Source: Desulfovibrio sp. Fe33
Lineage (GTDB): Bacteria; Desulfobacterota; Desulfovibrionia; Desulfovibrionales; Desulfovibrionaceae
Assembly (NCBI RefSeq): GCF_028532725.1
Contig: NZ_JAQKGU010000003.1
Coordinates: forward strand, 1 to 64,000
Reading direction: 5' to 3'
Length of the DNA: 64,000 bases
The stretch's first letter is position 1. Each line of letters begins with the position of its first letter. This document shows positions 1 to 64,000 of this stretch, piece after piece. Under the pieces are notes generated by a model, which searched no databases, was not told the origin of the DNA, and worked only from the letters and a program-made list of their open reading frames with translations. A program made the translations under genes and the position numbers.

Positions 1-43
1 CGAACGCGAAATCGCCTGGGCCGACAAGCCCGAGCGCCAGTAG
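1..43 (+). CDS. tolQ: TolQ C-terminus (partial, runs off the left edge)
   Basis: Only the last 13 codons are in the window, reading [13 protein letters not shown] and ending in TAG at 41-43. The identification rests on position: it lies 9 bases upstream of tolR, and tolQ-tolR-tolA-tolB-pal is the standard gene order. TolQ is the MotA/TolQ/ExbB-family inner-membrane proton-channel subunit that energises TolA. The fragment itself is too short to show any family motif. Confidence 0.6.
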
Positions 44-52
44 GAGTCGGTC

Positions 53-469
<417 letters not shown>

Positions 470-490
470 TCATACAGAGTTGATAGAGAT

Positions 491-1384
491 ATGCGGCAGG
501 GCCTCGGCTTTTTCCTTTCCCTTTTGTTCCACGCGGGCGTATTCGTCTTCGCGCTTTACGGCGTGAACTATACGGCGCCGCGCGTGAGCCTGGATCGGCC
601 CGTGTACAACGTGGACCTCATCTCGCTCGCTCCGCCTCCGTCCGGTCCGCCGGTCAAGGTGGAGGCCAAGGCCGAGGCTCCGGCCGAAACCCAGGCTGTG
701 CCTGTGGTGGAGGCCAAGCCGGAACCGGCCGTAGAGGCGAAGCCCGTGCCCGTGGTTGAGGCCAAGCCGGAGCCCGAGCCCAAGGTCCAGGATATCAGCC
801 CCAAGAAAGTCGAAAAGAAGACCGTGGTTAAAAAAAAGGAAGAGCCCAAGCCCGAACCGAAGCCCGAACCGAAGCCCAAGCCCAAGCCGAAGCCCCAAAA
901 AACCGCCCAGCAATTGTTGGCGGAAGGCATGGCTGCCGCCAAGGCGCAGGCCAAGCGCGAAGATGCCGCCCAGAAAAAGAATTTGGCCGCCGAGCTGGCC
1001 GCGCTCAAGAAGCGTGAGGGAAGCGACGTCTATGCCCACGGCGGACAGCCTGGCGGGCAGGAGGGCGGTCGGGAAGGCGGCTTCGCCGGTGGTTCCGGTT
1101 CCGGCCTGTCCGAGGTCTATGCTCTCATTGTCGGGTCCGCCATCAAGAAAAATTGGCGCTATCCCGCATTCGCAGGCGAGGCCAACCTGACGGCGACCAT
1201 TGGGATGACCCTTGCGGAAGACGGCAAGATTCTTTCCTCGAAGGTTTTGGAGTCATCGAATAATCCTGAGTTCGACAGTTCCGCCCTTCGGGCCATCAAG
1301 GAAACCGAGTATGTCGAAAAGCCGAGAACTCCGCGCGATCGGCTCATTCGCATCAATTTCAACAGCCAGGAACTCTCAGAGTAA
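491..1384 (+). CDS. tolA: TolA-like energy transducer (TonB C-terminal domain)
   Basis: The protein has 297 residues. Residues 5-24 form an uncleaved N-terminal membrane anchor. Residues 48-150 are a Pro/Lys/Glu/Ala-rich periplasmic spacer with short tandem units such as VEAKPEP and PKPEPKPKPK, followed by an Ala/Lys-rich coiled stretch and a Gly-rich linker at about 180-200. The last 95 residues match a TonB/TolA C-terminal domain (SEVYALIVGSAIKKNWRYP). It is assigned as TolA rather than TonB because it sits between tolR and tolB. It spans the periplasm to connect the TolQR motor to TolB and Pal. The repeated spacer is low-complexity DNA and throws spurious reverse-strand reading frames. Confidence 0.87.
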   Translation: MRQGLGFFLSLLFHAGVFVFALYGVNYTAPRVSLDRPVYNVDLISLAPPPSGPPVKVEAKAEAPAETQAVPVVEAKPEPAVEAKPVPVVEAKPEPEPKVQDISPKKVEKKTVVKKKEEPKPEPKPEPKPKPKPKPQKTAQQLLAEGMAAAKAQAKREDAAQKKNLAAELAALKKREGSDVYAHGGQPGGQEGGREGGFAGGSGSGLSEVYALIVGSAIKKNWRYPAFAGEANLTATIGMTLAEDGKILSSKVLESSNNPEFDSSALRAIKETEYVEKPRTPRDRLIRINFNSQELSE

Positions 1385-1389
1385 ACGGT

Positions 1390-2697
1390 ATGAAACGGAT
1401 AACGCCCCTTTTTGTTTCGATTGCATTCATCTGCCTCGCGGCTTCAGCCGTTTTGGCGCAAGGCCCTTTGACCGTGGATATCCATGGTCCCGGCCAGCGC
1501 ATGGTCAACATAACCCTGCTCCCGCCCAAAGGACTCGACGGAAATCCCGTCCCTGCGGCCGCCAGCAAGGAATTCGAGGATCTGGTGAAGAACGATCTCA
1601 CCTACATTCCTTTCCTGAAGCTGGTTCCCGTGGGAGAACTCCTTGGAGGCGACCCGAGCCGGGGCGTCAGTGCGCAGGATATCGATTTCAAGCCGTTCCA
1701 ACTCGCCCGCGTCGACTTGTGCATGACTACCGGATGGAACGGGCAGTACCTCGAAGCTCGCGTATACGAGACGTTCAGCGGACGTCGTGTGGTCGGCAAA
1801 GCCTATCGCGACGTGGCCGACAAGCTGCCCATGGTGGCCGACAGGTTCTGCTCGGCGTTTCTGGAGGCCCTGACCGGCAAGAAGGGGTTTTTCGATTCTC
1901 CTATCGCCTTTGTTAAGCAGCAGGGCAAGACCAAGGAAATCTACACCGTCCTGCCGCAGGGCAGGGGGCTTCGGCAGATTTCCGATCTGGGCGGATTCAA
2001 CCTCAGTCCGGCCTGGTCCGCCGAGGGCGATGAAATCGCTTTCACCCACATCGGCAACGATCGTCATGAGCTGTGCATCTACGACAGCAAGACGCAGAAA
2101 ATCCGCCGCTACGCCAAGGGCTTGGGCGATACGGTTATCAGTCCTGTCTACGGCCCGGACGATGTGCTCTATCTTTCCCTCAATCTGAACGGGACCACGA
2201 ACATCTACGAGTTGAGCAAGTCCTACAAGATCGGCAAAAAGTTGGCGCCCAGTCCCTACATCGATGTCTCTCCCAGCTTTGACCGGACGGCCTCCAAGAT
2301 GGCCTTCACTTCCGGCAGGGCGGGCAACCCGCACATTTATCTTCTCGACATGAAAACCGGGCAGGTCCGGCGCGTGACCACCACGGGCAAGTATAACACG
2401 CATCCCTGCCTGAGCCCCGATGGCCGGTATGTGGCCTACACCCATCAAACCGGCGACGGGCACCGCATCTTCCTGCATGATCTGGAAACCGGCAGGGAGA
2501 AGCAGTTGACTTTCGGCCCCGGAAACGACGAGTACCCCGCCTTCGGCCCGGACGGATACTTCGTGGCCTTCGCCTCCAGCAGGACCGGCGAATACCAGCT
2601 TTATTTAACCACCCGGCACGGAGACAAGCCGCGAAAAATATCCACAGGCAAGGGAGCCGCGTTCGCTCCGGCCTGGGACACTTCCATGCAATGGTAA
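1390..2697 (+). CDS. tolB: Tol-Pal periplasmic beta-propeller protein TolB
   Basis: The 435-residue protein has a Sec signal peptide ending near residue 23 (ASAVLAQG), an N-terminal alpha/beta domain, and a C-terminal six-bladed propeller. The propeller shows as repeated blades of the form SPAWSAEGDEIAFT, SPSFDRTASKMAFTS, HPCLSPDGRYVAYT and YPAFGPDGYFVAFAS. TolB binds Pal and the TolA C-terminus in the periplasm. It starts 6 bases after tolA and precedes pal, so it is part of the same operon. Confidence 0.95.
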   Translation: MKRITPLFVSIAFICLAASAVLAQGPLTVDIHGPGQRMVNITLLPPKGLDGNPVPAAASKEFEDLVKNDLTYIPFLKLVPVGELLGGDPSRGVSAQDIDFKPFQLARVDLCMTTGWNGQYLEARVYETFSGRRVVGKAYRDVADKLPMVADRFCSAFLEALTGKKGFFDSPIAFVKQQGKTKEIYTVLPQGRGLRQISDLGGFNLSPAWSAEGDEIAFTHIGNDRHELCIYDSKTQKIRRYAKGLGDTVISPVYGPDDVLYLSLNLNGTTNIYELSKSYKIGKKLAPSPYIDVSPSFDRTASKMAFTSGRAGNPHIYLLDMKTGQVRRVTTTGKYNTHPCLSPDGRYVAYTHQTGDGHRIFLHDLETGREKQLTFGPGNDEYPAFGPDGYFVAFASSRTGEYQLYLTTRHGDKPRKISTGKGAAFAPAWDTSMQW

Positions 2698-2817
2698 AAT
2701 GTAATATAACCGGACTTGATTTTTATTGGGGAAAATGTACATCGTAATAGTCGCGAAAACCGAGCGCTTTCGGATCAATGTAATATGGCCGGGCGACGGC
2801 TTTACCAAGGAGTTAGC

Positions 2818-3372
2818 ATGAAAATCAAATGGTATGTCGGTATGGTGGCCCTTATGGCCGTGTCCCTTCTTCTTTTTGCCGGGTGTGCAAAGAAATCCAC
2901 GACCACCGAGCCTACTCAGGGCCAGGTTGAAGTGAAGGACGACACCCAGTGGACTCCGCCCGCTCATGAGGAGCCTGTTGTCGACGAGGCCGCTCTGGCA
3001 GCCGAAGCTCAAGCCCGCGCCAAAGCCGAGGCTGTTGAAGAGCTGACCAATGTGACCATTCGTTTCGCATTCAATTCGTATGACCTCAGCGACGAGGCGC
3101 GTTCCTCCCTCGCCCAAAAGGCCAATATCCTGCGCAAGTTCAAGGACGTCAATGTGGTCATCGAGGGGCATTGCGATGAGCGCGGCACCGAGGAATACAA
3201 CCTCGCCCTGGGCGAACGTCGCGCCCGCGCCGCCTACGAGCATCTGGTCATCCTGGGCGTGGAGCCCGAGCGTATGAAGATCGTCAGCTTCGGCGAAGAG
3301 TATCCCGTCGATCCCGCCCACAACGAGACCGCCTGGGCCAAGAACCGTCGCGACGAGTTCATTGTCAAATAG
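2818..3372 (+). CDS. pal: Peptidoglycan-associated lipoprotein Pal
   Basis: The start at 2818 follows a clear AAGGAG site and gives a 184-residue lipoprotein; the in-frame ATG further upstream would destroy the signal peptide. The lipobox is LFAGC, with the acylated cysteine at residue 23. Residues of about 75-184 are an OmpA-like peptidoglycan-binding domain containing GHCDERGTEEYN and the conserved ALGERRA. The protein is anchored in the outer membrane and binds peptidoglycan and TolB. There is a 120-base gap after tolB, then a strong terminator follows pal, so pal closes the operon. Confidence 0.96.
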   Translation: MKIKWYVGMVALMAVSLLLFAGCAKKSTTTEPTQGQVEVKDDTQWTPPAHEEPVVDEAALAAEAQARAKAEAVEELTNVTIRFAFNSYDLSDEARSSLAQKANILRKFKDVNVVIEGHCDERGTEEYNLALGERRARAAYEHLVILGVEPERMKIVSFGEEYPVDPAHNETAWAKNRRDEFIVK

Positions 3373-3398
3373 CTCGACGCGCACTGGTGAGAAAATCA

Positions 3399-3430
3399 AC
3401 GCCGTCCCGAAAGGGGCGGCGTTTTTTTTA
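3399..3430 (+). terminator. Rho-independent terminator after pal
   Basis: An AACGCCGTCCC stem, GAAA loop and complementary GGGGCGGCGTT arm run into eight T residues. It lies 27 bases after the pal stop. Confidence 0.9.
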
Positions 3431-3449
3431 ACTTCCTACTTTCGCGACG

Positions 3450-3563
3450 GAACGCCGCAGAACGAAAAAAACTGCGCCGAAGGCGCTAACATGGGATGCA
3501 AGGGTGCGAGCCCTTGCCCGCCGGAGGCGAAATCACCCGACCATTGCCGTGAAGCGGCTTGCT
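3450..3563 (+). repeat. Dispersed intergenic repeat, copy 1
   Basis: This roughly 115-bp sequence recurs at 16447-16566, 16650-16767 (both reversed) and 34621-34732. The shared core contains GGATGCAAGGG, CCCTTGCCCGCCGGAGGCGA and AATCAC, with nested short palindromes (GCGCCGAAGGCGC; GCCGTGAAGCGGC). It is intergenic in every case and makes up most of the 278-bp gap between pal and pgpA. It resembles a REP/BIME-type element; its function is unknown. Confidence 0.85.
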
Positions 3564-3650
3564 CGATCTGAAAAGGACGGCGTGAGCGGAATGGAGAAGC
3601 GAATAATTTAGCCGAAGTCGTCGGATCAGCCGGGAGTTTGACGGGACGGT

Positions 3651-4136
3651 CTATCCTACCAATGAGACGACGTAGGCCAGGAGGTGTAGACAACCCATGG
3701 CGTACAGTCCGGCCACACCGTCATCGAGCATGACCCCGAACCCCCCGGGGAAGGTGTTTTCCGCCCATTTTACGGGCCACGGCTTGAGGATGTCGAAGAT
3801 GCGGAACAGGACGAAGGCCGCGGGCAGATACCAGATGGGCATGGCGGTGAAGAAAAGCAGTGTGAGCCATTGACCGAACAATTCGTCGACGACCACGCAA
3901 CCGGGGTCCTTTTTTCCCATGACGATTTCCGCTCGGCCGCAGGCCCAGGTGCCCACGATAAAGACGAGGGCGATGGCGGCCACGCGCATGGGAAGCGTAA
4001 GATTTAGGAAAAGCCAGGGCGCGGCCACAACGGCGGCCAGGGACCCCCAGGTGCCGGGGGCCTTGGGGAAGTGGCCCACCGGGCCGAGGGTGGCCAGCGC
4101 TGCGGCCAGTTTATCGAGAGGATTGGATGTGGACAT
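3651..4136 (-). CDS. pgpA: Phosphatidylglycerophosphatase A
   Basis: The 161-residue membrane protein has the PgpA family signatures PKAPGTWGS near the N-terminus, DELFGQW in the middle, and FPGGFGVMLDDGVAGL near the C-terminus; the acidic DE and DD residues are thought to bind the metal. It removes the phosphate from phosphatidylglycerophosphate to make phosphatidylglycerol in the inner membrane. There are four hydrophobic segments. I chose the ATG at 4136 because it has a GGAG site 8 bases upstream; a longer frame reaching 4331 adds an unlike, non-conserved leader. It is divergent from the acetyltransferase at 4319. Confidence 0.93.
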   Translation of the reverse strand: MSTSNPLDKLAAALATLGPVGHFPKAPGTWGSLAAVVAAPWLFLNLTLPMRVAAIALVFIVGTWACGRAEIVMGKKDPGCVVVDELFGQWLTLLFFTAMPIWYLPAAFVLFRIFDILKPWPVKWAENTFPGGFGVMLDDGVAGLYAMGCLHLLAYVVSLVG

Positions 4137-4318
4137 GTCGGCTCCAGGCTGTTTTTTCGCTGTGATAATCGGAAACGTGGCCGCAGGCAACATCCTTGGT
4201 AAGGGCCGGGGGCGGCCGCCGGTCGATCGCATCAAGGCATCTTGCGAACAGGGAAAAGCGGCATTAGGGTGGCTGACACAGCCCCCTGATAGAGCAGGTG
4301 AAGCAAGGAGCAGACGGA

Positions 4319-4807
4319 ATGCAGCCCGCAACGGAACAAGACCTCCCGAGAATCGTCGAAATCTACAATTCCACGGTGGCCACGCGCATTTCCACCGCCG
4401 ATACCGAAGAGGTCGCCGTGGAGTCCAAGCTGGCCTGGTTTCGCGGCCACACGCCCGGCAAGCGGCCTATCCTCGTGGAGCGTATCGACGGCGATGTGGC
4501 GGCATGGGTCAGCTTCGAGTCCTTTTACGGCCGTCCGGCCTATGACCACACCGCTGAAATAAGTATCTACATCGCGCCCGAGCATCGGCGGCAGGGCTTG
4601 GGGGGCAGGCTGCTCAAGGAGGCGTTGGATATGACCTTCGAGCTGGGCATCAAGACCGTGCTCGGCTATGTCTTTTCGCACAACGAGGGCTCCATCCGGC
4701 TTTTCAAATCCTTCGGTTTCGAGGAGTGGGGAAGGTTCCCCGACATCGCGGAGATGGACGGTCGGGAATACAGCCTGTCCATTCTGGGAAAGCGGGTCAA
4801 TCCGTAG
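4319..4807 (+). CDS. GNAT-family N-acetyltransferase (phosphinothricin acetyltransferase-like)
   Basis: The 162-residue protein begins QPATEQDLPRIVEIYN, typical of the Pat/MnaT branch of the GNAT family, and has the acetyl-CoA pyrophosphate-binding motif RRQGLGGRLL at about residues 93-102. Family members acetylate the amino group of methionine derivatives or phosphinothricin using acetyl-CoA in the cytoplasm. The start at 4319 is preferred over 4298 because AAGGAG lies 9 bases before it. The true substrate cannot be told from sequence. Confidence 0.85.
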   Translation: MQPATEQDLPRIVEIYNSTVATRISTADTEEVAVESKLAWFRGHTPGKRPILVERIDGDVAAWVSFESFYGRPAYDHTAEISIYIAPEHRRQGLGGRLLKEALDMTFELGIKTVLGYVFSHNEGSIRLFKSFGFEEWGRFPDIAEMDGREYSLSILGKRVNP

Positions 4808-4880
4808 CCGTTCCGTTTTTTGACGTCCTCGCCGTCGGTGCGTATTAGGTATGATTCGTGAACATTTGCCCGGAGAAAAT

Positions 4881-5447
4881 ATGGACGCCAAGCCCAAAGC
4901 CGCCGGCAAGAGCAGTTTCGGCCACATTGATCAGGACCTCGCCTTCGACAGCATCATTGTCGGGCCCAGGGCCACGTACCTTGATCTTGGTTGCGGTGCG
5001 GGGCTCTATGCCCTGTCCCTGTCCCGCCGGTTGAAGGCCGGGTCCATGATTTACGCATTGGACCTTTGGGAGGACGGCATAGCTGCCCTGGCCGAGTCCG
5101 CCCGCCGGGAAGGTCTGGGAAACATCGAACCCATGGTGGCCGATCTTTCGCAACCTCTTCAATTGGACGCCGGGTCCATTGACGCCGCATACATGGCGAC
5201 TGTGCTGCACGACCTTCCGGAATCCGCCAGACCGGGGCTCATCGCCGAAGTGAGTCGGGTGCTTGTGCCGGGAGGACGCTTTTCCATCATCGAATTCAAA
5301 AAACTCGACCATGGCCCCGGCCCGTCCATGGATAAGCGCATCGGTTCAGATGACGCCGAACAATTGGTCGCGCCTTCGGGGTTTGTTCAGGACGGCGTGG
5401 CCGAACTCGGCGAATTCACGTATATCGCCAGGTACATCAAGCCATAA
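4881..5447 (+). CDS. Class I SAM-dependent methyltransferase
   Basis: The protein has 188 residues from the start at 4881, which has a GGAG site 6 bases upstream; an ATG at 4851 is less well placed. Motif I is LDLGCGAG, followed by an acidic motif II (ALDLW) and a post-motif region VLHDLPE, matching the Methyltransf_11/25 fold that binds S-adenosylmethionine. C-terminal residues SDDAEQLVAPSGF and the terminal beta-strand are like UbiE-type or arsenite methyltransferases, but no substrate-specific cysteines are seen. The substrate is unknown. Confidence 0.8.
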   Translation: MDAKPKAAGKSSFGHIDQDLAFDSIIVGPRATYLDLGCGAGLYALSLSRRLKAGSMIYALDLWEDGIAALAESARREGLGNIEPMVADLSQPLQLDAGSIDAAYMATVLHDLPESARPGLIAEVSRVLVPGGRFSIIEFKKLDHGPGPSMDKRIGSDDAEQLVAPSGFVQDGVAELGEFTYIARYIKP

Positions 5448-5475
5448 GGAATGGGGCTGCGGGAGGCGTGTTTGT

Positions 5476-5733
5476 TTAAGACGCGTCTTCCCGAAATCTG
5501 CGGGTTATGCCGTATACGGCGATGTTGGCTTCGCAGAGGGAACGGATCACTTCCGGAATGATCTGCATGGGAATGATCACTGTGTACGTCCGGTCTGATT
5601 TTTCGGGCTCGGGAAAGCCGAAGTTGCAGTGGGACCTGATTATGCGCAGCGCATTTTCCTTGTAGTCGGCCACTTCGAAGCCGACTTCAAAAAGCCTGTC
5701 GGAGTAGTCGAGAATATCGCCCTGGTTCGTCAT
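5476..5733 (-). CDS. Conserved hypothetical protein, 85 residues
   Basis: This small soluble protein lies 59 bases beyond maf in the same direction and has a plausible start (MTNQGDILDYSDRLF). It is mixed alpha/beta, with a predicted strand RTYTVIIPMQIIP followed by EVIRSLCEANIAVYGITR, which looks like a small ACT-like or ferredoxin-like half-fold. No motif allows a function. Codon use is like its neighbours. It may be co-transcribed with maf. Confidence 0.65.
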   Translation of the reverse strand: MTNQGDILDYSDRLFEVGFEVADYKENALRIIRSHCNFGFPEPEKSDRTYTVIIPMQIIPEVIRSLCEANIAVYGITRRFREDAS

Positions 5734-5792
5734 GAAGTCTCCTGCGTCGTATGTTGTCCTGTCGCGGGGGCCGAATGGCGCAACGGCTGCCT

Positions 5793-6404
5793 TTATACAT
5801 TCCCCGGCGTCACTATGCCGTATTTCAACAACATTTCGAGAAGCCGCGCCATGGGCAGGCCGACCACGTTGGTGTACGAGCCGCGTATGGCGGTGACCAG
5901 AAAGGTGCCCACGCCCTGAATGGCGTAGGCTCCGGCCTTGTCCATGGGCTCGCCGGTCTCGATGTAGCTCATCAACTCGCCTTCGGTGGAGACGCGCATG
6001 TCCACGTCCGTGCTCACCGCTTCGGAGAATATCGCGCCGTCGGGCAGGACCACACAGAATCCGGTGACCACCTGATGGGTTTCGCCGGAAAGCGCTTCCA
6101 GCATGTCCAGCGCGTCAAGCTTGGAGTGCGGCTTGCCCATGATGCGGTTGCCCAAAACCACGGCGGTGTCCGCGCCGATCACCGTCGCGCCGCGGAATTT
6201 TGCGGCCACGTCCAGGGTTTTCAGTTCGGCCATGCGGAGGACGTAATCGGCGGGCCGCTCGTCCGGTTTGGGCGACGGTTCCTCCAGAGGGCTGGGGTGG
6301 ACGTCGAAAGTCAGTCCGAGGTCGGAAAGGAGTTCGCGCCGCCGGGGCGAGCCCGAGGCCAGGACGATAGGGGATCGATTGGTGAAGGGACCGGTTCTTT
6401 TCAT
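5793..6404 (-). CDS. maf: Maf-family nucleotide pyrophosphatase
   Basis: The Maf hallmark SGSPRRRELL lies near the N-terminus, followed by GADTAVV with the catalytic Asp in the middle and DKAGAYAIQG near the C-terminus. Maf proteins hydrolyse non-canonical or canonical nucleoside triphosphates (dTTP/UTP or m7GTP types) to monophosphates, preventing misincorporation. I prefer the second methionine (MKRTGPF, 6404); the first, at 6422, adds six residues and is also possible. The length of about 203 residues is normal. Confidence 0.92.
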   Translation of the reverse strand: MKRTGPFTNRSPIVLASGSPRRRELLSDLGLTFDVHPSPLEEPSPKPDERPADYVLRMAELKTLDVAAKFRGATVIGADTAVVLGNRIMGKPHSKLDALDMLEALSGETHQVVTGFCVVLPDGAIFSEAVSTDVDMRVSTEGELMSYIETGEPMDKAGAYAIQGVGTFLVTAIRGSYTNVVGLPMARLLEMLLKYGIVTPGNV

Positions 6405-6587
6405 GCCCGGAATGTTCCCCATATCATCCTGCGCGTCAACGACGGACTCTTGACGGACGGAACGGCTTGGCGCGGAAAGGACCGTTCTTGGATCGACGCT
6501 GTGTTCTGCTTTCCCTTTTATTCTAATAGGTTGTTCCTATGGCAAGTTTTTTGCTTCAAATCGTGCGCGCAAGGCGCAGGAGAAAAG

Positions 6588-7307
6588 ATGCAAAAAATGA
6601 GTGCGAAAGACCTTCAGGGATTCACTTCGTTTCACCAGATGGACGGCGCGGACCCGAGCAGAGGGGCCAATGATTGGGCCGTGCCGTGGTCGGACCTGAT
6701 GATGGTCATGTTCGTCCTGTTCGCCGTATTGTTCATCTATGCGAGCAGTCGGCAGGACGTGAAGATCCTGTTCAGCCGTCAATCCGCTGAAAAGGCCCAG
6801 TCGGCCAGCGCCCTGGACCCGCTTATCGGACTCATCGGCCAGATTGCCAGCCGGGCCGAGACAGGCGGATCGTCGGACCTGGTTCGGGTGCCCGAAAACG
6901 AGGTGTTGTATCGATCCCGGGCCAACGGCATCACCGTGGTCCGAGAGTCGCCGGGGCAGGTGCGCGTCACCTTGCGCGGCGAACTTTTTTTTGATGGCAA
7001 TTCCGGACAGCTCAAGCCCGAGTCGGTCGTCTATCTCGACGAAATAGGCGAGGTGGTCCGGCTGAGCCCTGGAATGGTGCACGTCATAGGATTCGCGGAT
7101 CAAAGCGAAGCGGAAGGGGCGAGCAGCTTCATTTTGTCGTCCGAGAGGGCTGCCGACGTGGCGGGCCGTCTCATCGCGAGGCTCGGCATCGATCCGAAAC
7201 GGTTGGTCATATCGGGCCGGGGCGCATACCAGCCTGAATTGCCCGATACTTCGGCGGCCAACCAGGCCCTGAACCGCCGGGTTGAAATCGTCATTTCCAA
7301 CAACTGA
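6588..7307 (+). CDS. MotB-like / OmpA-family stator protein
   Basis: The 239-residue protein has one N-terminal membrane segment (about residues 38-56) containing PWSDLMMVMFVLFAVLF; the Asp is the expected proton-binding residue of MotB. Its C-terminal half (about 135-239) is an OmpA/MotB peptidoglycan-binding domain with VIGFADQSE and NQALNRRVEIVI. The start at 6588 follows AGGAGA closely. It pairs with the MotA-like protein just downstream to form a proton-driven channel anchored to peptidoglycan. The order B-then-A is the reverse of usual motAB, and no flagellar gene is nearby, so a gliding, adhesion or Tol-like role is possible. Confidence 0.85.
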   Translation: MQKMSAKDLQGFTSFHQMDGADPSRGANDWAVPWSDLMMVMFVLFAVLFIYASSRQDVKILFSRQSAEKAQSASALDPLIGLIGQIASRAETGGSSDLVRVPENEVLYRSRANGITVVRESPGQVRVTLRGELFFDGNSGQLKPESVVYLDEIGEVVRLSPGMVHVIGFADQSEAEGASSFILSSERAADVAGRLIARLGIDPKRLVISGRGAYQPELPDTSAANQALNRRVEIVISNN

Positions 7308-7323
7308 TCCATCGGAGGCTTTC

Positions 7324-8202
7324 ATGGGCAGAAAAAATATCATCGGCGTGTGCCTGAGCCTGGCCGTTTTCGTGTGCAGTTTTATGCTCACCGGGGCGGC
7401 AGGGGCGTATTTCAACCTGGCGGCTTTTCTCGTGGTCGTGTCCGGTCTGGCCGCTGCCATGCTCATCAGCTACCCGGTCCAGCACGTGAAAAACGCATTC
7501 GGTGTCGCTCGAACCGTGTACGCCAACGGTCGCACCACGGCGGAGGATATCGTCGATACGCTGCTCGATTTGTCGGTCAAATCCAAGGTGGACGGGGTGC
7601 TTTCTCTGGAGCGGTCCGCCAACAAGGCGACCAGCGCGTTTTTGAAGAGCGGGCTGTGTCTGCTGGTGGACAATTACAAGGAAGAAGAGATTCGTGAATG
7701 CCTCAACGCGGAGATGGCCTTTTTCAACCTTCGCCGCCAGCAGTCCGAGCGGTTCTTCCAGACCCTGGCCCGAACGGCTCCCGCTTTCGGCGTGGCCGGA
7801 TCGGTCATAGGTCTCATTGGTCTGCTCATGGGCATCAACGATACAGCTGTTATTCTCAAGAATATTCCGGTGGCCTTCATCTCCACCCTGTACGGCCTGA
7901 TCCTGTCCCATCTCGTGTTTGCTCCCGTTGCGGAGAACATCAATTATTCCACGAGAGAGGAGTTGCTTAACCAGAAACTCGTCCTGGAGGGCATCGTGGC
8001 CATCAGCAAGGAGCAGAATTCCTACAAGCTGGAGCGCAAGCTCGCTTCGTTCCTTTCTCCGGCCGAGCGGGAAGGCAAGACGGAAACCCTGCGCCGCATT
8101 ACCCGCAAGTATGTGCAGAGGAAGAATCAACCTGTTGAGTTGGCCGACATGCCCGGCGGCGAGGAAAATGGCGAACTGCGCAAGAATACGGAAGCGGCCT
8201 GA
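7324..8202 (+). CDS. MotA/TolQ-family proton-channel protein
   Basis: The protein has 292 residues with paired hydrophobic segments at about 5-50 and again at about 155-215. The MotA-type channel motif TAPAFGVAGSVIGLIGLLMG precedes the last membrane helix (VAFISTLYGLILSHLVFAPVAE). A cytoplasmic loop lies between the pairs and a charged tail follows. The ATG at 7324 has a GGAGG site and lies 17 bases after the MotB-like gene, so the two are co-transcribed and presumably co-assemble. A terminator follows. Confidence 0.86.
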   Translation: MGRKNIIGVCLSLAVFVCSFMLTGAAGAYFNLAAFLVVVSGLAAAMLISYPVQHVKNAFGVARTVYANGRTTAEDIVDTLLDLSVKSKVDGVLSLERSANKATSAFLKSGLCLLVDNYKEEEIRECLNAEMAFFNLRRQQSERFFQTLARTAPAFGVAGSVIGLIGLLMGINDTAVILKNIPVAFISTLYGLILSHLVFAPVAENINYSTREELLNQKLVLEGIVAISKEQNSYKLERKLASFLSPAEREGKTETLRRITRKYVQRKNQPVELADMPGGEENGELRKNTEAA

Positions 8203-8226
8203 TTCGGAAACACACGAATCGGCAGG

Positions 8227-8255
8227 AAAAGGAGCCTCTCGGCTCCTTTTTTTTT
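8227..8255 (+). terminator. Rho-independent terminator after the MotA-like gene
   Basis: AAAAGGAGCC, loop TCTC and GGCTCCTTTT are followed by more T residues. It separates the stator pair from glucokinase. Confidence 0.9.
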
Positions 8256-8298
8256 CGGCCGATTGTGATAGGGTGCATCCCACGGAGGAGAAGGGCGC

Positions 8299-9261
8299 AT
8301 GGCCAAAATTCTGGCCGCCGACATCGGCGGCACCAATAGTCGTTTCGCCTTGTTCGAGGCGCATGGCGACACCCTTGAGATGGTGGAGTCCGTTTGGCTC
8401 GAAACCCATGGGGCGCGGACGTTTCCTGAACTCGTCGACCAGCTTTGGGACAGCGATTTTCCGGCTGTCCCCGGAGGTTTCAAGGCGGCGGTGCTGGCCC
8501 CCGCCGGGGCCGTGTATCATGGCGTGACCTGCCCGAACCTGCCGAACGCCCCTTGGGGCATCGATCTCCGGGAGGTGAATTTCGGCACATCCGCCGTGCG
8601 TCTCATCAATGATTTTTCCGCCCAGGCATTCGCCTGTCGAACGAGCGCGGTGGATGACGCCCTTGTCGTTCAGGAAGGAGAGTCTGTTGAAGGCGAGACC
8701 ATCGGCGTCATAGGAGCCGGGACCGGGCTAGGCTATTCCGCCTTGCTCAAGACCGGCGGAATCTGGACGGCCCTGCCTTCCGAGGGGGGACATATGGCTT
8801 TTCCCTTCGTTGGGAGGGAGGAGGCCGGGTACGCCGAATTCAATCGCGTCGAAAGCGGCCGGAACTGGCCGGAAGGAGATTCAGTCGTCACCGGGCTGGG
8901 ACTCAGGCTGCTGCATCGCTATTTGACGGGTGAGGACCTGTCGCCGAAGGAAATATCCGCCAAGCTTGTCCCGGAAAGCGAAACCACCGTATGGTATGCC
9001 CGATTTTACGCCAGAGCGTGCCGCAACTGGGCCATCGGGCTGATGACCACCGGAGGGCTCTTCATATCTGGCGGGGTGGCCGCCAAGAATCCGATGTTCG
9101 TGCAGGTGCCGGAATTCATGAATGAGTTTCATAACGCTCATGTTTATCAGGATTTTCTACATGCAATCCCGATTCGGCTCAACGGCAACGAGGCGAGCGG
9201 CCTGTTCGGCGCGGCCTTTTATGGCGCACAGATGCTGGCGGGACGTGGCGAGAACGCGTGA
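8299..9261 (+). CDS. glk: Glucokinase
   Basis: The 320-residue protein belongs to the bacterial glucokinase family rather than ROK kinases: it has the ATP-phosphate motif ADIGGTNSRFALFE at the N-terminus, the sugar-site segment LINDFSAQAFA, and GVIGAGTGLGYS in the second lobe, without ROK cysteine motifs. It phosphorylates glucose with ATP to glucose 6-phosphate in the cytoplasm. The start is supported by GGAGGAG 11 bases upstream. It stands alone between terminators and the purine cluster. Confidence 0.92.
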   Translation: MAKILAADIGGTNSRFALFEAHGDTLEMVESVWLETHGARTFPELVDQLWDSDFPAVPGGFKAAVLAPAGAVYHGVTCPNLPNAPWGIDLREVNFGTSAVRLINDFSAQAFACRTSAVDDALVVQEGESVEGETIGVIGAGTGLGYSALLKTGGIWTALPSEGGHMAFPFVGREEAGYAEFNRVESGRNWPEGDSVVTGLGLRLLHRYLTGEDLSPKEISAKLVPESETTVWYARFYARACRNWAIGLMTTGGLFISGGVAAKNPMFVQVPEFMNEFHNAHVYQDFLHAIPIRLNGNEASGLFGAAFYGAQMLAGRGENA

Positions 9262-9402
9262 GCATGAGGCGTCCCGGTTTCTCCCTGCGCCCGATGCCGG
9301 TCTCGTCCTGTTGTTGCCGTCGAAGCGTCCAAGGCTCGGAAGGCGTTTAATTTCCTCTTATATTACAAAGGGGCGACTGGCCTCTTGATTAATTGGCCGG
9401 AC

Positions 9403-9419
9403 ACGGGTACGAAGCCCGT
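9403..9419 (+). promoter_or_regulatory. Hairpin leader of gpt; candidate purine/xanthine-sensing element
   Basis: A perfect 5-bp stem (ACGGG at 9403-9407, CCCGT at 9415-9419) encloses the loop TACGAAG. It lies in a 190-bp leader, 17-48 bases before the gpt start, and is followed by CATTCCCACACCGCGC and then the gpt ribosome site. Its compact form next to a ribosome site, ahead of a xanthine/guanine salvage operon, suggests a translational riboswitch such as the NMT1 (xanthine) class. I cannot confirm the consensus from memory, so the ligand assignment is inference. Confidence 0.35.
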
Positions 9420-9450
9420 CATTCCCACACCGCGCAAGGAGTTTATCCGC

Positions 9451-9933
9451 ATGGCAGACAAGAGCCGATATCAGAAGATGTTTCCCGTTTCCTGGGAGCA
9501 ACTGCACCGCGACTGCCGGGCGCTTTCCTGGCGGCTGGTGGAAAGGGGGCCGTGGAAGGGCATCCTGGCCATCACGCGCGGCGGGTTGGTTCCTGCCGCC
9601 ATTATCGCCCGTGAGCTGGATATTCACCTCATCGATACCATCTGCCTGTCCTCCTACAATTGGAAGAACCAGGGTGAGGCCAATATCCTGAAGGCAGTGG
9701 ATTGCGACGGGGAGGGCTGGCTGCTCATCGACGACCTGGTGGATACCGGCAAGACGGCCAAGATCGCCCGCGACATGGTGCCCAAAGCGCATTTCGCCAC
9801 GGTTTACGCCAAGCCGGAGGGCCGCCCCACGGTGGATACCTTCATCACCGAGGTCAGCCAGGACACCTGGATACTGTTTCCGTGGGACGCCGGATCACAA
9901 TTCGTGGAACCTATCGTCCAGGTTACCGAATAG
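9451..9933 (+). CDS. gpt: Xanthine(-guanine) phosphoribosyltransferase
   Basis: The 160-residue cytoplasmic enzyme starts at 9451 after AAGGAG; a longer frame from 9385 runs through the leader hairpin and is unlikely. The PRPP-binding motif [12 protein letters not shown], the N-terminal ITRGGLVPA loop and the C-terminal WILFPWD match Gpt. It joins xanthine or guanine (and weakly hypoxanthine) to PRPP to make XMP or GMP. It directly precedes a BMP-type purine/nucleoside ABC importer, which supports a purine salvage role. Confidence 0.92.
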
Positions 9934-9954
9934 GGCTTAGGCTGAAAAAAACAG

Positions 9955-9969
9955 CATTGAATTTCAATG
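9955..9969. promoter_or_regulatory. Perfect 7-1-7 inverted repeat upstream of the BMP lipoprotein gene
   Basis: CATTGAA-T-TTCAATG lies 22 bases after the gpt stop and about 93 bases before the lipoprotein start. The symmetry suggests a dimeric repressor operator. No candidate regulator is encoded beside it. Confidence 0.4.
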
Positions 9970-10061
9970 AACTCGCTGCTTCCCGGCCAAATTGGGTCTT
10001 GCCCGATACCGGTAGCTGGGATATGCGTTTTTGATATTTAACCGCTAACGGAGAGGTCCTC

Positions 10062-11204
10062 ATGAAGAAATTGCTGAAACTGATCGGTATATCCGCGGCG
10101 CTGCTGATGGCGCTGTCTCTTTTCGCCTGCGGTGAAGCTCCGCAGCCGGAGAAAAAGGCCGAGGAACCGGCCAAGACCGAGGAAGCTCAGGCTCCCGTCG
10201 AAGAGCCCAAGGTCGTCAAAGCCGGGTTCATCTATGTCTCTCCCGTAGGCGACGCCGGTTACTCCTTCGCTCACGACATGGGCCGCCAGGCCGTGGAGGC
10301 GCTGCCCTTCGCCACTACCAAGTTCGCCGAATCCGTTCCCGAAGGCGCGGACTCCGAGCGCGTCATCCGCAACATGGCCCGCGAAGGCATGGACATCATT
10401 TTCGCCACCAGCTTCGGCTACATGGACCCGGTCATGAAGGTCGCCAAGGAATTTCCGGACACCAAGTTCATGCACTGCTCCGGCTTCAAGAAAGGTCCCA
10501 ACGTCAACAATTACTTCGGCCGCATCTATCAGGCCCGCTATCTGACCGGCCTGGTCGCCGGCTCCATGACCAAGTCCAATGAGATCGGCTACGTGGCCGC
10601 TTTCCCGATTCCCGAAGTCATTCGCGGCATCAACGCCTTCACCGTCGGCGTGCGCGAAGTGAACCCGGAGGCCCAGGTCCGCGTGGTCTGGACCAAGACC
10701 TGGTATGACCCGGCCCTGGAAAAGGATGCCGCCAAATCCCTGCTCGACGCCGGTTGCGACGTCATCACCCAGCATCAGGATTCTCCCGCTCCGCAGGAAG
10801 CGGCTCAGGAAGCCGGCGCTTACTGCATCGGCTACAATACCGACATGGCTTCCTTCGCTCCCAAGGCGAACCTGACCTCCGCCATCTGGAACTGGGGTCC
10901 GATGTACGTGAAGACCGTGGAAGCCGTCCGCGACGGCACCTGGCAGGGCGACCAGTCCACCTGGGGCTCCCTGCAGGACGGCGTGGTCGATATCGCTCCC
11001 CTGGGCGCCATGGTCCCGGACGACGTCAAGTCCATGGTCAATGCCAAGCGGGACGAACTCAAGTCCGGCAAAGACATGATCTTCGCGGGTCCCGTCAAGA
11101 ACCAGGCCGGTGAAGTGGTCTTCGCCGAGGGCACCGCCCCCGACGATGCAGCACTGCTCGGCATGGACTGGTTCGTTGAAGGCGTGATCGGCACCACCAA
11201 CTAG
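10062..11204 (+). CDS. BMP-family ABC transporter substrate-binding lipoprotein (nucleoside/purine)
   Basis: The 380-residue lipoprotein has its lipobox at LSLFAC (Cys23), then a Glu/Lys/Pro-rich linker to about residue 50 and a BMP (PnrA/Med-like) ligand-binding domain starting KAGFIYVSPVGDAGYSFAHD. Members of this family bind purine nucleosides, sometimes free purines or uracil. It is encoded directly ahead of two permeases and a double ABC ATPase, so it is the receptor of that importer. In a Gram-negative cell it is probably tethered to a periplasm-facing membrane. Ligand identity is inferred from family and from gpt next door. Confidence 0.9.
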   Translation: MKKLLKLIGISAALLMALSLFACGEAPQPEKKAEEPAKTEEAQAPVEEPKVVKAGFIYVSPVGDAGYSFAHDMGRQAVEALPFATTKFAESVPEGADSERVIRNMAREGMDIIFATSFGYMDPVMKVAKEFPDTKFMHCSGFKKGPNVNNYFGRIYQARYLTGLVAGSMTKSNEIGYVAAFPIPEVIRGINAFTVGVREVNPEAQVRVVWTKTWYDPALEKDAAKSLLDAGCDVITQHQDSPAPQEAAQEAGAYCIGYNTDMASFAPKANLTSAIWNWGPMYVKTVEAVRDGTWQGDQSTWGSLQDGVVDIAPLGAMVPDDVKSMVNAKRDELKSGKDMIFAGPVKNQAGEVVFAEGTAPDDAALLGMDWFVEGVIGTTN

Positions 11205-11213
11205 ACGGTACAA

Positions 11214-12275
11214 GTGCTGAAGATCAGAAAAAGAGATGAACCCTGGAAGTGGGGCGCCCTGGTTGTTTTCCTGGGCGCCCTGCTCTTTTCCCTCGCGGTC
11301 AGCGGCCTGCTCCTTGAAGGGCAGAGCAAGGACGCGATCTACGGTCTGACCGTGCTCTGGCAGGGCTGTTTCGGCAGTTTTTGGGCCATTGAGGACGTGC
11401 TTCTCAAGGCCATCCCCCTCTTCCTTTGCGCGCTGGGCGTGGCCGTGGCCTTCCGTATGCAGTTGTGGAACATCGGGGCCGAAGGGCAGTTCGCCCTTGG
11501 AGCCATCGGGGCCACATGGATGGCCTTGGCGTTCCCCGATCTGCCGAGGTTCGTCCTGTTGCCGCTCATGTTCATCATGGCTTTCATCCTGGGCGGGGCC
11601 TGGGCCCTGATCCCGGCCTTCCTAAAGCTGAAGCTTCGGGTCAACGAAATCATTTCGACCCTGATGCTCAATTACATCGCCATCCTGCTTCTCGACTACC
11701 TGGTCTTCGGCGTGTGGAAGGACCCCGCAAGCTTCGGCTTTCCCATGACTCCCGAATTTTCCGAAGGCGCGATCATTCCCGGCATCGGCGGCAGCCGCGT
11801 GCATTGGGGCATATTTTTCTGTGTGGCCGTGGGCGTCGGCCTGTGGGCGTTCATGCGTTTCACCCGGCTCGGCTTCGAGCTCAAGGCCAGCGGCGAGGGC
11901 GCGCGCGTGGCCCGCTACGCCAAAATCCGCTATGGGATGCTCGTTCTGTTTGTCATGGGGCTTTCCGGCGGCTTCGCAGGCTGGGCGGGCTGCGTGGAGA
12001 CCTCGGCCATCCTCAACCGGCTTCAGCCGTCGCTCATGGTCGGCTACGGCTATACCGCCATCGTGGTGGCCTGGCTGGCGCGTCTGGAACCGTTGAACAT
12101 CGCTTTCGCCTCCTTCCTTCTGGCCGCTCTCAGGGTGGGGGTGGAGAACATGCAGCTCAAGCTCCAGATTCCCGCAGCCTTCGGCACCATCATGGAAGGC
12201 GTCATTCTTCTCACCGTCCTGGCCGGGCAGTTCTTCCTGACCTACAAGCTGGTCCGCAAACCGAGGCAGGAGTAG
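11214..12275 (+). CDS. BMP-type ABC transporter permease, subunit 1
   Basis: The 353-residue inner-membrane protein has about eight to ten hydrophobic segments and the BPD_transp_2 pattern (AVAFRMQLWNIGAEGQFALGA; LGFELKASGEGARVARYA). The start codon is GTG at 11214, 9 bases after the lipoprotein gene, and has no strong ribosome site, so translational coupling is likely. It pairs with the next permease to form the transport channel of the purine/nucleoside importer (YufP/NupB-like). Confidence 0.9.
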   Translation: MLKIRKRDEPWKWGALVVFLGALLFSLAVSGLLLEGQSKDAIYGLTVLWQGCFGSFWAIEDVLLKAIPLFLCALGVAVAFRMQLWNIGAEGQFALGAIGATWMALAFPDLPRFVLLPLMFIMAFILGGAWALIPAFLKLKLRVNEIISTLMLNYIAILLLDYLVFGVWKDPASFGFPMTPEFSEGAIIPGIGGSRVHWGIFFCVAVGVGLWAFMRFTRLGFELKASGEGARVARYAKIRYGMLVLFVMGLSGGFAGWAGCVETSAILNRLQPSLMVGYGYTAIVVAWLARLEPLNIAFASFLLAALRVGVENMQLKLQIPAAFGTIMEGVILLTVLAGQFFLTYKLVRKPRQE

Positions 12276-12279
12276 GGTC

Positions 12280-13197
12280 ATGTGGGATTTTCTTATACCG
12301 TTGTTCGCGGCCACGGTGCAGTCAGGCACCCCCATTCTTTACGCCACCCTGGGAGAGATGCTCACCGAGAAGGGCGGTGTGCTTAACCTCGGCGTGGAAG
12401 GCATGATGGCTTTGGCCGCCCTGGCCGCATTTTGGGTCAGCTATGTCACCGGCTCTCCCTGGCTCGGTTTTCTTGCTGGCGGGTGCGCCGGAATGTTATT
12501 GGCCTCGCTGCACGCTTTCGTCTGTATTTCCTGTCTGGGCAACCAGGTCGTGTCCGGTTTGGCTCTGACAATTCTGGGCGGAGGGCTGACTCATTTCCTG
12601 GGCGTGCCCTATGTCGGCCTGGCCGCGCCCGGTTTCGATCCCTTCAATTTCCCGCTGCTGTCGCAAATCCCGGGAGTGGGCGAGATATTTTTCAAGCATG
12701 ACATGCTGGTCTATGTCTCCTTCGTCATCCCGTTCCTGTTCTGGTTTTTCTTCCGGCGGACCAGTCTCGGTCTGCATGTGGCCGCTACCGGCGAGATGCC
12801 TGCCGCCGCCGCGGCCGCAGGTCTCAAGCCCATTCGGTTGCGTTACTTCGCGGTCATTGCGGGCGGATTTCTGGTCGGGCTCGGCGGGGCGTATCTGTCC
12901 CTGGCGTATACCCATCTCTGGACCAACGGTCTTTCCGGTGGTCGCGGCTGGATCGCCGTAGCCCTGGTCATCTTCGCCTTTTGGCGTCCCGGTCGGGCCG
13001 TTGCGGGCGCGTACCTGTTCGGCGGGGTCATGGCCTTTCAGCTCAGGCTTCAGGCAGCGGGCACGCATTTGCCGTCCTCCCTGTTGCTCATGCTTCCGTA
13101 TTTGCTGACCATTCTCGTTTTGATTCTGTCCGCATGGCGCGGCCGCCGCATTGATGCTCCGGCCGCTCTCGGCACCAACATCGAGCCGGAGGGGTAG
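12280..13197 (+). CDS. BMP-type ABC transporter permease, subunit 2
   Basis: The 305-residue membrane protein of the BPD_transp_2 family carries the diagnostic segments PILYATLGEMLTEKGGVLNLG and TSLGLHVAATGEMPAAAAAAG (YufQ/NupC-like). It starts 4 bases after the first permease and ends 3 bases before the ATPase gene, so the operon is tightly packed. It forms the second half of the importer channel. Confidence 0.91.
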   Translation: MWDFLIPLFAATVQSGTPILYATLGEMLTEKGGVLNLGVEGMMALAALAAFWVSYVTGSPWLGFLAGGCAGMLLASLHAFVCISCLGNQVVSGLALTILGGGLTHFLGVPYVGLAAPGFDPFNFPLLSQIPGVGEIFFKHDMLVYVSFVIPFLFWFFFRRTSLGLHVAATGEMPAAAAAAGLKPIRLRYFAVIAGGFLVGLGGAYLSLAYTHLWTNGLSGGRGWIAVALVIFAFWRPGRAVAGAYLFGGVMAFQLRLQAAGTHLPSSLLLMLPYLLTILVLILSAWRGRRIDAPAALGTNIEPEG

Positions 13198-13200
13198 GGG

Positions 13201-14736
13201 ATGACCGACCTGCAATTCGTCCGGCCCGTGCGGACCCGGCCACTTGCCGAGGGCGTGCGCCCTGTGGTCAGTCTCAAGGGATTGACCAAACGGTTCGGCA
13301 AGGTTGTGGCCAACGACGGCATCACCCTTGATGTCTATCCGGGACGCATCAAGGCGTTGCTCGGCGAGAACGGCGCGGGCAAGTCCACCATGATGTCCAT
13401 GTTGGCGGGCCGGTACAAGCCCGACGAGGGAACGATCGAGATTGACGGTCGGCCTGTCCGGTTCAATTCCTCCAAGGACGCCATTCAGGCGGGTATCGGC
13501 ATGGTCTACCAGCATTTCATGCTCGTGGATTCCATGACCGTGGCTGAAAATGTTCTTCTTGGGCAGGAGGGCGGCTTTTTCGTCTCTCCGCGGGAAATGG
13601 AACATCGCGTGGGGGAACTGGCAGAGCGATACGGCCTGAATATCGAGCCCGGTGCGCGCATTTGCGATCTGTCCATGGGCGAGCGGCAACTGGTGGAGAT
13701 TCTTAAGCTTCTTTACCGAGAGAGTCGCATCCTGATTTTCGACGAGCCCACGGCGGTCCTTACCCCGGAGGAGACGCGCAACCTTTTCGAAGCGTTGTGG
13801 CGCATGACCGAGCAGGGCAAGTCCATCATCTTCATCTCCCACAAGCTGGAAGAGGTCATCGCCCTGGCCGACGAGATCGCCATTCTCAGGCGGGGGCGGA
13901 TCGAAGGCGAATTGGACCCGGAATCCATCGAATCCAAAGCCGATCTCGCCTCGCGTATGGTCGGCAAGGAAGTCCTTCTCGAAGTGGACCGCCAGCCCGC
14001 CGAAATCGGCGATACTGTCCTTGAGGTCAGGAATCTGACAGGTCTCGGCCTGACAGAGGTGGACCTGAAGGTACGTCGGGGCGAGGTCGTGGCGCTCGTG
14101 GGCGTGGCCGGAAACGGTCAAAAGGCGTTGGTGGAGGCCGTGACCGGCCTGACCAAGCCGCCTCTCGATACCGTATTCATCATGGGCCAGCCGTGGCGCA
14201 AGTTCTTTGCCGAGTCCACTTGGAACAGGTCCATGTGCTACATCCCCGAGGATCGCCTCGGCCTGGCCACGCTGCCCAACCAGAATTTGGTGGACAATCT
14301 GCTTCTGACCACCCGAAAGGGATTCGCCAAAGGGCTGTGGCTGGACAAGAAGAAGGCCGCGAAACACACGGTCCGGCTCATCGAGAAGTTCGATATTCGC
14401 CCCGGCCGCATTCACGCCCTGGCGTGGCAGCTCTCTGGCGGCAACCTTCAGAAAGCCGTCCTGGCCCGCGAACTCTATCGCGAACCCAAGCTCATCGTGG
14501 CCGAGCAGCCGACACAGGGTTTGGACGTGTCCGCCACCGAAGAAGTCTGGAAGCGGCTGCTTGAAGCCCGGTCCATGGCCGGTGTGCTTTTGGTCACCGG
14601 GGATCTCAACGAGGCCCTGCAATTGGCCGATCGTATCGCGGTCATCTACCGGGGCCGCATCCTGAATGTCCTGGACAATACCGACAAGGACATTTTCCGC
14701 AAGATAGGGCCTCTCATGGCCGGGATTGTCGATTAG
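13201..14736 (+). CDS. BMP-type ABC transporter ATP-binding protein (two ABC domains)
   Basis: The 511-residue cytoplasmic protein has two ABC modules. The first carries Walker A GENGAGKST, signature LSMGERQ and Walker B ILIFDEPTAVLTPEE. The second has a degenerate Walker A (GVAGNGQKA) and signature LSGGNLQKA, as is normal for sugar/nucleoside-type double ATPases. It powers the two permeases just upstream. An N-terminal extension of about 20 residues precedes the first domain. No terminator is visible after it. Confidence 0.93.
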   Translation: MTDLQFVRPVRTRPLAEGVRPVVSLKGLTKRFGKVVANDGITLDVYPGRIKALLGENGAGKSTMMSMLAGRYKPDEGTIEIDGRPVRFNSSKDAIQAGIGMVYQHFMLVDSMTVAENVLLGQEGGFFVSPREMEHRVGELAERYGLNIEPGARICDLSMGERQLVEILKLLYRESRILIFDEPTAVLTPEETRNLFEALWRMTEQGKSIIFISHKLEEVIALADEIAILRRGRIEGELDPESIESKADLASRMVGKEVLLEVDRQPAEIGDTVLEVRNLTGLGLTEVDLKVRRGEVVALVGVAGNGQKALVEAVTGLTKPPLDTVFIMGQPWRKFFAESTWNRSMCYIPEDRLGLATLPNQNLVDNLLLTTRKGFAKGLWLDKKKAAKHTVRLIEKFDIRPGRIHALAWQLSGGNLQKAVLARELYREPKLIVAEQPTQGLDVSATEEVWKRLLEARSMAGVLLVTGDLNEALQLADRIAVIYRGRILNVLDNTDKDIFRKIGPLMAGIVD

Positions 14737-14821
14737 ACCCTCCCGTCATGGAGAGTTTGTATAATTTTCCCGCCACTCCGGCCGGATTGATCCATTAATT
14801 GTTTTTTACAAGGAGACAGAT

Positions 14822-15580
14822 ATGAAGTTCAGCAAATCGCGTGTTATCCTCATGCTGGTCATGGCTCTTACGCTGTGCGTTTTCTCTCTTGCCCAGGCCG
14901 GAACCACCCTGGACAAGGTCAAGGCCGCCGGTGAAATCACCGTGGGCAACTCCCCCGACTATCCGCCTTTCGAAGCCATCGGTGACGGCGGCGAACGTGT
15001 TGGTTTCGACATCGATCTGCTTGACGCCATTGCCGCCAAGATGGGCGTCAAGGTCAAGTGGGTGACCATGGACTTCGCCGCCATCGTCACCGCCACCCAG
15101 AGCGGGCAGGTGGACATGGGCATGTCCGGCTTCTCCATTTCCCCCGAGCGCGCCGAACAGGTGAGCTTTTCCGCTCCGTACATCGCCAGCGGCCAGGTCA
15201 TCGTGGTTCGCAGCGATTCCGAGATCAAGTCCGCCGCCGACCTCAATGGCCGGAAGATCGCGGTCCAGCTCGGAACCACCGGCGAGCAGGAAGCCGACAA
15301 GATCGAAGGCGCCGAAGTTGTCAAGCCCGAGAGCTACAACATCGCCTTCATGATGCTGAACACCAAGGCCGCCGACGCGGTCATCGCCGACATCTCCGTG
15401 GCCGACGAATTCGTCAAGCGCGGTATGTTCAAGCGTGCCGGAGAGCCCCTTTCCTACGAGGAGTTCGCCATGATTACCCGCAAGGGCAACGATGATCTGC
15501 TCCAGGCCCTGAACAAGGCCCTGGAGGAAGTGAAGGCTGACGGCACCTACGCCGCCATCGTCAAGAAGTGGAATCTGTAG
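14822..15580 (+). CDS. Polar amino-acid ABC transporter substrate-binding protein
   Basis: The 252-residue periplasmic protein has a signal peptide cleaved near residue 26 (LAQAGTT) and the SBP_bac_3 fold: an N-terminal ITVGNSPDYPPFEAIG, then GFDIDLLDAIA, and the hinge motif KIAVQLGTTGEQ. It would deliver a polar amino acid to the permease at 15637. AAGGAG precedes the start, and a TATAAT-like hexamer lies at 14760-14765, but no good -35 box is seen. The bound amino acid cannot be deduced. Confidence 0.91.
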   Translation: MKFSKSRVILMLVMALTLCVFSLAQAGTTLDKVKAAGEITVGNSPDYPPFEAIGDGGERVGFDIDLLDAIAAKMGVKVKWVTMDFAAIVTATQSGQVDMGMSGFSISPERAEQVSFSAPYIASGQVIVVRSDSEIKSAADLNGRKIAVQLGTTGEQEADKIEGAEVVKPESYNIAFMMLNTKAADAVIADISVADEFVKRGMFKRAGEPLSYEEFAMITRKGNDDLLQALNKALEEVKADGTYAAIVKKWNL

Positions 15581-15595
15581 TTTTGGCGTAACCGG

Positions 15596-15617
15596 GCCGG
15601 GGGCGCGAGCCCCCGGC
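15596..15617 (+). terminator. Strong hairpin between binding-protein and permease genes (attenuator-like)
   Basis: GCCGGGGGC, loop GCGA and GCCCCCGGC form a perfect 9-bp stem followed by GTTTTC. The T run is weak, so it may reduce rather than stop read-through, keeping permease levels below those of the binding protein, and may also protect the upstream mRNA. Confidence 0.6.
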
Positions 15618-15636
15618 GTTTTCAGGAGTTTAGGCG

Positions 15637-16347
15637 ATGGATTTTTCCCTTATCTTCAAACACCAGGACATGCTCCTGCATGGCGCATGGATCACGCTGC
15701 AGATAACCTTTGGGGCATTGTCCCTGGGGCTCCTTCTCGGCATCCTGGCCGGAACCGGGCGCATCAGCCGCCGTTTGCATATCCGCATCATAGCCGACAT
15801 CTACATCCAGATTATTCGCGGCACCCCCATGCTGTTGCAGATCTTCTTCTTTTATCTCGGTTTTCCGCAGATATTCATGGCGATCACCGGCGAGAGCTAC
15901 ACCCCTGATCCGCTTCTTACGGGTATTGTGGCGTTGGGCATCAACAGCGGTGCATATAACGCCGAAATCATTCGCGCCGGTATCCAGTCCATCAACAAGG
16001 GGCAAATGGAGGCCGCCCGCGGCACCGGGTTGACGCATGTGCAGGCCATGTTCCATGTCATTCTTCCCCAGGCCCTTAAACGGATGATTCCGCCCCTTGG
16101 CAACGAACTCATCGTCCTGCTCAAGGATTCGTCCCTGATTTCAACCATCGGCGTAGCGGAGCTCATGTTCACCGCCAAGGTGCTGGGCGCACGGTATTAC
16201 ACCTATGTGCCGTTCCTGGTCGGAGTCGGAGTTATCTATCTGACGTTGACTTTCGGGTTTTCCCGCTTTTTCAACGCGCTTGAGCGCAAACTGTCTTCGG
16301 GAAGCGGCGCGCGCGAGAATAAAGGTGCGGTCCCGGATTTGGGTTGA
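15637..16347 (+). CDS. Polar amino-acid ABC transporter permease
   Basis: The 236-residue inner-membrane protein is of the HisM/GlnP family, with about five hydrophobic segments, the family start ITLQITFGALSLGLLLGI and the EAA-loop pattern EAARGTGLTHVQAMFHVILPQA, which docks the ATPase. It is downstream of the binding protein. Unusually, no ATP-binding gene accompanies the pair; after a terminator the next gene is a MarR regulator. The ATPase must be encoded elsewhere. Confidence 0.92.
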   Translation: MDFSLIFKHQDMLLHGAWITLQITFGALSLGLLLGILAGTGRISRRLHIRIIADIYIQIIRGTPMLLQIFFFYLGFPQIFMAITGESYTPDPLLTGIVALGINSGAYNAEIIRAGIQSINKGQMEAARGTGLTHVQAMFHVILPQALKRMIPPLGNELIVLLKDSSLISTIGVAELMFTAKVLGARYYTYVPFLVGVGVIYLTLTFGFSRFFNALERKLSSGSGARENKGAVPDLG

Positions 16348-16367
16348 TCCTGCTTCGGATCGGCCTG

Positions 16368-16405
16368 AAAGCCCCTTCGCGTTGCGACGCGGAGGGGCTT
16401 TTTTG
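16368..16405 (+). terminator. Rho-independent terminator after the amino-acid permease
   Basis: AAGCCCCTTCGCG, loop TTG, and CGACGCGGAGGGGCTT pair and are followed by a T run. Confidence 0.88.
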
Positions 16406-16446
16406 GGTGGGGCACTGTCCCTTTAAAGAAGAGGGAAATCTGGCGT

Positions 16447-16566
16447 TGAAAGCCGCTCTGCGGCAATAGTCGGGTGATTTCGCCTCCGGCGGGCAAGGGC
16501 TCGCACCCTTGCATCCCCTGTATGCGCCTTCGGCGCGGGCTTTTTCGCTCCACCACGTTCTGCGGC
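16447..16566 (-). repeat. Dispersed intergenic repeat, copy 2
   Basis: It is reversed relative to copies 1 and 4. A stretch of about 66 bases (GGGTGATTTCGCC... to ...CTTCGGCGCG) is identical to copy 3. Together copies 2 and 3 fill most of the 493-bp gap between the permease and the MarR gene. Confidence 0.85.
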
Positions 16567-16649
16567 AAAAGCCGGGAGTAAATCTATAGGTCCTTTTTTT
16601 TTGGGGGGGGGACTATTCCGTTCGCTCCATGAAGAGCGAAAATCAGAAG

Positions 16650-16767
16650 TGAAAGCCGCTTCGCGGCAATTGCCGGGTGATTTCGCCTCCGGCGGGCAAG
16701 GGCTCGCACCCTTGCATCCCCTGTATGCGCCTTCGGCGCGTGCTTTTTCGTTTTGCGGCGTTCTGCC
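16650..16767 (-). repeat. Dispersed intergenic repeat, copy 3
   Basis: It lies in tandem with copy 2, offset 203 bases, in the same orientation. The flanking DNA between copies has a run of eight T followed by nine G, which looks like slippage-prone sequence. Short reverse-strand reading frames here are artefacts of the repeat. Confidence 0.85.
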
Positions 16768-16806
16768 ATGAAAGCTGTAATTTGTTGAGGGACTCATTTT
16801 CTCCTG

Positions 16807-16835
16807 TTGACAATTTTGATTCGCAATCATAGTAA
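16807..16835 (+). promoter_or_regulatory. Promoter with embedded operator for the MarR gene
   Basis: A TTGACA box at 16807-16812 is followed after 17 bases by a weak TAGTAA at 16830-16835. Between them lies a perfect palindrome, TGATT-CGC-AATCA (16817-16829), well placed for autorepression by the downstream MarR protein. The -10 ends only 5 bases before the ATG and no Shine-Dalgarno is present, so the transcript may be leaderless. Confidence 0.5.
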
Positions 16836-16840
16836 ACAGT

Positions 16841-17311
16841 ATGAATAAAAATTACGATCCATTGATCCCAGATCGAGATGTGGCTGAATTCCTACAGTTC
16901 ATGGAAGGGATTTTTCAGTGTTGCCGGGAACGGATGCAGGACCAGAGCGAACGGTTCGATCTTCCTGACGCGGAATTGCGCTGCCTTTTGCAGTTCGACG
17001 GGGAACGCTATCTTACGGCCAAGACGCTTGCCTATCGGCTCAATGTCGCCAAGAGCAGGGTGACCAAGCTCGTGTCTTCCCTGATTCGACGCGGTCTACT
17101 TGTGTCGTTGCCCGATCCGGCAGATTCGCGTGTTAAGCTCCTCTCGTTAACGCCGAAAGGGGGCAGGCTGCTCAGAGATATTTCCATATTTCGTTTCAAG
17201 ATGCATCGGGCCGTGCTCGAACAGTTCAGCGCCGGGCAGCGTGTCGCCTTGCTTGATTCCCTGTCATTGCTTTCCCGTCACATGAAGTCGGCGAAGGATA
17301 TGGTTGAGTAA
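16841..17311 (+). CDS. MarR-family transcriptional regulator
   Basis: The 156-residue protein has the winged-helix core LTAKTLAYRLNVAKSRVTKLVSSLIRRGLL and the wing DPADSRVKLLSLTPKGGRLL (about residues 60-115), flanked by dimerisation helices. MarR dimers usually repress nearby genes and release DNA on binding a phenolic, thiol or redox ligand. The gene lies 46 bases ahead of a DsrE-like sulfur protein gene, its likely partner or target. The ligand is unknown. Confidence 0.88.
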   Translation: MNKNYDPLIPDRDVAEFLQFMEGIFQCCRERMQDQSERFDLPDAELRCLLQFDGERYLTAKTLAYRLNVAKSRVTKLVSSLIRRGLLVSLPDPADSRVKLLSLTPKGGRLLRDISIFRFKMHRAVLEQFSAGQRVALLDSLSLLSRHMKSAKDMVE

Positions 17312-17357
17312 TTTTTTTGATATAAAAGTTAACACTATGAACAATTTGGAGGATGTC

Positions 17358-17819
17358 ATGGCCCATTCAACCAAGACCGGAGGCATGAACCAGAAGCACG
17401 CCTTCATTACGTCAAGAGGAACATTGGACGGCGCAATGCCCGCGCTGGTCATGGCGCTCAACTCGGTCAGGCTCGGCAATTCCGCGACCATTTTCTACAC
17501 GTTCATGGGCATGGACGTTATTCGGCCCGGCGGAATCGAAAAACTGAAGTTTTATCCGGAAGGAACCATGGGCGCGATCCCGGGCATGTCACACATCGCG
17601 ACTGGCATGATGAAGAAATGGATGAACGAGGCTCATATCCCGGATGCGGCGGAGATGTTCGAGATGGCGCAACTGGAAGGGGTCAAGCTCGTTGCCTGTC
17701 ACATGACCATGGAGATGATGAAGCTGAAGCAGGAGGATTTCGTGGAAGGCGTCGAAGTCTGGACTGCGGAGGAATTCATCAAATATGCAGGCGAATGCGA
17801 CCTGTGCCTGTTCACTTGA
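17358..17819 (+). CDS. DsrE/DsrF-like sulfur-relay family protein
   Basis: The protein has 153 residues from the ATG at 17358, which follows TTGGAGGATGTC; earlier in-frame starts lack a ribosome site. It has the DsrE-like order: strand HAFITSRGTLDGAMPALVMALNSVRLG, then a mid region with IFYTFMGMDV, and the C-terminal VKLVACHMTMEMMKL with a cysteine in the position used for persulfide transfer, then VEVWTAEEFIKYAG. Such proteins pass sulfur between carriers in sulfate-reducing or sulfur-oxidising metabolism. A partner thiol-transfer protein is not seen nearby. Confidence 0.82.
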   Translation: MAHSTKTGGMNQKHAFITSRGTLDGAMPALVMALNSVRLGNSATIFYTFMGMDVIRPGGIEKLKFYPEGTMGAIPGMSHIATGMMKKWMNEAHIPDAAEMFEMAQLEGVKLVACHMTMEMMKLKQEDFVEGVEVWTAEEFIKYAGECDLCLFT

Positions 17820-17821
17820 AC

Positions 17822-17853
17822 AAAAAAAAGCCCCGGGATTCCCGGGGCTTTTT
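17822..17853. terminator. Bidirectional terminator
   Basis: AAAGCCCCGGG-ATT-CCCGGGGCTTT with an A run on one side and a T run on the other serves both the DsrE-like gene and the convergent lipoprotein gene. Confidence 0.92.
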
Positions 17854-17861
17854 CATGAAAT

Positions 17862-18077
17862 CTACTGCTCTTTGATGAATTTGATTTCACACTTTCCAAG
17901 GGTAACCTGTTCACCGTTTTCGTCGATGAATACATAGGTGTCCGAGGATACGTCGTACACGGGATTGTCCTGAGCAAAATAAATTTGCCCAGTCGTGGTG
18001 GTGATTTTGTAGCTTGTTGTCGTGCAGGCCGCCAGGACCAAAAGGCACGCTGCAAGCAATTTCGGCAATGCGGACAT
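17862..18077 (-). CDS. YgdI/YgdR-like small lipoprotein
   Basis: The 71-residue lipoprotein has signal peptide and lipobox VLAAC (Cys18), followed by a small beta-rich domain with TGQIYFAQDNPVYDVSSDTYVF and ENGEQVTL, the pattern of the YgdI/YgdR (DUF903) SH3-like family. These are envelope lipoproteins without known function. It ends at the shared terminator. Confidence 0.8.
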   Translation of the reverse strand: MSALPKLLAACLLVLAACTTTSYKITTTTGQIYFAQDNPVYDVSSDTYVFIDENGEQVTLGKCEIKFIKEQ

Positions 18078-18164
18078 GAAAACTCCCGAATGTTTCGATA
18101 TTGGGCAGATAATAGCCCTTTATCGAGCGATTTATCAATGCCTAAATGATTAAGTCGGGTAATA

Positions 18165-18950
18165 TTAACCGAATAGTTTGCCTGCGCGGCTTAAAAACGC
18201 GTCGAGACGTTCCTCGGACATGTTGAGCCGCTGGGAAATTCGCTGGATTTCCTTTCCCGCGTCGTACAAGGGATAATCGCTGCCGAACAGGATACGGTCG
18301 GGAGTGAAGGCCTCAACGAGACGTTCAAGCAGGTCGTCGTTGACGAAATCCATGACGCTGGAGCAGTCCACGTACACATCCAGCCCGGCCAGGTGTTCGA
18401 TGGCGTATTCCCATTGCTTGAGTCCGCCCATGTGGGCGGCGATCATGACGGGTTTGGGGAAGGTTTTGCGCAAGGCGGCCATTTTCTTCGGGCAGGACGG
18501 GTTCAGGTCGGGCGGCAGGTCGTCGCCGACATGAAACATGCAGATGAATCGCTCGTCCACCAGTTCCATGAGGTCATAGAACGCGGGATCGTCCATGCGG
18601 AATCCCTGGAAGTCGGGATGAAACTTGAGGCCCCGGATTCCGTTGGCGGCAAGCCGCTCCAGTTCCTCGCCGTTGCGGTCATAGCCGGGGTGCAGCGTGC
18701 CGAAGGGAATAAAGCGGGGAGCGGTTTTCTTCAACTCGATGGCCCAGTTGTTGGCCGGGATGACTTGGCTGGGCGATGTGGCGGCGGCCAGCACGACGGC
18801 CTTGTCCAATCCTGCACGGTCCAGCCGTTCGATGAGGTCGTCGGCCTTGCCCGTCCCCACAGGAGTGATGCCGTAGTGATCCACCAGATGGTGGACCGCC
18901 TTGTCGGCTATCTTGTTGTGAAAGGCGTGTGTATGTATGTCGATTCGCAT
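18165..18950 (-). CDS. Amidohydrolase-family (TIM-barrel) metal-dependent hydrolase
   Basis: The 261-residue protein begins with the metal-binding HTH motif (MRIDIHTHAFHN), then GLKFHPDFQG (possible Lys/His ligands), IAAHMGG, and the C-terminal LFGSDYPLYD that supplies the catalytic Asp of the Amidohydro_2 superfamily. Related enzymes include decarboxylases and lactonases. The start at 18950 is chosen because the HTH motif sits at the N-terminus; the frame runs on to 19148 with unlike sequence overlapping the next gene. Substrate is unknown. Confidence 0.82.
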   Translation of the reverse strand: MRIDIHTHAFHNKIADKAVHHLVDHYGITPVGTGKADDLIERLDRAGLDKAVVLAAATSPSQVIPANNWAIELKKTAPRFIPFGTLHPGYDRNGEELERLAANGIRGLKFHPDFQGFRMDDPAFYDLMELVDERFICMFHVGDDLPPDLNPSCPKKMAALRKTFPKPVMIAAHMGGLKQWEYAIEHLAGLDVYVDCSSVMDFVNDDLLERLVEAFTPDRILFGSDYPLYDAGKEIQRISQRLNMSEERLDAFLSRAGKLFG

Positions 18951-19033
18951 GACGGAAGTGTACCCGGTCCTCTCCGGGTATGTAAACGGTTGTTTGAAAT
19001 ACTTGTCGGGAATGCCATGATAATAGAATGATT

Positions 19034-19453
19034 TTATTGAAATAAATCGCGAAGCCAGCCGGGAATGGGAATGGGCTTGCCGTCTGGGTTGACGCAGGCG
19101 TGGCTGGTGGCTCCGGTGGCGTGGAGGACGGTCTTGTCGTCGTTCCATATCTCATAGACGAAGTTCACCGAGGCCCGTCCCCATTTGGAGATGCCGCAGC
19201 GCACGTGAATGCGTTCGTCGTAGCGCGCGGGCGTGCGGTAGCGGCAGGAAGCGTCACGCACCGGGAGCATGATGCCGCGTTCCTCGGCCTCGCGATAGCT
19301 TAGGCCGGATTCTCGAATGAACTGGCTGCGCGAGCGTTCGAACAGGTGCAGGTATTCCGCATGGTAGAGCACGGCCATGGCGTCGGTTTCGCCATAGGAG
19401 ACGTAGTGGGTGTACCAGGTGTCTTGCTCGGGGAAGTCCTTTGGGCTCGCCAT
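19034..19453 (-). CDS. YbgC/4HBT-type acyl-CoA thioesterase
   Basis: The 139-residue hot-dog-fold protein carries YGETDAMAVLYHAEYLHLFERSR, the active-site helix of the 4-hydroxybenzoyl-CoA thioesterase/YbgC family (catalytic Asp in TDAM). YbgC is often encoded with tol-pal; here it lies about 16 kb from that operon and instead is the last gene of a threonine/amino-acid operon, overlapping the upstream gene by one base. It would hydrolyse short acyl-CoA or acyl-ACP. Confidence 0.88.
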   Translation of the reverse strand: MASPKDFPEQDTWYTHYVSYGETDAMAVLYHAEYLHLFERSRSQFIRESGLSYREAEERGIMLPVRDASCRYRTPARYDERIHVRCGISKWGRASVNFVYEIWNDDKTVLHATGATSHACVNPDGKPIPIPGWLRDLFQ

Positions 19454-20646
19454 TACCGTATCCCGAAGATTTTAAGGGCGCGGGCGAGCAATTCGTGCCC
19501 GTTGTCCAGTTTTCGTCCCGAGGCAGCGTTCTTCTCGCTGAATCCATCCACACCGGAAGGGGCGCAGCCTGGGCCATTGAGGAGGAAGGGCACCGGGTCG
19601 GAAGTGTGTGTCCTTTCCCTGATGGGCGTGAAGTGGTCGCAGGTGACGATCCAGGCGGTCTCTTCATCCTTGAGAGCTTCACGCAGAGGGGCGACGATGC
19701 GCGCGTCGAAACGGGAGATGGCCTCCACCTTGTCCTTCGCGCTTCCGCCATGGCCGCATTCGTCCGGGCCTTCGAGGTGGACGAAGACGAAATCGTGGTC
19801 CTTGAGGAAGGACAGGGCCGCCTCCACCTTGCCTTCGTAATTGGTGTCGAGCAGCCCGGTGGCGCCCGGCACGTCCAGAACAGCCATGTTCGAAGCGAAA
19901 CCGAGTCCCTTAATCAGGTCCACGGCGGAAATGACTGCGCCGTCGAGCCCGTTGGTCGCCTTGAAGTCGGGCAGGTTCAAGGGGCGTCCCTGACCCCATG
20001 GCCAGATTGAGTTGGCCGCCGAGCGGTTATTGGATCGGTCGGCCAGGATCTGGTGGGCTTCGAAAAGCAGGTCCCACAGGTGCGGGCTCTTGGAAAAGGC
20101 GCGCAAATCCGGCTTGATGGGCTTGTCCGTGATGTCGTGCGGCGGGTTGATGAACAGACGGGCATCGTCGGTCAACGCCCCGTTCTTCTGAACCAGCAGA
20201 TGCCGGTATTGAATGCCGGGGTAGAAGGTATAGGTTTCGTCGCCGAGCTTTTCCTGGAGTTTTTCCACCAGGGGGCGGGACACTTCCGAGGCGATGTGCC
20301 CGGAGGAGTAATCGCGCATGGCCCCGTCGATGGCCAGTTTGGAGACCGTCACCAGATTGAGTCGCCAGACAAGGTCGTCCGGATCGAGGGATAGCCCCTG
20401 GGCGGCGGCCTCAATGGGGCCGCGGCCGGTGTGGTAGACAGCCGGGTCGAAACCGAGCAGGGCCATGTTGGCCACGTCGGACCCGGGGGCCATGCCCTGG
20501 GGCACGGTCTGCGCCAGGCCGACTGCGCCCGTCCGGGCCAGTTCATCCATATTCGGCGTATGCGCGGCCTCCATGGTGGTCTTGCCGCCCAGTTCATCCA
20601 GGGGCCAGCCGCCCATGCCGTCCGCTATGAGATAAAGAAGCTTCAT
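19453..20646 (-). CDS. ApgM-family metalloenzyme; probable homoserine kinase (alternative: phosphoglycerate mutase)
   Basis: The 397-residue protein begins LYLIADGMGGWPLDELGGKT, the metal-binding start of the cofactor-independent phosphoglycerate mutase (ApgM) branch of the alkaline phosphatase superfamily, and has the PGSDVANMALLGFDP segment and late metal-ligand motif TCDHFTP. A subgroup of this family found beside threonine-biosynthesis genes has been proposed to be a homoserine kinase. Here the gene lies 11 bases after homoserine dehydrogenase and no ThrB is visible, so homoserine phosphorylation is the more likely role. A plain mutase role cannot be excluded. Confidence 0.85.
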   Translation of the reverse strand: MKLLYLIADGMGGWPLDELGGKTTMEAAHTPNMDELARTGAVGLAQTVPQGMAPGSDVANMALLGFDPAVYHTGRGPIEAAAQGLSLDPDDLVWRLNLVTVSKLAIDGAMRDYSSGHIASEVSRPLVEKLQEKLGDETYTFYPGIQYRHLLVQKNGALTDDARLFINPPHDITDKPIKPDLRAFSKSPHLWDLLFEAHQILADRSNNRSAANSIWPWGQGRPLNLPDFKATNGLDGAVISAVDLIKGLGFASNMAVLDVPGATGLLDTNYEGKVEAALSFLKDHDFVFVHLEGPDECGHGGSAKDKVEAISRFDARIVAPLREALKDEETAWIVTCDHFTPIRERTHTSDPVPFLLNGPGCAPSGVDGFSEKNAASGRKLDNGHELLARALKIFGIR

Positions 20647-20657
20647 GTGCGATCCGT

Positions 20658-21956
20658 TTACAGGATTCGAAATTTGACGCAGGGCTCCACGGAGAAGTCC
20701 ATGGCGTCGATTTCAGCCAGCACCGCGTCCGCGTCCCTGGCCGAGGTCTCGTGTGTGATTATCACCAGCGGAATGCCTTCGGCTCCGCCTTCGCCTTTTT
20801 GCACCGCCTGAGCGATGGAGACGTTGTGATCGGCCATGGACCGGGTGATGGCGGCCATGACGCCGGTGCGGTCGGCCACGGTGAAGCGGAAGTAGTACTT
20901 GGACTCGGAGTCCTCAGGCGGCAGGATGCTCGCCTTGGGGATCGGCTGGTTGTGGAAGCCGGTGTTGTCCGGGCCCGTGCAGCCGTCGCTTATCTTGCGC
21001 ACCAGGTTCATGATGTCCGCCAGTACCGCGCTGCCCGTGGGGAGGTCTCCCGCGCCTTGGCCGTGCAGCATGATCGGCCCCACCGCATTGCCTTCCAGGC
21101 GAACGGCGTTGTAGTTGCCGCCCACTCGCGCCAGCAGGTAGGTGTAGGGGACCAGGGCAGGGTGCACGCCGGCTTCCAGGCGGCCGTCCACATCCATGAC
21201 GTGGGCCAGCAGCTTGATGCGGTAGCCGAATTCGCGGGCGAACTCGATGTCCATGGGCGTTACGCCGGTAATGCCCTGCACCGGCAATTCGGCCAGGGGA
21301 TAGTCCACGCCGTAGGCCATGCGGATGAGCACGCACAGCTTGTGGGCGGTGTCGAAGCCCTCGATGTCGAAGGTCGGGTCCGCTTCGGCGTAGCCCAGGT
21401 CCTGCGCGTCGGCCAGCGCCGCCTCGAAATCCATGCCCTTGGTGGTCATCTCGGACAGGATGTAGTTGGCCGTGCCGTTCATGATGCCGAGCATCTTGGT
21501 GATCTCGTCGCCCGCCAGGCTCTCCTTGAGGGTCTGGACGATGGGGATGCCGCCGGCGCAACTGGCCTCGAACATAAGCCCCACGGCATTGTCTGCCGCT
21601 GCCTGGAACAGTTCCAGGCCGTGTTCGGCGAGCAGGTGCTTGTTGGCCGTGACCACGTGCTTGCCCGCGGCGAACGCCTTGAGCATGAGATCGCGGGCCG
21701 TGTCCAGCCCACCCATGAGTTCCACCACGATGTCCACGGACGGGTCGTTTACCAACTCGTCCGGGTCATCGGTGAAGACCACGGTCGGACCGGGATCGAA
21801 AGCGCGTTTCTTGTTCAGGTCCCGAACCAGGACCTTGGCGATTTCCACGCGCTTGCCGAGCCGCTTTTCAATGCGTCCGGCGTTCATGTCGAGGATTTTG
21901 GCCAGGCCGGAGCCGACCGTGCCGAAACCTCCAAGACCGAGTCTGATTACATCCAT
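20658..21956 (-). CDS. hom: Homoserine dehydrogenase
   Basis: The 432-residue protein has an N-terminal NAD(P)-binding motif GLGGFGTVGSGLAKIL, the catalytic-domain signature GIMNGTANYILSEM and LGYAEADPTFDIEG, and a C-terminal ACT domain (about residues 350-432: FRFTVADRTGVMAAITRSM), which normally gives threonine feedback inhibition. It reduces aspartate semialdehyde to homoserine. It is the second gene of a minus-strand operon with the aminotransferase upstream and the ApgM-like enzyme downstream. Confidence 0.96.
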   Translation of the reverse strand: MDVIRLGLGGFGTVGSGLAKILDMNAGRIEKRLGKRVEIAKVLVRDLNKKRAFDPGPTVVFTDDPDELVNDPSVDIVVELMGGLDTARDLMLKAFAAGKHVVTANKHLLAEHGLELFQAAADNAVGLMFEASCAGGIPIVQTLKESLAGDEITKMLGIMNGTANYILSEMTTKGMDFEAALADAQDLGYAEADPTFDIEGFDTAHKLCVLIRMAYGVDYPLAELPVQGITGVTPMDIEFAREFGYRIKLLAHVMDVDGRLEAGVHPALVPYTYLLARVGGNYNAVRLEGNAVGPIMLHGQGAGDLPTGSAVLADIMNLVRKISDGCTGPDNTGFHNQPIPKASILPPEDSESKYYFRFTVADRTGVMAAITRSMADHNVSIAQAVQKGEGGAEGIPLVIITHETSARDADAVLAEIDAMDFSVEPCVKFRIL

Positions 21957-21958
21957 GT

Positions 21959-23170
21959 TTATCCCTTGGCGAAGAATTTACGCAGGTTGCGAACGGCCTG
22001 GTTGGTGCGGTGACGGTTCTCGACGAAGCTGAAACGCACATGGTCGTCGCCGCACTGTCCGAAACCGAGGCCGGGCGAAACGGCCACACTGGCTTCCTGC
22101 AGGAGCATCTTGGAGAACTCCACGGACCCCATGTGGCGGAACTCCTCGGGAATCTGGGCCCACAGGAACATGGTCGCCTTGGGAGGAGTCACGGGCCAGC
22201 CGATGCGGTTCAGGCCTTCGCACAGCGCGTCGCGGCGGTCCTGGTACACGGCCATGATCTCGCGGACGGAGTTGTCCATCTCGTCCTGCGTGAACTTGGG
22301 ATCGGGGTCCAGATCGCCGTTCAGGGCGCAGGCTGCCGCGATCTGGATGGGCTGGTAGATGCCGTAGTCCAGATAGCTCTTGATTCGGGTCAGGGCCTGC
22401 ACCATTTCCGGGTTGCCCACGCAGTAGCCCACGCGCATACCGGCCATGGAGTAGCTCTTGGTCATGGAGAAGAATTCCACGGCCACATCCTTGGCGCCGT
22501 CGGCCTGCATCAGGCTCGGTGCGACATAGCCGTCGAAAACGAAGTCCGCGTAGGCCAGGTCGTGGATGACGTACAGGTCGTTTTCCTTGGCGAAATCAAC
22601 GATGCGCTGGAAGAAGGGCAGATCCACGCACTGGGTGGTCGGGTTGTGCGGGAAATTGATTATCAGGAGCTTGGGCTTGGGCCAGGTATGCCGGATGGCC
22701 GTCTCCAGGTTTTCAAAGAAATCCTGGCCGGGGCCGATGGGCACGCGGCGCACGTCCGCGCCTGCGATGATCGAGGCGTAGGGATGGATGGGGTAGGCCG
22801 GGTCCGGAGCCAGAACGACATCGCCGGGGGAGAGCATGGCCAGCGCCAGGTGGGCGAGGCCTTCCTTGGCGCCCATGGTCACGCAGACCTCCTGATCGAG
22901 ATCAAGGGTGACGTCGAAACGGCGGTAATACCAATCGCGGATGGCCTTGCGCAGGCCCTTGATCCCCTTGGACGCCGAATACTTGGAGTTGCCGGGCTTG
23001 TAGGTCGCTTCCGCCAGCTTGTCGAGAATGGGCTTGGGAGTGGGCACATCGGGGTTGCCCATGCCCAGGTCGATGATGTCCGCGCCTGCGTGGCGCAGCT
23101 TCATCTTGAGCTCGTTGACCTGGGCGAACACATAAGGGGGCAGTCTATCGACTCTCGCAAACTGTGACAT
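21959..23170 (-). CDS. Class I/II PLP aminotransferase (AlaC-like)
   Basis: The 403-residue fold-type I aminotransferase has PLP-lysine motif [15 protein letters not shown], the [12 protein letters not shown] loop and the [14 protein letters not shown]-ring contact. Overall it is closest to the AlaC glutamate-pyruvate transaminase group, though LL-diaminopimelate or aspartate aminotransferase activity is possible. It starts the hom operon, with only 2 bases to hom, which hints at a link to the aspartate family of amino acids. GGAG precedes the start. Confidence 0.88.
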
Positions 23171-23386
23171 GGTGGAAAACTCCTCAAAATGTATTAGTAC
23201 AAGGAGTTTTTATTACTCTGCGCCGTGTGTGGTGTCAAAATGAAAATGGCCGGGGGCGTCTCCCCGGCAAGGCCCCGGAATCAAGGATTTGGCGGTTGCG
23301 TCTTGACCTTGGAGGCAGTTTTTTTTAGCGTCCATTTTCCAATCAAGAGATGTACGGCTACGCCGAAATTCATAAGGAGACATTTC

Positions 23387-24310
23387 ATGGTTCAGAAATC
23401 CGAAACCATTTGGTTCGACGGCAAACAGGTTCCCTGGGATGAGGCCAACGTTCACGTCCTGACCCACGCCCTGCATTACGGCACCGCCGTGTTCGAGGGC
23501 ATCCGCGCATACGAGTGCGCCGACGGCTCTTCCGAGGTGTTCCGTTTGCAGGAGCATATGGTCCGCCTGGTCAATTCCGCAAAGATTCTCGGCCTGAAGA
23601 TGCCGTATACCGCGGACGAGCTGACCGAAGCCACCATTGAGACCCTCAAGCGCAACAAGCTGGCGGGAGCCTATGTCCGGCCCCTGGTCTTCGTCGGCGA
23701 AGGCGCCATGGGCGTCAACCCCGGCGACAATCCTGTCCAGACCATTATCGCGGCCTGGCCGTGGGGCGCGTACCTCGGCGAGGACGCCCTGGAAAAAGGC
23801 ATCAAGGTCAAGGTCAGCTCCTTCAGCCGCCATCATGTCAATGTCATGATGACCAAGGCCAAGTCCGCCGGCAACTACGTCAACTCCGTGCTGGCCAAGA
23901 CCGAGGCCCTGGCCGACGGCTATGACGAGGCGATCATGCTCGACACCACCGGCCACGTCTCCGAAGGTTCCGGAGAAAACATCTTCATGGTTCTCAACGA
24001 CATCATCTACACCCCGCACACCGACGGCGTGCTGGGCGGCCTGACCCGCGACTCCCTCATCGCCCTGGCCGGCGACCTGGGGTACGAAGTTCGCGAAGAG
24101 CCCATTACCCGCGACATGCTTTATACCGCCGACGAGGTCTTCTTCTCCGGCACCGCCGCCGAGCTGACTCCGATCAGCTCCGTGGACCGCCGCCAGATCG
24201 GCACCGGCCATGCCGGTCCTGTCGCCAAGCTGCTCCAGACCGAGTTCTTCAATATCGTCAAGGGCGAAAACCCGGACTACGAGCACTGGCTCTACCGCTA
24301 CCAGGTTTAA
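23387..24310 (+). CDS. ilvE: Branched-chain amino-acid aminotransferase
   Basis: The 307-residue fold-type IV PLP enzyme starts at 23387 after AAGGAGA; an earlier in-frame start at 23225 lies in the leader. It shows HALHYGTAVFEGIRAYE, GAYVRPLVFVG, the PLP region containing NYVNSVLAKTEALADGYDEA and SEGSGENIF, typical of IlvE. It makes the last step of leucine, isoleucine and valine synthesis. The 216-bp gap upstream contains a GC hairpin (CCGGGG-GCGTCT-CCCCGG, about 23249-23264) of unclear role. Confidence 0.94.
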   Translation: MVQKSETIWFDGKQVPWDEANVHVLTHALHYGTAVFEGIRAYECADGSSEVFRLQEHMVRLVNSAKILGLKMPYTADELTEATIETLKRNKLAGAYVRPLVFVGEGAMGVNPGDNPVQTIIAAWPWGAYLGEDALEKGIKVKVSSFSRHHVNVMMTKAKSAGNYVNSVLAKTEALADGYDEAIMLDTTGHVSEGSGENIFMVLNDIIYTPHTDGVLGGLTRDSLIALAGDLGYEVREEPITRDMLYTADEVFFSGTAAELTPISSVDRRQIGTGHAGPVAKLLQTEFFNIVKGENPDYEHWLYRYQV

Positions 24311-24349
24311 TAGAAAGTCTAGAAAACCGGGCCATCATCTGGTAAGTAG

Positions 24350-24386
24350 GGGGAAATCCGGCGCGGAATGTCGGATTTCCCCTTTT
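24350..24386 (+). terminator. Rho-independent terminator after ilvE
   Basis: GGGGAAATCCG and CGGATTTCCCC form a perfect 11-bp stem with an 11-base loop, followed by TTTT. Confidence 0.9.
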
Positions 24387-24440
24387 CCGTCAATCTTTCC
24401 CGGCAAATGCCGTCTCCGCGCCACAGCCCCGAGCATACCC

Positions 24441-26297
24441 ATGAGCACAGCGAATCTCACGGCCAAGTATCGTCCCCAGACCTTTGAGGAAGTTGCCGGA
24501 CAACAGGCGGTCAAATCCATTCTTTCCAGGGCGGCCGCCCAGGACAGGATCGCGCCCGCTTACCTTTTTTCCGGCACGCGGGGCGTGGGCAAGACCACCA
24601 TCGCCCGCATCTTCGCCAAGGCGCTCAACTGCGTGAACGCGCCCACGGGCGAGCCGTGCAACGAATGCGACCATTGCAGGCAGATCACTGCGGGCGTGGC
24701 TCCGGACGTTATCGAGATCGACGGCGCGTCCAACCGGGGCATCGACGACGCCCGCCGCCTCAAGGAGGACATCGGGTACGCGCCCATCGAATGCCGCTAC
24801 AAGGTGTTCATCATCGATGAGGCCCACATGCTCACCAAGGAGGCGTTCAACGCTCTCCTGAAGACCTTGGAGGAGCCGCCGCCGCGCGCCACCTTCATCA
24901 TGGCCACTACCGAGCACCACAAGTTTCCGGCCACGATCATCAGCCGATGCCAGCACTACACGTTCAAGATGCTGCCTCAGGCCGAACTGACGGCGCATCT
25001 GGAAAAGATCATGAATCTCGAAGGACTCAAGTACGAGCCCGGCGCGCTTTCCATCATCGCCAAACGCGGTGCGGGCAGCGTGCGCGATTCCATGTCGCTG
25101 CTCGGCCAGGCTTTGGCAATGGACGAGGACGTGCTCCGCGAAGCGGATGTGCGCGGTTTCCTCGGACTGGCCGGCCAGGATGTCTTCTTCGGGCTTATGG
25201 AGTCCATGCACAACCGCGATCTGGTGGCCGTAGGCCATGTCCTGCGGCAGGTCTTGGACCAGGGGCTCGACCTCGGGTTCTTCCTGCGCGAGCTGACCAG
25301 TTGCTGGCGGAACATGTTTCTGCTCCGGCAGGCCGGGGAGGCGGCGCTGCCTCTGCTCGGCATGTCCGGGGAGGAGGCGGCCGGTTGGCTGAATTGGGCC
25401 AACAAATTCGAACCCGCCCATATCCATGCCTGTTGGCAGATGACTCTGGACGGCCAGCGCAAGGTCATGACCAGCCTGGAACCGGCTTTGGCTCTTGAGC
25501 TGCTTTTGCTCAACCTGACCAGTCTGCCCGACCTCATCAATCTGGAGACCATGGGCCCCCGTTCCGGCGGCGTGTCCAGGCCTCCCGCTTCCGGAGGCGG
25601 GCAGGGCGGCTCGGCGCAGGGCGGGCCCGGCGGTTTCATGCCGGGCGGCCGGGGCGACGCGCCCCAGGGCGGACGGCAGTTCGCTCCGCCGCAGCCTGTC
25701 CAGCAGCCTCCCCGGCGGCAATCGGTCCCGCCGCAGCCTGTTCAGCCCTCCGCCGCGCCCCCGAGCCGGGCGCCTCGGCCGACGCACGACGCGCGGGAAC
25801 CGCACGGTTCCGGACCGGTTCCGCCCAAGAGCGCTCCGTCGGCTCGGCCCGACCCGGAGCCCGAGCCCGTTGGCCCATCGGATGCGACGCCCCTGTCCGA
25901 AACCGTGACGCAGCGCGTAACGCCCGCGTCCATCCCCGGTCCGCGCGACTGGGAAGGGTTTCTCAAATTCGTGGAGGCGCGCAACGGAGAGGCGGGAGTC
26001 CGGGTTTCCATGCTCCATCTGACCTCGGGCGAACGGGAAAGGAATGCGTTGAAGATCGTCTGCAAGAGCAGAACGATGTGTGCGCAACTCAAGGAAAAAT
26101 CCACCCTGGCCGCCCTCGACGGTCTGACCAGGGAATATTTCGGTCCAACGGTTGAGGTTCGTGTGGAAACAGGCGATATTGCCGAGCCGAAATCGGACAA
26201 GCAACTTATGGAAGAGGCGGAAAATCATCCAGGCGTAATCAGGGTCATGGAGGCCTTCAACGCCCAGATGCTTTCTGTAAGTCATAGAAAACACTAA
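24441..26297 (+). CDS. dnaX: DNA polymerase III subunits gamma/tau
   Basis: The 618-residue clamp-loader ATPase has Walker A GTRGVGKTT, a four-cysteine zinc site (CVNAP...CNECDHC), Walker B with DEAH, and sensor motif TIISRCQ in the first 220 residues. A Pro/Gly/Gln-rich linker of low complexity spans about residues 375-510, followed by a tau-like C-terminal domain. The start at 24441 begins MSTANLTAKYRPQTFEEV, the usual DnaX start; the longer frame from 24210 overlaps ilvE. I see no obvious slippery frameshift signal. It leads the dnaX-ybaB-recR group. Confidence 0.95.
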   Translation: MSTANLTAKYRPQTFEEVAGQQAVKSILSRAAAQDRIAPAYLFSGTRGVGKTTIARIFAKALNCVNAPTGEPCNECDHCRQITAGVAPDVIEIDGASNRGIDDARRLKEDIGYAPIECRYKVFIIDEAHMLTKEAFNALLKTLEEPPPRATFIMATTEHHKFPATIISRCQHYTFKMLPQAELTAHLEKIMNLEGLKYEPGALSIIAKRGAGSVRDSMSLLGQALAMDEDVLREADVRGFLGLAGQDVFFGLMESMHNRDLVAVGHVLRQVLDQGLDLGFFLRELTSCWRNMFLLRQAGEAALPLLGMSGEEAAGWLNWANKFEPAHIHACWQMTLDGQRKVMTSLEPALALELLLLNLTSLPDLINLETMGPRSGGVSRPPASGGGQGGSAQGGPGGFMPGGRGDAPQGGRQFAPPQPVQQPPRRQSVPPQPVQPSAAPPSRAPRPTHDAREPHGSGPVPPKSAPSARPDPEPEPVGPSDATPLSETVTQRVTPASIPGPRDWEGFLKFVEARNGEAGVRVSMLHLTSGERERNALKIVCKSRTMCAQLKEKSTLAALDGLTREYFGPTVEVRVETGDIAEPKSDKQLMEEAENHPGVIRVMEAFNAQMLSVSHRKH

Positions 26298-26319
26298 GAT
26301 ACGACTTGAGGAGAATATA

Positions 26320-26631
26320 ATGAAAGGCATGAACGAGATGCTCCGTCAGGCCCAGATCATGCAGCGCAAGATGACCGAGGCCCAGGATGCCCTCAAGACC
26401 CGCGAGGTCGAGGCCACCAGCGGCGGCGGCATGGTCACCGTCAAGGTGACCGGCGCTCAGGAAGTCACCGAGGTGCGCATCGAGCCTTCCGTCGTGGAGG
26501 CGGGCGACGTTGAGATGTTGCAGGATCTGGTCATGACCGCGGCCAACGAAGCGCTCAAGAAATCCAAGGAGATGATGGAGGAGGCCATGAAGGGCGTCAC
26601 CGGCGGCATCTCCATCCCCGGCATGTTCTAG
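26320..26631 (+). CDS. ybaB: YbaB/EbfC nucleoid-associated protein
   Basis: The 103-residue protein begins KGMNEMLRQAQIMQRKMTEAQ and contains the family's central strand GGMVTVKVTGAQEVTEVRIEPS. It forms DNA-binding dimers. The gene order dnaX-ybaB-recR is widely conserved. AGGAG precedes the start. Confidence 0.95.
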   Translation: MKGMNEMLRQAQIMQRKMTEAQDALKTREVEATSGGGMVTVKVTGAQEVTEVRIEPSVVEAGDVEMLQDLVMTAANEALKKSKEMMEEAMKGVTGGISIPGMF

Positions 26632-26727
26632 CTCCGGCCGGTCGAAGGCGTGCGGAAGCGGCCCGGCGAAAGGTCCGGCCGTCCCATTCGCACGCCTTCG
26701 GGCGTCGGTTTTCCCCAAGGAGTCGAA

Positions 26728-27333
26728 TTGCAGAATCTTCCCGGACCGCTCAAGGAAGTGGTCGACCAGTTGTCGAGCCTGCCCGGCATCGGCCCAAAAT
26801 CCGCCCTGCGCATTGCCCTGACCCTGCTCAAGATGCCCCGCGAACGGGCGGCCGGAGTGGGGCAGTCCATCATCGAGCTGCGCGAGCGGCTTTGTCTTTG
26901 CGAGGACTGCGCCTGTCTGGCCGAGTCCAGCCCGTGCGCCATCTGCGCCGATCCCTCCCGCGATACCGGGCAACTCTGTCTGGTGCCTGAGTGGGACGCG
27001 CTCCTGGCCATGGAGGAGATGGGCATTTATCGCGGCAAATACCTCGTTCTTGGCGGGCTGCTGTCTCCTCTGGACGGCGTTGACCCCGGGCAGCTTGAAA
27101 TCGACCGGCTGCGGCGCAGGCTCTCCACCGGCGACTTCACCGAATTGATTCTCGCCCTTGGGGCCACCCTCGACGCCGAGGCGACCGCCTCCTACGTCAA
27201 GAACTTGGTGGAGTCCGAATTTCCGGGCGTTTCGGCAACCCGGCTCGCCCAGGGCATTCCCATCGGGGGCGAGGTCAAGTTCATGGACAAGGAGACCCTC
27301 AAGCAGTCCCTCGTCCATCGGCAGAAGGTTTAA
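26728..27333 (+). CDS. recR: Recombination protein RecR (TTG start)
   Basis: The 201-residue protein has the helix-hairpin-helix LPGIGPKSALRIALTLL, a Cys4 zinc finger (CLCEDCACL...CAICAD) and a Toprim domain beginning CLVPEWDALLAMEE. I start it at the TTG at 26728 because AAGGAG lies 6 bases upstream and the length then matches RecR; the ATG-started frame from 26650 adds 26 unlike residues. RecR acts with RecFO to load RecA on gapped DNA. Confidence 0.94.
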   Translation: MQNLPGPLKEVVDQLSSLPGIGPKSALRIALTLLKMPRERAAGVGQSIIELRERLCLCEDCACLAESSPCAICADPSRDTGQLCLVPEWDALLAMEEMGIYRGKYLVLGGLLSPLDGVDPGQLEIDRLRRRLSTGDFTELILALGATLDAEATASYVKNLVESEFPGVSATRLAQGIPIGGEVKFMDKETLKQSLVHRQKV

Positions 27334-27345
27334 CGGGCTCTTCGC

Positions 27346-29556
27346 ATGAGCGACGAACAACTCATTTCCCTGCCTGACGTCGAGGTTGTCGGCGTCGTGT
27401 ATCACAACAAGGAAAACGGCTACGCCATCGCCCGGGTTCGGACCAAAAACGAGCCTGGACAGATCACCATCGTCGGGACCTTGGGCGAACTGGCCGGGGG
27501 CGCGACGCTGAACCTTCAGGGCAGATGGACGGTGCATCCCAAGTTCGGCCGCCAGTTCGAGGTGGTCACTTTCGATCAGGCAAGGCCCGCCACCGAGAAC
27601 GGCGTCATTCGCTTTTTGCAGTCGTCCATCAAGGGCGTGGGCGAGAAGACCGCCACCCTCATTGTCGAGGAATTCGGCGTGGAGGTCCTGGACCTGCTCG
27701 ACGACGATCCTGAGCAGCTCCTGAAGATCAAGGGCATCTCCAAACGGAAGCTTGAGGACATCATCGAGTCGTGGAGCCGCCAGCGGGAGATCAAGAACCT
27801 GCTGGTGTTTCTTCAGTCCCATAATGTCCCGACCACTTTCGCGGGAAAGATATTTCATCTCTACGGGGCGCAGGCCGAGGCCAAGCTGCGGGAGAATCCT
27901 TACGACCTTGCCTACGAGATTCGGGGTGTGGGGTTCAAGACCGCCGACCACATGGCCATGAAGCTCGGTTTCCCTCCGGATTGCTCGCAACGCCTGGAAG
28001 CGGCCATCGCCTACACCATGCTGACTTCCTGCGAGCGCAACGGCCACCTGTTCATTCCCAAGCCTAAGCTGCTTGAGGACGTGGCCCGGATGCTCGACAC
28101 CACGGATTACGACAAGCTGGAGCTTGCTCTCTACGGGCTTGAGGAGAAGAAGCGCATCCGTATCGAGGATTTGTCCGCGCAGGGCATATCCGAGGCGGTC
28201 TACCTCATGTATTTTTTTCATTATGAGAACGAGACCACCCAGCGCCTCTATCAGTTGGTCAGCCACCCCACGCCTATTTCCCGCAAGAAGATCGACAAGA
28301 CGTTGCCCAAGGTGGAGGACAAGCTCGGCTTTACCCTGTCCGAGGAGCAGCGGGAGGCCGTTTTCGAGGCGTGTTCCAACAAGGTTTTCATTATCACCGG
28401 CGGACCCGGTACCGGAAAGACGACCATCACCAAGGCGATTCTCCTGACCCTCAAGGAGCTCGGCCTCAAGGTCATGCAGGCCGCTCCCACGGGCCGTGCG
28501 GCGAAGCGCATGGCCGAGGCCACCGGTCATTCCGCCAAAACCGTGCATCGTATGCTGCAATTCCAGCCCGACGGCGGATTTCACTACTGCGAGGACCAGA
28601 AGCTCAAGGCTGATGTCCTTGTGGTGGATGAGGCCTCCATGGTTGACGCCCAGCTTTTCGTTTCCATTCTGCGGGCATTGCCGCATACATGCCGCCTTAT
28701 TCTCGTGGGCGACGTGAACCAGTTGCCCAGCGTGGGGCCGGGCAATGTCCTGGGCGATCTTATCGATTCCGGCCGCGTGCCGTGTTCCGTGCTGACCCAC
28801 ATCTTCCGCCAGGCGCAGGAGAGCTTCATCGTGGTCAACGCCCACCGCATCAATGAGGGCAAATTCCCGCGTCAGCACCCGAGCCCGCCGCCCGAGGCCG
28901 ATTTCTATTGGGTTCCCCAGGAGGACCCGGTCAAGGTCCAGAGGCTGATTCTCGATTCGGTTTGCGAGCGTATTCCGGAGCGGTACGGGCTGGACCCCAT
29001 GCGCGATATCCAGGTGCTCACCCCCATGCACAAGGGGGATGTGGGTACCCAGGCCCTGAACGGGGCCCTTCAGGAGCGGCTCAACCCCTCCAGGCCGGGC
29101 GTGCGCGAGCTTAAGCGCAAGTTCGCCATCTTTCGCGAGGGCGATCGGGTCATCCAGCTCAAGAACAACTACGATAAGGAAGTGTTCAACGGCGACCTCG
29201 GCTGGATTATGGAAGTGAACAAGGAAGATCAGGAGCTTATGGTCGAGTTCGACGGGAACTACGTCCACTTCGAGTCTTCGGATCTGGACGAGATCGGCCT
29301 CGCCTACGCGGTCAGCGTGCACAAGTCGCAGGGAAGCGAGTATCCGGCCGTGGTTATGCCCATCGTCACCCAGCACTTCCTGCTGTTGCAGCGGAACCTG
29401 CTCTACACCGGACTTACCCGCGCCCGCCAGCTTGCGGTGCTCATCGGCTCGGAACGCGCCTTCAAGATCGGCCTGAACAATGCCACCTCGGGCAATCGCC
29501 ACACGCATCTGGCCTATCGTCTGCGGGATATTTTCGATCAGAACCGTCTCTACTAG
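27346..29556 (+). CDS. recD2: RecD2-type ATP-dependent DNA helicase
   Basis: The 736-residue superfamily 1B helicase has an N-terminal OB-like domain and helix-hairpin-helix repeats (IKGVGEKTATLIVEEFG; IRGVGFKTADHMA), then the motor with Walker A GGPGTGKTT, motif II VVDEASMVD, and the C-terminal motif AYAVSVHKSQGSEYP. RecD2 proteins occur without RecBC and act as 5'-3' helicases in recombination or replication repair. It follows recR by 12 bases and is probably in the same operon. Confidence 0.94.
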   Translation: MSDEQLISLPDVEVVGVVYHNKENGYAIARVRTKNEPGQITIVGTLGELAGGATLNLQGRWTVHPKFGRQFEVVTFDQARPATENGVIRFLQSSIKGVGEKTATLIVEEFGVEVLDLLDDDPEQLLKIKGISKRKLEDIIESWSRQREIKNLLVFLQSHNVPTTFAGKIFHLYGAQAEAKLRENPYDLAYEIRGVGFKTADHMAMKLGFPPDCSQRLEAAIAYTMLTSCERNGHLFIPKPKLLEDVARMLDTTDYDKLELALYGLEEKKRIRIEDLSAQGISEAVYLMYFFHYENETTQRLYQLVSHPTPISRKKIDKTLPKVEDKLGFTLSEEQREAVFEACSNKVFIITGGPGTGKTTITKAILLTLKELGLKVMQAAPTGRAAKRMAEATGHSAKTVHRMLQFQPDGGFHYCEDQKLKADVLVVDEASMVDAQLFVSILRALPHTCRLILVGDVNQLPSVGPGNVLGDLIDSGRVPCSVLTHIFRQAQESFIVVNAHRINEGKFPRQHPSPPPEADFYWVPQEDPVKVQRLILDSVCERIPERYGLDPMRDIQVLTPMHKGDVGTQALNGALQERLNPSRPGVRELKRKFAIFREGDRVIQLKNNYDKEVFNGDLGWIMEVNKEDQELMVEFDGNYVHFESSDLDEIGLAYAVSVHKSQGSEYPAVVMPIVTQHFLLLQRNLLYTGLTRARQLAVLIGSERAFKIGLNNATSGNRHTHLAYRLRDIFDQNRLY

Positions 29557-29716
29557 CCCCCGCGCCCTAGCTCGCGGACGGTTGCAAAACAGTACAAAAA
29601 ATGGTCTGGAATGGGCTGGTCATTCCGTTTGTGATGATTATTATTTCCCATTGGAAGGGGGCGTGGTCCGTACGCCCCGCGTATGAGAGAACAATAAAGT
29701 CAAGGAGACGTCAGTC

Positions 29717-30223
29717 ATGCTCAGCGAGAAACTCGAAAATGCGCTCAACGCGCAGATGAACTGGGAAATCTATTCCGCACATATCTACCTTTCCATGGCC
29801 TCCCATTTCGCCAACGAGGGGCTGTCCGGCTTCTCCGCCTGGATGTATGCGCAGTATCAGGAAGAAATGTTCCACGCCATGCGGTTCTTCAATTACATCA
29901 ATGAGGCCGGCGGACATGCCAAGCTCGGCACCATCGATGCTCCGCAGCATAGCTGGGAGACGCCGCTGGTAGCTTTCGAGGAAGCCCTCGAACATGAGAA
30001 GGGCGTTACCGCGCGCATCAACAAGATCGCCGATCTGGCCGTGGAGGAGCGCAACCACGCCGTGGGCATCTTCCTGCAGTGGTTCATCTCCGAGCAGGTC
30101 GAGGAAGAGGATTCCGTGAGCGATGCCGTCGGCAAGCTCAAGCTCGTGGGCGACGGCGGCGGACTGTTCATGCTCGACCGCGATCTCGGCACCAGGGTCT
30201 TCACCCCGCCGACCAACGCGTAG
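29717..30223 (+). CDS. ftn: Ferritin
   Basis: The 168-residue four-helix protein carries ferroxidase ligands within NWEIYSAHIYLSMASHFANE, EEMFHAMRFFNYI and the C-terminal EERNHAVGIFLQWFISEQVEEE. It oxidises and stores Fe(II) in a 24-subunit shell and protects against iron and oxygen stress. The 160-bp upstream gap has an AT-rich patch (about 29632-29650) that could bind a regulator, but no convincing Fur box. A strong terminator follows. Confidence 0.93.
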   Translation: MLSEKLENALNAQMNWEIYSAHIYLSMASHFANEGLSGFSAWMYAQYQEEMFHAMRFFNYINEAGGHAKLGTIDAPQHSWETPLVAFEEALEHEKGVTARINKIADLAVEERNHAVGIFLQWFISEQVEEEDSVSDAVGKLKLVGDGGGLFMLDRDLGTRVFTPPTNA

Positions 30224-30239
30224 CCGACAGAATTTGTCG

Positions 30240-30275
30240 GCCGGGAGGAACGTATGTTCCTCCCGGCTTTTTTTT
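30240..30275 (+). terminator. Rho-independent terminator after ferritin
   Basis: GCCGGGAGGAAC, loop GTAT and GTTCCTCCCGGC form a perfect 12-bp stem followed by eight T. A smaller hairpin, CCGACA-GAATT-TGTCGG, precedes it. Confidence 0.95.
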
Positions 30276-30295
30276 AACGATAAGCAGGGGAAGGC

Positions 30296-31981
30296 ATGTC
30301 GGGTAAAAGCATCAATGTCGTCATAGGCGGCGCGGCGGGCCAGGGATTGGTCACCATCGGTCAGTTGCTTTCCAAGGCCGTGGTAAGGGCGGGGCATCAT
30401 CTTTTGGTGACGCAACGGTACATGTCCCGGGTGCGCGGCGGACTCAACACATATGCCATCCGCATGGGCGGGGAGGACTTGTCCGGCGGAACCGAATCCA
30501 TCGACATTCTGGCCGCTCTCAACGCCGAGGCTTTTTCCCGGCACGTCGGCGATGTCGTTGACGGGGGGCTGGTTGTGGCCGGAACCGATTTTGAAACCGG
30601 GGAGCGTGAAGCCCTCCGCATTCCCTTCGAGGAACTTGCTCCCAAACCGCTTTTTCACAACACCGTCATGCTCGGCGTGCTCGGCCGGACCATAGGTCTT
30701 GAACGCGGCATCCTTGAAGACCTGCTCAGGCAGACCTTCGGCAGGAAGGGCGAGGAGGTGATCGGGGCCAACCTGGAAGTCCTGCGCAACGCCTATGCCT
30801 GGGCTTCGGATCGGGATTACGGGTTTTCCCGTCGCGTCGGGCCGGGAAGCGGCCCGGGCAGGATGATGCTGAACGGCAACGAGGCCATCGCCCTGGGCGC
30901 GCTGGCCGCCGGCTGCAATTTTGTTTCCTACTATCCCATGACGCCGTCTTCCTCCGTGGCCATGACGCTCATCGCCAAAGGCGCGCCGCTCGGGCTGCAA
31001 TACGAGCAGGCCGAGGACGAGCTGGCGGCCATGAACATGGCCATGGGCGCATCCTACGCCGGAGCCAGGACCTTGGTGACGACCTCCGGCGGCGGCTTCG
31101 CTCTCATGGGAGAAGCCGTCAGTCTGGCGGGCGTGTCGGAAACCCCTGTAGTTTGCATCGTGGTCCAGCGGCCCGGTCCGGCCACGGGGATGGCCACCCG
31201 GACCGAGCAGGCGGATCTCGATCTGGTGCTTCACGCCGGACACGGTGAGTTCCCCAGGGCCGTCTTCGCGCCCGCCACGCCCGAAGAATGCTTCTATTTG
31301 ACGCATCGCGCCTTTGATCTGGCCGAGACCTATCAGACTCCGGTCTTCGTCCTCTCCGAGCAATATCTGGCGGATTCCTACCGGGATGTGGAGCCTTTTG
31401 ACCTGGACGGCCTTCCCGAGGTTGCCCGGCCGCTTCTGGAATGGAACGGCGGCGAATACAAGCGCTACGCCGAGACGGAAGACGGCGTTTCTCCGCGATT
31501 GGTTCCCGGATTTTCCGAGGCCCTGGTTCGGGCCGATTCGCATGAGCATGACGAAAGCTCGCGGGTCACCGAGGACAAGGCCGTTCGCGTAAACCAGAAT
31601 TCCAAGCGGTTGCGCAAGGAGTCCGGTTTGTTCGAAGAGGTCATCGGCCCGGATTATTACGGCGGGGAGAACGCCGATGTGCTGCTGGTTTGCTGGGGGC
31701 CCACATTGGGAGCCTGCCTGGAGGCTGTGGACCGCTACGAGGGCGACAAATCCCTGGCCGTACTGCATTTCAAGCAGGTCTACCCGTTGCGCGAGGAGCA
31801 GTTCATGGACTTCCTGGAAAGCGCGGGCAGGGTTGTCGCCGTCGAGGGCAACGCCACGGCCCAGTTCGCCCGGGTCATCGCGGGCGAAACCGGCTTCGTG
31901 ATTCCCGACCGCGTCCTGCGGTTCGATGGCCGCGCCATGACCTGGGAATACGTCCTCAAGGGCCTTACCGACATCCTCTAG
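30296..31981 (+). CDS. 2-oxoacid:ferredoxin oxidoreductase, fused gamma-alpha subunit
   Basis: The 561-residue protein is a fusion of an N-terminal gamma domain (about residues 5-185: NVVIGGAAGQGLVTIGQLLS, the POR_N/gamma start) and an alpha domain (GNEAIALGALAAGCNFVSYYPMTPSS), as in KorA. With the beta subunit immediately downstream it oxidatively decarboxylates a 2-oxoacid to an acyl-CoA, reducing ferredoxin. Family members act on 2-oxoglutarate or other 2-oxoacids; the substrate is not fixed by sequence alone. Confidence 0.9.
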   Translation: MSGKSINVVIGGAAGQGLVTIGQLLSKAVVRAGHHLLVTQRYMSRVRGGLNTYAIRMGGEDLSGGTESIDILAALNAEAFSRHVGDVVDGGLVVAGTDFETGEREALRIPFEELAPKPLFHNTVMLGVLGRTIGLERGILEDLLRQTFGRKGEEVIGANLEVLRNAYAWASDRDYGFSRRVGPGSGPGRMMLNGNEAIALGALAAGCNFVSYYPMTPSSSVAMTLIAKGAPLGLQYEQAEDELAAMNMAMGASYAGARTLVTTSGGGFALMGEAVSLAGVSETPVVCIVVQRPGPATGMATRTEQADLDLVLHAGHGEFPRAVFAPATPEECFYLTHRAFDLAETYQTPVFVLSEQYLADSYRDVEPFDLDGLPEVARPLLEWNGGEYKRYAETEDGVSPRLVPGFSEALVRADSHEHDESSRVTEDKAVRVNQNSKRLRKESGLFEEVIGPDYYGGENADVLLVCWGPTLGACLEAVDRYEGDKSLAVLHFKQVYPLREEQFMDFLESAGRVVAVEGNATAQFARVIAGETGFVIPDRVLRFDGRAMTWEYVLKGLTDIL

Positions 31982-31998
31982 AACTGGAGCGGCAACTT

Positions 31999-32829
31999 AT
32001 GGTTTCTATAGAAGAATACGGCGATTTTGATACTTCCTGGTGTCCCGGTTGCGGCAATTTCCTCATCCTCAAGAGCCTTAAGCAGGCGCTTGCCGTGCAG
32101 GGGATCGCGCCCCGCGACGTCATCATCTCGTCCGGGATAGGCCAGGCGGCCAAACTGCCGCACTATCTGCGTTGCAACATGTTCAACGGGCTTCACGGCC
32201 GGGCGCTGCCCGTGGCCCAGGGCATCAAGATGGCCAACCCGGAAGCGGCCGTGCTTTGCGTTTCCGGCGACGGCTGCACCTATGGCGAAGGGGGCAACCA
32301 CTTTCTCGCCGCCATCCGACGCAACATCGATCTGACCTTGCTTGTCCACGACAACCAGATTTATGGCCTGACAAAGGGCCAGGCCAGTCCTACTTCGGCG
32401 CGTGGCCATGTAACCAAGGCCCAGCCTGAGGGCAACCGATCCGACGCCTTCAACCCGGTCAGCGTCGCCGTGGCCATGAAGGCTGGCTTTGTCGCCCGCG
32501 CCTTTTCCGGGGAACCGGAGCATCTGTCCGAGGTCATCAGGGAGGCCATGGCCTACAAGGGATTTTCTTTGGTGGACATTCTCCAGCCTTGTGTCTCCTT
32601 CAACAAGGTAAATACCTACGGCTGGTACAGCCAGAGAGTCTATTTCCCCCAGAACCACGACCCGTCGGACTGGGGCGCGGCCATGGTCCTGAGCGAGGAA
32701 TTCGGCGACCGGATTCCGTTGGGGATCATCTATCGGGCCGAAAAGCCTGTGTTTGGTCTTGGCGCAAGGCTGGCCGAACATGAATACGATAAAAACGACT
32801 TGAAAGCGGTGTTGCAGTCGTATACTTAG
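31999..32829 (+). CDS. 2-oxoacid:ferredoxin oxidoreductase, beta subunit
   Basis: The 276-residue subunit has the N-terminal WCPGCGNF cysteines, the thiamine diphosphate motif SGDGCTYGEGGNHFLAAIRRN and HDNQIYGLTKGQASPTS, matching KorB. It binds ThDP and, typically, one [4Fe-4S] cluster. It starts 17 bases after the alpha-gamma gene and the two are one unit. No delta (ferredoxin-like) subunit gene is present, as in the two-subunit class. Confidence 0.92.
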   Translation: MVSIEEYGDFDTSWCPGCGNFLILKSLKQALAVQGIAPRDVIISSGIGQAAKLPHYLRCNMFNGLHGRALPVAQGIKMANPEAAVLCVSGDGCTYGEGGNHFLAAIRRNIDLTLLVHDNQIYGLTKGQASPTSARGHVTKAQPEGNRSDAFNPVSVAVAMKAGFVARAFSGEPEHLSEVIREAMAYKGFSLVDILQPCVSFNKVNTYGWYSQRVYFPQNHDPSDWGAAMVLSEEFGDRIPLGIIYRAEKPVFGLGARLAEHEYDKNDLKAVLQSYT

Positions 32830-32867
32830 CTCGGTTGCTGCGTGAAATCACTTTTAACGAGGTTATA

Positions 32868-34550
32868 ATGAGCAACGAAGCGGAAAAGATCATCTATTCC
32901 ATGTACAAGGTGACCAAGCGTCACGGGCAGAAGGAAGTTCTCAAGAACGTCTCCCTGTCCTATTTCTATGGCGCCAAGATCGGCGTGCTCGGCCTGAACG
33001 GTTCGGGCAAATCGTCGCTCCTGAAGATCCTGGCCGGAGTGGACGATCGGTTCGAGGGCGACATCCAAGTCAAGGACGGATACTCCATCGGCTATCTCGA
33101 ACAGGAGCCTCTGGTTGACGAGACGCGCACCGTGCGTGAGGTCGTCGAGGAAGGCGTGGGCGAGATCATGAGCATCGTTCGTGAATACAACGCCATCAAC
33201 GAGAAGTTCGCCGAGCCCATGGAACCCGAGGAGATGGACGCCCTTATCGAGCGTCAGGGCCAGGTGCAGGAACTCATGGACGCCAAGGGAGCCTGGGACA
33301 TCGATTCCAAGCTCGAAATGGCCATGGATTCCCTTCGCTGCCCCCCCGGCGATACTTCGGTTTCCGTCATTTCCGGTGGTGAACGCCGCCGCGTCGCCCT
33401 GTGCCGCCTTTTGCTCCAGGCCCCGGACATCCTGCTTCTCGACGAGCCGACCAACCATCTGGACGCGGACTCCGTGGGCTGGCTGGAACGGTATCTTTCG
33501 TCCTTCCCCGGCACCGTTATCGCCGTTACCCATGACCGTTACTTCCTGGATAACGTGGCGGGTTGGATTCTTGAACTCGACCGCGGCCGCGGTATTCCCT
33601 GGAAGGGCAACTATTCCTCCTGGCTTGAGCAGAAGCAGAACCGTCTCGCCCAGGAAGGCAAGCAGGAGGCCGACCGCCAGAAGACGCTGGAGCGCGAACT
33701 GGAATGGATCCGCATGTCGCCCAAGGGCCGCCGCGCCAAGTCCAAGGCGCGCATCAATGCCTACGAGTCCATGCTTTCCCACGAGGCCGAGCGTTTGGCG
33801 GACGATCTGCAAATCTACATTCCGCCGGGACCCCATCTCGGCAAGCAGGTCATCGTGGCTGAAAACGTGACCAAGTCCAAGGGTGACAAGCTGCTCATGG
33901 AGAATGTCAGCTTCATTCTGCCGCCTAACGCCATCGTCGGCATTATCGGTCCGAACGGCGCGGGTAAATCCACCCTGTGCAAGATGATCGTGGGCGAGGA
34001 ACAGCCCGACTCCGGAACTCTGACCCTTGGCGCCACGGTCAAGCTCGCCTACGCCGACCAGAACCGCGATTCCCTCATTCCCGGCAAGACCGTGTATGAG
34101 ATCATCAGCGGTGGGGCCGAGTTCATCAAACTCGGCGACCGCGAGGTCAACGCCCGGGCTTATTGTTCCCGTTTCAATTTTGCGGGACAGGATCAGCAGA
34201 AGAAGGTCGACGTCCTTTCCGGCGGCGAGCGCAACCGCGTGCATATGGCCCAGATGCTCAAATCCGGGGCCAACGTGCTGCTTCTCGACGAACCGACCAA
34301 TGATCTGGACGTCAACACCATGCGCGCCCTGGAGGACGGCCTGGAGAATTTCGCGGGCTGTGTTCTGGTCATCAGCCACGACCGCTGGTTCCTCGACCGT
34401 ATCGCCACTCACATCATCGCCTTCGAGGGCGATGCGCAGGTGGTTATGTTGGAAGGCAACTACAGCGACTACGACGCCGACCGCAAAAAACGCCTGGGCG
34501 CTGATGCGGATCATCCGCATCGGTTGAAATTCAGGAAGCTGACGCGATAA
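32868..34550 (+). CDS. ettA: ABC-F translation factor EttA
   Basis: The 560-residue protein lacks membrane segments and has two ABC modules: Walker A GLNGSGKSS with signature VISGGERRR, and GPNGAGKST with signature VLSGGERNR. The linker contains the basic arm LEWIRMSPKGRRAKSKARINAYE typical of EttA. It binds the ribosomal E site and throttles translation by ATP status. I start at ATG 32868 (MSNEAEKIIYSMYKV); the upstream ATG at 32835 lacks a site. A terminator follows. Confidence 0.95.
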   Translation: MSNEAEKIIYSMYKVTKRHGQKEVLKNVSLSYFYGAKIGVLGLNGSGKSSLLKILAGVDDRFEGDIQVKDGYSIGYLEQEPLVDETRTVREVVEEGVGEIMSIVREYNAINEKFAEPMEPEEMDALIERQGQVQELMDAKGAWDIDSKLEMAMDSLRCPPGDTSVSVISGGERRRVALCRLLLQAPDILLLDEPTNHLDADSVGWLERYLSSFPGTVIAVTHDRYFLDNVAGWILELDRGRGIPWKGNYSSWLEQKQNRLAQEGKQEADRQKTLERELEWIRMSPKGRRAKSKARINAYESMLSHEAERLADDLQIYIPPGPHLGKQVIVAENVTKSKGDKLLMENVSFILPPNAIVGIIGPNGAGKSTLCKMIVGEEQPDSGTLTLGATVKLAYADQNRDSLIPGKTVYEIISGGAEFIKLGDREVNARAYCSRFNFAGQDQQKKVDVLSGGERNRVHMAQMLKSGANVLLLDEPTNDLDVNTMRALEDGLENFAGCVLVISHDRWFLDRIATHIIAFEGDAQVVMLEGNYSDYDADRKKRLGADADHPHRLKFRKLTR

Positions 34551-34562
34551 GCGAACATACAA

Positions 34563-34589
34563 AAGGCCGGGTGACCGGCCTTTTTTTTT
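34563..34589 (+). terminator. Rho-independent terminator after ettA
   Basis: AAGGCCGG, loop GTGA and CCGGCCTT followed by T residues, 13 bases after the stop. Confidence 0.92.
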
Positions 34590-34620
34590 GATCCATATAT
34601 AACTCACCGCTTTCGTTACA

Positions 34621-34732
34621 GAACACTGCGGAGCGAAAAAAATCCGCGCCAAGGGCGCTTACAAGGGATGCAAGGGGCGAACCCTTGCCCGCCGGAGGCG
34701 AAATCACCTGACTATTGCCGCGAAGCGGCTTG
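34621..34732 (+). repeat. Dispersed intergenic repeat, copy 4
   Basis: It is in the same orientation as copy 1 and is the most diverged copy, but keeps GGATGCAAGGG, CCCTTGCCCGCCGGAGGCGA and CCGCGAAGCGGCTT. It lies between the ettA terminator and the 3' end of the EAL-CBS-GGDEF gene, as the others lie between operons. Confidence 0.82.
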
Positions 34733-34828
34733 CAACGCCTGATTTTTTTCTTCAAGGCGTTAAAATGGAAGTTCCCTTCATCTTTGTTGTGCGGCAATCG
34801 GCGAGGCGCGCCTTCAAGCCCGGCGGAA

Positions 34829-37063
34829 CTATCCCCGGCAGGTTGCCGATTCACTCTTGCCGATGGCGGGGCGGCGGTCGATGGCCACGGAATTGCCGGG
34901 AATGGACTTGGCGTATTTCTTGATGTGAGCGGCGCGCTCCCCGATTTCCATGAGGGAGCAGGGACCGTCGATTTCAATGACTCCGAGGGAGATCGTCACC
35001 AGGGGATACCTTCGTTCCTTGTCGTCGCGCCCTCTGGCTCGAATCCATCCGCGTTCCTTGTCTTCCATGCAGTAGCAGCTTTTGACCAGGCGGCCGAAAC
35101 AGCGGGTGATCGATTGGCATAGCTTGTGGACGGAATCGGGCGGGGTGATGAGCACGAAGTCGTCGCCGCCGATATGGCAGAGGCGGGCGTCGTGGGGCGC
35201 ATGTTTGCGCGTGGCCCACGACATGATGTCGGCGGCCAGCTTGATTATCCGGTCGCCGCTTTTGAAGCCGTAGGTGTCGTTGTAGACCTTGAAGTGGTCC
35301 AGATCGCCGTAGATGATGCTGAACTGCCGTTTCTGCTTGATGCGGGTTTCCACTTCCTGCTCGATGGCCACGTTGCCGGGCAGGCCGGTCAGGGGGTTGG
35401 TTCCCTTGGCCATCTCCACCTGAATTTTGGCCAGGACGTTGAGCAGGTCCTGGACCGTGACCACGTCGTAGAGCAGCCCTTTCTTGGTCACGATGATATC
35501 GTCGTAGGTCTTGATGTGCTCCCGCTTCATGGCCGTGCGCGCGGCCTGTTCCACCGGCATGTCCGCGTCCACGATGAGCGGGCTCTTGTCCATGATCGTG
35601 TCGATGCTCCGCTTGTGGTACAGGGCTATGCCGAACTGGGAGGAAAGCTGGCGGTTGAGGTGGTATTCCATGACCAGCCCCTTGGGCACGTTGTCCCGGA
35701 CGACAACGATGTTCGTGAACGTATCGTTTTTACGGAAGAAATCGTGGGCAGAGGCTACCAGGCAGGACATCTCCATGGCGTGAGGGGCTTTGGCCAGATC
35801 GCCCACGGGCGGGGAACAGATAATATTGTTGGAGATGTCGCCGACGGTTTTGAGATGGCGGCATTCCTCGTTTACATCCGGCTTGGGGGCGGCCGGCCGG
35901 GCAAGAAAATACCCCTGGCCGCAGTGAACCCCGATGTTCTTGAGGCAAATGGCCTGTTCCCTGGTCTCGATGCCTTCACCTATGATCCGGGAACCGATTT
36001 TGTCCGCGAATGTGGCCGTGGTCTCCACCAGAGCGCGTTTGACCGGGTCTTTGTGGATGTCGTCGATGAGCGATTTGTCGAGCTTGATGTAGTCGGGCTG
36101 AAGTTCGGCTATGAGGGTCAGCCCGGAATAGCCCGCGCCAGCGTCGTCCACCGCGATTTGGAATCCCTGGCTGCGGTAGTGCGCCAGGGCGCGGTAGAAC
36201 AGGTCGAAATCCTGGACGCTGTGCTGCTCGGTGATCTCAAAGACCACGTTGTCCGGGGTCAAACCGTACTTGTCCATGAGGTCCAGGGTCTGGCCCGGGG
36301 AAAACGACGGGTCGGCCATGGTCTTAGGATGGATGTTCAGAAAGAGCTTTTGGCCGTCCTTGAGTTCGCCCACGTTGCGAATGGCCGCTTCGCGGCAGAG
36401 CTTTTCGAGGGCGAAGAGGCGGCCCAGCTCCTCGGCGGTCTGGAACAGCATGACCGGGGAGCGGAATGCGGACCCCTCGGGTCCGCGCGCAAGGGCCTCC
36501 CATCCGAGAATGGTGTCCGTTCGGAAGTCCAGAATGGGTTGATAATGGGCCGAGACCCACCCTTGGACGAGGATGGTGTTGAAGCGGCTGGTGATGGACA
36601 GCTCGTTCATGTTCAGGGGACGGCTTTCCATGCGCAGGGCCGTGTTGAGCGCCTTGTTCAGGGCCGCGCCCCACTGGTCGTTGTCGGGCGCTATGGGAAT
36701 CGGCGCGAAGCCCATGCCGAGGTCGATGCCAAGTCCCGTGTGGCGGAGCATCGTCGGCTCCAAGTCTTTCTGGGCCTGGGTTTTGTATTCGTAGGCGATG
36801 TCGGCGGGATTGTTGTCTTGGGGGACAAGGAAGGCCGCTTTGCCTGCTGCCGGTCTGATGACGCGCATGTTGCGGGCTTTGTTGGCGGCCGCCGTGGAAG
36901 CCAGGGATTCCCCCAGTTCCTTTTCGAGGAGATCGACGAAGCTTTGTCCGTACATCTCCTTGAGCTTTACATAATCTTTGATGGTAATGAGGATGAGGGT
37001 CCTGGTCAGCATGGGCCCGGTAGGGAGTTCCCTGAGAATGTCCGCTGATAGTTCCGTATGCAT
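34829..37063 (-). CDS. EAL-CBS-GGDEF cyclic di-GMP signalling protein
   Basis: The protein has 744 residues from ATG 37063, which has a GGGGGA site. About residues 1-160 form an N-terminal domain I do not recognise. An EAL phosphodiesterase domain (about 165-405) keeps GWEALARG, the Asn in FLNIHP, DDAGAGYSG, KLDKSLI and EGIET, so it looks catalytically competent. Paired CBS domains follow (about 440-560). A GGDEF cyclase domain closes the protein with YGDLDHFKVYNDTYG and an altered signature GGDDF at about 632-636. No membrane segments are evident. It would make or break cyclic di-GMP in response to a nucleotide bound by the CBS pair. Confidence 0.9.
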   Translation of the reverse strand: MHTELSADILRELPTGPMLTRTLILITIKDYVKLKEMYGQSFVDLLEKELGESLASTAAANKARNMRVIRPAAGKAAFLVPQDNNPADIAYEYKTQAQKDLEPTMLRHTGLGIDLGMGFAPIPIAPDNDQWGAALNKALNTALRMESRPLNMNELSITSRFNTILVQGWVSAHYQPILDFRTDTILGWEALARGPEGSAFRSPVMLFQTAEELGRLFALEKLCREAAIRNVGELKDGQKLFLNIHPKTMADPSFSPGQTLDLMDKYGLTPDNVVFEITEQHSVQDFDLFYRALAHYRSQGFQIAVDDAGAGYSGLTLIAELQPDYIKLDKSLIDDIHKDPVKRALVETTATFADKIGSRIIGEGIETREQAICLKNIGVHCGQGYFLARPAAPKPDVNEECRHLKTVGDISNNIICSPPVGDLAKAPHAMEMSCLVASAHDFFRKNDTFTNIVVVRDNVPKGLVMEYHLNRQLSSQFGIALYHKRSIDTIMDKSPLIVDADMPVEQAARTAMKREHIKTYDDIIVTKKGLLYDVVTVQDLLNVLAKIQVEMAKGTNPLTGLPGNVAIEQEVETRIKQKRQFSIIYGDLDHFKVYNDTYGFKSGDRIIKLAADIMSWATRKHAPHDARLCHIGGDDFVLITPPDSVHKLCQSITRCFGRLVKSCYCMEDKERGWIRARGRDDKERRYPLVTISLGVIEIDGPCSLMEIGERAAHIKKYAKSIPGNSVAIDRRPAIGKSESATCRG

Positions 37064-37242
37064 CGTCGTTCCCCCGTAACTGGAAAGGCGGATCGAGTAT
37101 GTGTTTGGGCTGCATGGCCATGCCGCCTCGTGACGTCGAGTTGTCACCGCCATGCGACTCGCGCACCCGTTCTCTTACATGGGAGGCGCGATCGGTTGTT
37201 ACTTCCCGGTGACGGGTCTTTGAAATTTTTGTTTCAGCAATA

Positions 37243-37270
37243 AAAAAGGCAGCCTGAGGCTGCCTTTTTT
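37243..37270. terminator. Bidirectional terminator
   Basis: AAAAAGGCAGCC-TGA-GGCTGCCTTTTTT. It lies just past the 3' end of the carboxyltransferase gene on the minus strand. Confidence 0.92.
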
Positions 37271-37290
37271 GATTAAGCGAAGCTGCGCGG

Positions 37291-39537
37291 TTAGCGGTAG
37301 TAGAGGTTTCGGCCGCCGATGGTCAGGAAGGCCTGATGCAGGTTCTTGCGGATGTCCTTGCGGCTCCACACGCCCTGAATGTGGCCCCTGGAAAGCGCCT
37401 TGTAGCAGTTGTGGTAGTTGGGCGGAATTTCCAGACCGGTGGTCTCCTTGATGACGCCGGGACCGGCAAAGCCTATGCGCGAAGAACGCACCGCATACTG
37501 GTAGGGCGAGCAGCCCAGGAAAGAGGCCACCGGACCGGCATAGGAGTTGGTGTCGTAAAGGACTATATACAGTCCGCCTTCCTCAATGTAGCGGCGAACG
37601 GCCATGGTGACTCGGGGCATCTGGATGAGGCCGTTGACGCCTTCCTGGATGCGGATGCCGGCCGTGCCGTGAATGTAGGCCAGGAACGGCTGGTGCTTGG
37701 TCCGGGCCAGTTCCAGGGCGCGGATGAACTTTTCGCCTTCGGCCGCTCCCACGGAGCCGCCCCTGAATTTCGCCACCAGGGTGGCACAGGTGACGCGCAA
37801 CCCTTCGAGGCTGGCGTTGAAGGTCAGGCAGCTCGATTGCAGACCGGTCTTCTTTTTTGCGGCCTCGATTCTTCCCGAGAAGTTGGGGAAGTCGGTGGGA
37901 TTGCCGGAAGCGATGTCCCGGTTGAATTCCCGCACGGAACCGCGGTCGAAGACGTTATGGAGATACCACTGGTATTCCATGGGGAAGTTGTAGCCGCAGT
38001 TGGGGCAGACGCCCGCATAGTCGGTGAACAGGTCGCGCGCCCAGATATCCAGGCAGCCGCGTTTGCGGGAGTGCGGACAAGTGACTTCGCGGTCCTCAAG
38101 GGCCTGGGGGCTGACATAGTCGCTGTCGTTGACCAGGGCGGGCGCTTCCGGCTCGGTCTGGGACAGTCCCGTCAGCTCCATTTCCTTCTGTTTGTCCATG
38201 GTGGAGGTGATGCCGATTTTTTTCAGCATACCGCGCAGCACGGCGTCGATTTTGGCCGTGATGACATGCGCCTCGTCCGAGACCTCTTCGACGATCCGCT
38301 CCACGCGGTGCTTGAAGGGCTTGATAAGCCCGTACAGGATCAGGCTGGCCGAGTTGGAGACAATGCCCGAACTGGTGGCGCTGAGCTTCTCCAGCAGGGA
38401 ACGGTTGTCCTGGTAGGCGCTCTGGGCCATGCGGCGGTACTTGCGAAACCGCTTGGCGACCAGGCGTTCGCGGGCCTTCTCGTTGAGAGACCAGCGCACG
38501 ATGACGTCGGTGTTCTTTTTGAAGTGGCGCAGGGCGACGGCTCGGAACAGCCGCACGCCGCGAACGCTCAACGCCACCTCGTCCGTGGCGCGGACGACCT
38601 GCTCACGGACTTGCTTGAAGAAGTCGAAATGATCGGCCCGAGCGCCCAGAGGCGGCTCCTGGATGATTTCGTCGATGTAGCCGTTGGCGAGGTTGTCCTG
38701 GGCCGTGATGCGTTGCGCCAAGGCGCAGGACTCGATGAGTTCCGCCGGGGCGCGCTCGGAGCCGCGAATGTGCCCCTCAATGGCGGCCGCACCCTCCGGG
38801 GAAATGACGGAGTAGTAGCCGTGGGAGAGCATCAGGCGCTTGTCGGCCATGCCGATGGCCTCGGCGCCGCCGGAACCGCCTTCGGAGAAGATCGCCACGA
38901 TGGGCACGTCCAGTCCGGCCATTTCATAAATGTTCTCGGCTATCTGCTGCGCCGCGCCGGGGAAGTCCTCGATGGGGTAGGAACCGGGCGTGTTCACGTA
39001 GGCGTGGATGGGAATCTGTTCCCGGGCCGCGACCTTCATGTACTTGAGCGCTTTGGAGTTGCCCCAAGGCTTGATGGAGCCGCCATTGCGGAATTCCTCG
39101 CCGTGTCCCTTCTCCTGGCCCACGACCATGACCGGCTGGTTTATGATCTTCTTGCCGCGGCGGCGGGTGATGTAGGCGCGGGCGATGAGCATACCGGGAT
39201 CGATGGAGTGTTCGTCCTGGCCGCCCATTTCAGTATAATTGTCGTAAACGTTCTCCAGGATGTCCTTGAGACTGGCCCGCTGGGGGTGGCGCACGATGCG
39301 CACCTTGTCCATGGCGGTCAGTTGGGCGTCGATGGCGGTTTCCATGGTGGACAGCCGCTTGTCCAGGGATTCCACGGCCCGGATGGCCTGCTCCTCGGAG
39401 AGATCGGCGTTCTTCTCCTGGAATCGGGAGATTTCCGTGGCGAAGGCGTCCAGCTCGGGGCGGGATTTGTTGCCTAGGATGTCGCGGGCGTAGTTTACCC
39501 GGCCCAGGAGGGATTGCAGAGTCTTTTCTATGTTCAT
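37291..39537 (-). CDS. Fused acetyl-CoA carboxylase carboxyltransferase (AccA-AccD)
   Basis: The 748-residue protein joins two carboxyltransferase halves. Residues of about 1-340 are AccA-like (MVVGQEKGHG; FSEGGSGGAEAIGMADK; YYSVISPEGAAAI). A charged linker follows. The C-terminal part (about 490-748) is AccD-like with a cysteine cluster CPHSRKRGC...CPNCGYNF and KFRGGSVGAAEGEKF, IHGTAGIRIQEG and SSRIGFAGPGVI. The order alpha then beta is the reverse of the usual subunit numbering. With the biotin carboxylase 2 bases upstream it forms a carboxylase, probably acetyl-CoA carboxylase. No biotin carrier domain is present in either gene. Confidence 0.85.
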   Translation of the reverse strand: MNIEKTLQSLLGRVNYARDILGNKSRPELDAFATEISRFQEKNADLSEEQAIRAVESLDKRLSTMETAIDAQLTAMDKVRIVRHPQRASLKDILENVYDNYTEMGGQDEHSIDPGMLIARAYITRRRGKKIINQPVMVVGQEKGHGEEFRNGGSIKPWGNSKALKYMKVAAREQIPIHAYVNTPGSYPIEDFPGAAQQIAENIYEMAGLDVPIVAIFSEGGSGGAEAIGMADKRLMLSHGYYSVISPEGAAAIEGHIRGSERAPAELIESCALAQRITAQDNLANGYIDEIIQEPPLGARADHFDFFKQVREQVVRATDEVALSVRGVRLFRAVALRHFKKNTDVIVRWSLNEKARERLVAKRFRKYRRMAQSAYQDNRSLLEKLSATSSGIVSNSASLILYGLIKPFKHRVERIVEEVSDEAHVITAKIDAVLRGMLKKIGITSTMDKQKEMELTGLSQTEPEAPALVNDSDYVSPQALEDREVTCPHSRKRGCLDIWARDLFTDYAGVCPNCGYNFPMEYQWYLHNVFDRGSVREFNRDIASGNPTDFPNFSGRIEAAKKKTGLQSSCLTFNASLEGLRVTCATLVAKFRGGSVGAAEGEKFIRALELARTKHQPFLAYIHGTAGIRIQEGVNGLIQMPRVTMAVRRYIEEGGLYIVLYDTNSYAGPVASFLGCSPYQYAVRSSRIGFAGPGVIKETTGLEIPPNYHNCYKALSRGHIQGVWSRKDIRKNLHQAFLTIGGRNLYYR

Positions 39538-39539
39538 AG

Positions 39540-40997
39540 TTAGAATACGAGGAGGTTTGCGGTTTTTTCAACGAGGAAGGGGATGTTCGATTTCATCGTT
39601 CCTCCGGCGGAATCGGAGCCGTTGAGTTGCAGGTCCCGCAGGAATTCCAGCCCGCGGGATTTGGCTTCTTCGAGGTCCTTGCCCCAGATGATGGCCAGAG
39701 CCAGGTTGGGGTCGTACTCCGTGGGAATCTGGTAGGCGCGGTCCGTGGGGACGTGGGTGTGCACGGTCAGCCAGTCGCGCTTCTGCCACTTGAGTTCCTC
39801 GATCCGGCCTACCCAGGGGGTGAACCCGTTCTCGGTGTCCTCGGCGATGAGGCGGTATTCAATGCCCACCCCGTTGAAGGAGACGTCGTCCTGGGTGTAG
39901 CCAAGCGGCTCGCCCAGGCCGATGCGGATCTGCTCGCGGATCAGGTTCACGTCGGGATTGCCGTTGACCGAGCCGATGCAGGCCGAGACGCCGTTTTCCA
40001 CCTGGATGCGGGTGTTCACTTCCATAAGGAAGGGGTCCCCGTTCGGGGTGACGATCCACTCCCAGGTGCCCACGTTGTCGTATTTGATTTCCTTGGCAAT
40101 GGACAGGGAGTAGCGGGTGATGTCGTCGAGGAGTTTCCGGGCGTCGAAGCTGTAGGTCAAGCCTTGGGGCCAGAAGCCGGGGGCCACCTCGATGCGTTTT
40201 TGCAGTCCGGGAGACTGCACCGAGCAGTTGCGGGTGCCGAAATGAACCGGATTGGTGCCGGACCTGTCGGAGACGATCTGCACTTCAAGGTGGTTGAAGT
40301 TGAACACGCGCTGTTCGATGAGCACGCCCTCGTCGTTGAAGGTGCGCAGGGAATAGTTGCGGATACGGCGGTAGGTCTGGCGGAAACGGGCCATGTCCTC
40401 GCATTCGTCGATGCCCATTCCGCCGCCGCCGGCCGACGCCTTGACCAGGACCACCGGGCGGCTGATGCCCATTTTGGCCTGGAATTCGAACAGGCTTTCG
40501 GCGATGGCCTCGGCCTCAAGCTCGTCATATATTGCCCGGTCGGAGCCGGGCACAGTGGGCACGCCCAGGGCGCGGGCAATGCGCTTGGTGTTGATCTTGT
40601 CGCCCAGGTCCCGGATGACTTCCCAGGAGGGACCGATGAAGGTCATGGGGCGGTCGCGCTGGACCACGCGGCGGGCAAAGCGGTAGTTCTCCGAGAAAAA
40701 GCCGTATCCGGGATGGATGGCAGTGGCCCCGGACTCGTCCGCCACGGACAGAATGTCCCCGGCGTCGAGATAATTATGGATTCGGTACAGGGATTTTTCC
40801 CCGCCCAGCCTGCGGGCCACGTCCAGGTGCCCGGACCGGGAGTCCTCTTTGGTGTACAGGGCAACAAAGGGCAGGCCGAGGTCGGAACACGCCTCCATGA
40901 TCCGCACGGCGATCTCGCCCCTGTTGGCGATGAGTATCTTTTGTCCGTCTAAGCTCACGTCGAATATCTCTTTCGGGTATGGTTTTTTGCGGAGCAC
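39540..40997 (-). CDS. Biotin carboxylase (AccC-like)
   Basis: The 485-residue ATP-grasp protein has IANRGEIAVRIMEACSDLG, IHPGYGFFSEN, the glycine-rich lid KASAGGGGMGIDE, and the catalytic-site segment FLMEVNTRIQVENG. It carboxylates biotin on a carrier protein using ATP and bicarbonate. It starts the minus-strand operon with the AccA-AccD fusion. The N-terminus carries about 18 extra residues compared with standard AccC, and no biotin carrier motif (MKM) is fused to it. Confidence 0.9.
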   Translation of the reverse strand: MLRKKPYPKEIFDVSLDGQKILIANRGEIAVRIMEACSDLGLPFVALYTKEDSRSGHLDVARRLGGEKSLYRIHNYLDAGDILSVADESGATAIHPGYGFFSENYRFARRVVQRDRPMTFIGPSWEVIRDLGDKINTKRIARALGVPTVPGSDRAIYDELEAEAIAESLFEFQAKMGISRPVVLVKASAGGGGMGIDECEDMARFRQTYRRIRNYSLRTFNDEGVLIEQRVFNFNHLEVQIVSDRSGTNPVHFGTRNCSVQSPGLQKRIEVAPGFWPQGLTYSFDARKLLDDITRYSLSIAKEIKYDNVGTWEWIVTPNGDPFLMEVNTRIQVENGVSACIGSVNGNPDVNLIREQIRIGLGEPLGYTQDDVSFNGVGIEYRLIAEDTENGFTPWVGRIEELKWQKRDWLTVHTHVPTDRAYQIPTEYDPNLALAIIWGKDLEEAKSRGLEFLRDLQLNGSDSAGGTMKSNIPFLVEKTANLLVF

Positions 40998-41061
40998 TAA
41001 ATAGCCTTTCTTCGGCTATCTTGCAAATCTTTTGAAATGGTGTTTGTTCTTTAAAACTAAT

Positions 41062-41078
41062 GTGTTATCTTGAAACAC
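41062..41078. promoter_or_regulatory. Inverted repeat in the AT-rich region before the FAD oxidoreductase
   Basis: GTGTT-N7-AACAC lies in a 207-bp AT-rich gap between the divergent biotin carboxylase and FAD oxidoreductase genes. It may be an operator of a redox regulator. No matching regulator is in the window. Confidence 0.3.
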
Positions 41079-41204
41079 CCGTTTGAATTAATAATTATGG
41101 ATTTTTAACTAAAATATGTGTAGAAAATCGGTCCGGCAAGTTTTTAGAGGTCATAGTTGCCAGAATTGTCAACAGGTTGAGATCTTGACCAAGAGGAGTT
41201 CCGA

Positions 41205-42467
41205 ATGGATTACGTTATTGTAGGAAATGGCGTTTCAGCCATCGGCGCCATCGAGGGCATTCGCCAGCACGACAAAGCCGGTTCCATCACGGTTATCAGC
41301 GACGAGGCCGTGCCGACTTACGGCCGTCCGCTCATTTCCTATTACCTTTCGGACAAGATCAAGTTCGACACGCTGCCGTTTCGGCCTGAAGAGTTTTACG
41401 AGCGGAACGGGGTCGCCATGCGGTTGGGGTCCAGGGTGCTTTCCGTGGACGCCGCCGATAAGGTTCTGACCCTCGACTGCGGCGACACCGTCAAATACGA
41501 CAAACTGCTTCTGGCTACCGGCGGCACGCCGGTCCGGCCGGGCCTGCCGGGCGTCGACGGCCCCGGCGTGCACAACTTCACCACCGTCGCCCATGCCGAG
41601 ACCCTCAAGGAATTGGTGGACAAGGTCAAGAAGGTGGTGGTCATCGGTGCGGGCCTCATTGCGCTCAAGGCCGCCGAAGGATTTGCCGAAAAGGGTGTCG
41701 ATGTCACCATCGTGGTCCGTTCCCGGATCATGCGCACCTATTTCGACGAGACCGCCGGCGAACTCATCGTCGATCATCTGGAAAAGAACGGCATTCATTT
41801 TCTGCAGGGCACGGACACGAAGGCCATCATCCGCCGCGAGGACGGTTCCATCAAGGGCGTTGAAACCGACCAGGGACTGGTTGCGGCGGACGTTGTCATC
41901 GTGGCCGCGGGCGTTCGCCCGAACATGGGCCTGGCTATCCAGGCCGGGTTGACCACCGGGCAGGGCATTCGCGTGGATGACTACATGGCCACCAGCGACA
42001 GGGACGTCTTTGCCGCCGGAGACGTCGCCGAAGCCAAGGATTTGCTGACCGGCGAATACACGGTCCGCCCCATCTGGCCCAACGCGTATACCCAAGGCCG
42101 TTACGCGGGCAGGAATATGGCCGGAGCCGAAACTCCGTACACGGGCGGGATGTCCATGAACTCCATCACCTATTACGGACTTCCGACCATTTCCGTGGGC
42201 GAGACCAATCTGGCCGATGACGAACGGTACGAAACCGCCGTGTTTCTCGATCGGGAGAACTCGGTCTATCGCAAGCTGATTTTCCGGGATAACATTCTGG
42301 TCGGATGTATTCTTATCGGGGCCATTGACGCGGCCGGGTTCTACACCAGCTTCATCAAGAACGGTTTCGAGCTGGACGAAGCGGGCAAGGAGCGGCTGAT
42401 GGAAGGCGATCCCTCTCCGGCGCTGTGGCCCGACAGCTTTATTGAAGCCATGATGAACAATCCCTAG
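41205..42467 (+). CDS. FAD-dependent pyridine-nucleotide disulfide-type oxidoreductase
   Basis: The 420-residue flavoprotein has an N-terminal FAD motif VIVGNGVSAIGAIEGIR, the mid NAD(P)H motif VVVIGAGLIALKAAEGFAEKG and the C-terminal FAD motif TSDRDVFAAGDVAEA. It resembles NADH:rubredoxin reductase or the small reductases that feed electrons to ferredoxin or rubredoxin; no redox-active CxxC is seen. AGAGGAG precedes the start. The electron acceptor is not indicated by neighbours, although a small ferredoxin is 1 kb away. Confidence 0.85.
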   Translation: MDYVIVGNGVSAIGAIEGIRQHDKAGSITVISDEAVPTYGRPLISYYLSDKIKFDTLPFRPEEFYERNGVAMRLGSRVLSVDAADKVLTLDCGDTVKYDKLLLATGGTPVRPGLPGVDGPGVHNFTTVAHAETLKELVDKVKKVVVIGAGLIALKAAEGFAEKGVDVTIVVRSRIMRTYFDETAGELIVDHLEKNGIHFLQGTDTKAIIRREDGSIKGVETDQGLVAADVVIVAAGVRPNMGLAIQAGLTTGQGIRVDDYMATSDRDVFAAGDVAEAKDLLTGEYTVRPIWPNAYTQGRYAGRNMAGAETPYTGGMSMNSITYYGLPTISVGETNLADDERYETAVFLDRENSVYRKLIFRDNILVGCILIGAIDAAGFYTSFIKNGFELDEAGKERLMEGDPSPALWPDSFIEAMMNNP

Positions 42468-42493
42468 ATCGGGATTCCTGACGAAATCTCAAG

Positions 42494-42518
42494 AGCCGCT
42501 TTCGAGCGGCTTTTTTGT
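42494..42518 (+). terminator. Rho-independent terminator after the FAD oxidoreductase
   Basis: AGCCGCT-TTCG-AGCGGCT followed by six T. Confidence 0.92.
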
Positions 42519-42567
42519 TTGGATGCATCCTGTATGGCCGACGCGTCGTTTGGCGGCGGGCTTGGGC

Positions 42568-43290
42568 TTAGACGTTGCGGTAAATCATCATGCAGCCGAG
42601 CAGGAAGACGACCGCAAGGGCGAGTTCCCTGTAGCCTTTGTCGGAAAGATGTTTGTACGCCTTGGTTCCGAGGAATATGCCCGTAACGAGGGCGGGCAGG
42701 GACAAAACGTATAAATGCAGCACTTCGTCCGTAATCATCCCGGAAACGGCCTGAGAGGCGATGACGACCATGCCCGAGAAGGCAAAGAAGCACGCCAGGG
42801 TGGCTTTGGCCTGGTCTTTCGTCCATGGCTGGAGGGCGGTATAGACGATTACCGGCGGCCCCCCGACGCCGAGGCTGCCGCCCAGCAGGCCGGAAAAAAA
42901 TCCGGCCAGGATGGCCGCCGGTTTGCCGAGAGGTATCGGCTCGGGTCTGGCCAGGAACTGGTGGCTGGTAAAGACGATCATGATGATGCCGACAAAGATC
43001 GAAAGCCCATCAGGCGGAACCTGCTTGAGTGCGTACACGCCTAGGGGAGTACCCACGACGCTGGCGGACATTAGTGTGAAAGTGCATTTAAGATTGATGT
43101 TCTTGCGCAGGCGGACGGTCAGGTAGAGGCTGATGATGACAGCGAGAAGGACCATGAGCGGAACGCTGGTCTTGATGCTCAGGAAGAACCCCAGCAGCGG
43201 GAGGGCGATGAGCCCGAACCCGAATCCGGTCAGTCCCTGGAGGAATGCTGCGGCTAGCACGATGAAGACGATGGCGGCTGTTTCGAGCAT
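42568..43290 (-). CDS. TauE/SafE-family membrane permease
   Basis: The 240-residue protein has about seven to eight hydrophobic segments and the paired family motifs GLTGFGFGLIALPLL near the N-terminus and AGFFSGLLGGSLGVGGPPVIVYTAL in the middle. The family exports or imports sulfonates, sulfite or other organic anions. It is divergently oriented to the ferredoxin gene across a 158-bp region with two strong palindromes. Confidence 0.85.
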   Translation of the reverse strand: MLETAAIVFIVLAAAFLQGLTGFGFGLIALPLLGFFLSIKTSVPLMVLLAVIISLYLTVRLRKNINLKCTFTLMSASVVGTPLGVYALKQVPPDGLSIFVGIIMIVFTSHQFLARPEPIPLGKPAAILAGFFSGLLGGSLGVGGPPVIVYTALQPWTKDQAKATLACFFAFSGMVVIASQAVSGMITDEVLHLYVLSLPALVTGIFLGTKAYKHLSDKGYRELALAVVFLLGCMMIYRNV

Positions 43291-43345
43291 TATGGTGGCT
43301 TACTGTATTTGTAAGAGGCTGCCAATGTCGATTCTCGTGACTTTA

Positions 43346-43375
43346 AATTTGGTATAAAATGGTTGCCACCAAATT
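43346..43375. promoter_or_regulatory. Promoter-overlapping 8-bp inverted repeat (TauE / ferredoxin intergenic)
   Basis: AATTTGGT at 43346-43353 and ACCAAATT at 43368-43375 form perfect arms around a 14-base spacer, and a TATAAA hexamer overlaps the left arm. A second palindrome, AAATGGA-AA-TCCATTT, lies at 43400-43415, 33 bases before the ferredoxin start. Both fit operator sites in a divergent promoter. Confidence 0.5.
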
Positions 43376-43445
43376 GAATCGCAGGGTATAGGTATCAACA
43401 AATGGAAATCCATTTTTAACTAATCCCAGTATCTCAGGAGGTTGA

Positions 43446-43628
<183 letters not shown>

Positions 43629-43644
43629 CTGAAAAATTGTAAAA

Positions 43645-43677
43645 AAAAGACCGCCTATCGGAGGCGGTCTTTTTTTT
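43645..43677. terminator. Bidirectional terminator
   Basis: AAAAAGACCGCC-TATCG-GAGGCGGTCTTTTT. It serves the ferredoxin gene and the convergent lipoprotein gene. Confidence 0.92.
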
Positions 43678-43694
43678 GCGCTTTCGGGGAATTG

Positions 43695-44141
43695 CTACTG
43701 CAATTCGATGAATTTGCTGCGAACCTCTTCAATGATGTCCCGGCTGTCCGGGAAGTTCAGGGCTTCGCCACGGGATAAGGCGTGAACATGGATCAGACCC
43801 GCTTGTTCGTCATAATAAAACTCCGCATCGTCCATGGTGCGTAGAACGCTGCTTCTAAATTCCGCACGCAGATAGTTGCCTTCGCTCAGAAGCACCTTGC
43901 CGCCGAAGACAGACTCAACGGCATTGCTCAGGTCAACCATCACTTTGTTGGAATCGCCGGTGGCTTTGATGGGGTCGATTCTGCGCTTTGCATCGTCTGT
44001 TTGCGAGGAAATGCAATCGACGTCGTCCGGGCAGACGGCGAACATGCCATTGGTCATGCCCAGGTCCGGGGCTTTGGTCGAGCAGGCCGGGAAGGCGGCC
44101 AGGGAGATCGCGATAACGGTAGTGGCGAGTAGTTGTTTCAT
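43695..44141 (-). CDS. DUF1499-family lipoprotein
   Basis: The protein has 148 residues from ATG 44141: the signal peptide ends in lipobox AAFPAC (Cys20), followed by a DUF1499-like domain with CPDDVDCISSQTDD, VESVFGGKVLLSEGNYLRAEFRS and DAEFYYDEQAGLIHVHALS. Function of the family is unknown; it is an envelope protein. The longer frame from 44186 would bury the signal peptide. Confidence 0.83.
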   Translation of the reverse strand: MKQLLATTVIAISLAAFPACSTKAPDLGMTNGMFAVCPDDVDCISSQTDDAKRRIDPIKATGDSNKVMVDLSNAVESVFGGKVLLSEGNYLRAEFRSSVLRTMDDAEFYYDEQAGLIHVHALSRGEALNFPDSRDIIEEVRSKFIELQ

Positions 44142-44208
44142 GGCTTTTGGTATATTTCGAAACCGAACGCAAAAGCAACCACTCATTTCGAATGGAGGCG
44201 TATCCCGA

Positions 44209-45096
44209 TCAGCGTGTGCGGGTGGCCATCACCACGCCGGAGAAGATGAGCACGAAACCCGCGGCATGGACCGGAGTCACAGGCTGACCAAGCAAGAGCC
44301 AGGCGCCCATTCCGCTGAATACCGGTATGAAATATTGAAATAAGGCCGCATTGCCCGGTCCGATGTGCATGATGGCGGTGTTCCAGAGGAAGAACGCGGC
44401 CAGGGAAGCCAGTACGCCAGTATACAAGACCGCTCCGCCCACTGCCGGAGTAAGAGTCCAGGACGGGACGAAATACTGTTCCACGAGGGCCGCGGGGATG
44501 AGCGGAATGGTTCCCAGGAGAAAGGTCGCCCCGAGATAGGCGTTTCGGCTGATGGTCGCGGGTTTGCGCTTGACCAGGATGGAATACACGGCCCAAAGGA
44601 ATCCGGCGCAGAACATCCAGATGTCGCCCAGGCGAAAGGTCAGGTTAAGGAGCGTGTCCAGGGAGCCTCTGGTGGCGATGGCCAGCATTCCGGAAATGGC
44701 GATGGCCAGACCGGCCCAGCGCAACGGAGAGATGCGTTCCTTCAGGAATATGCGGGCAAGAATGACTACGAAGACCGGCGTGGTGGCTGCGAACAGGGCC
44801 ATATTTACGGTGTCCGTGGTACGCGCGCTGATGTACACCATCGTGTTGAACAGGGTCACGCCGGTGATGGACGCCGCCAGAAGCTCGCCGCGATGGTCGA
44901 GAAGCGCTTGCATGTCGCGTTGCATGTCGCGTTTGGCGAAGGGCAGGAACACCGCCGTGGCCGTCAACCATCGGAGTGCGGCCAGCGTGACAGGAGGGAT
45001 ATCGTCCACGAAGCCGCTGGCGATGAGAAAATTGCCTGACCAAATGGTCACGGCGAGCAGGGCGAAGATGACTCCGAGTGGACGATTGCCGAACAT
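44209..45096 (-). CDS. EamA/DMT-family membrane transporter
   Basis: The protein has about 295 residues, ten hydrophobic segments and two EamA repeats: IFALLAVTIWSGNFLIASGF and ...GDIWMFCAGFLWAVYSILVK. Members export metabolites such as amino acids. The start at 45096 puts the first helix at the N-terminus; 45132 is possible but neither has a clear ribosome site. The substrate is not evident. Confidence 0.85.
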   Translation of the reverse strand: MFGNRPLGVIFALLAVTIWSGNFLIASGFVDDIPPVTLAALRWLTATAVFLPFAKRDMQRDMQALLDHRGELLAASITGVTLFNTMVYISARTTDTVNMALFAATTPVFVVILARIFLKERISPLRWAGLAIAISGMLAIATRGSLDTLLNLTFRLGDIWMFCAGFLWAVYSILVKRKPATISRNAYLGATFLLGTIPLIPAALVEQYFVPSWTLTPAVGGAVLYTGVLASLAAFFLWNTAIMHIGPGNAALFQYFIPVFSGMGAWLLLGQPVTPVHAAGFVLIFSGVVMATRTR

Positions 45097-45135
45097 GCAG
45101 AGTGTGATAGTCGAAGCCGTATGGCTTGGCAATCT

Positions 45136-45468
45136 CTATCTATCCGTCACTATTGGCGCATTTGGAATCCAGCCGAACCGGTCGAGGTCAATGCGTCCGG
45201 CGTGGTCGAACTCCACCCCCTCAGCCTGGAGCAGGCGTTTTTGCTCATCATGCCCCTGGAATTCGTCCAAGGCAATCTTGCCCTCGCGATTGACCACCCT
45301 GTGCCACGGCAAGTTCTCCTTGCGGGAGCTTGAATGGAGCACCCTGACGACCTGCCGCGCTCCCCGGGCGTTGCCAGCCAAGGCGGCCACGCTGCCGTAA
45401 GTGGATACACGCCCCTTGGGAATGGCGCGTATGATTTCGATGATGCTTTGGGTAAGAGGGGAGGCCAT
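45136..45468 (-). CDS. Alkyltransferase-like protein (MGMT family, active-site Cys replaced by Trp)
   Basis: The 110-residue protein matches the DNA-binding/active domain of O6-alkylguanine methyltransferase (IRAIPKGRVSTYGSVAALAGN...ARQVVRVLHSS), but the active-site motif reads PWHR instead of PCHR, with a Trp in place of the methyl-accepting Cys. This is the mark of alkyltransferase-like (ATL) proteins, which bind O6-alkylguanine and channel it to nucleotide excision repair. The start at 45468 gives ATL-like length; an upstream ATG at 45549 adds 27 residues. Confidence 0.85.
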   Translation of the reverse strand: MASPLTQSIIEIIRAIPKGRVSTYGSVAALAGNARGARQVVRVLHSSSRKENLPWHRVVNREGKIALDEFQGHDEQKRLLQAEGVEFDHAGRIDLDRFGWIPNAPIVTDR

Positions 45469-45555
45469 GCCGTCAGATAAACCGCTACGAGTGCGCAAGG
45501 CAAGCCCCCCCCAGAGTTCGTCACCCGGTTTCCTCTCCGCTGTTTGCAAGAGCCG

Positions 45556-45810
45556 TTACTTGAACAACCGTTCGTCCTTGTGGTCGGGGCTTTGTTCCCC
45601 GTCCACCAGCAGATAGCGGTTCTCCCATCGTTTCAACATGGTGACGAGTACTATCATGTTGGCGTTGAGTCGGGTGATTTCCTTTTTCGTGGCCTTGGTC
45701 CATTTCCAGATGAAGAGCGGGGCGAAGATCAGGCAAAAGAGGAGGATGAGCGCCAGGATGCAGAGGATGACCAGGATCACGCCATTAGTTGCCATGACAT
45801 AAGGTTCCAT
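45556..45810 (-). CDS. Small membrane protein, 84 residues
   Basis: It has one long hydrophobic helix (about residues 11-36, GVILVILCILALILLFCLIF) followed by a charged helical tail with NANMIVLVTMLKRWENRYLL, suggesting an inner-membrane anchor with a cytoplasmic coiled tail. A second ATG gives MATNGV. No family is recognised. It lies 88 bases upstream of the ATL gene in the same direction. Confidence 0.6.
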   Translation of the reverse strand: MEPYVMATNGVILVILCILALILLFCLIFAPLFIWKWTKATKKEITRLNANMIVLVTMLKRWENRYLLVDGEQSPDHKDERLFK

Positions 45811-47130
45811 GAGGTCACCATATTGTTCGTGTGGTTGCAGTGGGGCCGGAAATGCATCGTCTTCCAGGCCGGCAACGGTGTTGGTAGCCGGTTGCTCCTG
45901 TTCGGATTAGCACGGATCGGGCATGGCCGGGCCTGAACAACGTTCCGGTTCGTGGCGTTGACGCAAAAGAAGATGGGAAACATGATTTCGCAGGATTTAT
46001 TCGGAATGCCATGACTTTTGCTCCAACCCCGTCCGTTTGGCGGACGCGCTTTGGGATGGGTTCCGGAACAATGGGCAGCCTTTGAGCGAGCACTTCTTAT
46101 ATAGCCTGTGATTACGCAAAAGCAAAGTGATGTCTCCGAATGGCCACACGGTGCGGCGGCAATCTCGGTTAAAATCTTGGAGGCGGATCGCGAAACCCTG
46201 TCGACGAGGTTTCTACGGAGGTACTGGTCTTTTTCCCGGCGAAGCAATTCAGCCGTCTAGCGGCCAGTCAAGATGCCGAAAGGAAGTTGGCGGTGTTCGA
46301 TCGGTTTGAGTTTTCGGTGGGCGACTTCGTTGGATATTCTTGTCATGCCTATTCGTTTTACTCGCAATGTTCCCATTCAATTAAATTTAGGCATATTCCG
46401 AAATAATTCGTCTTTATTCGTTGTTTTTGAGCGATGCCTACAGCATTTGCGGGCTGATTTTGTTTGTTTGCAATTTTTCCATGTTGTCCTGAACGGCTTG
46501 TTGTCGGAAGTAAAAGGCGCCATTGGTGAGAATTGGCACCATGTGATCTTTTTCACATGGCTGGATCTATGATTAAGTCTTTATCTCTCGCTGAAGAGAG
46601 GCGAATTAAAGGTCTCAACTGGTTGAAGAGGGACGGGAAAGTTATGTTCCATGTTTCACAATTGGCGTTTGACAAGCGTTTTATGATTATGTAGTTCGAT
46701 TCCCGGCGCACATGAGACCATTGTTTGTGTGCTGGTCGGTAGAGAGCGTTCAGGATCAACTTTCACTGGCGTACCATTTCTCGGTCTTGTTTGAGAAAAA
46801 TGGCACAATCCGGAATCCGGAAGTTGATCGGGATCAACATGTTTGGATCGCACGCTTTTTGCCGAAGGAATGGATAGAGTCCGTAATGCGAACTCTGGTC
46901 GACAACCCGGTTTTGCACGAATCGAAGGTGGTTGGCCCACGATCCCTGGTCGCCTTGAGGAATCGTCTCTGTCCTGACGGAAGACGTATGAACTTTCCGA
47001 AGGCCCCGTGTTCGGGACCAAGCCGGAGGGAGGGAAGTCTTGCCCGCATGACGCCATGCCGCAAGGAAAGACGAGTTGTTCTTTTGGCCGGTTCGTCCGG
47101 TGGAATTTTTAATAATACGGATTAAATACA
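45811..47130. other. Gene-poor 1.3-kb region with a CRP-like site
   Basis: No convincing gene is seen. The 46094-46420 part has coding-like short runs in two frames (for example a frame reading EVLVFFPAKQFSRLAAS) broken by stops, which could be a decayed gene. From 46330 to 46700 the DNA is AT-rich. A 41-residue frame at 46569-46694 (MIKSLSLAEERRIKG) and a 137-residue frame at 46712-47125 are open but have no recognisable family; both are low confidence. A strong CRP/FNR-type palindrome is at 46542-46557. Confidence 0.5.
46542..46557. promoter_or_regulatory. CRP/FNR-superfamily operator-like palindrome
   Basis: TGTGA-TCTTTT-TCACA matches the classical TGTGA-N6-TCACA consensus exactly, and the flanks extend it as CCATGTGA...TCACATGG. 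It lies in AT-rich DNA 12 bases before a 41-codon open frame and about 0.57 kb before the TSCPD gene. In desulfovibrios, CRP/FNR-family proteins control energy and nitrosative-stress genes. The regulated gene is not clear. Confidence 0.6.
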
Positions 47131-47451
47131 ATGGATAACGCACATCATCACACAGCTTCCGCAGGCACAGTCCCGTCCTCCCGAGTACACGTTGAGCATT
47201 ACACGCCTGAAGCGGGTGTTTGCACCAAGGAAATCGACTTCGTCGTGGATAACGGCAGCATCGACTACGTCAACTTTTCCGGTGGGTGCGAGGGCAACCT
47301 CAAGGCCATCGCTTCCATGATCGAAGGCATGAACGTGGACTTCGTTCTTGATCGCTTCAGCGGCATCACCTGCGGCTCCAAGTCTACCTCCTGCATGGAT
47401 CAGTTCTGCCATGCCCTGCAGGAATACAAGGAAAAGCATCAGACCCGATAA
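47131..47451 (+). CDS. TSCPD-domain protein (TIGR03905-like)
   Basis: The 106-residue protein has the TSCPD pattern: VCTKEIDF, GGCEGNLKAIASMIEG, and the C-terminal CGSKSTSCMDQFCHALQ, with four conserved cysteines likely to bind metal. The TSCPD domain also occurs at the end of vitamin B12-dependent ribonucleotide reductases. Here it stands alone and its role is unknown. A His-rich start (DNAHHHTAS) is unusual. A terminator follows 40 bases after the stop. Confidence 0.82.
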   Translation: MDNAHHHTASAGTVPSSRVHVEHYTPEAGVCTKEIDFVVDNGSIDYVNFSGGCEGNLKAIASMIEGMNVDFVLDRFSGITCGSKSTSCMDQFCHALQEYKEKHQTR

Positions 47452-47490
47452 GTCCAGCCTTCGGCCTTGGGCCGAATACGCAACCGACGC

Positions 47491-47530
47491 AAGGGCCGAC
47501 GAATATCGTCGGCCCTTTCGTTTTTTTTTG
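47491..47530 (+). terminator. Rho-independent terminator after the TSCPD gene
   Basis: AAGGGCCGAC-GAATATC-GTCGGCCCTT followed by CG and nine T. The rest of the gap up to 47774 holds nothing I can support. Confidence 0.9.
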
Positions 47531-47774
47531 CCGGGGTCAGTTCTAGCGAGGGCAGACTTGGCGGACCAAGGCCACTGGTGTGTGGGGAGTCCCTTAGTTG
47601 CCATTGGTAACCAGAGTTATCTGGTCGGCCTTTGAATCTCCATTTGCAACCTGGGAACAGAAAACGAATCACGAGTCTGGCCGGCGTCTGAATAGTGAGC
47701 CCTATCCCTCACAAAACTTGACGAAGCATATAGATTTTCTTCACTGCGTCTAGGTAATCTGTTATGGCTCAAGC

Positions 47775-48044
47775 ATGAGGTGTGTTCAAATAACAAAGCC
47801 TGAGGTCTGTCCTTTCTGCGGAACAAAGTTGCGTGCAGGCGTTTGCGTCTGCTCTGGTTGCGGCGCGCAGCATGTTACCGACATCAAGCCGCTGAACTGG
47901 TTCCTAGGTACCTTCATCCTCACCGTAATCTTCTCATCTATCTTTGTCGGTGAGGCTCTGTTTGGGCTTGGAGCCGTATTGGGGGTGGCCTTTGGAGTCC
48001 TTGCTCAATGGGTTAGAGATTCCTCGGCAGAGTGGACGCGATAA
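47775..48044 (+). CDS. Small zinc-ribbon membrane protein
   Basis: The 89-residue frame begins with two CxxC pairs (CPFCGTKL...CVCSGCGAQH), a compact zinc ribbon, followed by two hydrophobic segments (about residues 42-60 and 63-80). This domain order occurs in many small stress or accessory membrane proteins. It lies just outside the left edge of the genomic island, in AT-richer DNA. The start is uncertain, as no clear ribosome site is seen. Confidence 0.55.
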   Translation: MRCVQITKPEVCPFCGTKLRAGVCVCSGCGAQHVTDIKPLNWFLGTFILTVIFSSIFVGEALFGLGAVLGVAFGVLAQWVRDSSAEWTR

Positions 48045-48391
48045 TACTTCCGCAGCCTCCACAGTCTCATTCGATCTGATTAAATTCGCTTTGTCGGGGC
48101 ATCTGTTCTGTTCAAATTCAACCCCAAGCCGGACCAGCTTTTGTCCTTTCCCTTTTGACTCATTTAGGTGTGTCAATCGGATGCGTCACGATTTGAAGGC
48201 TTCCGGCGAAAAGCTGGACATGGTCAAGTTGCTGCAGAGTATTGCGAAATTTGCGGGGTAAACTCATCTTGGCTCCCCATCACGGACTTGAATAGCTGAC
48301 CCATCTATTAATCGTCGCTTGCTTGTCGCTTTGTTTGGATGGATTTTGGATCAATCGAATATTTTTCCGCCTATCATCGTCAAAACACCAT
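48045..48391. other. Intergenic DNA left of the island
   Basis: No gene is supported. Codon-like runs are short. The displaced tRNA terminator begins right after it. Confidence 0.5.
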
Positions 48392-48424
48392 CAAAAAAAG
48401 GGTTACGGAAAATCCGTAACCCCT
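48392..48424 (-). terminator. Displaced original tRNA-Ser terminator
   Basis: Read on the minus strand this is GGGGTTACGGA-TTT-TCCGTAACCC followed by seven T. It abuts the left att repeat, so it was probably the terminator of tRNA-Ser before island insertion. Confidence 0.75.
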
Positions 48425-48451
48425 TGAAATATGGCGGAGAGGGTGGGATTC
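48425..48451 (-). repeat. Left attachment repeat (outer attL)
   Basis: This 27-bp sequence (TGAAATATGGCGGAGAGGGT then GGGATTC) is identical to the tRNA-Ser 3' end at 56757-56783. It is the duplicated core created by integration. Confidence 0.9.
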
Positions 48452-48542
48452 CAGAAGTTGAACCTTCAAACCCTGTTATCATTGATATTTTTGTCTTCGT
48501 TTTCTGGCTCTGGTGTAGCAGTCTGGTGTGGCAGTTGGCAAG

Positions 48543-49250
48543 TTAATCATTTGAGGCTTCGTTGATAAGTCGACTTGCCTGTAGGAGTTCCTCATAGTCA
48601 TCGTATTTCTCACAGGTTACCAGCATGTCACCATTAGCTTGAAGCCCGGTTGCACTCAATCCGGGGAACTCATGATTGGATGTTTTGATTCCCCACGCAC
48701 ATCCCGCATAGATGGTATTGTAGAATGTGTGACCTTCAATATATGCCCATTTGGGAAAGGTCATCACCCTTTTCACTACTGTTCGGTCTTCCTTGATTAA
48801 AGCAGCAGGGACAATGTGATACTTGTCGCTATCGGTTTGCTCCAAAAGCATCAGCCGAATTCTTTCCTGATGGGGGCCAAGGTCAATATGTCTGAATGTT
48901 GGTAGGGAACTAATTCCAACTCGGTAAAGGATGCTTAGGTGGTAGAGCTTAAACCGAAGATATTCGATCCCTGTAAGGGTGATATCCTCGTCAGGAATTG
49001 AGTCAGGTAGTGCGTTGGCGTTGAGCCAATATCGAGCGAAATAGTCTTCATATTTACGGCTTAGGAGTTGTTCGCAGTCATGGCAAAACAACCGTTCCCA
49101 TAAACCTTTCTGACGCACGTCGCGTGCGCCTTGAGTCGTGTAGGCATAGTATCGGTGGTTTGAATCAACTACCAAACGATACAAGTGGTTAGGGTAGATA
49201 TGTGATTCCCTAAGAGGAGCCTCAGTCTGGCAGAGTTTGCATACTGGCAT
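48543..49250 (-). CDS. Putative HNH-like zinc-binding endonuclease (island cargo)
   Basis: The protein has 235 residues from ATG 49250, which follows GAGGAAGAG; an upstream ATG at 49313 lacks a site. It starts with CKLCQTEAPLRESHIYPNHLYR and has a second pair CHDCEQLLSRKYEDYFARYWL. A CxxC, SHI-(x)-P and CxxCE arrangement resembles HNH-type nucleases that are restriction-like or defence cargo, but I cannot name the family. The rest (about residues 90-235) is mixed alpha/beta with no motif. It is alone in the inner part of the island. Confidence 0.6.
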   Translation of the reverse strand: MPVCKLCQTEAPLRESHIYPNHLYRLVVDSNHRYYAYTTQGARDVRQKGLWERLFCHDCEQLLSRKYEDYFARYWLNANALPDSIPDEDITLTGIEYLRFKLYHLSILYRVGISSLPTFRHIDLGPHQERIRLMLLEQTDSDKYHIVPAALIKEDRTVVKRVMTFPKWAYIEGHTFYNTIYAGCAWGIKTSNHEFPGLSATGLQANGDMLVTCEKYDDYEELLQASRLINEASND

Positions 49251-49483
49251 CTCTTCCTCGAATTGGAGGGACGGGAGGTTTCCCCTTCCAGGTTGAAGAT
49301 TAAACTCAGCCATACAAAAACAGATACACCCTAAGACATAAATACACAAAGAGAAAGCCCGTCCAGCAAGGTAGGCGGGCCGGGCATTTGCGGACGCCGT
49401 AAGGCATTCTGACTGTCGATTCGACCCTTGGCTAGGACGACCGGCCAGGACGCGTCAGAGGCGAAATTTGGAAGCCGTTTTGG

Positions 49484-49660
49484 CTACCCCTTGATGATCC
49501 GGTAAAGAGTCTGGCGGCTAATACCGAACTCTGCTGCCAACGCCTTCTTTTCCTCTTCCTGACCACTGCGTCGCCTGATCTCGTTCATCTGTTCCTTGGA
49601 GAGTTTTGCCGTCCGTCCACAGTACTTGCCCCCTGGCCTATGCCTTGGCGATTCCTTCAC
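49484..49660 (-). pseudogene. C-terminal fragment of a serine recombinase (resolvase/invertase)
   Basis: Read on the minus strand from a GTG at 49660 this gives HRPGGKYCGRTAKLSKEQMN, then EIRRRSGQEEEKKALAAEFG and ISRQTLYRIIKG-stop, the HTH_7 DNA-binding tail of resolvases. An in-frame stop lies just upstream and the catalytic N-terminal domain is missing. It is a remnant of a recombinase that may have belonged to an earlier island. Confidence 0.7.
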
Positions 49661-49766
49661 GCTGCGGATTTATACAAATTCCCGTTTGAATTGTGCGATC
49701 ACTTAATAGGACGCAAAGTTCAAAGGTCTTCTCCTGGTTGTTTGCATCTTTTCTCTAAAAAACAGA

Positions 49767-49799
49767 AAAAAGGGGTTGCGGGAATATGCCGTAACCCCT
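49767..49799 (-). terminator. Second displaced tRNA-type terminator
   Basis: On the minus strand GGGGTTACGGC-ATATTC-CCGCAACCCC followed by T residues. It abuts the degenerate att copy, just as the first terminator abuts attL. Confidence 0.6.
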
Positions 49800-49817
49800 T
49801 GAAATATGGCGAGGGTG
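49800..49817 (-). repeat. Degenerate internal attachment copy
   Basis: TGAAATATGGCG is identical to the 5' part of the att core; then GAG is missing and AGGGTG follows before divergence. The same terminator-plus-att arrangement as the outer site suggests a second integration point. An open frame running through here (49720-50037, minus) is not a real gene. Confidence 0.6.
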
Positions 49818-50044
49818 TCTGTGTGATTTTATATCTATCTGGCTGTAGTTGTTTGAGATAAAAAATCACATTTTTTTGTTGCCCCCAAAGTTGCCCCCAG
49901 AAAGGTGGCGGTGTGAGGATGGCGGAGAGTGTCCTATTCGGCAAATCATAACGAACAAAAGCACCCTTATTTTTTCGCGTTACTGAAACCAAAACTTCCA
50001 CCGACGGTCTACCGCTATGCAACCCTAGACTTTTCACCGCCCCC

Positions 50045-50500
50045 CTATGCCACCGCCGCCTTATACTCCCGCTCCATCTGTCGGGCGTAGTGCCGCAAAA
50101 AGTGATAGGTCGCGTACTCGGCCCATGCCCTGGACTGTGCGAAATGAAAGGTCGCCCGGTATCGGGACATGAACGAATAGGCCGTCTGTGTCGCCGCCTT
50201 GGGTTTCATGCGGCTCCGATAGTTCCCGGCCACGATATCAGAGAATGGGGCCTCTACGACTACCATGAAGGCATCCAGTCCCCTGGCCCTGGTCAACTCC
50301 CGCTCGAAGCGTTCCCGGCCCGTAGAGATGGACTGTACGAAGTCGGCCAGGCTTTTGCGCTCAACGGCCACCCGGCTTTCCAATCCAGCAAGCGAGTAGT
50401 CGCCAGTTGAAAGAGTGCCCTCGATCACGGCTACGCCCTCATACTTGTCGCCCTCGAAGTGGAAGGGCGATTGCTCCCGGCTGTCTCGGATGATCTTCAT
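50045..50500 (-). CDS. ERCC4-domain nuclease (island)
   Basis: The 151-residue protein has the ERCC4/XPF-type nuclease layout: IRDSREQSPF, STGDYSLAG and the catalytic VERKSLADFVQSI (ERK at 47-49), which coordinate metal. Related small proteins occur in phages and integrative elements. It overlaps the upstream small zinc gene by 4 bases (ATGA), so they are translated together. It probably cuts branched or flap DNA during element replication or excision. Confidence 0.83.
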   Translation of the reverse strand: MKIIRDSREQSPFHFEGDKYEGVAVIEGTLSTGDYSLAGLESRVAVERKSLADFVQSISTGRERFERELTRARGLDAFMVVVEAPFSDIVAGNYRSRMKPKAATQTAYSFMSRYRATFHFAQSRAWAEYATYHFLRHYARQMEREYKAAVA

Positions 50501-50805
50501 TTACCGGCCCTCCTCGGCTTCACAAACCTGGCGGGTAGGTCAGTCCTCGGCGTAAACGTCTGCACCCTCCATGAAGGGCAACCGGACCGCTTCCCGCAAC
50601 TCTCACACGCTTGACCCCGGTAGACCCAATGGCCGCCATGAAGAGGGCAAGGGGCCAGGTGCGGATATGCGGCCATCTCAATTTCACTTTCATGAAACCC
50701 CTGCACAATATCCACAATAGGGGCCTCTATCGGAGGTATTGTGGATATTGTGCATGTATTCTTAGTCTGTGAGTTTTGATTCAGCCACCTGTCGGAGAAT
50801 CCCAT
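50497..50805 (-). CDS. Small zinc-finger protein (island)
   Basis: The 102-residue protein starts at ATG 50805 (MGFSDRWLNQ), just overlapping the primase stop. Its C-terminal part has CPLHGGHWVYRGQACESCGK and then GC in KRSGCPSW, a likely zinc knuckle; the N-terminal half is low-complexity and Thr/Ile-rich. It sits between the primase and the ERCC4 nuclease, suggesting a replication accessory role. No family is recognised. Confidence 0.6.
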   Translation of the reverse strand: MGFSDRWLNQNSQTKNTCTISTIPPIEAPIVDIVQGFHESEIEMAAYPHLAPCPLHGGHWVYRGQACESCGKRSGCPSWRVQTFTPRTDLPARFVKPRRAGK

Positions 50806-50806
50806 T

Positions 50807-53194
50807 TTATGATCTCCTGGCCTTGGGGTTGACCGCATAAGGTTGGCTTTTGTGTTGCTTTGGCAGCTTGATAATCAGCCCATACTCTTCCAGAACATCC
50901 AGGCCGGGGCTAACCTCTTTCATAGTGGGGAACGTCCCTCGGACTCTTTTCAATGCGTCACGCCCTGTGAATCGCTCCACGCCGTCACGATCTAGCCAAC
51001 CCCATATTTTCTTAGCACACTCGGTCCGAGGATCGACGCCCATGAGGTCAAGGGCTGCCTTGGCATGTTCCACCAATATGGATGCAAGGTTGGTTGCTGC
51101 CAACATCACATCTTTTCCAATTTTGAGGTCCCAAGGGCGTTCACAATATGCGCAATGGAAAAGGCCAGCTAACCGCACTGCCTGGCCGGGGAGCTTTCCC
51201 GCCCAATCGGTCATATCTGCGAACTCTCCACCGGGGCCGAGTTCTTCCTCAACAGCCTTGTTGAAGTCCTCCCATACGTTTAACGCTTCGGGGGTCAGGT
51301 GGATCAGGTGGTGGGTATCCTGGCCGTCATCGCCCATACGGGCGGGGAGGTCCAAGAGTTCCCTTATCAAGCGGTTGTACTCGGCCTCTATCGTCTGTGA
51401 TACGGCTCGGGTTTGCCCCCTGCTTCCAAGCAGGCTCTTGGGCAGCCAGAACAGCATACGGCCTACCAACCCACGCCCGCGCATGACGCTGTTTTCGCCG
51501 AGGACCGTTATAACGCTCGGCTGCGGACAAAGAGCAAGGGTCAACGTCGGTGACTCCAACACGATTGGATCACGCCCGCGTCGGTCAACATGGACAGCCT
51601 CTTGCCCCCACGCCTTCAACACAAGGTCTAGGTTGGCAACGCCCTTGGAATAGCGGCCCGCCAAGGTGTCAAGTATCCCCCCCTCAGCTTCGATAATGGC
51701 GATTCGTCCTCCCTGCGGTTCCATGATCTCGGCCATGGCCTCCGGGGTTACATCGTCGGCAAGTAAACGGGGGATAGTTGGGACTTCCGGCAATTCGGCT
51801 TCAAGTTGTCGGACTTCATCTAAGACGGCCCTGCGGTCCTCGTTAGTCTTTGCACTGGCGATCTTCTTCCGCTTGGCGTTGATGGCCTGTTCCAGTGTAG
51901 CTCTTTCGGACTTGGCCGTTCGCACAGCATCCACCATTTCGGTCCTGCGCTCTTTCTCCCATTGGACAAGAGGCCGTTTGAATATCTCCACCACACCGCT
52001 TTTTCTTTGACCGGGAGGAAGCGCACAACACTGAAATAGGTTCAGTGGCTCGGAGTAGCCCGGCTTGACTTGGACGCGGGCCTTGCCTTGTACGGCTGTC
52101 GCAACGGCAGAGAGGGCGGCTGTCAGGGACAATTCAAGCGGCACCTGTAGGGCCTCGGCCACGTCCTGACAGATATGGGCCAGGGGACCGGGGATCATAT
52201 CAGCTTGAAGCTGAGGCAACACCACGTCGTCTAGATGGACGGGCGCGGGGTAATCCTCCTCGCTCGGCTTTTGGTCCTCGATGGGCTGAGGTCCATTGCA
52301 CCGGGCCAATTGCTCCCGCACAGCATCCAGCCCCGCCAATTGGTGAAGGTCGTTGAAGTCGGACAGGTCGGGGCGATCTTCAAAGAGGGGGACAACCAAC
52401 TTGCCTCCCACGCCTTGCGCTGCGGCCTCGGCCTTGGTTCTGCCGGGGTTGCCCTTGGTCCTAGCGTCGTTGTCTCCAGCTATGACGATCTCTCGGTCGG
52501 GGTAGGTCTTCCGCGCCAGCTCCGCTACGGGTTTGAGGTTCCCGGCATTGAACGCGCAAAGAACGGTTGCCCCGGTTGCCTCATACACGGAAAGACCTGT
52601 GGCAAGGCCCTCCACGATGAACAACCGGCCATCGTCGCCTTTGATTGGGAAAAAACCACCGGCAACTTGTCCACCAGGAAGGAACAACTTGGAGCCGTCC
52701 GCGTGGATGAATTGAAGCGTCTGCGGCTGCCCGTCTTTGCCGAGGACCGGCACGACCAGGTTGTCATCATCGACACGAAGCCGAGCAACTGCTCTTACTC
52801 CTTTGGCGGTCAGATACGGGTTGCCGTCCTGGGCGTCAGGAAGCCCGTTTAGGGCCTCGACAGCCTTGGCGCGGGCCTCGGCATAGCGGCGGGCCTGTTC
52901 TTTTGTCCTGGCTGCCCTGTCTCGCTCTATCCTGGCCTTGAGGGACTGCCTCTCGGCCTCGGACATTGCGGAACTGTCGCCATCCGTCCAGGTGCCGGAC
53001 TCTCCGGTGCGCCAGTTTTGCCACCAACCGGACGCGGGCTGGTCCAGATGTAGCACATAGGCAGCGTCTTTACCCTGCGGCTTCCCCTGGGTCCCGCAAC
53101 GGTGCAACTCGCCGTCTGCTAGGATTTCGCCGGGGACGATCCCGGCACGGTGAAGCTCGGCCTCAAACGCGGAGATGATATCTTGCGGGGTCAT
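50807..53194 (-). CDS. Toprim-DUF3987 primase/helicase-like protein (island)
   Basis: The 795-residue protein has an N-terminal primase-like segment (GELHRCGTQGKPQGKDAAYV; GWWQNWRTGESGTW), a Toprim domain (about residues 190-270: LFIVEGLATGLSVYEATGAT and IVIAGDNDA) and a long C-terminal DUF3987/YfjI region with ALSAVATAVQGKARVQV. It is the replication protein of the element, priming DNA as in P4-type islands. It overlaps or touches genes on both sides. Confidence 0.85.
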   Translation of the reverse strand: MTPQDIISAFEAELHRAGIVPGEILADGELHRCGTQGKPQGKDAAYVLHLDQPASGWWQNWRTGESGTWTDGDSSAMSEAERQSLKARIERDRAARTKEQARRYAEARAKAVEALNGLPDAQDGNPYLTAKGVRAVARLRVDDDNLVVPVLGKDGQPQTLQFIHADGSKLFLPGGQVAGGFFPIKGDDGRLFIVEGLATGLSVYEATGATVLCAFNAGNLKPVAELARKTYPDREIVIAGDNDARTKGNPGRTKAEAAAQGVGGKLVVPLFEDRPDLSDFNDLHQLAGLDAVREQLARCNGPQPIEDQKPSEEDYPAPVHLDDVVLPQLQADMIPGPLAHICQDVAEALQVPLELSLTAALSAVATAVQGKARVQVKPGYSEPLNLFQCCALPPGQRKSGVVEIFKRPLVQWEKERRTEMVDAVRTAKSERATLEQAINAKRKKIASAKTNEDRRAVLDEVRQLEAELPEVPTIPRLLADDVTPEAMAEIMEPQGGRIAIIEAEGGILDTLAGRYSKGVANLDLVLKAWGQEAVHVDRRGRDPIVLESPTLTLALCPQPSVITVLGENSVMRGRGLVGRMLFWLPKSLLGSRGQTRAVSQTIEAEYNRLIRELLDLPARMGDDGQDTHHLIHLTPEALNVWEDFNKAVEEELGPGGEFADMTDWAGKLPGQAVRLAGLFHCAYCERPWDLKIGKDVMLAATNLASILVEHAKAALDLMGVDPRTECAKKIWGWLDRDGVERFTGRDALKRVRGTFPTMKEVSPGLDVLEEYGLIIKLPKQHKSQPYAVNPKARRS

Positions 53195-53448
53195 GCTGCC
53201 ACCCCCTGTCGGTCTTCGGCCTCCTCAATGTGGACTTGGAGGGCATCCACCATGAGAGAGGTCCGAGCATCCCACGGCCAACCGGCTGCGGCCACACGGT
53301 CAATCATGCGGCTCTGAACTCGGCGGGCGATCCTGGGGGCAGCCTGTTTGACGGATTCAAACGGAAGCGGTATGAATTGGGCAACGGTTTTTCTTTCGCC
53401 CCTCGATGTCTCGGCAGGATTGACGGGGGCTTTTGCTTTGTTCAGCAT
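53191..53448 (-). CDS. Small island protein, 85 residues
   Basis: The start at 53448 overlaps the stop of the AlpA gene (ATGA). It is basic in the middle (RIARRVQSRMIDRVAAAGWPW) with an acidic end. No family is recognised. The overlaps with both neighbours support it as a real gene. Confidence 0.6.
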   Translation of the reverse strand: MLNKAKAPVNPAETSRGERKTVAQFIPLPFESVKQAAPRIARRVQSRMIDRVAAAGWPWDARTSLMVDALQVHIEEAEDRQGVAA

Positions 53449-53672
53449 CAGGCAGCCTCCCCGTCCTTGGGTTCGCGGTTGCGCTCCTCCATCCACTCAC
53501 GGACGGCGGCAACGTCAAAGGCGGTAGTACGCGGTCCGAGTTTTACGGGCTTGGGAAACTGGCCATTTTTAATCCAGCGCCAAATGGTGGGTTCGCTTGC
53601 AGGAATAAAGTTGAGAAGCTGCTTGATCCGCAGGAAGCCGGTGTCAGGGAATACCGGGGTGCCAGATGTCAT
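53448..53672 (-). CDS. AlpA-like excisionase/regulator (island)
   Basis: The 74-residue winged-helix protein contains GFLRIKQLLNFIPASEPTIWR and WIKNGQFPKPVKLGPRTTAF, then VREWMEERN, the classic AlpA/MerR-like pattern of P4-type islands. Such proteins activate or reverse integration and control the replication operon that follows. Confidence 0.87.
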   Translation of the reverse strand: MTSGTPVFPDTGFLRIKQLLNFIPASEPTIWRWIKNGQFPKPVKLGPRTTAFDVAAVREWMEERNREPKDGEAA

Positions 53673-53786
53673 AAAAACCTCCAAATAGTCTGAGCCGTGG
53701 TGAGGCTCGGTTAGACTTTATGGAAGTTAGATAAAAAACAGGTGGTGATTAGGTAAGCGTGGCAGTTTTGACGAACTGGTATCTTG

Positions 53787-54617
53787 TTACCTAAAGGGGA
53801 GTACGTCGCCAGCCTGGATGCACTCGCACGTTCTTGAAAAATGCCGCCGGAAGACAGAATCCTCAGATCCGGCAAATCCAAGAGACTCAAATTGGGGAAG
53901 GTCCCTAAGTCTTCGGCAATGATCAGCCAAGTTATGCTCTCCGGTTACTTCAACCTGATCGTAAAGCCAAATACCAATGGCCCTTGCGCGATTGTGTAGC
54001 CTCTGAATAGGAACGGACGGTGATTCTCGCTTGATAGCGCTCAACACTTCACGCGGGTAGCCCGGTCTGCCGCCATGTAAGGAGTCTTCAAGTTCCTGCC
54101 TCCATTGAGACTCCCCAGAATTGATTCTGGTCATCAGCATGAGGAGGCGGACGGATTCAAGGGCCTCGGCCATATTTCCCGAGACATCAATTCTGATATC
54201 TAGGATTTCCCCCTCTGACTTGATCTGTTCCACCCATGGATTTTGGACCGGCGAAAGTCCTACTCCAAGATTTTCTGGAAATGTTTCTGAGGCTACGGCG
54301 TCTAAAATGTCGGTAGCTTTTTCTTTACAGGTCCAATCAGCCGGGAAAAGGGTTTTTCTTTGTTGGTGACTTTTTCTTGCCTGGTAAAGAGCATCCCGTT
54401 GGGCTGGGGTTAATCCGCCCCACAAATCAAGTGGGGCCAGCGATTCGATTGCCGAGAAAAGAGCGTTTCTCCAATAATCGTCTTCCTCTTCTGGCGTGGC
54501 TTCCACAAAGACATCAATAGCGGCCCATTCTTCATTCTCCAATCTGATGAATTCGGGGTTTCTGGAAACGTATTGCCCCCTCCAAAAAAGGAATTGCTCA
54601 AGCTTATTGTTACTCAC
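53787..54617 (-). CDS. Unknown island cargo protein, 276 residues
   Basis: No motif is recognised. It is acidic, largely helical, with no signal peptide or membrane segments. It begins NNKLEQFLFWRGQYVSRNPE and has a central DIRIDVSGNMAEALESVRLLMLM. It is transcribed with the other island genes but is separated by a 147-bp structured leader from the gene upstream and by 114 bp from AlpA downstream. It is a candidate cargo or defence gene; no function can be assigned. Confidence 0.65.
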   Translation of the reverse strand: MSNNKLEQFLFWRGQYVSRNPEFIRLENEEWAAIDVFVEATPEEEDDYWRNALFSAIESLAPLDLWGGLTPAQRDALYQARKSHQQRKTLFPADWTCKEKATDILDAVASETFPENLGVGLSPVQNPWVEQIKSEGEILDIRIDVSGNMAEALESVRLLMLMTRINSGESQWRQELEDSLHGGRPGYPREVLSAIKRESPSVPIQRLHNRARAIGIWLYDQVEVTGEHNLADHCRRLRDLPQFESLGFAGSEDSVFRRHFSRTCECIQAGDVLPFR

Positions 54618-54651
54618 GCTAGGCCCTCCCGTTAGCCTTCTCCCGTTTGCG

Positions 54652-54718
54652 TCACGCCCAACCCCGGCGGGAGGCCGGGGCTTTCACCTGGGGGAGCTAC
54701 CCCCAAGCTAGGGCGTGA
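54652..54718 (-). ncRNA. Candidate structured RNA: three-way junction upstream of the 276-residue cargo gene
   Basis: On the minus strand UCACGCCC (54718-54711) pairs with GGGCGUGA (54659-54652) as a closing 8-bp helix. Inside are UGGGGG-UAGCU-CCCCCA and CCCCGGC-CUCCC-GCCGGGG hairpins, joined by UAGCU, GGUGAAAG and UU. A further UUCG-capped hairpin (54747-54730) lies upstream, with a G-U pair that would be an A-C mismatch on the other strand, so the minus strand is the likely RNA. I cannot match it to a known class. Confidence 0.6.
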
Positions 54719-54764
54719 AATCTATGCTGCCCCAGCCGAAGCCGGGGGGCGTGTTGTACCGTTG

Positions 54765-54995
54765 CTAGATTTTTTGGACCGGTTCAAGGATATCGGAAAT
54801 CTCGCGGACTTGTCTTGTCGCCAATTCCATTGCGTGAGCCATTCCAAAAACCTCTTCTCCCTTTTCCCGGTCCATCTCACAATCCCCCCGAATTTCAAGG
54901 CTTCCTTCTATAAAACTGAGAAAAGAATGAAGCTTGGAGAGTTCCCTTTGAGCCTCAGCCATACGTTCGCTTTGGGTCAGCAACGACTTATCCAT
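54765..54995 (-). CDS. Small helical island protein B, 76 residues
   Basis: It starts MDKSLLTQSERMAEAQREL and has a second helix with EVFGMAHAMELATRQVREISD. The start overlaps the end of the upstream gene by 8 bases. The second helix resembles VFGSAYMLASLGKRLSDLAC in that neighbour, so the two look like diverged copies. No family is known to me. Confidence 0.6.
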   Translation of the reverse strand: MDKSLLTQSERMAEAQRELSKLHSFLSFIEGSLEIRGDCEMDREKGEEVFGMAHAMELATRQVREISDILEPVQKI

Positions 54996-55278
54996 GAGAT
55001 GCCTCCGCTCGGAGTCTTCTCGGCATGTCGTCAACCTCGCAAGCGAGGTCGGAAAGTCTCTTTCCAAGGGAAGCGAGCATGTAAGCCGAGCCGAACACCT
55101 GACTATAAGACTCATTGCCCGTTCTGTCGCTGATGTTGTCGAGCAATTCACTGATGGCATTGACTGCATGCCCGATCTCTCCAATCTCGTGAGCGTGTTC
55201 GAGACAACTTTGCCTAAGCGCCTTCATAGGAATGCCATTGCCATCAGGGGATGTTCCCGCTACTTTCAGTTCAGCCAT
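54988..55278 (-). CDS. Small helical island protein A, 96 residues
   Basis: It begins MAELKVAGTSPDGNGIPMKA and is helical throughout, with an acidic middle. AGGAGG precedes the start. It overlaps protein B and shares the VFG(S/M)A helix pattern with it. It lies 90 bases from the end of the integrase gene. Function unknown. Confidence 0.6.
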   Translation of the reverse strand: MAELKVAGTSPDGNGIPMKALRQSCLEHAHEIGEIGHAVNAISELLDNISDRTGNESYSQVFGSAYMLASLGKRLSDLACEVDDMPRRLRAEASHG

Positions 55279-55368
55279 GATTCTACCTCCTGTGTAGGGT
55301 TGTGGTCAGGTCCTATCGGGGTGGTTGCAGCACCCCGGCAGGGCCATTTCTTTTGCTCGATATGGGCT

Positions 55369-56589
55369 TTATGCTTGCTTGAAAATCGGCACCACCTTGC
55401 CGTCTGCGTCCTTTTTCAGTTTGTCCAGGAAGTCAGCCCAGCTTTGCATCATCTCGCGGCGCTGGGGCAAATATTGGCTTCGGTTGTATGCCGCTCGAAT
55501 TGCGTTTTTCGGGGTATGGGCCAGTTGCGCCTCGATAACATCCGGTTCCCAGCCCGTTTCGTTCAAGAGGGTGGAGGCCATAGCTCGGAAGCCGTGGGCG
55601 GTCATTTGGTCATTGGTGTATCCGAGATAGCGCAAGGCCGCGTTCAGCGTGTTTGCTGATATGGGTTTGTCGCCACGGTTGCCGGGGAAAAGATACTTGC
55701 CCGATCCGGTCAGGGGGTAGAGATCCGCCAGCACGTCAACGGCTTGCCGGGAGAGCGGGACAAGGTGAGGGCGGCGCATCTTCATCTTTTCGGGGGGAAT
55801 CCTCCAGGTGGGTGTCTTGCCTTCCAGTTCAAACTCGCTCCACTCAGACTTGCGGAGTTCGCCAGGACGCACGAAGAGCAGGGGGGCAAGGCGTAGGGCG
55901 CAGCGGGTTGTGTGTTGGCCGTGATAGCCGTCTATGGCGTTCAACAATGCGCCGACTTCGCGCACGTCGGTTATCGCCGCAAAGTGTTTCTTCTCGGGGG
56001 GAGGGACAGAGCCTTGAAGGTCCCTTGTAGGATCGCGCTCGGCACGGCCTGTAGCGACCGCAAAGCGCATTATCTGGCCAATCTTCTGCATCTGTCGCCG
56101 GGCAGTCTCAGCCGCGCCCCTGGATTCAATGCGACGGATACATGCGAGGATTTCAGGCGGGGTCAACTCCCTGATCGCCCGGTGTCCTAGCCAGGGGAAG
56201 ACGTCTTTTTCAAGACGCTGGATAATGGATTTGCCGTAGGGCTTGGAGAAGGCGTGCTTGTAGCGGTCGAACCACTCCAGGGCGATAGTTTGGAAGGTTT
56301 CACCCTCGGCACGTTCCAGCGCCTTTTCTTCCTGGCGGACCTGAGAGGGGTCCTGGCCGTTGTCCAGTAGCTTGCGGAAGTCGCGGCGCTTGTCGCGGGC
56401 CTCGGACAAACTCACGTCGGGATAGGTGCCGAGAGAGAGCCGCTTCTCCTTGCCCCCAAAACGGTACTTGAGCCGCCACCACTTGCCCCCACGCGGGGAG
56501 ACTTCAAGATATAGTCCTTTCTCATCGAAAAGACGGTAGATTTTCTCTTTCGGCTTGGCGTTCCGGCAGGTCACATCGGTTAACGGCAT
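55369..56589 (-). CDS. int: P4-type tyrosine site-specific integrase
   Basis: The 406-residue protein has the N-terminal DUF4102 arm-binding domain (PLTDVTCRNAKPKEKIYRLF), a core-binding middle, and the catalytic C-terminus with Arg in LLFVRPGELRKSEW, HGFR at 332-335, His358 in AHTP, and Tyr368 in AYNRSQY. It lies 175 bases from tRNA-Ser, whose 3' end is the attachment site. It recombines att sites to integrate and excise the island. Confidence 0.95.
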   Translation of the reverse strand: MPLTDVTCRNAKPKEKIYRLFDEKGLYLEVSPRGGKWWRLKYRFGGKEKRLSLGTYPDVSLSEARDKRRDFRKLLDNGQDPSQVRQEEKALERAEGETFQTIALEWFDRYKHAFSKPYGKSIIQRLEKDVFPWLGHRAIRELTPPEILACIRRIESRGAAETARRQMQKIGQIMRFAVATGRAERDPTRDLQGSVPPPEKKHFAAITDVREVGALLNAIDGYHGQHTTRCALRLAPLLFVRPGELRKSEWSEFELEGKTPTWRIPPEKMKMRRPHLVPLSRQAVDVLADLYPLTGSGKYLFPGNRGDKPISANTLNAALRYLGYTNDQMTAHGFRAMASTLLNETGWEPDVIEAQLAHTPKNAIRAAYNRSQYLPQRREMMQSWADFLDKLKKDADGKVVPIFKQA

Positions 56590-56704
56590 GGGGGCAACTC
56601 CTTGCTACTTGGGGCAACCTTTTTCCATTTGCCCCCATTATTGCCCCCAGTTGCCCCAATATGTCAATAAACCCTATTTTACCTTATGAGACCACCTAGA
56701 AAGC

Positions 56705-56731
56705 AAAAAACCCCGTATTAACGGGGCTTTC
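56705..56731 (-). terminator. Terminator downstream of tRNA-Ser (island-supplied)
   Basis: On the minus strand AAAGCCCCGT-TAAT-ACGGGGTTTTTT. It lies between the integrase and the tRNA, and has replaced the original terminator now at 48392-48424. Confidence 0.8.
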
Positions 56732-56756
56732 TGTATCTCTCAAGACCTCTTGAGGC

Positions 56757-56783
56757 TGAAATATGGCGGAGAGGGTGGGATTC
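56757..56783 (-). repeat. Right attachment repeat (attR inside tRNA-Ser)
   Basis: Identical to the 27-bp repeat at 48425-48451; it covers the encoded CCA end, the acceptor 3' strand and part of the T arm, so integration keeps the tRNA whole. Confidence 0.9.
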
Positions 56784-56859
56784 GAACCCACGTACGAGCT
56801 ATTAACTCGTAACTCGATTTCGAGTCGAGCGCGTTACGGCCGGACTTCGCTACCTCTCC
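56764..56859 (-). tRNA. tRNA-Ser (anticodon CGA)
   Basis: On the minus strand the 96-base gene starts GGAGAGGTAGCGAAG and ends CCTCTCCGCCA, with a 7-bp acceptor stem. The anticodon stem-loop is CTCGA-CTCGAAA-TCGAG, giving anticodon CGA (codon UCG). A long variable arm (GTTACGAG...CTCGTAC region) and GGTTCGAATCC T arm confirm a class II serine tRNA. CCA is encoded. Confidence 0.95.
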
Positions 56860-57076
56860 AATATGTCCACTTGCGCTGTTGACGTGCTGCGGAAGGGGCC
56901 GGGAATTTCCAGGTTGTTCCTTCCGTCGCCCCGGTGCATGTGCTGAACTGTCTGTTTTGTTCAAAACATGCGGAGCGCGTTGTGGAATTGGGTTTATAAA
57001 CAGAGTCGGCGCGGCTGGCAAGCACCTTTTGGGATTTGTCGGGGGCGGGATGCTGTTTTGTTGGCGGAAGATAATG

Positions 57077-57111
57077 AAAAACGCCTCGCGGTTTGGCCGG
57101 GAGGCGTTTTT
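57077..57111 (-). terminator. Terminator after the NifX-like gene
   Basis: AAAAACGCCTC and GAGGCGTTTTT arms with a GC-rich loop lie 22 bases past the 3' end of the minus-strand gene. Confidence 0.85.
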
Positions 57112-57132
57112 GCCGGGGGTGCAAAGTTAATT

Positions 57133-57519
57133 TTAAAGCGGCTTCAGGTGGTTGTGGTCGTGACCTTCGTGATGGTCGCAATCGTGGTGATCGCAGGTGA
57201 TCTGGTTGTCCTTCAATTCGCCGGACAGCCATTTGTCAAGGACGTCCTCGATGGGGCCGGAGCAGCCTCGGATTACTTCGATGCCGGCATTTTTCAGGAT
57301 ATTCAACGCCCCCTGGCCCATGTTGCCGGCCAGCATGACCTTGACGCCGCGTTCGGCCAGAACCGGGGCGATGTCGGATTTGCAACCGCACCCTTGGGGC
57401 GAGTCCATGCGCTCGCTGAAGGTGATCCGATTGTCCTCGATGGTTACGAGGGTGTAATGGTCGCAATGGCCGAAATGATCGTCGATGAGCCCTTCGCGGG
57501 TGGGCAGTGCGATTATCAT
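57133..57519 (-). CDS. NifX/NifB-type dinitrogenase iron-molybdenum cofactor biosynthesis family protein
   Basis: The 128-residue protein starts at 57519 after AGGAGAGA. It reads MIIALPTREGLIDDHFGHCDHY and has CGCKSDIAPVLAERGVKVMLAGNMGQGALNILKNAGIEV, the NifX/NafY-like fold, and a His/Asp-rich metal-binding tail (CDHHDCDHHEGHDHNH). These stand-alone proteins may carry Fe-S or Fe-Mo clusters or act as metal sensors. A longer frame to 58002 overlaps tadA and is not real. Confidence 0.87.
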   Translation of the reverse strand: MIIALPTREGLIDDHFGHCDHYTLVTIEDNRITFSERMDSPQGCGCKSDIAPVLAERGVKVMLAGNMGQGALNILKNAGIEVIRGCSGPIEDVLDKWLSGELKDNQITCDHHDCDHHEGHDHNHLKPL

Positions 57520-57590
57520 ATGTCTCTCCTGGATGGATGAATGGGTTCGAATGAAATATGATAAGACAAAATCATTCCATGTAAAGGGGA

Positions 57591-58079
57591 CTATTTCCTG
57601 CGTTCCAGAAAGAACCGTTTGAGCAGGGACGAGCATTCGCTGCCCATGACGCCTTCCACGGTCCACAGTCGGTGGTTTGCGAACGGCAGGGAACAGCCTT
57701 GCAGATTGGAGACGAGAGCTCCGGCACGGTCGTCCCTGGCCGCGAAGACCACTCCGGCCACTCGGGCGTGAATGAGCGCACCCGTGCACATGAGGCAAGG
57801 CTCCAGGGTCACGGCCATGATGGTGCCGGGCAGCCGGTAGTTGCCCATTATCCGTGCCGCCTCGCGCAGGCAGAGAATTTCCGCGTGCCCGGTCGGGTCG
57901 TGGGTGGCGATGGGCTTGTTGTGGGCCGCCGCGAGCAATGTGCCCGTAGGTGTGAACAGGGCCGCGCCAATGGGGGCCTCTCCAGCCTTGGAACCCTTGC
58001 ACGCCTCTTCGAACGCAACGTCCATAAGGGCGCGCCAGGTTGTTCCGGCGGGCGGCTGGGGGGCGACGGGCGCGGCCAT
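57591..58079 (-). CDS. tadA: tRNA-specific adenosine deaminase
   Basis: The 162-residue zinc enzyme has the catalytic HAE in TGHAEILCLREAAR and the PCxxC zinc site in LEPCLMCTGALIHAR. It converts A34 to inosine in tRNA-Arg(ACG). An N-terminal Ala/Pro extension of about 12 residues is present. It lies 72 bases from the NifX-like gene in the same direction. Confidence 0.93.
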   Translation of the reverse strand: MAAPVAPQPPAGTTWRALMDVAFEEACKGSKAGEAPIGAALFTPTGTLLAAAHNKPIATHDPTGHAEILCLREAARIMGNYRLPGTIMAVTLEPCLMCTGALIHARVAGVVFAARDDRAGALVSNLQGCSLPFANHRLWTVEGVMGSECSSLLKRFFLERRK

Positions 58080-58088
58080 GGGCGGTGA

Positions 58089-58904
58089 CTACCTGTCCTT
58101 CAGGTAGCGCACCCCGGCTTCGAGCATGACCAGGCCAAGCGGCATTTCCGGGTCTGTGCCGCGCGTCCAGGACGGGTGATTGGTCTTGTGGTTGTACGCT
58201 TCGGGGTGGGGCATGAGGCCCAAAATACGGCCCGTGGGATCGGTCAGCCCGGCGATGCCGAGCGGCGATCCGTTGGGATTGTACGGATATTCCTGCGTCA
58301 CTTCGCCGGTCTCGGGATGAATGTATTGGACCGCGATGAGATTATCTTTTTGCAGGGTCTGGAAGGTGGCTTCATCCATGGGGATGATCTTGCCTTCGCC
58401 ATGGCGGATGGGCACGTCGAGGCAGTCGATGCCCTTGGTGAAAACGCAGGGCGAGGCGGGGTTGGCCTTGAGGCGCACCCAGCGGTCTTCGAACCGGCCG
58501 GAGTCGTTGTAGGACAAAGAAACCTGGCGTTCGAAATACCGCCCGCCGATGGCCGGAAGCAGGCCGAGCTTGCACAAAAGCTGGAAGCCGTTGCAGATGC
58601 CGAGGATGATGCCGCCTTTCTCGAAGAAACCCTTCAGTTGATCGAGAACGGGTTTGCCGTCCGCGTCGATGGACCACCGCCAGCGCAGGGCCGCCGCCTG
58701 GGCCGCTCCCAGATCGTCGCCGTCCAAAAATCCGCCGGGGCAGAGCAGGTAATTGTATTCGTCCATGCGGACATGGCCCGCTGCGAGATCGGAAAAGTAA
58801 ACGATATCGGCATTATCCGCACCAGCCTGTTGCAAGGCGTAGGCGGATTCCTTCTCGCAGTTGGTGCCGTATCCGGTGATGACGAGTGCATTGACGCGGG
58901 CCAT
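58089..58904 (-). CDS. purQ: Phosphoribosylformylglycinamidine synthase, glutaminase subunit (PurQ-like)
   Basis: The 271-residue class I glutamine amidotransferase has nucleophile Cys in GICNGFQLLCKLGLLP and the His/Glu in GLMPHPEAYNHK. The start at 58904 (ARVNALVITGYGTNC) follows GAGGAGA; the longer frame to 59009 is not needed. It supplies ammonia to PurL in purine synthesis. At about 45 residues longer than common PurQ it is of the larger type. Confidence 0.88.
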   Translation of the reverse strand: MARVNALVITGYGTNCEKESAYALQQAGADNADIVYFSDLAAGHVRMDEYNYLLCPGGFLDGDDLGAAQAAALRWRWSIDADGKPVLDQLKGFFEKGGIILGICNGFQLLCKLGLLPAIGGRYFERQVSLSYNDSGRFEDRWVRLKANPASPCVFTKGIDCLDVPIRHGEGKIIPMDEATFQTLQKDNLIAVQYIHPETGEVTQEYPYNPNGSPLGIAGLTDPTGRILGLMPHPEAYNHKTNHPSWTRGTDPEMPLGLVMLEAGVRYLKDR

Positions 58905-59074
58905 GAAATTCTCCTCTTCATATTGACTTTGTCGCAGTACCCTGCAAAATTCGCGAAGTAGCGACGTGCTGGGCAGGAACATACGTGTCCGGCGCACGAC
59001 AGTCAACATGGCCGGTGAACGAGACCGGTTATGATATATCCTTACAATTCAAGCATAACCAAGGGGCTTTCTGA

Positions 59075-60715
<1,641 letters not shown>

Positions 60716-60718
60716 TCT

Positions 60719-61522
60719 ATGGCGGACCTTTATCAAGTCAGCAGGTCCGGCCCGTTCATTCTGGCCGGACCCTGCGCCATTGAGAGCAGGGAAATAGCCC
60801 TCGAAACCGCCGGCGTGCTCGCCGAACTGGCTTCGAGACTGAATATCCCCATCATTTACAAGAGTTCCTTCGACAAGGCCAACCGGACCTCCGTGACCAG
60901 TTTTCGCGGCCCTGGCCTGGAAAAGGGCCTGGATATCCTGGCCGAGGTGAAGCGGACCACAGGGTTGCCCGTGGTCACGGACATTCATCATCCGGAACAG
61001 GCCGCGCCTGTGGCCGAAGTGGCGGATGTCCTGCAGATCCCGGCGTTCCTGTGCCGTCAGACCGACCTGCTGGTGGCCGCGGCCGAAACGGGTCGGGTGG
61101 TCAACGTCAAGAAAGGGCAGTTCCTGGCCCCCTGGGACATGAGGAACGTGGTGGACAAGATTCGGTCCGTCGGCAATGACAAGGTCTGGCTGACCGAGCG
61201 GGGTTCCACCTACGGCTATAACAACCTGGTCGTGGATATGCGTTCCATTCCGCAAATGAAGGCGTTCGGTGTTCCCGTCGTCATGGACGCCACCCATTCG
61301 GTTCAGCTTCCCGGCGGGTTGGGCGGAGCTTCGGGCGGACAGCGGGAATACGTGTCCGTCTTGGCCTCGGCCGCCGTTGCCGCCGGGGCGGACGGCGTGT
61401 TCATGGAAGTCCATCCGAACCCGGACAAGGCGCTGTGCGACGGTCCCAACAGCCTGCCGCTCGCCGAGGTGGAGAGGCTTTTGAAAAGACTTCTGGCCTT
61501 GTGGGAGATCAATCGTGGCTGA
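60719..61522 (+). CDS. kdsA: 3-deoxy-8-phosphooctulonate synthase
   Basis: The 267-residue TIM-barrel enzyme has [25 protein letters not shown] and [15 protein letters not shown], matching KdsA. It condenses arabinose 5-phosphate with phosphoenolpyruvate for Kdo. It starts 3 bases after pyrG and overlaps kdsC by 8. Confidence 0.96.
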
Positions 61523-62039
61523 CGTGACCGCCCTGGCGCGGAAAGTCCGTCTGTTGGTGCTCGACGTCGATGGCGTGCTCACCGACGGCGGCCTTTATTA
61601 TGGCGAAGACGGCCTGCTCATGAAGCGATTCAATGTACAGGATGGTCTCGGAATCAAGGTGGCCCAGGCAATGGGGCTTGAGATTGGGGTCATTACCGGA
61701 TTGAACCAAGCTCCTGTGGAGAATCGAGTCCGGGAGCTGGGCATCAAATTCTATTACGCAGGCCATCACCGCAAGCTCCCGCTGTTTGAGGAGATATGCG
61801 AAAAGGCCGGTGTCGATCCGAGCGAAGCCGCTTTCATGGGCGACGACTGGATCGATCTGGCGGTGATGAAGCGCGCCGGTTTGGCCCTTTGCGTGCCCAA
61901 TGCCGTGCCCGAGGTGGTCGAGGCAGCCGATTGGATGTCCACTCGCAAAGGCGGGGAGGGCGCGGTTCGCGAAGCCATCTCTTTCATCCTCGAAGCCAAG
62001 GGCCTCAAGGAACAAGCCCTCAAATACTGGGTGGATTAG
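61515..62039 (+). CDS. kdsC: 3-deoxy-8-phosphooctulonate phosphatase
   Basis: The 174-residue HAD enzyme carries [16 protein letters not shown] (nucleophile Asp), [13 protein letters not shown] and [16 protein letters not shown]. It removes the phosphate from Kdo 8-phosphate. It overlaps kdsA and its stop touches the lptC start. Confidence 0.94.
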
Positions 62040-62657
62040 ATGAAAAGCCGTCCGGCTCTGATTCTGCTCGTCATCTTCGCTCTTGGGCTGCTTCTTGGCG
62101 TAGGCGTCAACGAACTCTTTCTTTCCGATCCCATTCTGGAATCGAATGACGCCGCAGACCATGCCCCTGTGTCCCGCGAAGCCATGTTCGCCGACGCCGA
62201 TATTTCAGCCGAGGACATCGAACTGGTGCAGGGCAAGCAGGGGAGTCTGGACTGGAAACTCCTGGCCAAGAGCGCGAAATATAATCAGGAGCTCGGTGTC
62301 ATTGCCGTGGAATTCCCCCAGCTCACCGCCTTTTTCGGCGATGACCGCCAGGAGGTCTATGTCCAGTCCGAGCGCGGCGAGGTGGACCAGGGAAATGACA
62401 ACCTCACGTTGTACGACAGGGTTCGCGGTCGATTCGGAGATCTGGCCCTGGACGCGCAGCAGCTTGATTATGTGGGGGCGATAGGTAAGGTGTACCTCAA
62501 GGGCGGCGTTTCGTTGCGTCGTCCCGACATGACCGTCCAGGCGAAGGCCCTGGAGATCGATCTTGTCACGAGACAACTGGTGGCCGCGGGCGGCGTGGAA
62601 GCGTTGCTGGCCCCCGAAGGGCTGGATGGAAGCCCTTTGCAAGACGACAAGGAATAA
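62040..62657 (+). CDS. lptC: LPS export system protein LptC
   Basis: The 205-residue protein has an N-terminal membrane anchor (residues 5-22) followed by a beta-jellyroll with VQGKQGSLDWKLLAKSAKYN and KGGVSLRRPDMTVQAKALEI. It connects the LptBFG transporter to LptA in the periplasm. It starts directly after kdsC. Confidence 0.88.
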   Translation: MKSRPALILLVIFALGLLLGVGVNELFLSDPILESNDAADHAPVSREAMFADADISAEDIELVQGKQGSLDWKLLAKSAKYNQELGVIAVEFPQLTAFFGDDRQEVYVQSERGEVDQGNDNLTLYDRVRGRFGDLALDAQQLDYVGAIGKVYLKGGVSLRRPDMTVQAKALEIDLVTRQLVAAGGVEALLAPEGLDGSPLQDDKE

Positions 62658-62661
62658 GACG

Positions 62662-63501
62662 TTGCTGAATACGGTTCGCCAAACGGTTCTTTTGCTGATG
62701 CTGGTTTTGCTCCTGGTTCCGGCAGGAGCCATGGCCCAGGATTGGGGTAATGTGTCCGAAGCCACTGTCAACCTCAATGTCCGCAAGGAGCCTGCGCCGG
62801 GTTCCGCTCATGTGGTCACCCTGACCAAGGGGGAGCGGGTGAGGACCGACTTTCCGCAAAATGGATGGGTGGCCGTATTCAAGCTTGAAGAACAGGAGCG
62901 GGACCTGTCCAAAGCCATCGGGTATGCCAACGCAAAATATTTCAAGACAGTCCAGGTGAAGAAGGCTGAGCCGACGCCCGCTGCCGCTCCGAAACTCGAC
63001 TCCGGCGAAGGCGAGGTCAAGGCGCCTGTTGCCGTGACTCCGCCGCCCGCGCCGGTGCAGGTGGGCATTGATCCAAGCCGTGTGCCGGTAAAGATCACGT
63101 CCGATCGCATGACCTACGACGAGGCGGGCAAGATAATTTCCTTTGTGGGCAATGTGGTCGCCATTCACGGCGAGCTTACCCTTTGGGCCGACAAGCTTTC
63201 GGCCTACCTTCTGGCGAGCGGGCAGAGAAAATTCTCGGCCGACAGCATTGAGCGTATTGTCGCCGAGGGTAATGTCCGGGCGAAGAAGGGGAATACCGAG
63301 GGGACCTGCGGAAGGCTGACGTATATGGTCGGTCCGCAGCTTCTCAAGATGGAGCAGAATCCCAAATTGCAGGACGGTCCCAATTCCCTGACGGGCGAAG
63401 TCATCAATTTCCATATCAAGGACGACCGGTCCGAGGTCATCGGTGGCGAGCAGCGCGTCAAGGCCATCTTCATGACTCCCGGCAACGTGAAGGTGCAATA
63501 G
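62662..63501 (+). CDS. lptA: LptA-family periplasmic LPS-bridge protein with an N-terminal SH3-like domain (TTG start)
   Basis: The protein has 279 residues from TTG 62662, which has AAGGA 8 bases upstream; the ATG-started frame at 62563 lies inside lptC. A signal peptide ends at AMAQD. Residues of about 27-95 are a bacterial SH3-like domain (ATVNLNVRKEPAPGSAHVV; GWVAVFKLEE), then a Pro/Ala linker, then an LptA/OstA domain (about 148-275) beginning ITSDRMTYDEAGKIISFVGNV. LptA forms the periplasmic bridge for LPS. The SH3-like extension is unusual. Confidence 0.88.
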   Translation: MLNTVRQTVLLLMLVLLLVPAGAMAQDWGNVSEATVNLNVRKEPAPGSAHVVTLTKGERVRTDFPQNGWVAVFKLEEQERDLSKAIGYANAKYFKTVQVKKAEPTPAAAPKLDSGEGEVKAPVAVTPPPAPVQVGIDPSRVPVKITSDRMTYDEAGKIISFVGNVVAIHGELTLWADKLSAYLLASGQRKFSADSIERIVAEGNVRAKKGNTEGTCGRLTYMVGPQLLKMEQNPKLQDGPNSLTGEVINFHIKDDRSEVIGGEQRVKAIFMTPGNVKVQ

Positions 63502-64000
63502 ATGGGCGAAGGTCTTCGCGCAACCAACCTGTCCAAGCGGTACGGCCAGAAAGAGGTCGTGCACGGCATCAACATTGAGCTTCACCCCCGGGAAGTCGTC
63601 GGTCTGCTCGGGCCAAACGGCGCGGGAAAAACCACGACGTTCTACATGCTTGTAGGCATCGTGCGGCCCAACACCGGAGTTGTGACCCTTGACGGGAAGG
63701 AGCTTACGGACAAGCCTCTGCACGAACGCGCGAGGCTCGGGGTGAGCTACCTCCCGCAGGAAAGCTCGATCTTCAAGAAACTGACCGTGCGCCAGAATTT
63801 GGAGATCATCCTCGAACAGACTTCCATGACTTCCAAGGAGCAGCGGGCCAGGGCGGACGAGCTGCTTGAGATGTTCACCATCACCAAGCTGGCGGATCAG
63901 GCGGCCATGTTCCTGTCCGGCGGCGAGCGCCGCAGGCTGGAAATAGCCCGGGCGCTGATCCTCGACCCACAGTTCATTCTTCTCGATGAGCCGTTCGCAG
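63502..64000 (+). CDS. lptB: LPS export ABC transporter ATP-binding protein LptB (partial, runs off the right edge)
   Basis: The first 166 codons are present: ATPase start [20 protein letters not shown], Walker [11 protein letters not shown]-loop SYLPQESS, signature [16 protein letters not shown] and Walker [10 protein letters not shown], at which the window ends. It powers LPS extraction. It starts directly after lptA. Confidence 0.94.

Follow-up and report, generated by a model that had tools for sequence, protein, structure and literature searches.

Layers of unrelated mobile elements and probable outward displacement of terminators at a tRNA-Ser gene of Desulfovibrio sp. Fe33

Tycheposons and other satellites are small elements that target tRNA genes, some of them without an integrase, and by description they resemble the elements reported here; we know of no tycheposon or other satellite with the layout of slot and resolvase described below. 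Elements of these kinds are named in PMC11389934. Among the closest known systems are CIMEs and their tandem accretion with ICEs and IMEs, as set out in a review (PMC5704250), and the underlying process, decay together with tandem accretion, is already known. At the ssrA gene of Dehalococcoides, islands without an integration module have been discussed as possible cis-mobilizable elements, in a report whose main text does not contain the word "terminator" (PMC3146451).

Here we analyzed a 64,000-nucleotide stretch of Desulfovibrio sp. Fe33 (contig NZ_JAQKGU010000003.1, positions 1 to 64,000, hereafter the window), whose relevant features are collected in Table 1. An earlier note on this DNA had described a perfect 27-bp copy of the 3' end of a tRNA-Ser gene. 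Repeat comparison within the window confirmed it, since the 27-mer TGAAATATGGCGGAGAGGGTGGGATTC occurs at 48425-48451 and 56757-56783 with no mismatch. Simple arithmetic gives an estimated chance expectation of about 1e-7 for such 27-bp repeats in 64 kb, and a chance origin of the repeats was ruled out by their length and by the relatives. A further 23 bp (CCGTAACCCCTTGAAATATGGCG) are the same at 48414-48436 and 49789-49811; the att-like portion of this match is TGAAATATGGCG only (7 bp of spacer and 5 bp of tRNA), the remainder being terminator stem common to both sites. The 3' end of tRNA-Ser(CGA) is very probably a landing site shared by unrelated tyrosine-integrase families.

Table 1. Features at the tRNA-Ser locus of the window.
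Positions	Strand	Feature	Basis
48397..48425	(-)	Outermost terminator, displaced from the tRNA	
48425..48451	(-)	Outer att copy, right end of the class-2 remnant	Repeat match
48433..48541	(-)	Conserved right arm of the class-2 element, ACTGCTACACCAG-type repeats ... ATCAATGATAACA, plus att	nhmmer profile, boundary listing
48543..49349	(-)	Cargo gene, 268 aa, CxxC/SHIxPxH/CxxC protein; ATG start probably near 49312	ORF list, PHROG match
49316..49421	(-)	Conserved left boundary of the cargo slot, hairpin and GGGTGTATCTGT	nhmmer profile, boundary listing
49486..49699	(-)	C-terminal remnant of a serine resolvase, catalytic part gone	Match to G016 resolvase
49770..49800	(-)	Inner terminator, counterpart directly behind the tRNA in G009	
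49800..49817	(-)	attR of the class-1 element: arm ...GACACCCTC joined to older GCCATATTTCA	Junction comparison
49879..49898	(-)	Putative arm sites, right end of the class-1 element, two GGGGGCAA	Role presumed
50045..50500	(-)	ERCC4-type nuclease	Pfam
50807..53194	(-)	Primase-helicase-like replication protein	Toprim_3, DUF3987
53448..53684	(-)	AlpA/excisionase-type regulator	Pfam PF05930, E=9e-13
53787..54617	(-)	276-aa gene without family match	Pfam, PHROG, NCBIfam searches
54988..55278	(-)	Small ORF without family match	Pfam, PHROG searches
55369..56589	(-)	Tyrosine integrase, 406 aa	Arm-DNA-bind_3, Phage_int_M, Phage_integrase domains (Pfam)
56629..56657	(-)	Putative integrase arm sites, left end, GGGGCAA-type direct repeats	Role presumed
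56706..56732	(-)	Terminator carried by the class-1 element; related hairpins in G033, G027, G002	
56757..56783	(-)	attL: tRNA 3' end, 27 bp same as 48425-48451	Repeat match
56764..56859	(-)	tRNA-Ser (anticodon CGA), integration target	ARAGORN

The younger element (class 1) spans 49.8-56.8 kb and encodes a tyrosine integrase, AlpA, a Toprim/DUF3987 primase, and an ERCC4 nuclease. The class-1 integrase, with related terminators beside tRNA-derived sequence, is also found in G033, G027, and G002. Integrase DNA is 89% (G033) and 90% (G027) identical to that of the window, compared with 80% and 81% for the longest piece of host flank, and the corresponding values for G002 are 82% and 80%. The ERCC4-type nuclease is present in G033 and G027 as well, and a different ORF of 227 aa occupies the place of the 276-aa gene in G027. 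Of 305 loci matched in genome contigs by the class-1 integrase, the best 80 are 51-59% identical and belong to other bacteria. The primase showed partial matches to 667 phage records, none above 80% of its length, and a scan of viral contigs with it yielded 4 pattern matches and 0 confirmed ones. Class 1 shares with ICEs and IMEs an integrase and att sites that are, from their sequence, tRNA derived; no relaxase or conjugation genes were recognized among the 9 proteins of 50045-56589 (Pfam, PHROGs). It shares with phage satellites the set of integrase, AlpA-type regulator, and replication module; no capsid, packaging, or packaging-interference genes were recognized among the same 9 proteins (Pfam, PHROGs), and an HK97-type capsid gene is present in the class-1 element of G027, whose integrase is 95% identical. 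The GGGGCAA-type motif also occurs within coding sequence.

The earlier note had listed a third, degenerate copy of the tRNA end near 49800. This copy is real but short (49800-49811), and it need not be a decayed full repeat, since the same junction of ...CACCCTC with GCCA... recurs in G027 beside an unrelated flank. A short hybrid right junction, formed with short homology, would fit the sequences better. In G033 and G002, the class-1 right junction consists of CACCCTCTC followed directly by AAGGGG or AAAAGGGG, not CACCCTCGCCA; as the junction varies among members, crossover is not confined to one point.

The inner 1.4 kb belongs to an element type unrelated to class 1, of which it forms the right end. 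This type (class 2) has a DUF6538 integrase, a serine resolvase, a cargo slot, and arm repeats. The reading of the inner 1.4 kb as the relic of an earlier element held up, complete kin being present in G016 and G032, where the class-2 right end, a full-length resolvase, and an own integrase occur together. The orphan recombinase fragment indeed belongs to this relic: it is what is left of a serine resolvase, its C-terminal third, and matches residues 129-197 of the 200-aa protein in G016 at 55% identity. The integrase of the older element is of a different family from that of the younger one. The G032 element carries Type I restriction cargo between 21-bp repeats at tRNA-Ser(GGA), and in G001 an integrase and a resolvase are present, but the right-end profile finds no match. 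Profiles of the class-2 ends matched 15 of the 33 genus genomes with an examined locus (both ends in 13), a count that may miss ends in G018, G015, and G029, since little sequence beyond the tRNA was covered there (1.5 kb in G018, 2.4-2.6 kb in the other two). The profiles also matched G061, from another genus; the right-arm pattern gave 0 matches in viral contigs, and no description of a resolvase-and-slot element was found in the open literature searched. Positions 48425-49800 are bounded, by sequence, by att repeats (the 27-bp copy at 48425 and the short copy at 49800), contain no integrase or transfer genes, only the resolvase tail and one cargo gene being recognized, and derive by deletion from a complete element such as those of G016 and G032. 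The best explanation of these sequences would be a CIME-like remnant that the common ancestor with G009 already carried.

The lone gene of the remnant had been called HNH-like and taken for a relic of the earlier element. It does lie in the class-2 remnant, but it is one occupant of a slot that holds other genes in relatives, several of them of restriction or Abi type, and the HNH-like label was not confirmed: the protein had no Pfam match at E<=0.1, and its structure model (mean pLDDT 37.4) was too poor for use. Its motifs follow the order CxxC...SHIxPxH...CxxC, and it matches PHROG families without assigned function (phrog_19960, 3.6e-21). Searches returned nothing from the PADLOC defence library at E<=0.01, a single weak and irrelevant match from NCBIfam (0.0078), and, for its profile against PDB sequences, nothing at E<=1. 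The gene may nevertheless serve in defence. Cargo varies between the window and G009, in which the flanks are 84% and 81% identical and the cargo itself gives no alignment. The left boundary of the slot is sharp, and for most of the 16 listed copies its end falls in the same base region, behind resolvase sequence, as might be expected if the adjoining resolvase swapped cargo at a conserved boundary, as opposed to homologous recombination or whole-element turnover. We consider such swapping unlikely. The right boundary is a different sequence, the arm repeats, so that there is no matching pair of resolvase sites, and the left boundary is unmatched in the complete G032 element and in the tmRNA element, where the resolvase part alone matches. 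Moreover, the resolvase is already broken in the window and in G009, yet their cargo differs, which favors homologous exchange or exchange with another element.

Hairpins followed by a T-run are found beyond 56757 in the tRNA sense (AGAAAGCCCCGTTAATACGGGGTTTTT, -15.8 kcal/mol), at the 49800 copy (AAGGGGTTACGGCATATTCCCGCAACCCCTT, -14.7 kcal/mol), and at 48425 (AAGGGGTTACGGATTTTCCGTAACCCTTT, -18.5 kcal/mol). A terminator stands beside every copy, as had been proposed; those at 49800 and 48425 are alike, and the tRNA-proximal one is unlike both. Terminators accompany nearly all copies at this locus, lying within 60 nt of 29 of 34 tRNA ends (33 tRNA genes, from the genomes whose tRNA locus was retrieved, which comprise the 36 genomes of the genus sample except G007, G013, and G026, plus the displaced tRNA piece of G024), of 11 of 12 displaced copies (a set excluding copies <200 nt from the locus end in G015 and G029, copies with at least 2 mismatches or an indel, namely, the outer one of G009, one in G016, and G030, short class-1 junctions, and loci retrieved later), compared with 19 of 600 random positions (drawn from all loci without matching for intergenic location). 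The tRNA ends without a terminator at this distance are those of G001, G004, G011, G027, and G030, with an insertion in G001, G027, and G030, and the displaced copy without one is in G004. A 55-kb insertion in G024 parts the tRNA from its former terminator, and the corresponding site is empty in G035, whose flanks are 96.8% and 99.3% identical to those of G024.

The hairpins could also be host derived and of independent origin, the elements carrying none within attP. Terminators behind this tRNA are indeed very diverse and occur in many genomes without recognized class-2 ends, the insertions of G001, G027, and G030 have none in front, and none is discernible at the related integrase locus of G047 (L268). 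We nevertheless judge this origin improbable. Four class-1 members have a similar terminator between att and integrase, the class-2 members G016, G020, and G029 have one similar among themselves (G032 has a variant stem), class-2-type terminators stand behind displaced copies in G016, G020, and G030, and the pair G024/G035 shows one terminator replaced by another upon insertion of foreign DNA. With terminators taken as element borne, the one at 49800 calls for at least one further event, since it differs from the relic family's own type (CCCCTGT...CAGGGG in G016, G020, and G029); judged from these hairpins, a third event is likely.

The order of events is documented by G009, the closest of the 59 relatives searched, which is without the class-1 integrase element. 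Behind its tRNA follow a terminator, the resolvase remnant, another cargo gene, an att-like copy with 3 mismatches, and a terminator. When 49800-56756 was deleted in silico, the window gave a single 1468-bp alignment to G009 (86.4%) with no gap at the junction. The search for empty sites at this tRNA-Ser gene that the earlier note had called for has therefore found one for class 1. G009 shows the arrangement expected before the newcomer, which bears out both the proposed minimum of two successive integrations and the proposal that the tRNA-proximal newcomer came with a tRNA 3' end and a terminator of its own. That 48425-56783 is instead one element within the 27-bp repeat, with a chance or internal copy at 49800 and the resolvase tail and HNH-like gene as ordinary cargo, is hardly credible, since, although the repeat bounds the whole stretch exactly and the class-1 and class-2 parts adjoin in an order shared by the window, G033, and G027, we rejected it on G009 (which contradicts it by having the inner part without the integrase part), G002 (class 1, no class-2 profile match), and G016 and G032 (class 2 with its own integrase), and the two classes differ in arms and terminators.

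Succession is thus, in our view, very probable: the class-2 remnant would be old, and class 1 would have been inserted later between tRNA and remnant, element-borne terminators displacing older ones outward. A class-2 element with DUF6538 integrase, serine resolvase, variable cargo, and ACTGCTACACCAG-type arms would have inserted at this site in the distant past and lost its left portion, with the resolvase tail, the cargo slot, and the right attachment site remaining, before the 7-kb AlpA/primase element arrived. Incomers would rebuild the CCA end of the tRNA and, as a rule with exceptions, place their own terminator between tRNA and element, pushing the previous one outward. No excised circle and no attP came to light. 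The elements may still be mobile at present, and the 48425-56783 composite could be excised jointly, in an accretion-type mobilization.

At this locus, successive integrations at a single tRNA gene can be read as a stratigraphy, of which relatives keep intermediate states. It suggests a little-noticed rule, namely, that elements landing at the 3' end of a tRNA gene are apt to replace its terminator along with that end. Such replacement could prevent the tRNA transcript from running on into the co-oriented integrase gene, and insulation of this gene would then be the use of the terminator. We further propose, at about even odds, that class 2 constitutes a family of mobile defence islands not described before, with a DUF6538 integrase at the tRNA end, a serine resolvase beside one variable slot (restriction, Abi-type, or uncharacterized genes), ACTGCTACACCAG-type arm ends, and usually an element-borne terminator. 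The family would target tRNA-Ser(CGA), tRNA-Ser(GGA), and, for a related element, tmRNA, and would decay by recombination of like-oriented arms to slot remnants and "solo" scars, so that a defence cassette open to exchange stays fixed next to the tRNA. If so, uncharacterized slot genes, including the CxxC/SHIxPxH gene of the window, would be new anti-phage candidates. Slot genes outside any known family occur in the window, in G009, in the second cassette of G016, in G023/G033, and in G024/G035, and the defined slot is a place to seek new anti-phage genes.

The I55-type tmRNA islands of Pseudomonas, as described in PMC12595487, resemble class 1 in plan, with a tyrosine integrase near one end, AlpA, no transfer genes of their own, and the 3' end of an RNA gene as target. 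I55 differs in its target, in having AlpA at the far end, and in its defence genes, including type II restriction, whereas class 1 of the window has a primase, an ERCC4 nuclease, and no recognized defence gene among the scanned proteins. As in the Dehalococcoides ssrA islands described in PMC3146451, tandem islands lie behind one RNA gene and are bounded by repeats of its 3' end; those islands have a single serine-recombinase module for integration and carry many dehalogenase genes, whereas the integrases here are of the tyrosine type, from several families, and the cargo is often of the restriction or abortive-infection kind. Compared with the CIMEs, ICEs, and IMEs reviewed in PMC5704250, the present locus has no recognized conjugation genes, its remnant has cargo that varies between species, and its two layers belong to unrelated integrase families, with terminators replaced.

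The 3' end of tRNA-Ser(CGA), together with 7 bases past it, recurs as a perfect 27-bp repeat, and a shorter third copy lies between the two (Table). Repeat comparison confirmed the perfect copy reported in the earlier note, and the terminator that it placed at every copy was found as a hairpin plus T-run, in the sense of the tRNA, behind the tRNA and both copies. We call the window's integrase family class 1, the resolvase family class 2, and the insertion of G024, one of the relatives' genomes (G numbers), class 3. Besides the integrase, the class-1 stretch encodes an AlpA regulator, a Toprim/DUF3987 replication protein and an ERCC4 nuclease on the minus strand; beyond them, on the same strand, lie a resolvase tail and then a 268-aa cargo gene. 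One class-1 ORF contains a perfect 18-bp inverted repeat, TGCACAATATCCACAATA, with a 17-nt gap, possibly an origin or operator.

Coordinates of features in the window and in compared loci
Feature	Sequence	Position	Strand	Source
tRNA-Ser(CGA)	window	56764-56859	minus	ARAGORN
Tyrosine integrase (class 1)	window	55369-56589	minus	
Class-1 ORF	window	50497-50838		
18-bp inverted repeat within this ORF	window	50702-50754		
Third copy of tRNA-Ser 3' end	window	49800-49811		
Terminator	window	49770-49800		
27-bp copy of tRNA-Ser 3' end	window	48425-48451		
HK97-type capsid gene	L087 (G027)	6926-8113		
Scar of 166 bp	L146 (G016), reversed locus	about 9375-9540		
Locus with tmRNA unit	L270 (own genome, contig C3)	174500-190000		

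Of 59 relatives searched, G009 matched the window best in the tRNA flank (87%). Directly behind its tRNA lie counterparts of the terminator, the resolvase tail and the conserved flank found beyond the 49800 copy in the window; further out come a cargo gene unlike that of the window, an att-like copy (att, attachment copy derived from the tRNA 3' end) that carries three mismatches, and another terminator. When 49800-56756 was removed from the window and the flanks were joined, 1468 bp aligned to G009 at 86.4%, and the alignment ran through the junction without a gap. The class-1 element therefore landed between the tRNA and an insertion that was already there. The earlier note had proposed successive integrations, to be checked against empty sites in relatives, and G009 supports this: it has the older insertion without the integrase element.

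DNA identity of the class-1 integrase to that of the window was 89% in G033 and 90% in G027, with longest host-flank pieces at 80% and 81%, respectively. In G002, it was 82% versus 80% for the host flank, and the gene is split by a frame break; this locus (L088) holds a shortened class-1 element at the same tRNA and showed no class-2 profile match. The class-1 element of G027, with a 95% identical integrase, contains an HK97-type phage capsid gene, which suggests that some members are satellites making their own capsid. The class-1 right end is alike in four genomes, terminating in ...CACAYAGACACCCTC or close variants, and is followed by GCCATATTTCAAGGGG in the window, GCCAGAAAATTAAAAAGCC in G027, TCAAGGGG in G033 and TCAAAAGGGG in G002. 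The window and G027 have a common junction with unlike flanks, which fits an element arm joining whatever follows the tRNA end. Since the G033 and G002 junctions deviate from this one, the exact crossover point is not fixed.

Profiles built from both ends of the inner 1.4 kb were run on the tRNA loci of 33 genus genomes (34 loci, two from G024). They matched in 15 genomes, with both ends in 13, the right end alone in G030 and the left alone in G001. The left end consists of resolvase sequence, a hairpin and GGGTGTATCTGT; in G004, G015, G024, G034 and G035 just the final portion of this end is present. The right end, TTGCCAACTGCCACACCAGACTGCTACACCAG...ATCAATGATAACA...att, varies among copies. 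Fuller relatives were also found. In G016, the tRNA is immediately followed by a DUF6538 tyrosine integrase, and a serine resolvase of full length stands ahead of the slot, the place between hairpin and arm repeats where cargo differs between relatives. At tRNA-Ser(GGA), G032 carries a 14.7-kb element that is bounded by 21-bp repeats and encodes an integrase, a resolvase and a Type I restriction system; the resolvase part is the only portion of the left profile matched there. A slot remnant also lies at tRNA-Ser(CGA) in G061, which belongs to a different genus within the family. In the window's own genome, the tmRNA is immediately followed by a related unit comprising a DUF6538 integrase that shares 26% identity with the G001 integrase, a serine resolvase and a PDC-S36-type gene; the right-end profile did not match it. 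Like-oriented arm repeats occur at both ends in G016, G020 and G032; the window remnant matches just the right end. The G016 locus has four tRNA-end copies, including the tRNA, and between two cargo cassettes a solo scar made up of a terminator, a single arm and att, the product expected of arm-to-arm recombination.

Slot genes were scanned and graded as clear, weak or no PADLOC match. Clear defence-type matches were a C5-methylase plus BglII-type endonuclease (G016), a BsuBI/PstI-type restriction fusion (G015), Vsr plus methylase fragment and a PDC-S36/HNH gene (G020), AbiJ/Abi_C (G027), AbiTii (G029), Type I restriction (G032) and PDC-S36 (tmRNA unit). Weak matches were PD-T4-7-like (G034, 3.7e-7), nSTAND-like under the Pfam cut-off (G023, cargo common to G033), RmrA-like (G009, 0.0055) and Csx28-like (third gene of G020, 0.0085). 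PADLOC gave no match for slot genes of the window, G023, G001, the second G016 cassette, G004 (Pfam MauJ), G035 (SH3 domain; cargo as in G024) or, at 1e-4, G061. Because G188 lacks an end-profile match and differs in gene order, its Type I restriction genes, which lie beside its integrase, were not counted. When 19 slot proteins were compared all against all, only G023/G033, G004/G029, G024/G035 and the G015/G016 methylases proved related. The window and G009 cargoes did not align; their slot flanks are 84% and 81% identical, close to the 84-88% of the host flanks. The simplest reading of these sequences is that cargo was swapped by homologous recombination in the slot flanks, which is favoured because the resolvase is already broken in both genomes.

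The tRNA ends examined comprised 33 tRNA genes plus G024's displaced tRNA piece. By one fixed rule, 29 of these 34 and 11 of 12 displaced att copies had a terminator within 60 nt, compared with 19 of 600 positions drawn at random from those loci; none was called behind the tRNA in G001, G004, G011, G027 and G030. Stems vary widely among genomes and are similar within element type: CCCCGT..(4)..ACGGGG (window, G002), CCCCGTAACCACGGGG (G027) and the variant CCCGCAAATGCGGG (G033) for class 1, and CCCCTGT...CAGGGG (G016, G020, G029) for class 2. In G024 (L097/L152), a 55-kb insertion, whose large ORFs look phage-like by eye, parts the tRNA from an earlier terminator that is still at the tRNA in the clean empty site of G035 (L153); this comparison indicates that the terminator was replaced on insertion. 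The terminator at the window's third copy is not of class-2 type and is similar to stems of the AGGGGTTAC type in G010, G024, G017 and G028, some followed by ATGCAAA-like repeats. With low confidence, it might be the trace of a further event, a third layer, whether element- or host-derived. Displaced tRNA pieces are about 66 bp long in G024, 20-22 bp for class 2 and about 12 bp for class 1, so the crossover seems to fall at a different point of the tRNA gene in each of the three element types. Such crossover sublocations are known for tRNA-targeting integrases.

Neither a DUF6538/resolvase/slot element nor terminator replacement as a systematic feature was described in the literature excerpts that we searched, and the element family within the stack is possibly undescribed so far. 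The stack at tRNA-Ser itself is real, and the process behind it is already known. Dehalococcoides has tandem RNA-gene islands, some integrase-less (PMC3146451), and in its layout class 1 is similar to I55-type islands (PMC12595487). The window's stack, in which one element decayed and a second arrived at an att site containing the gene end, follows the CIME/accretion scenario (PMC5704250).
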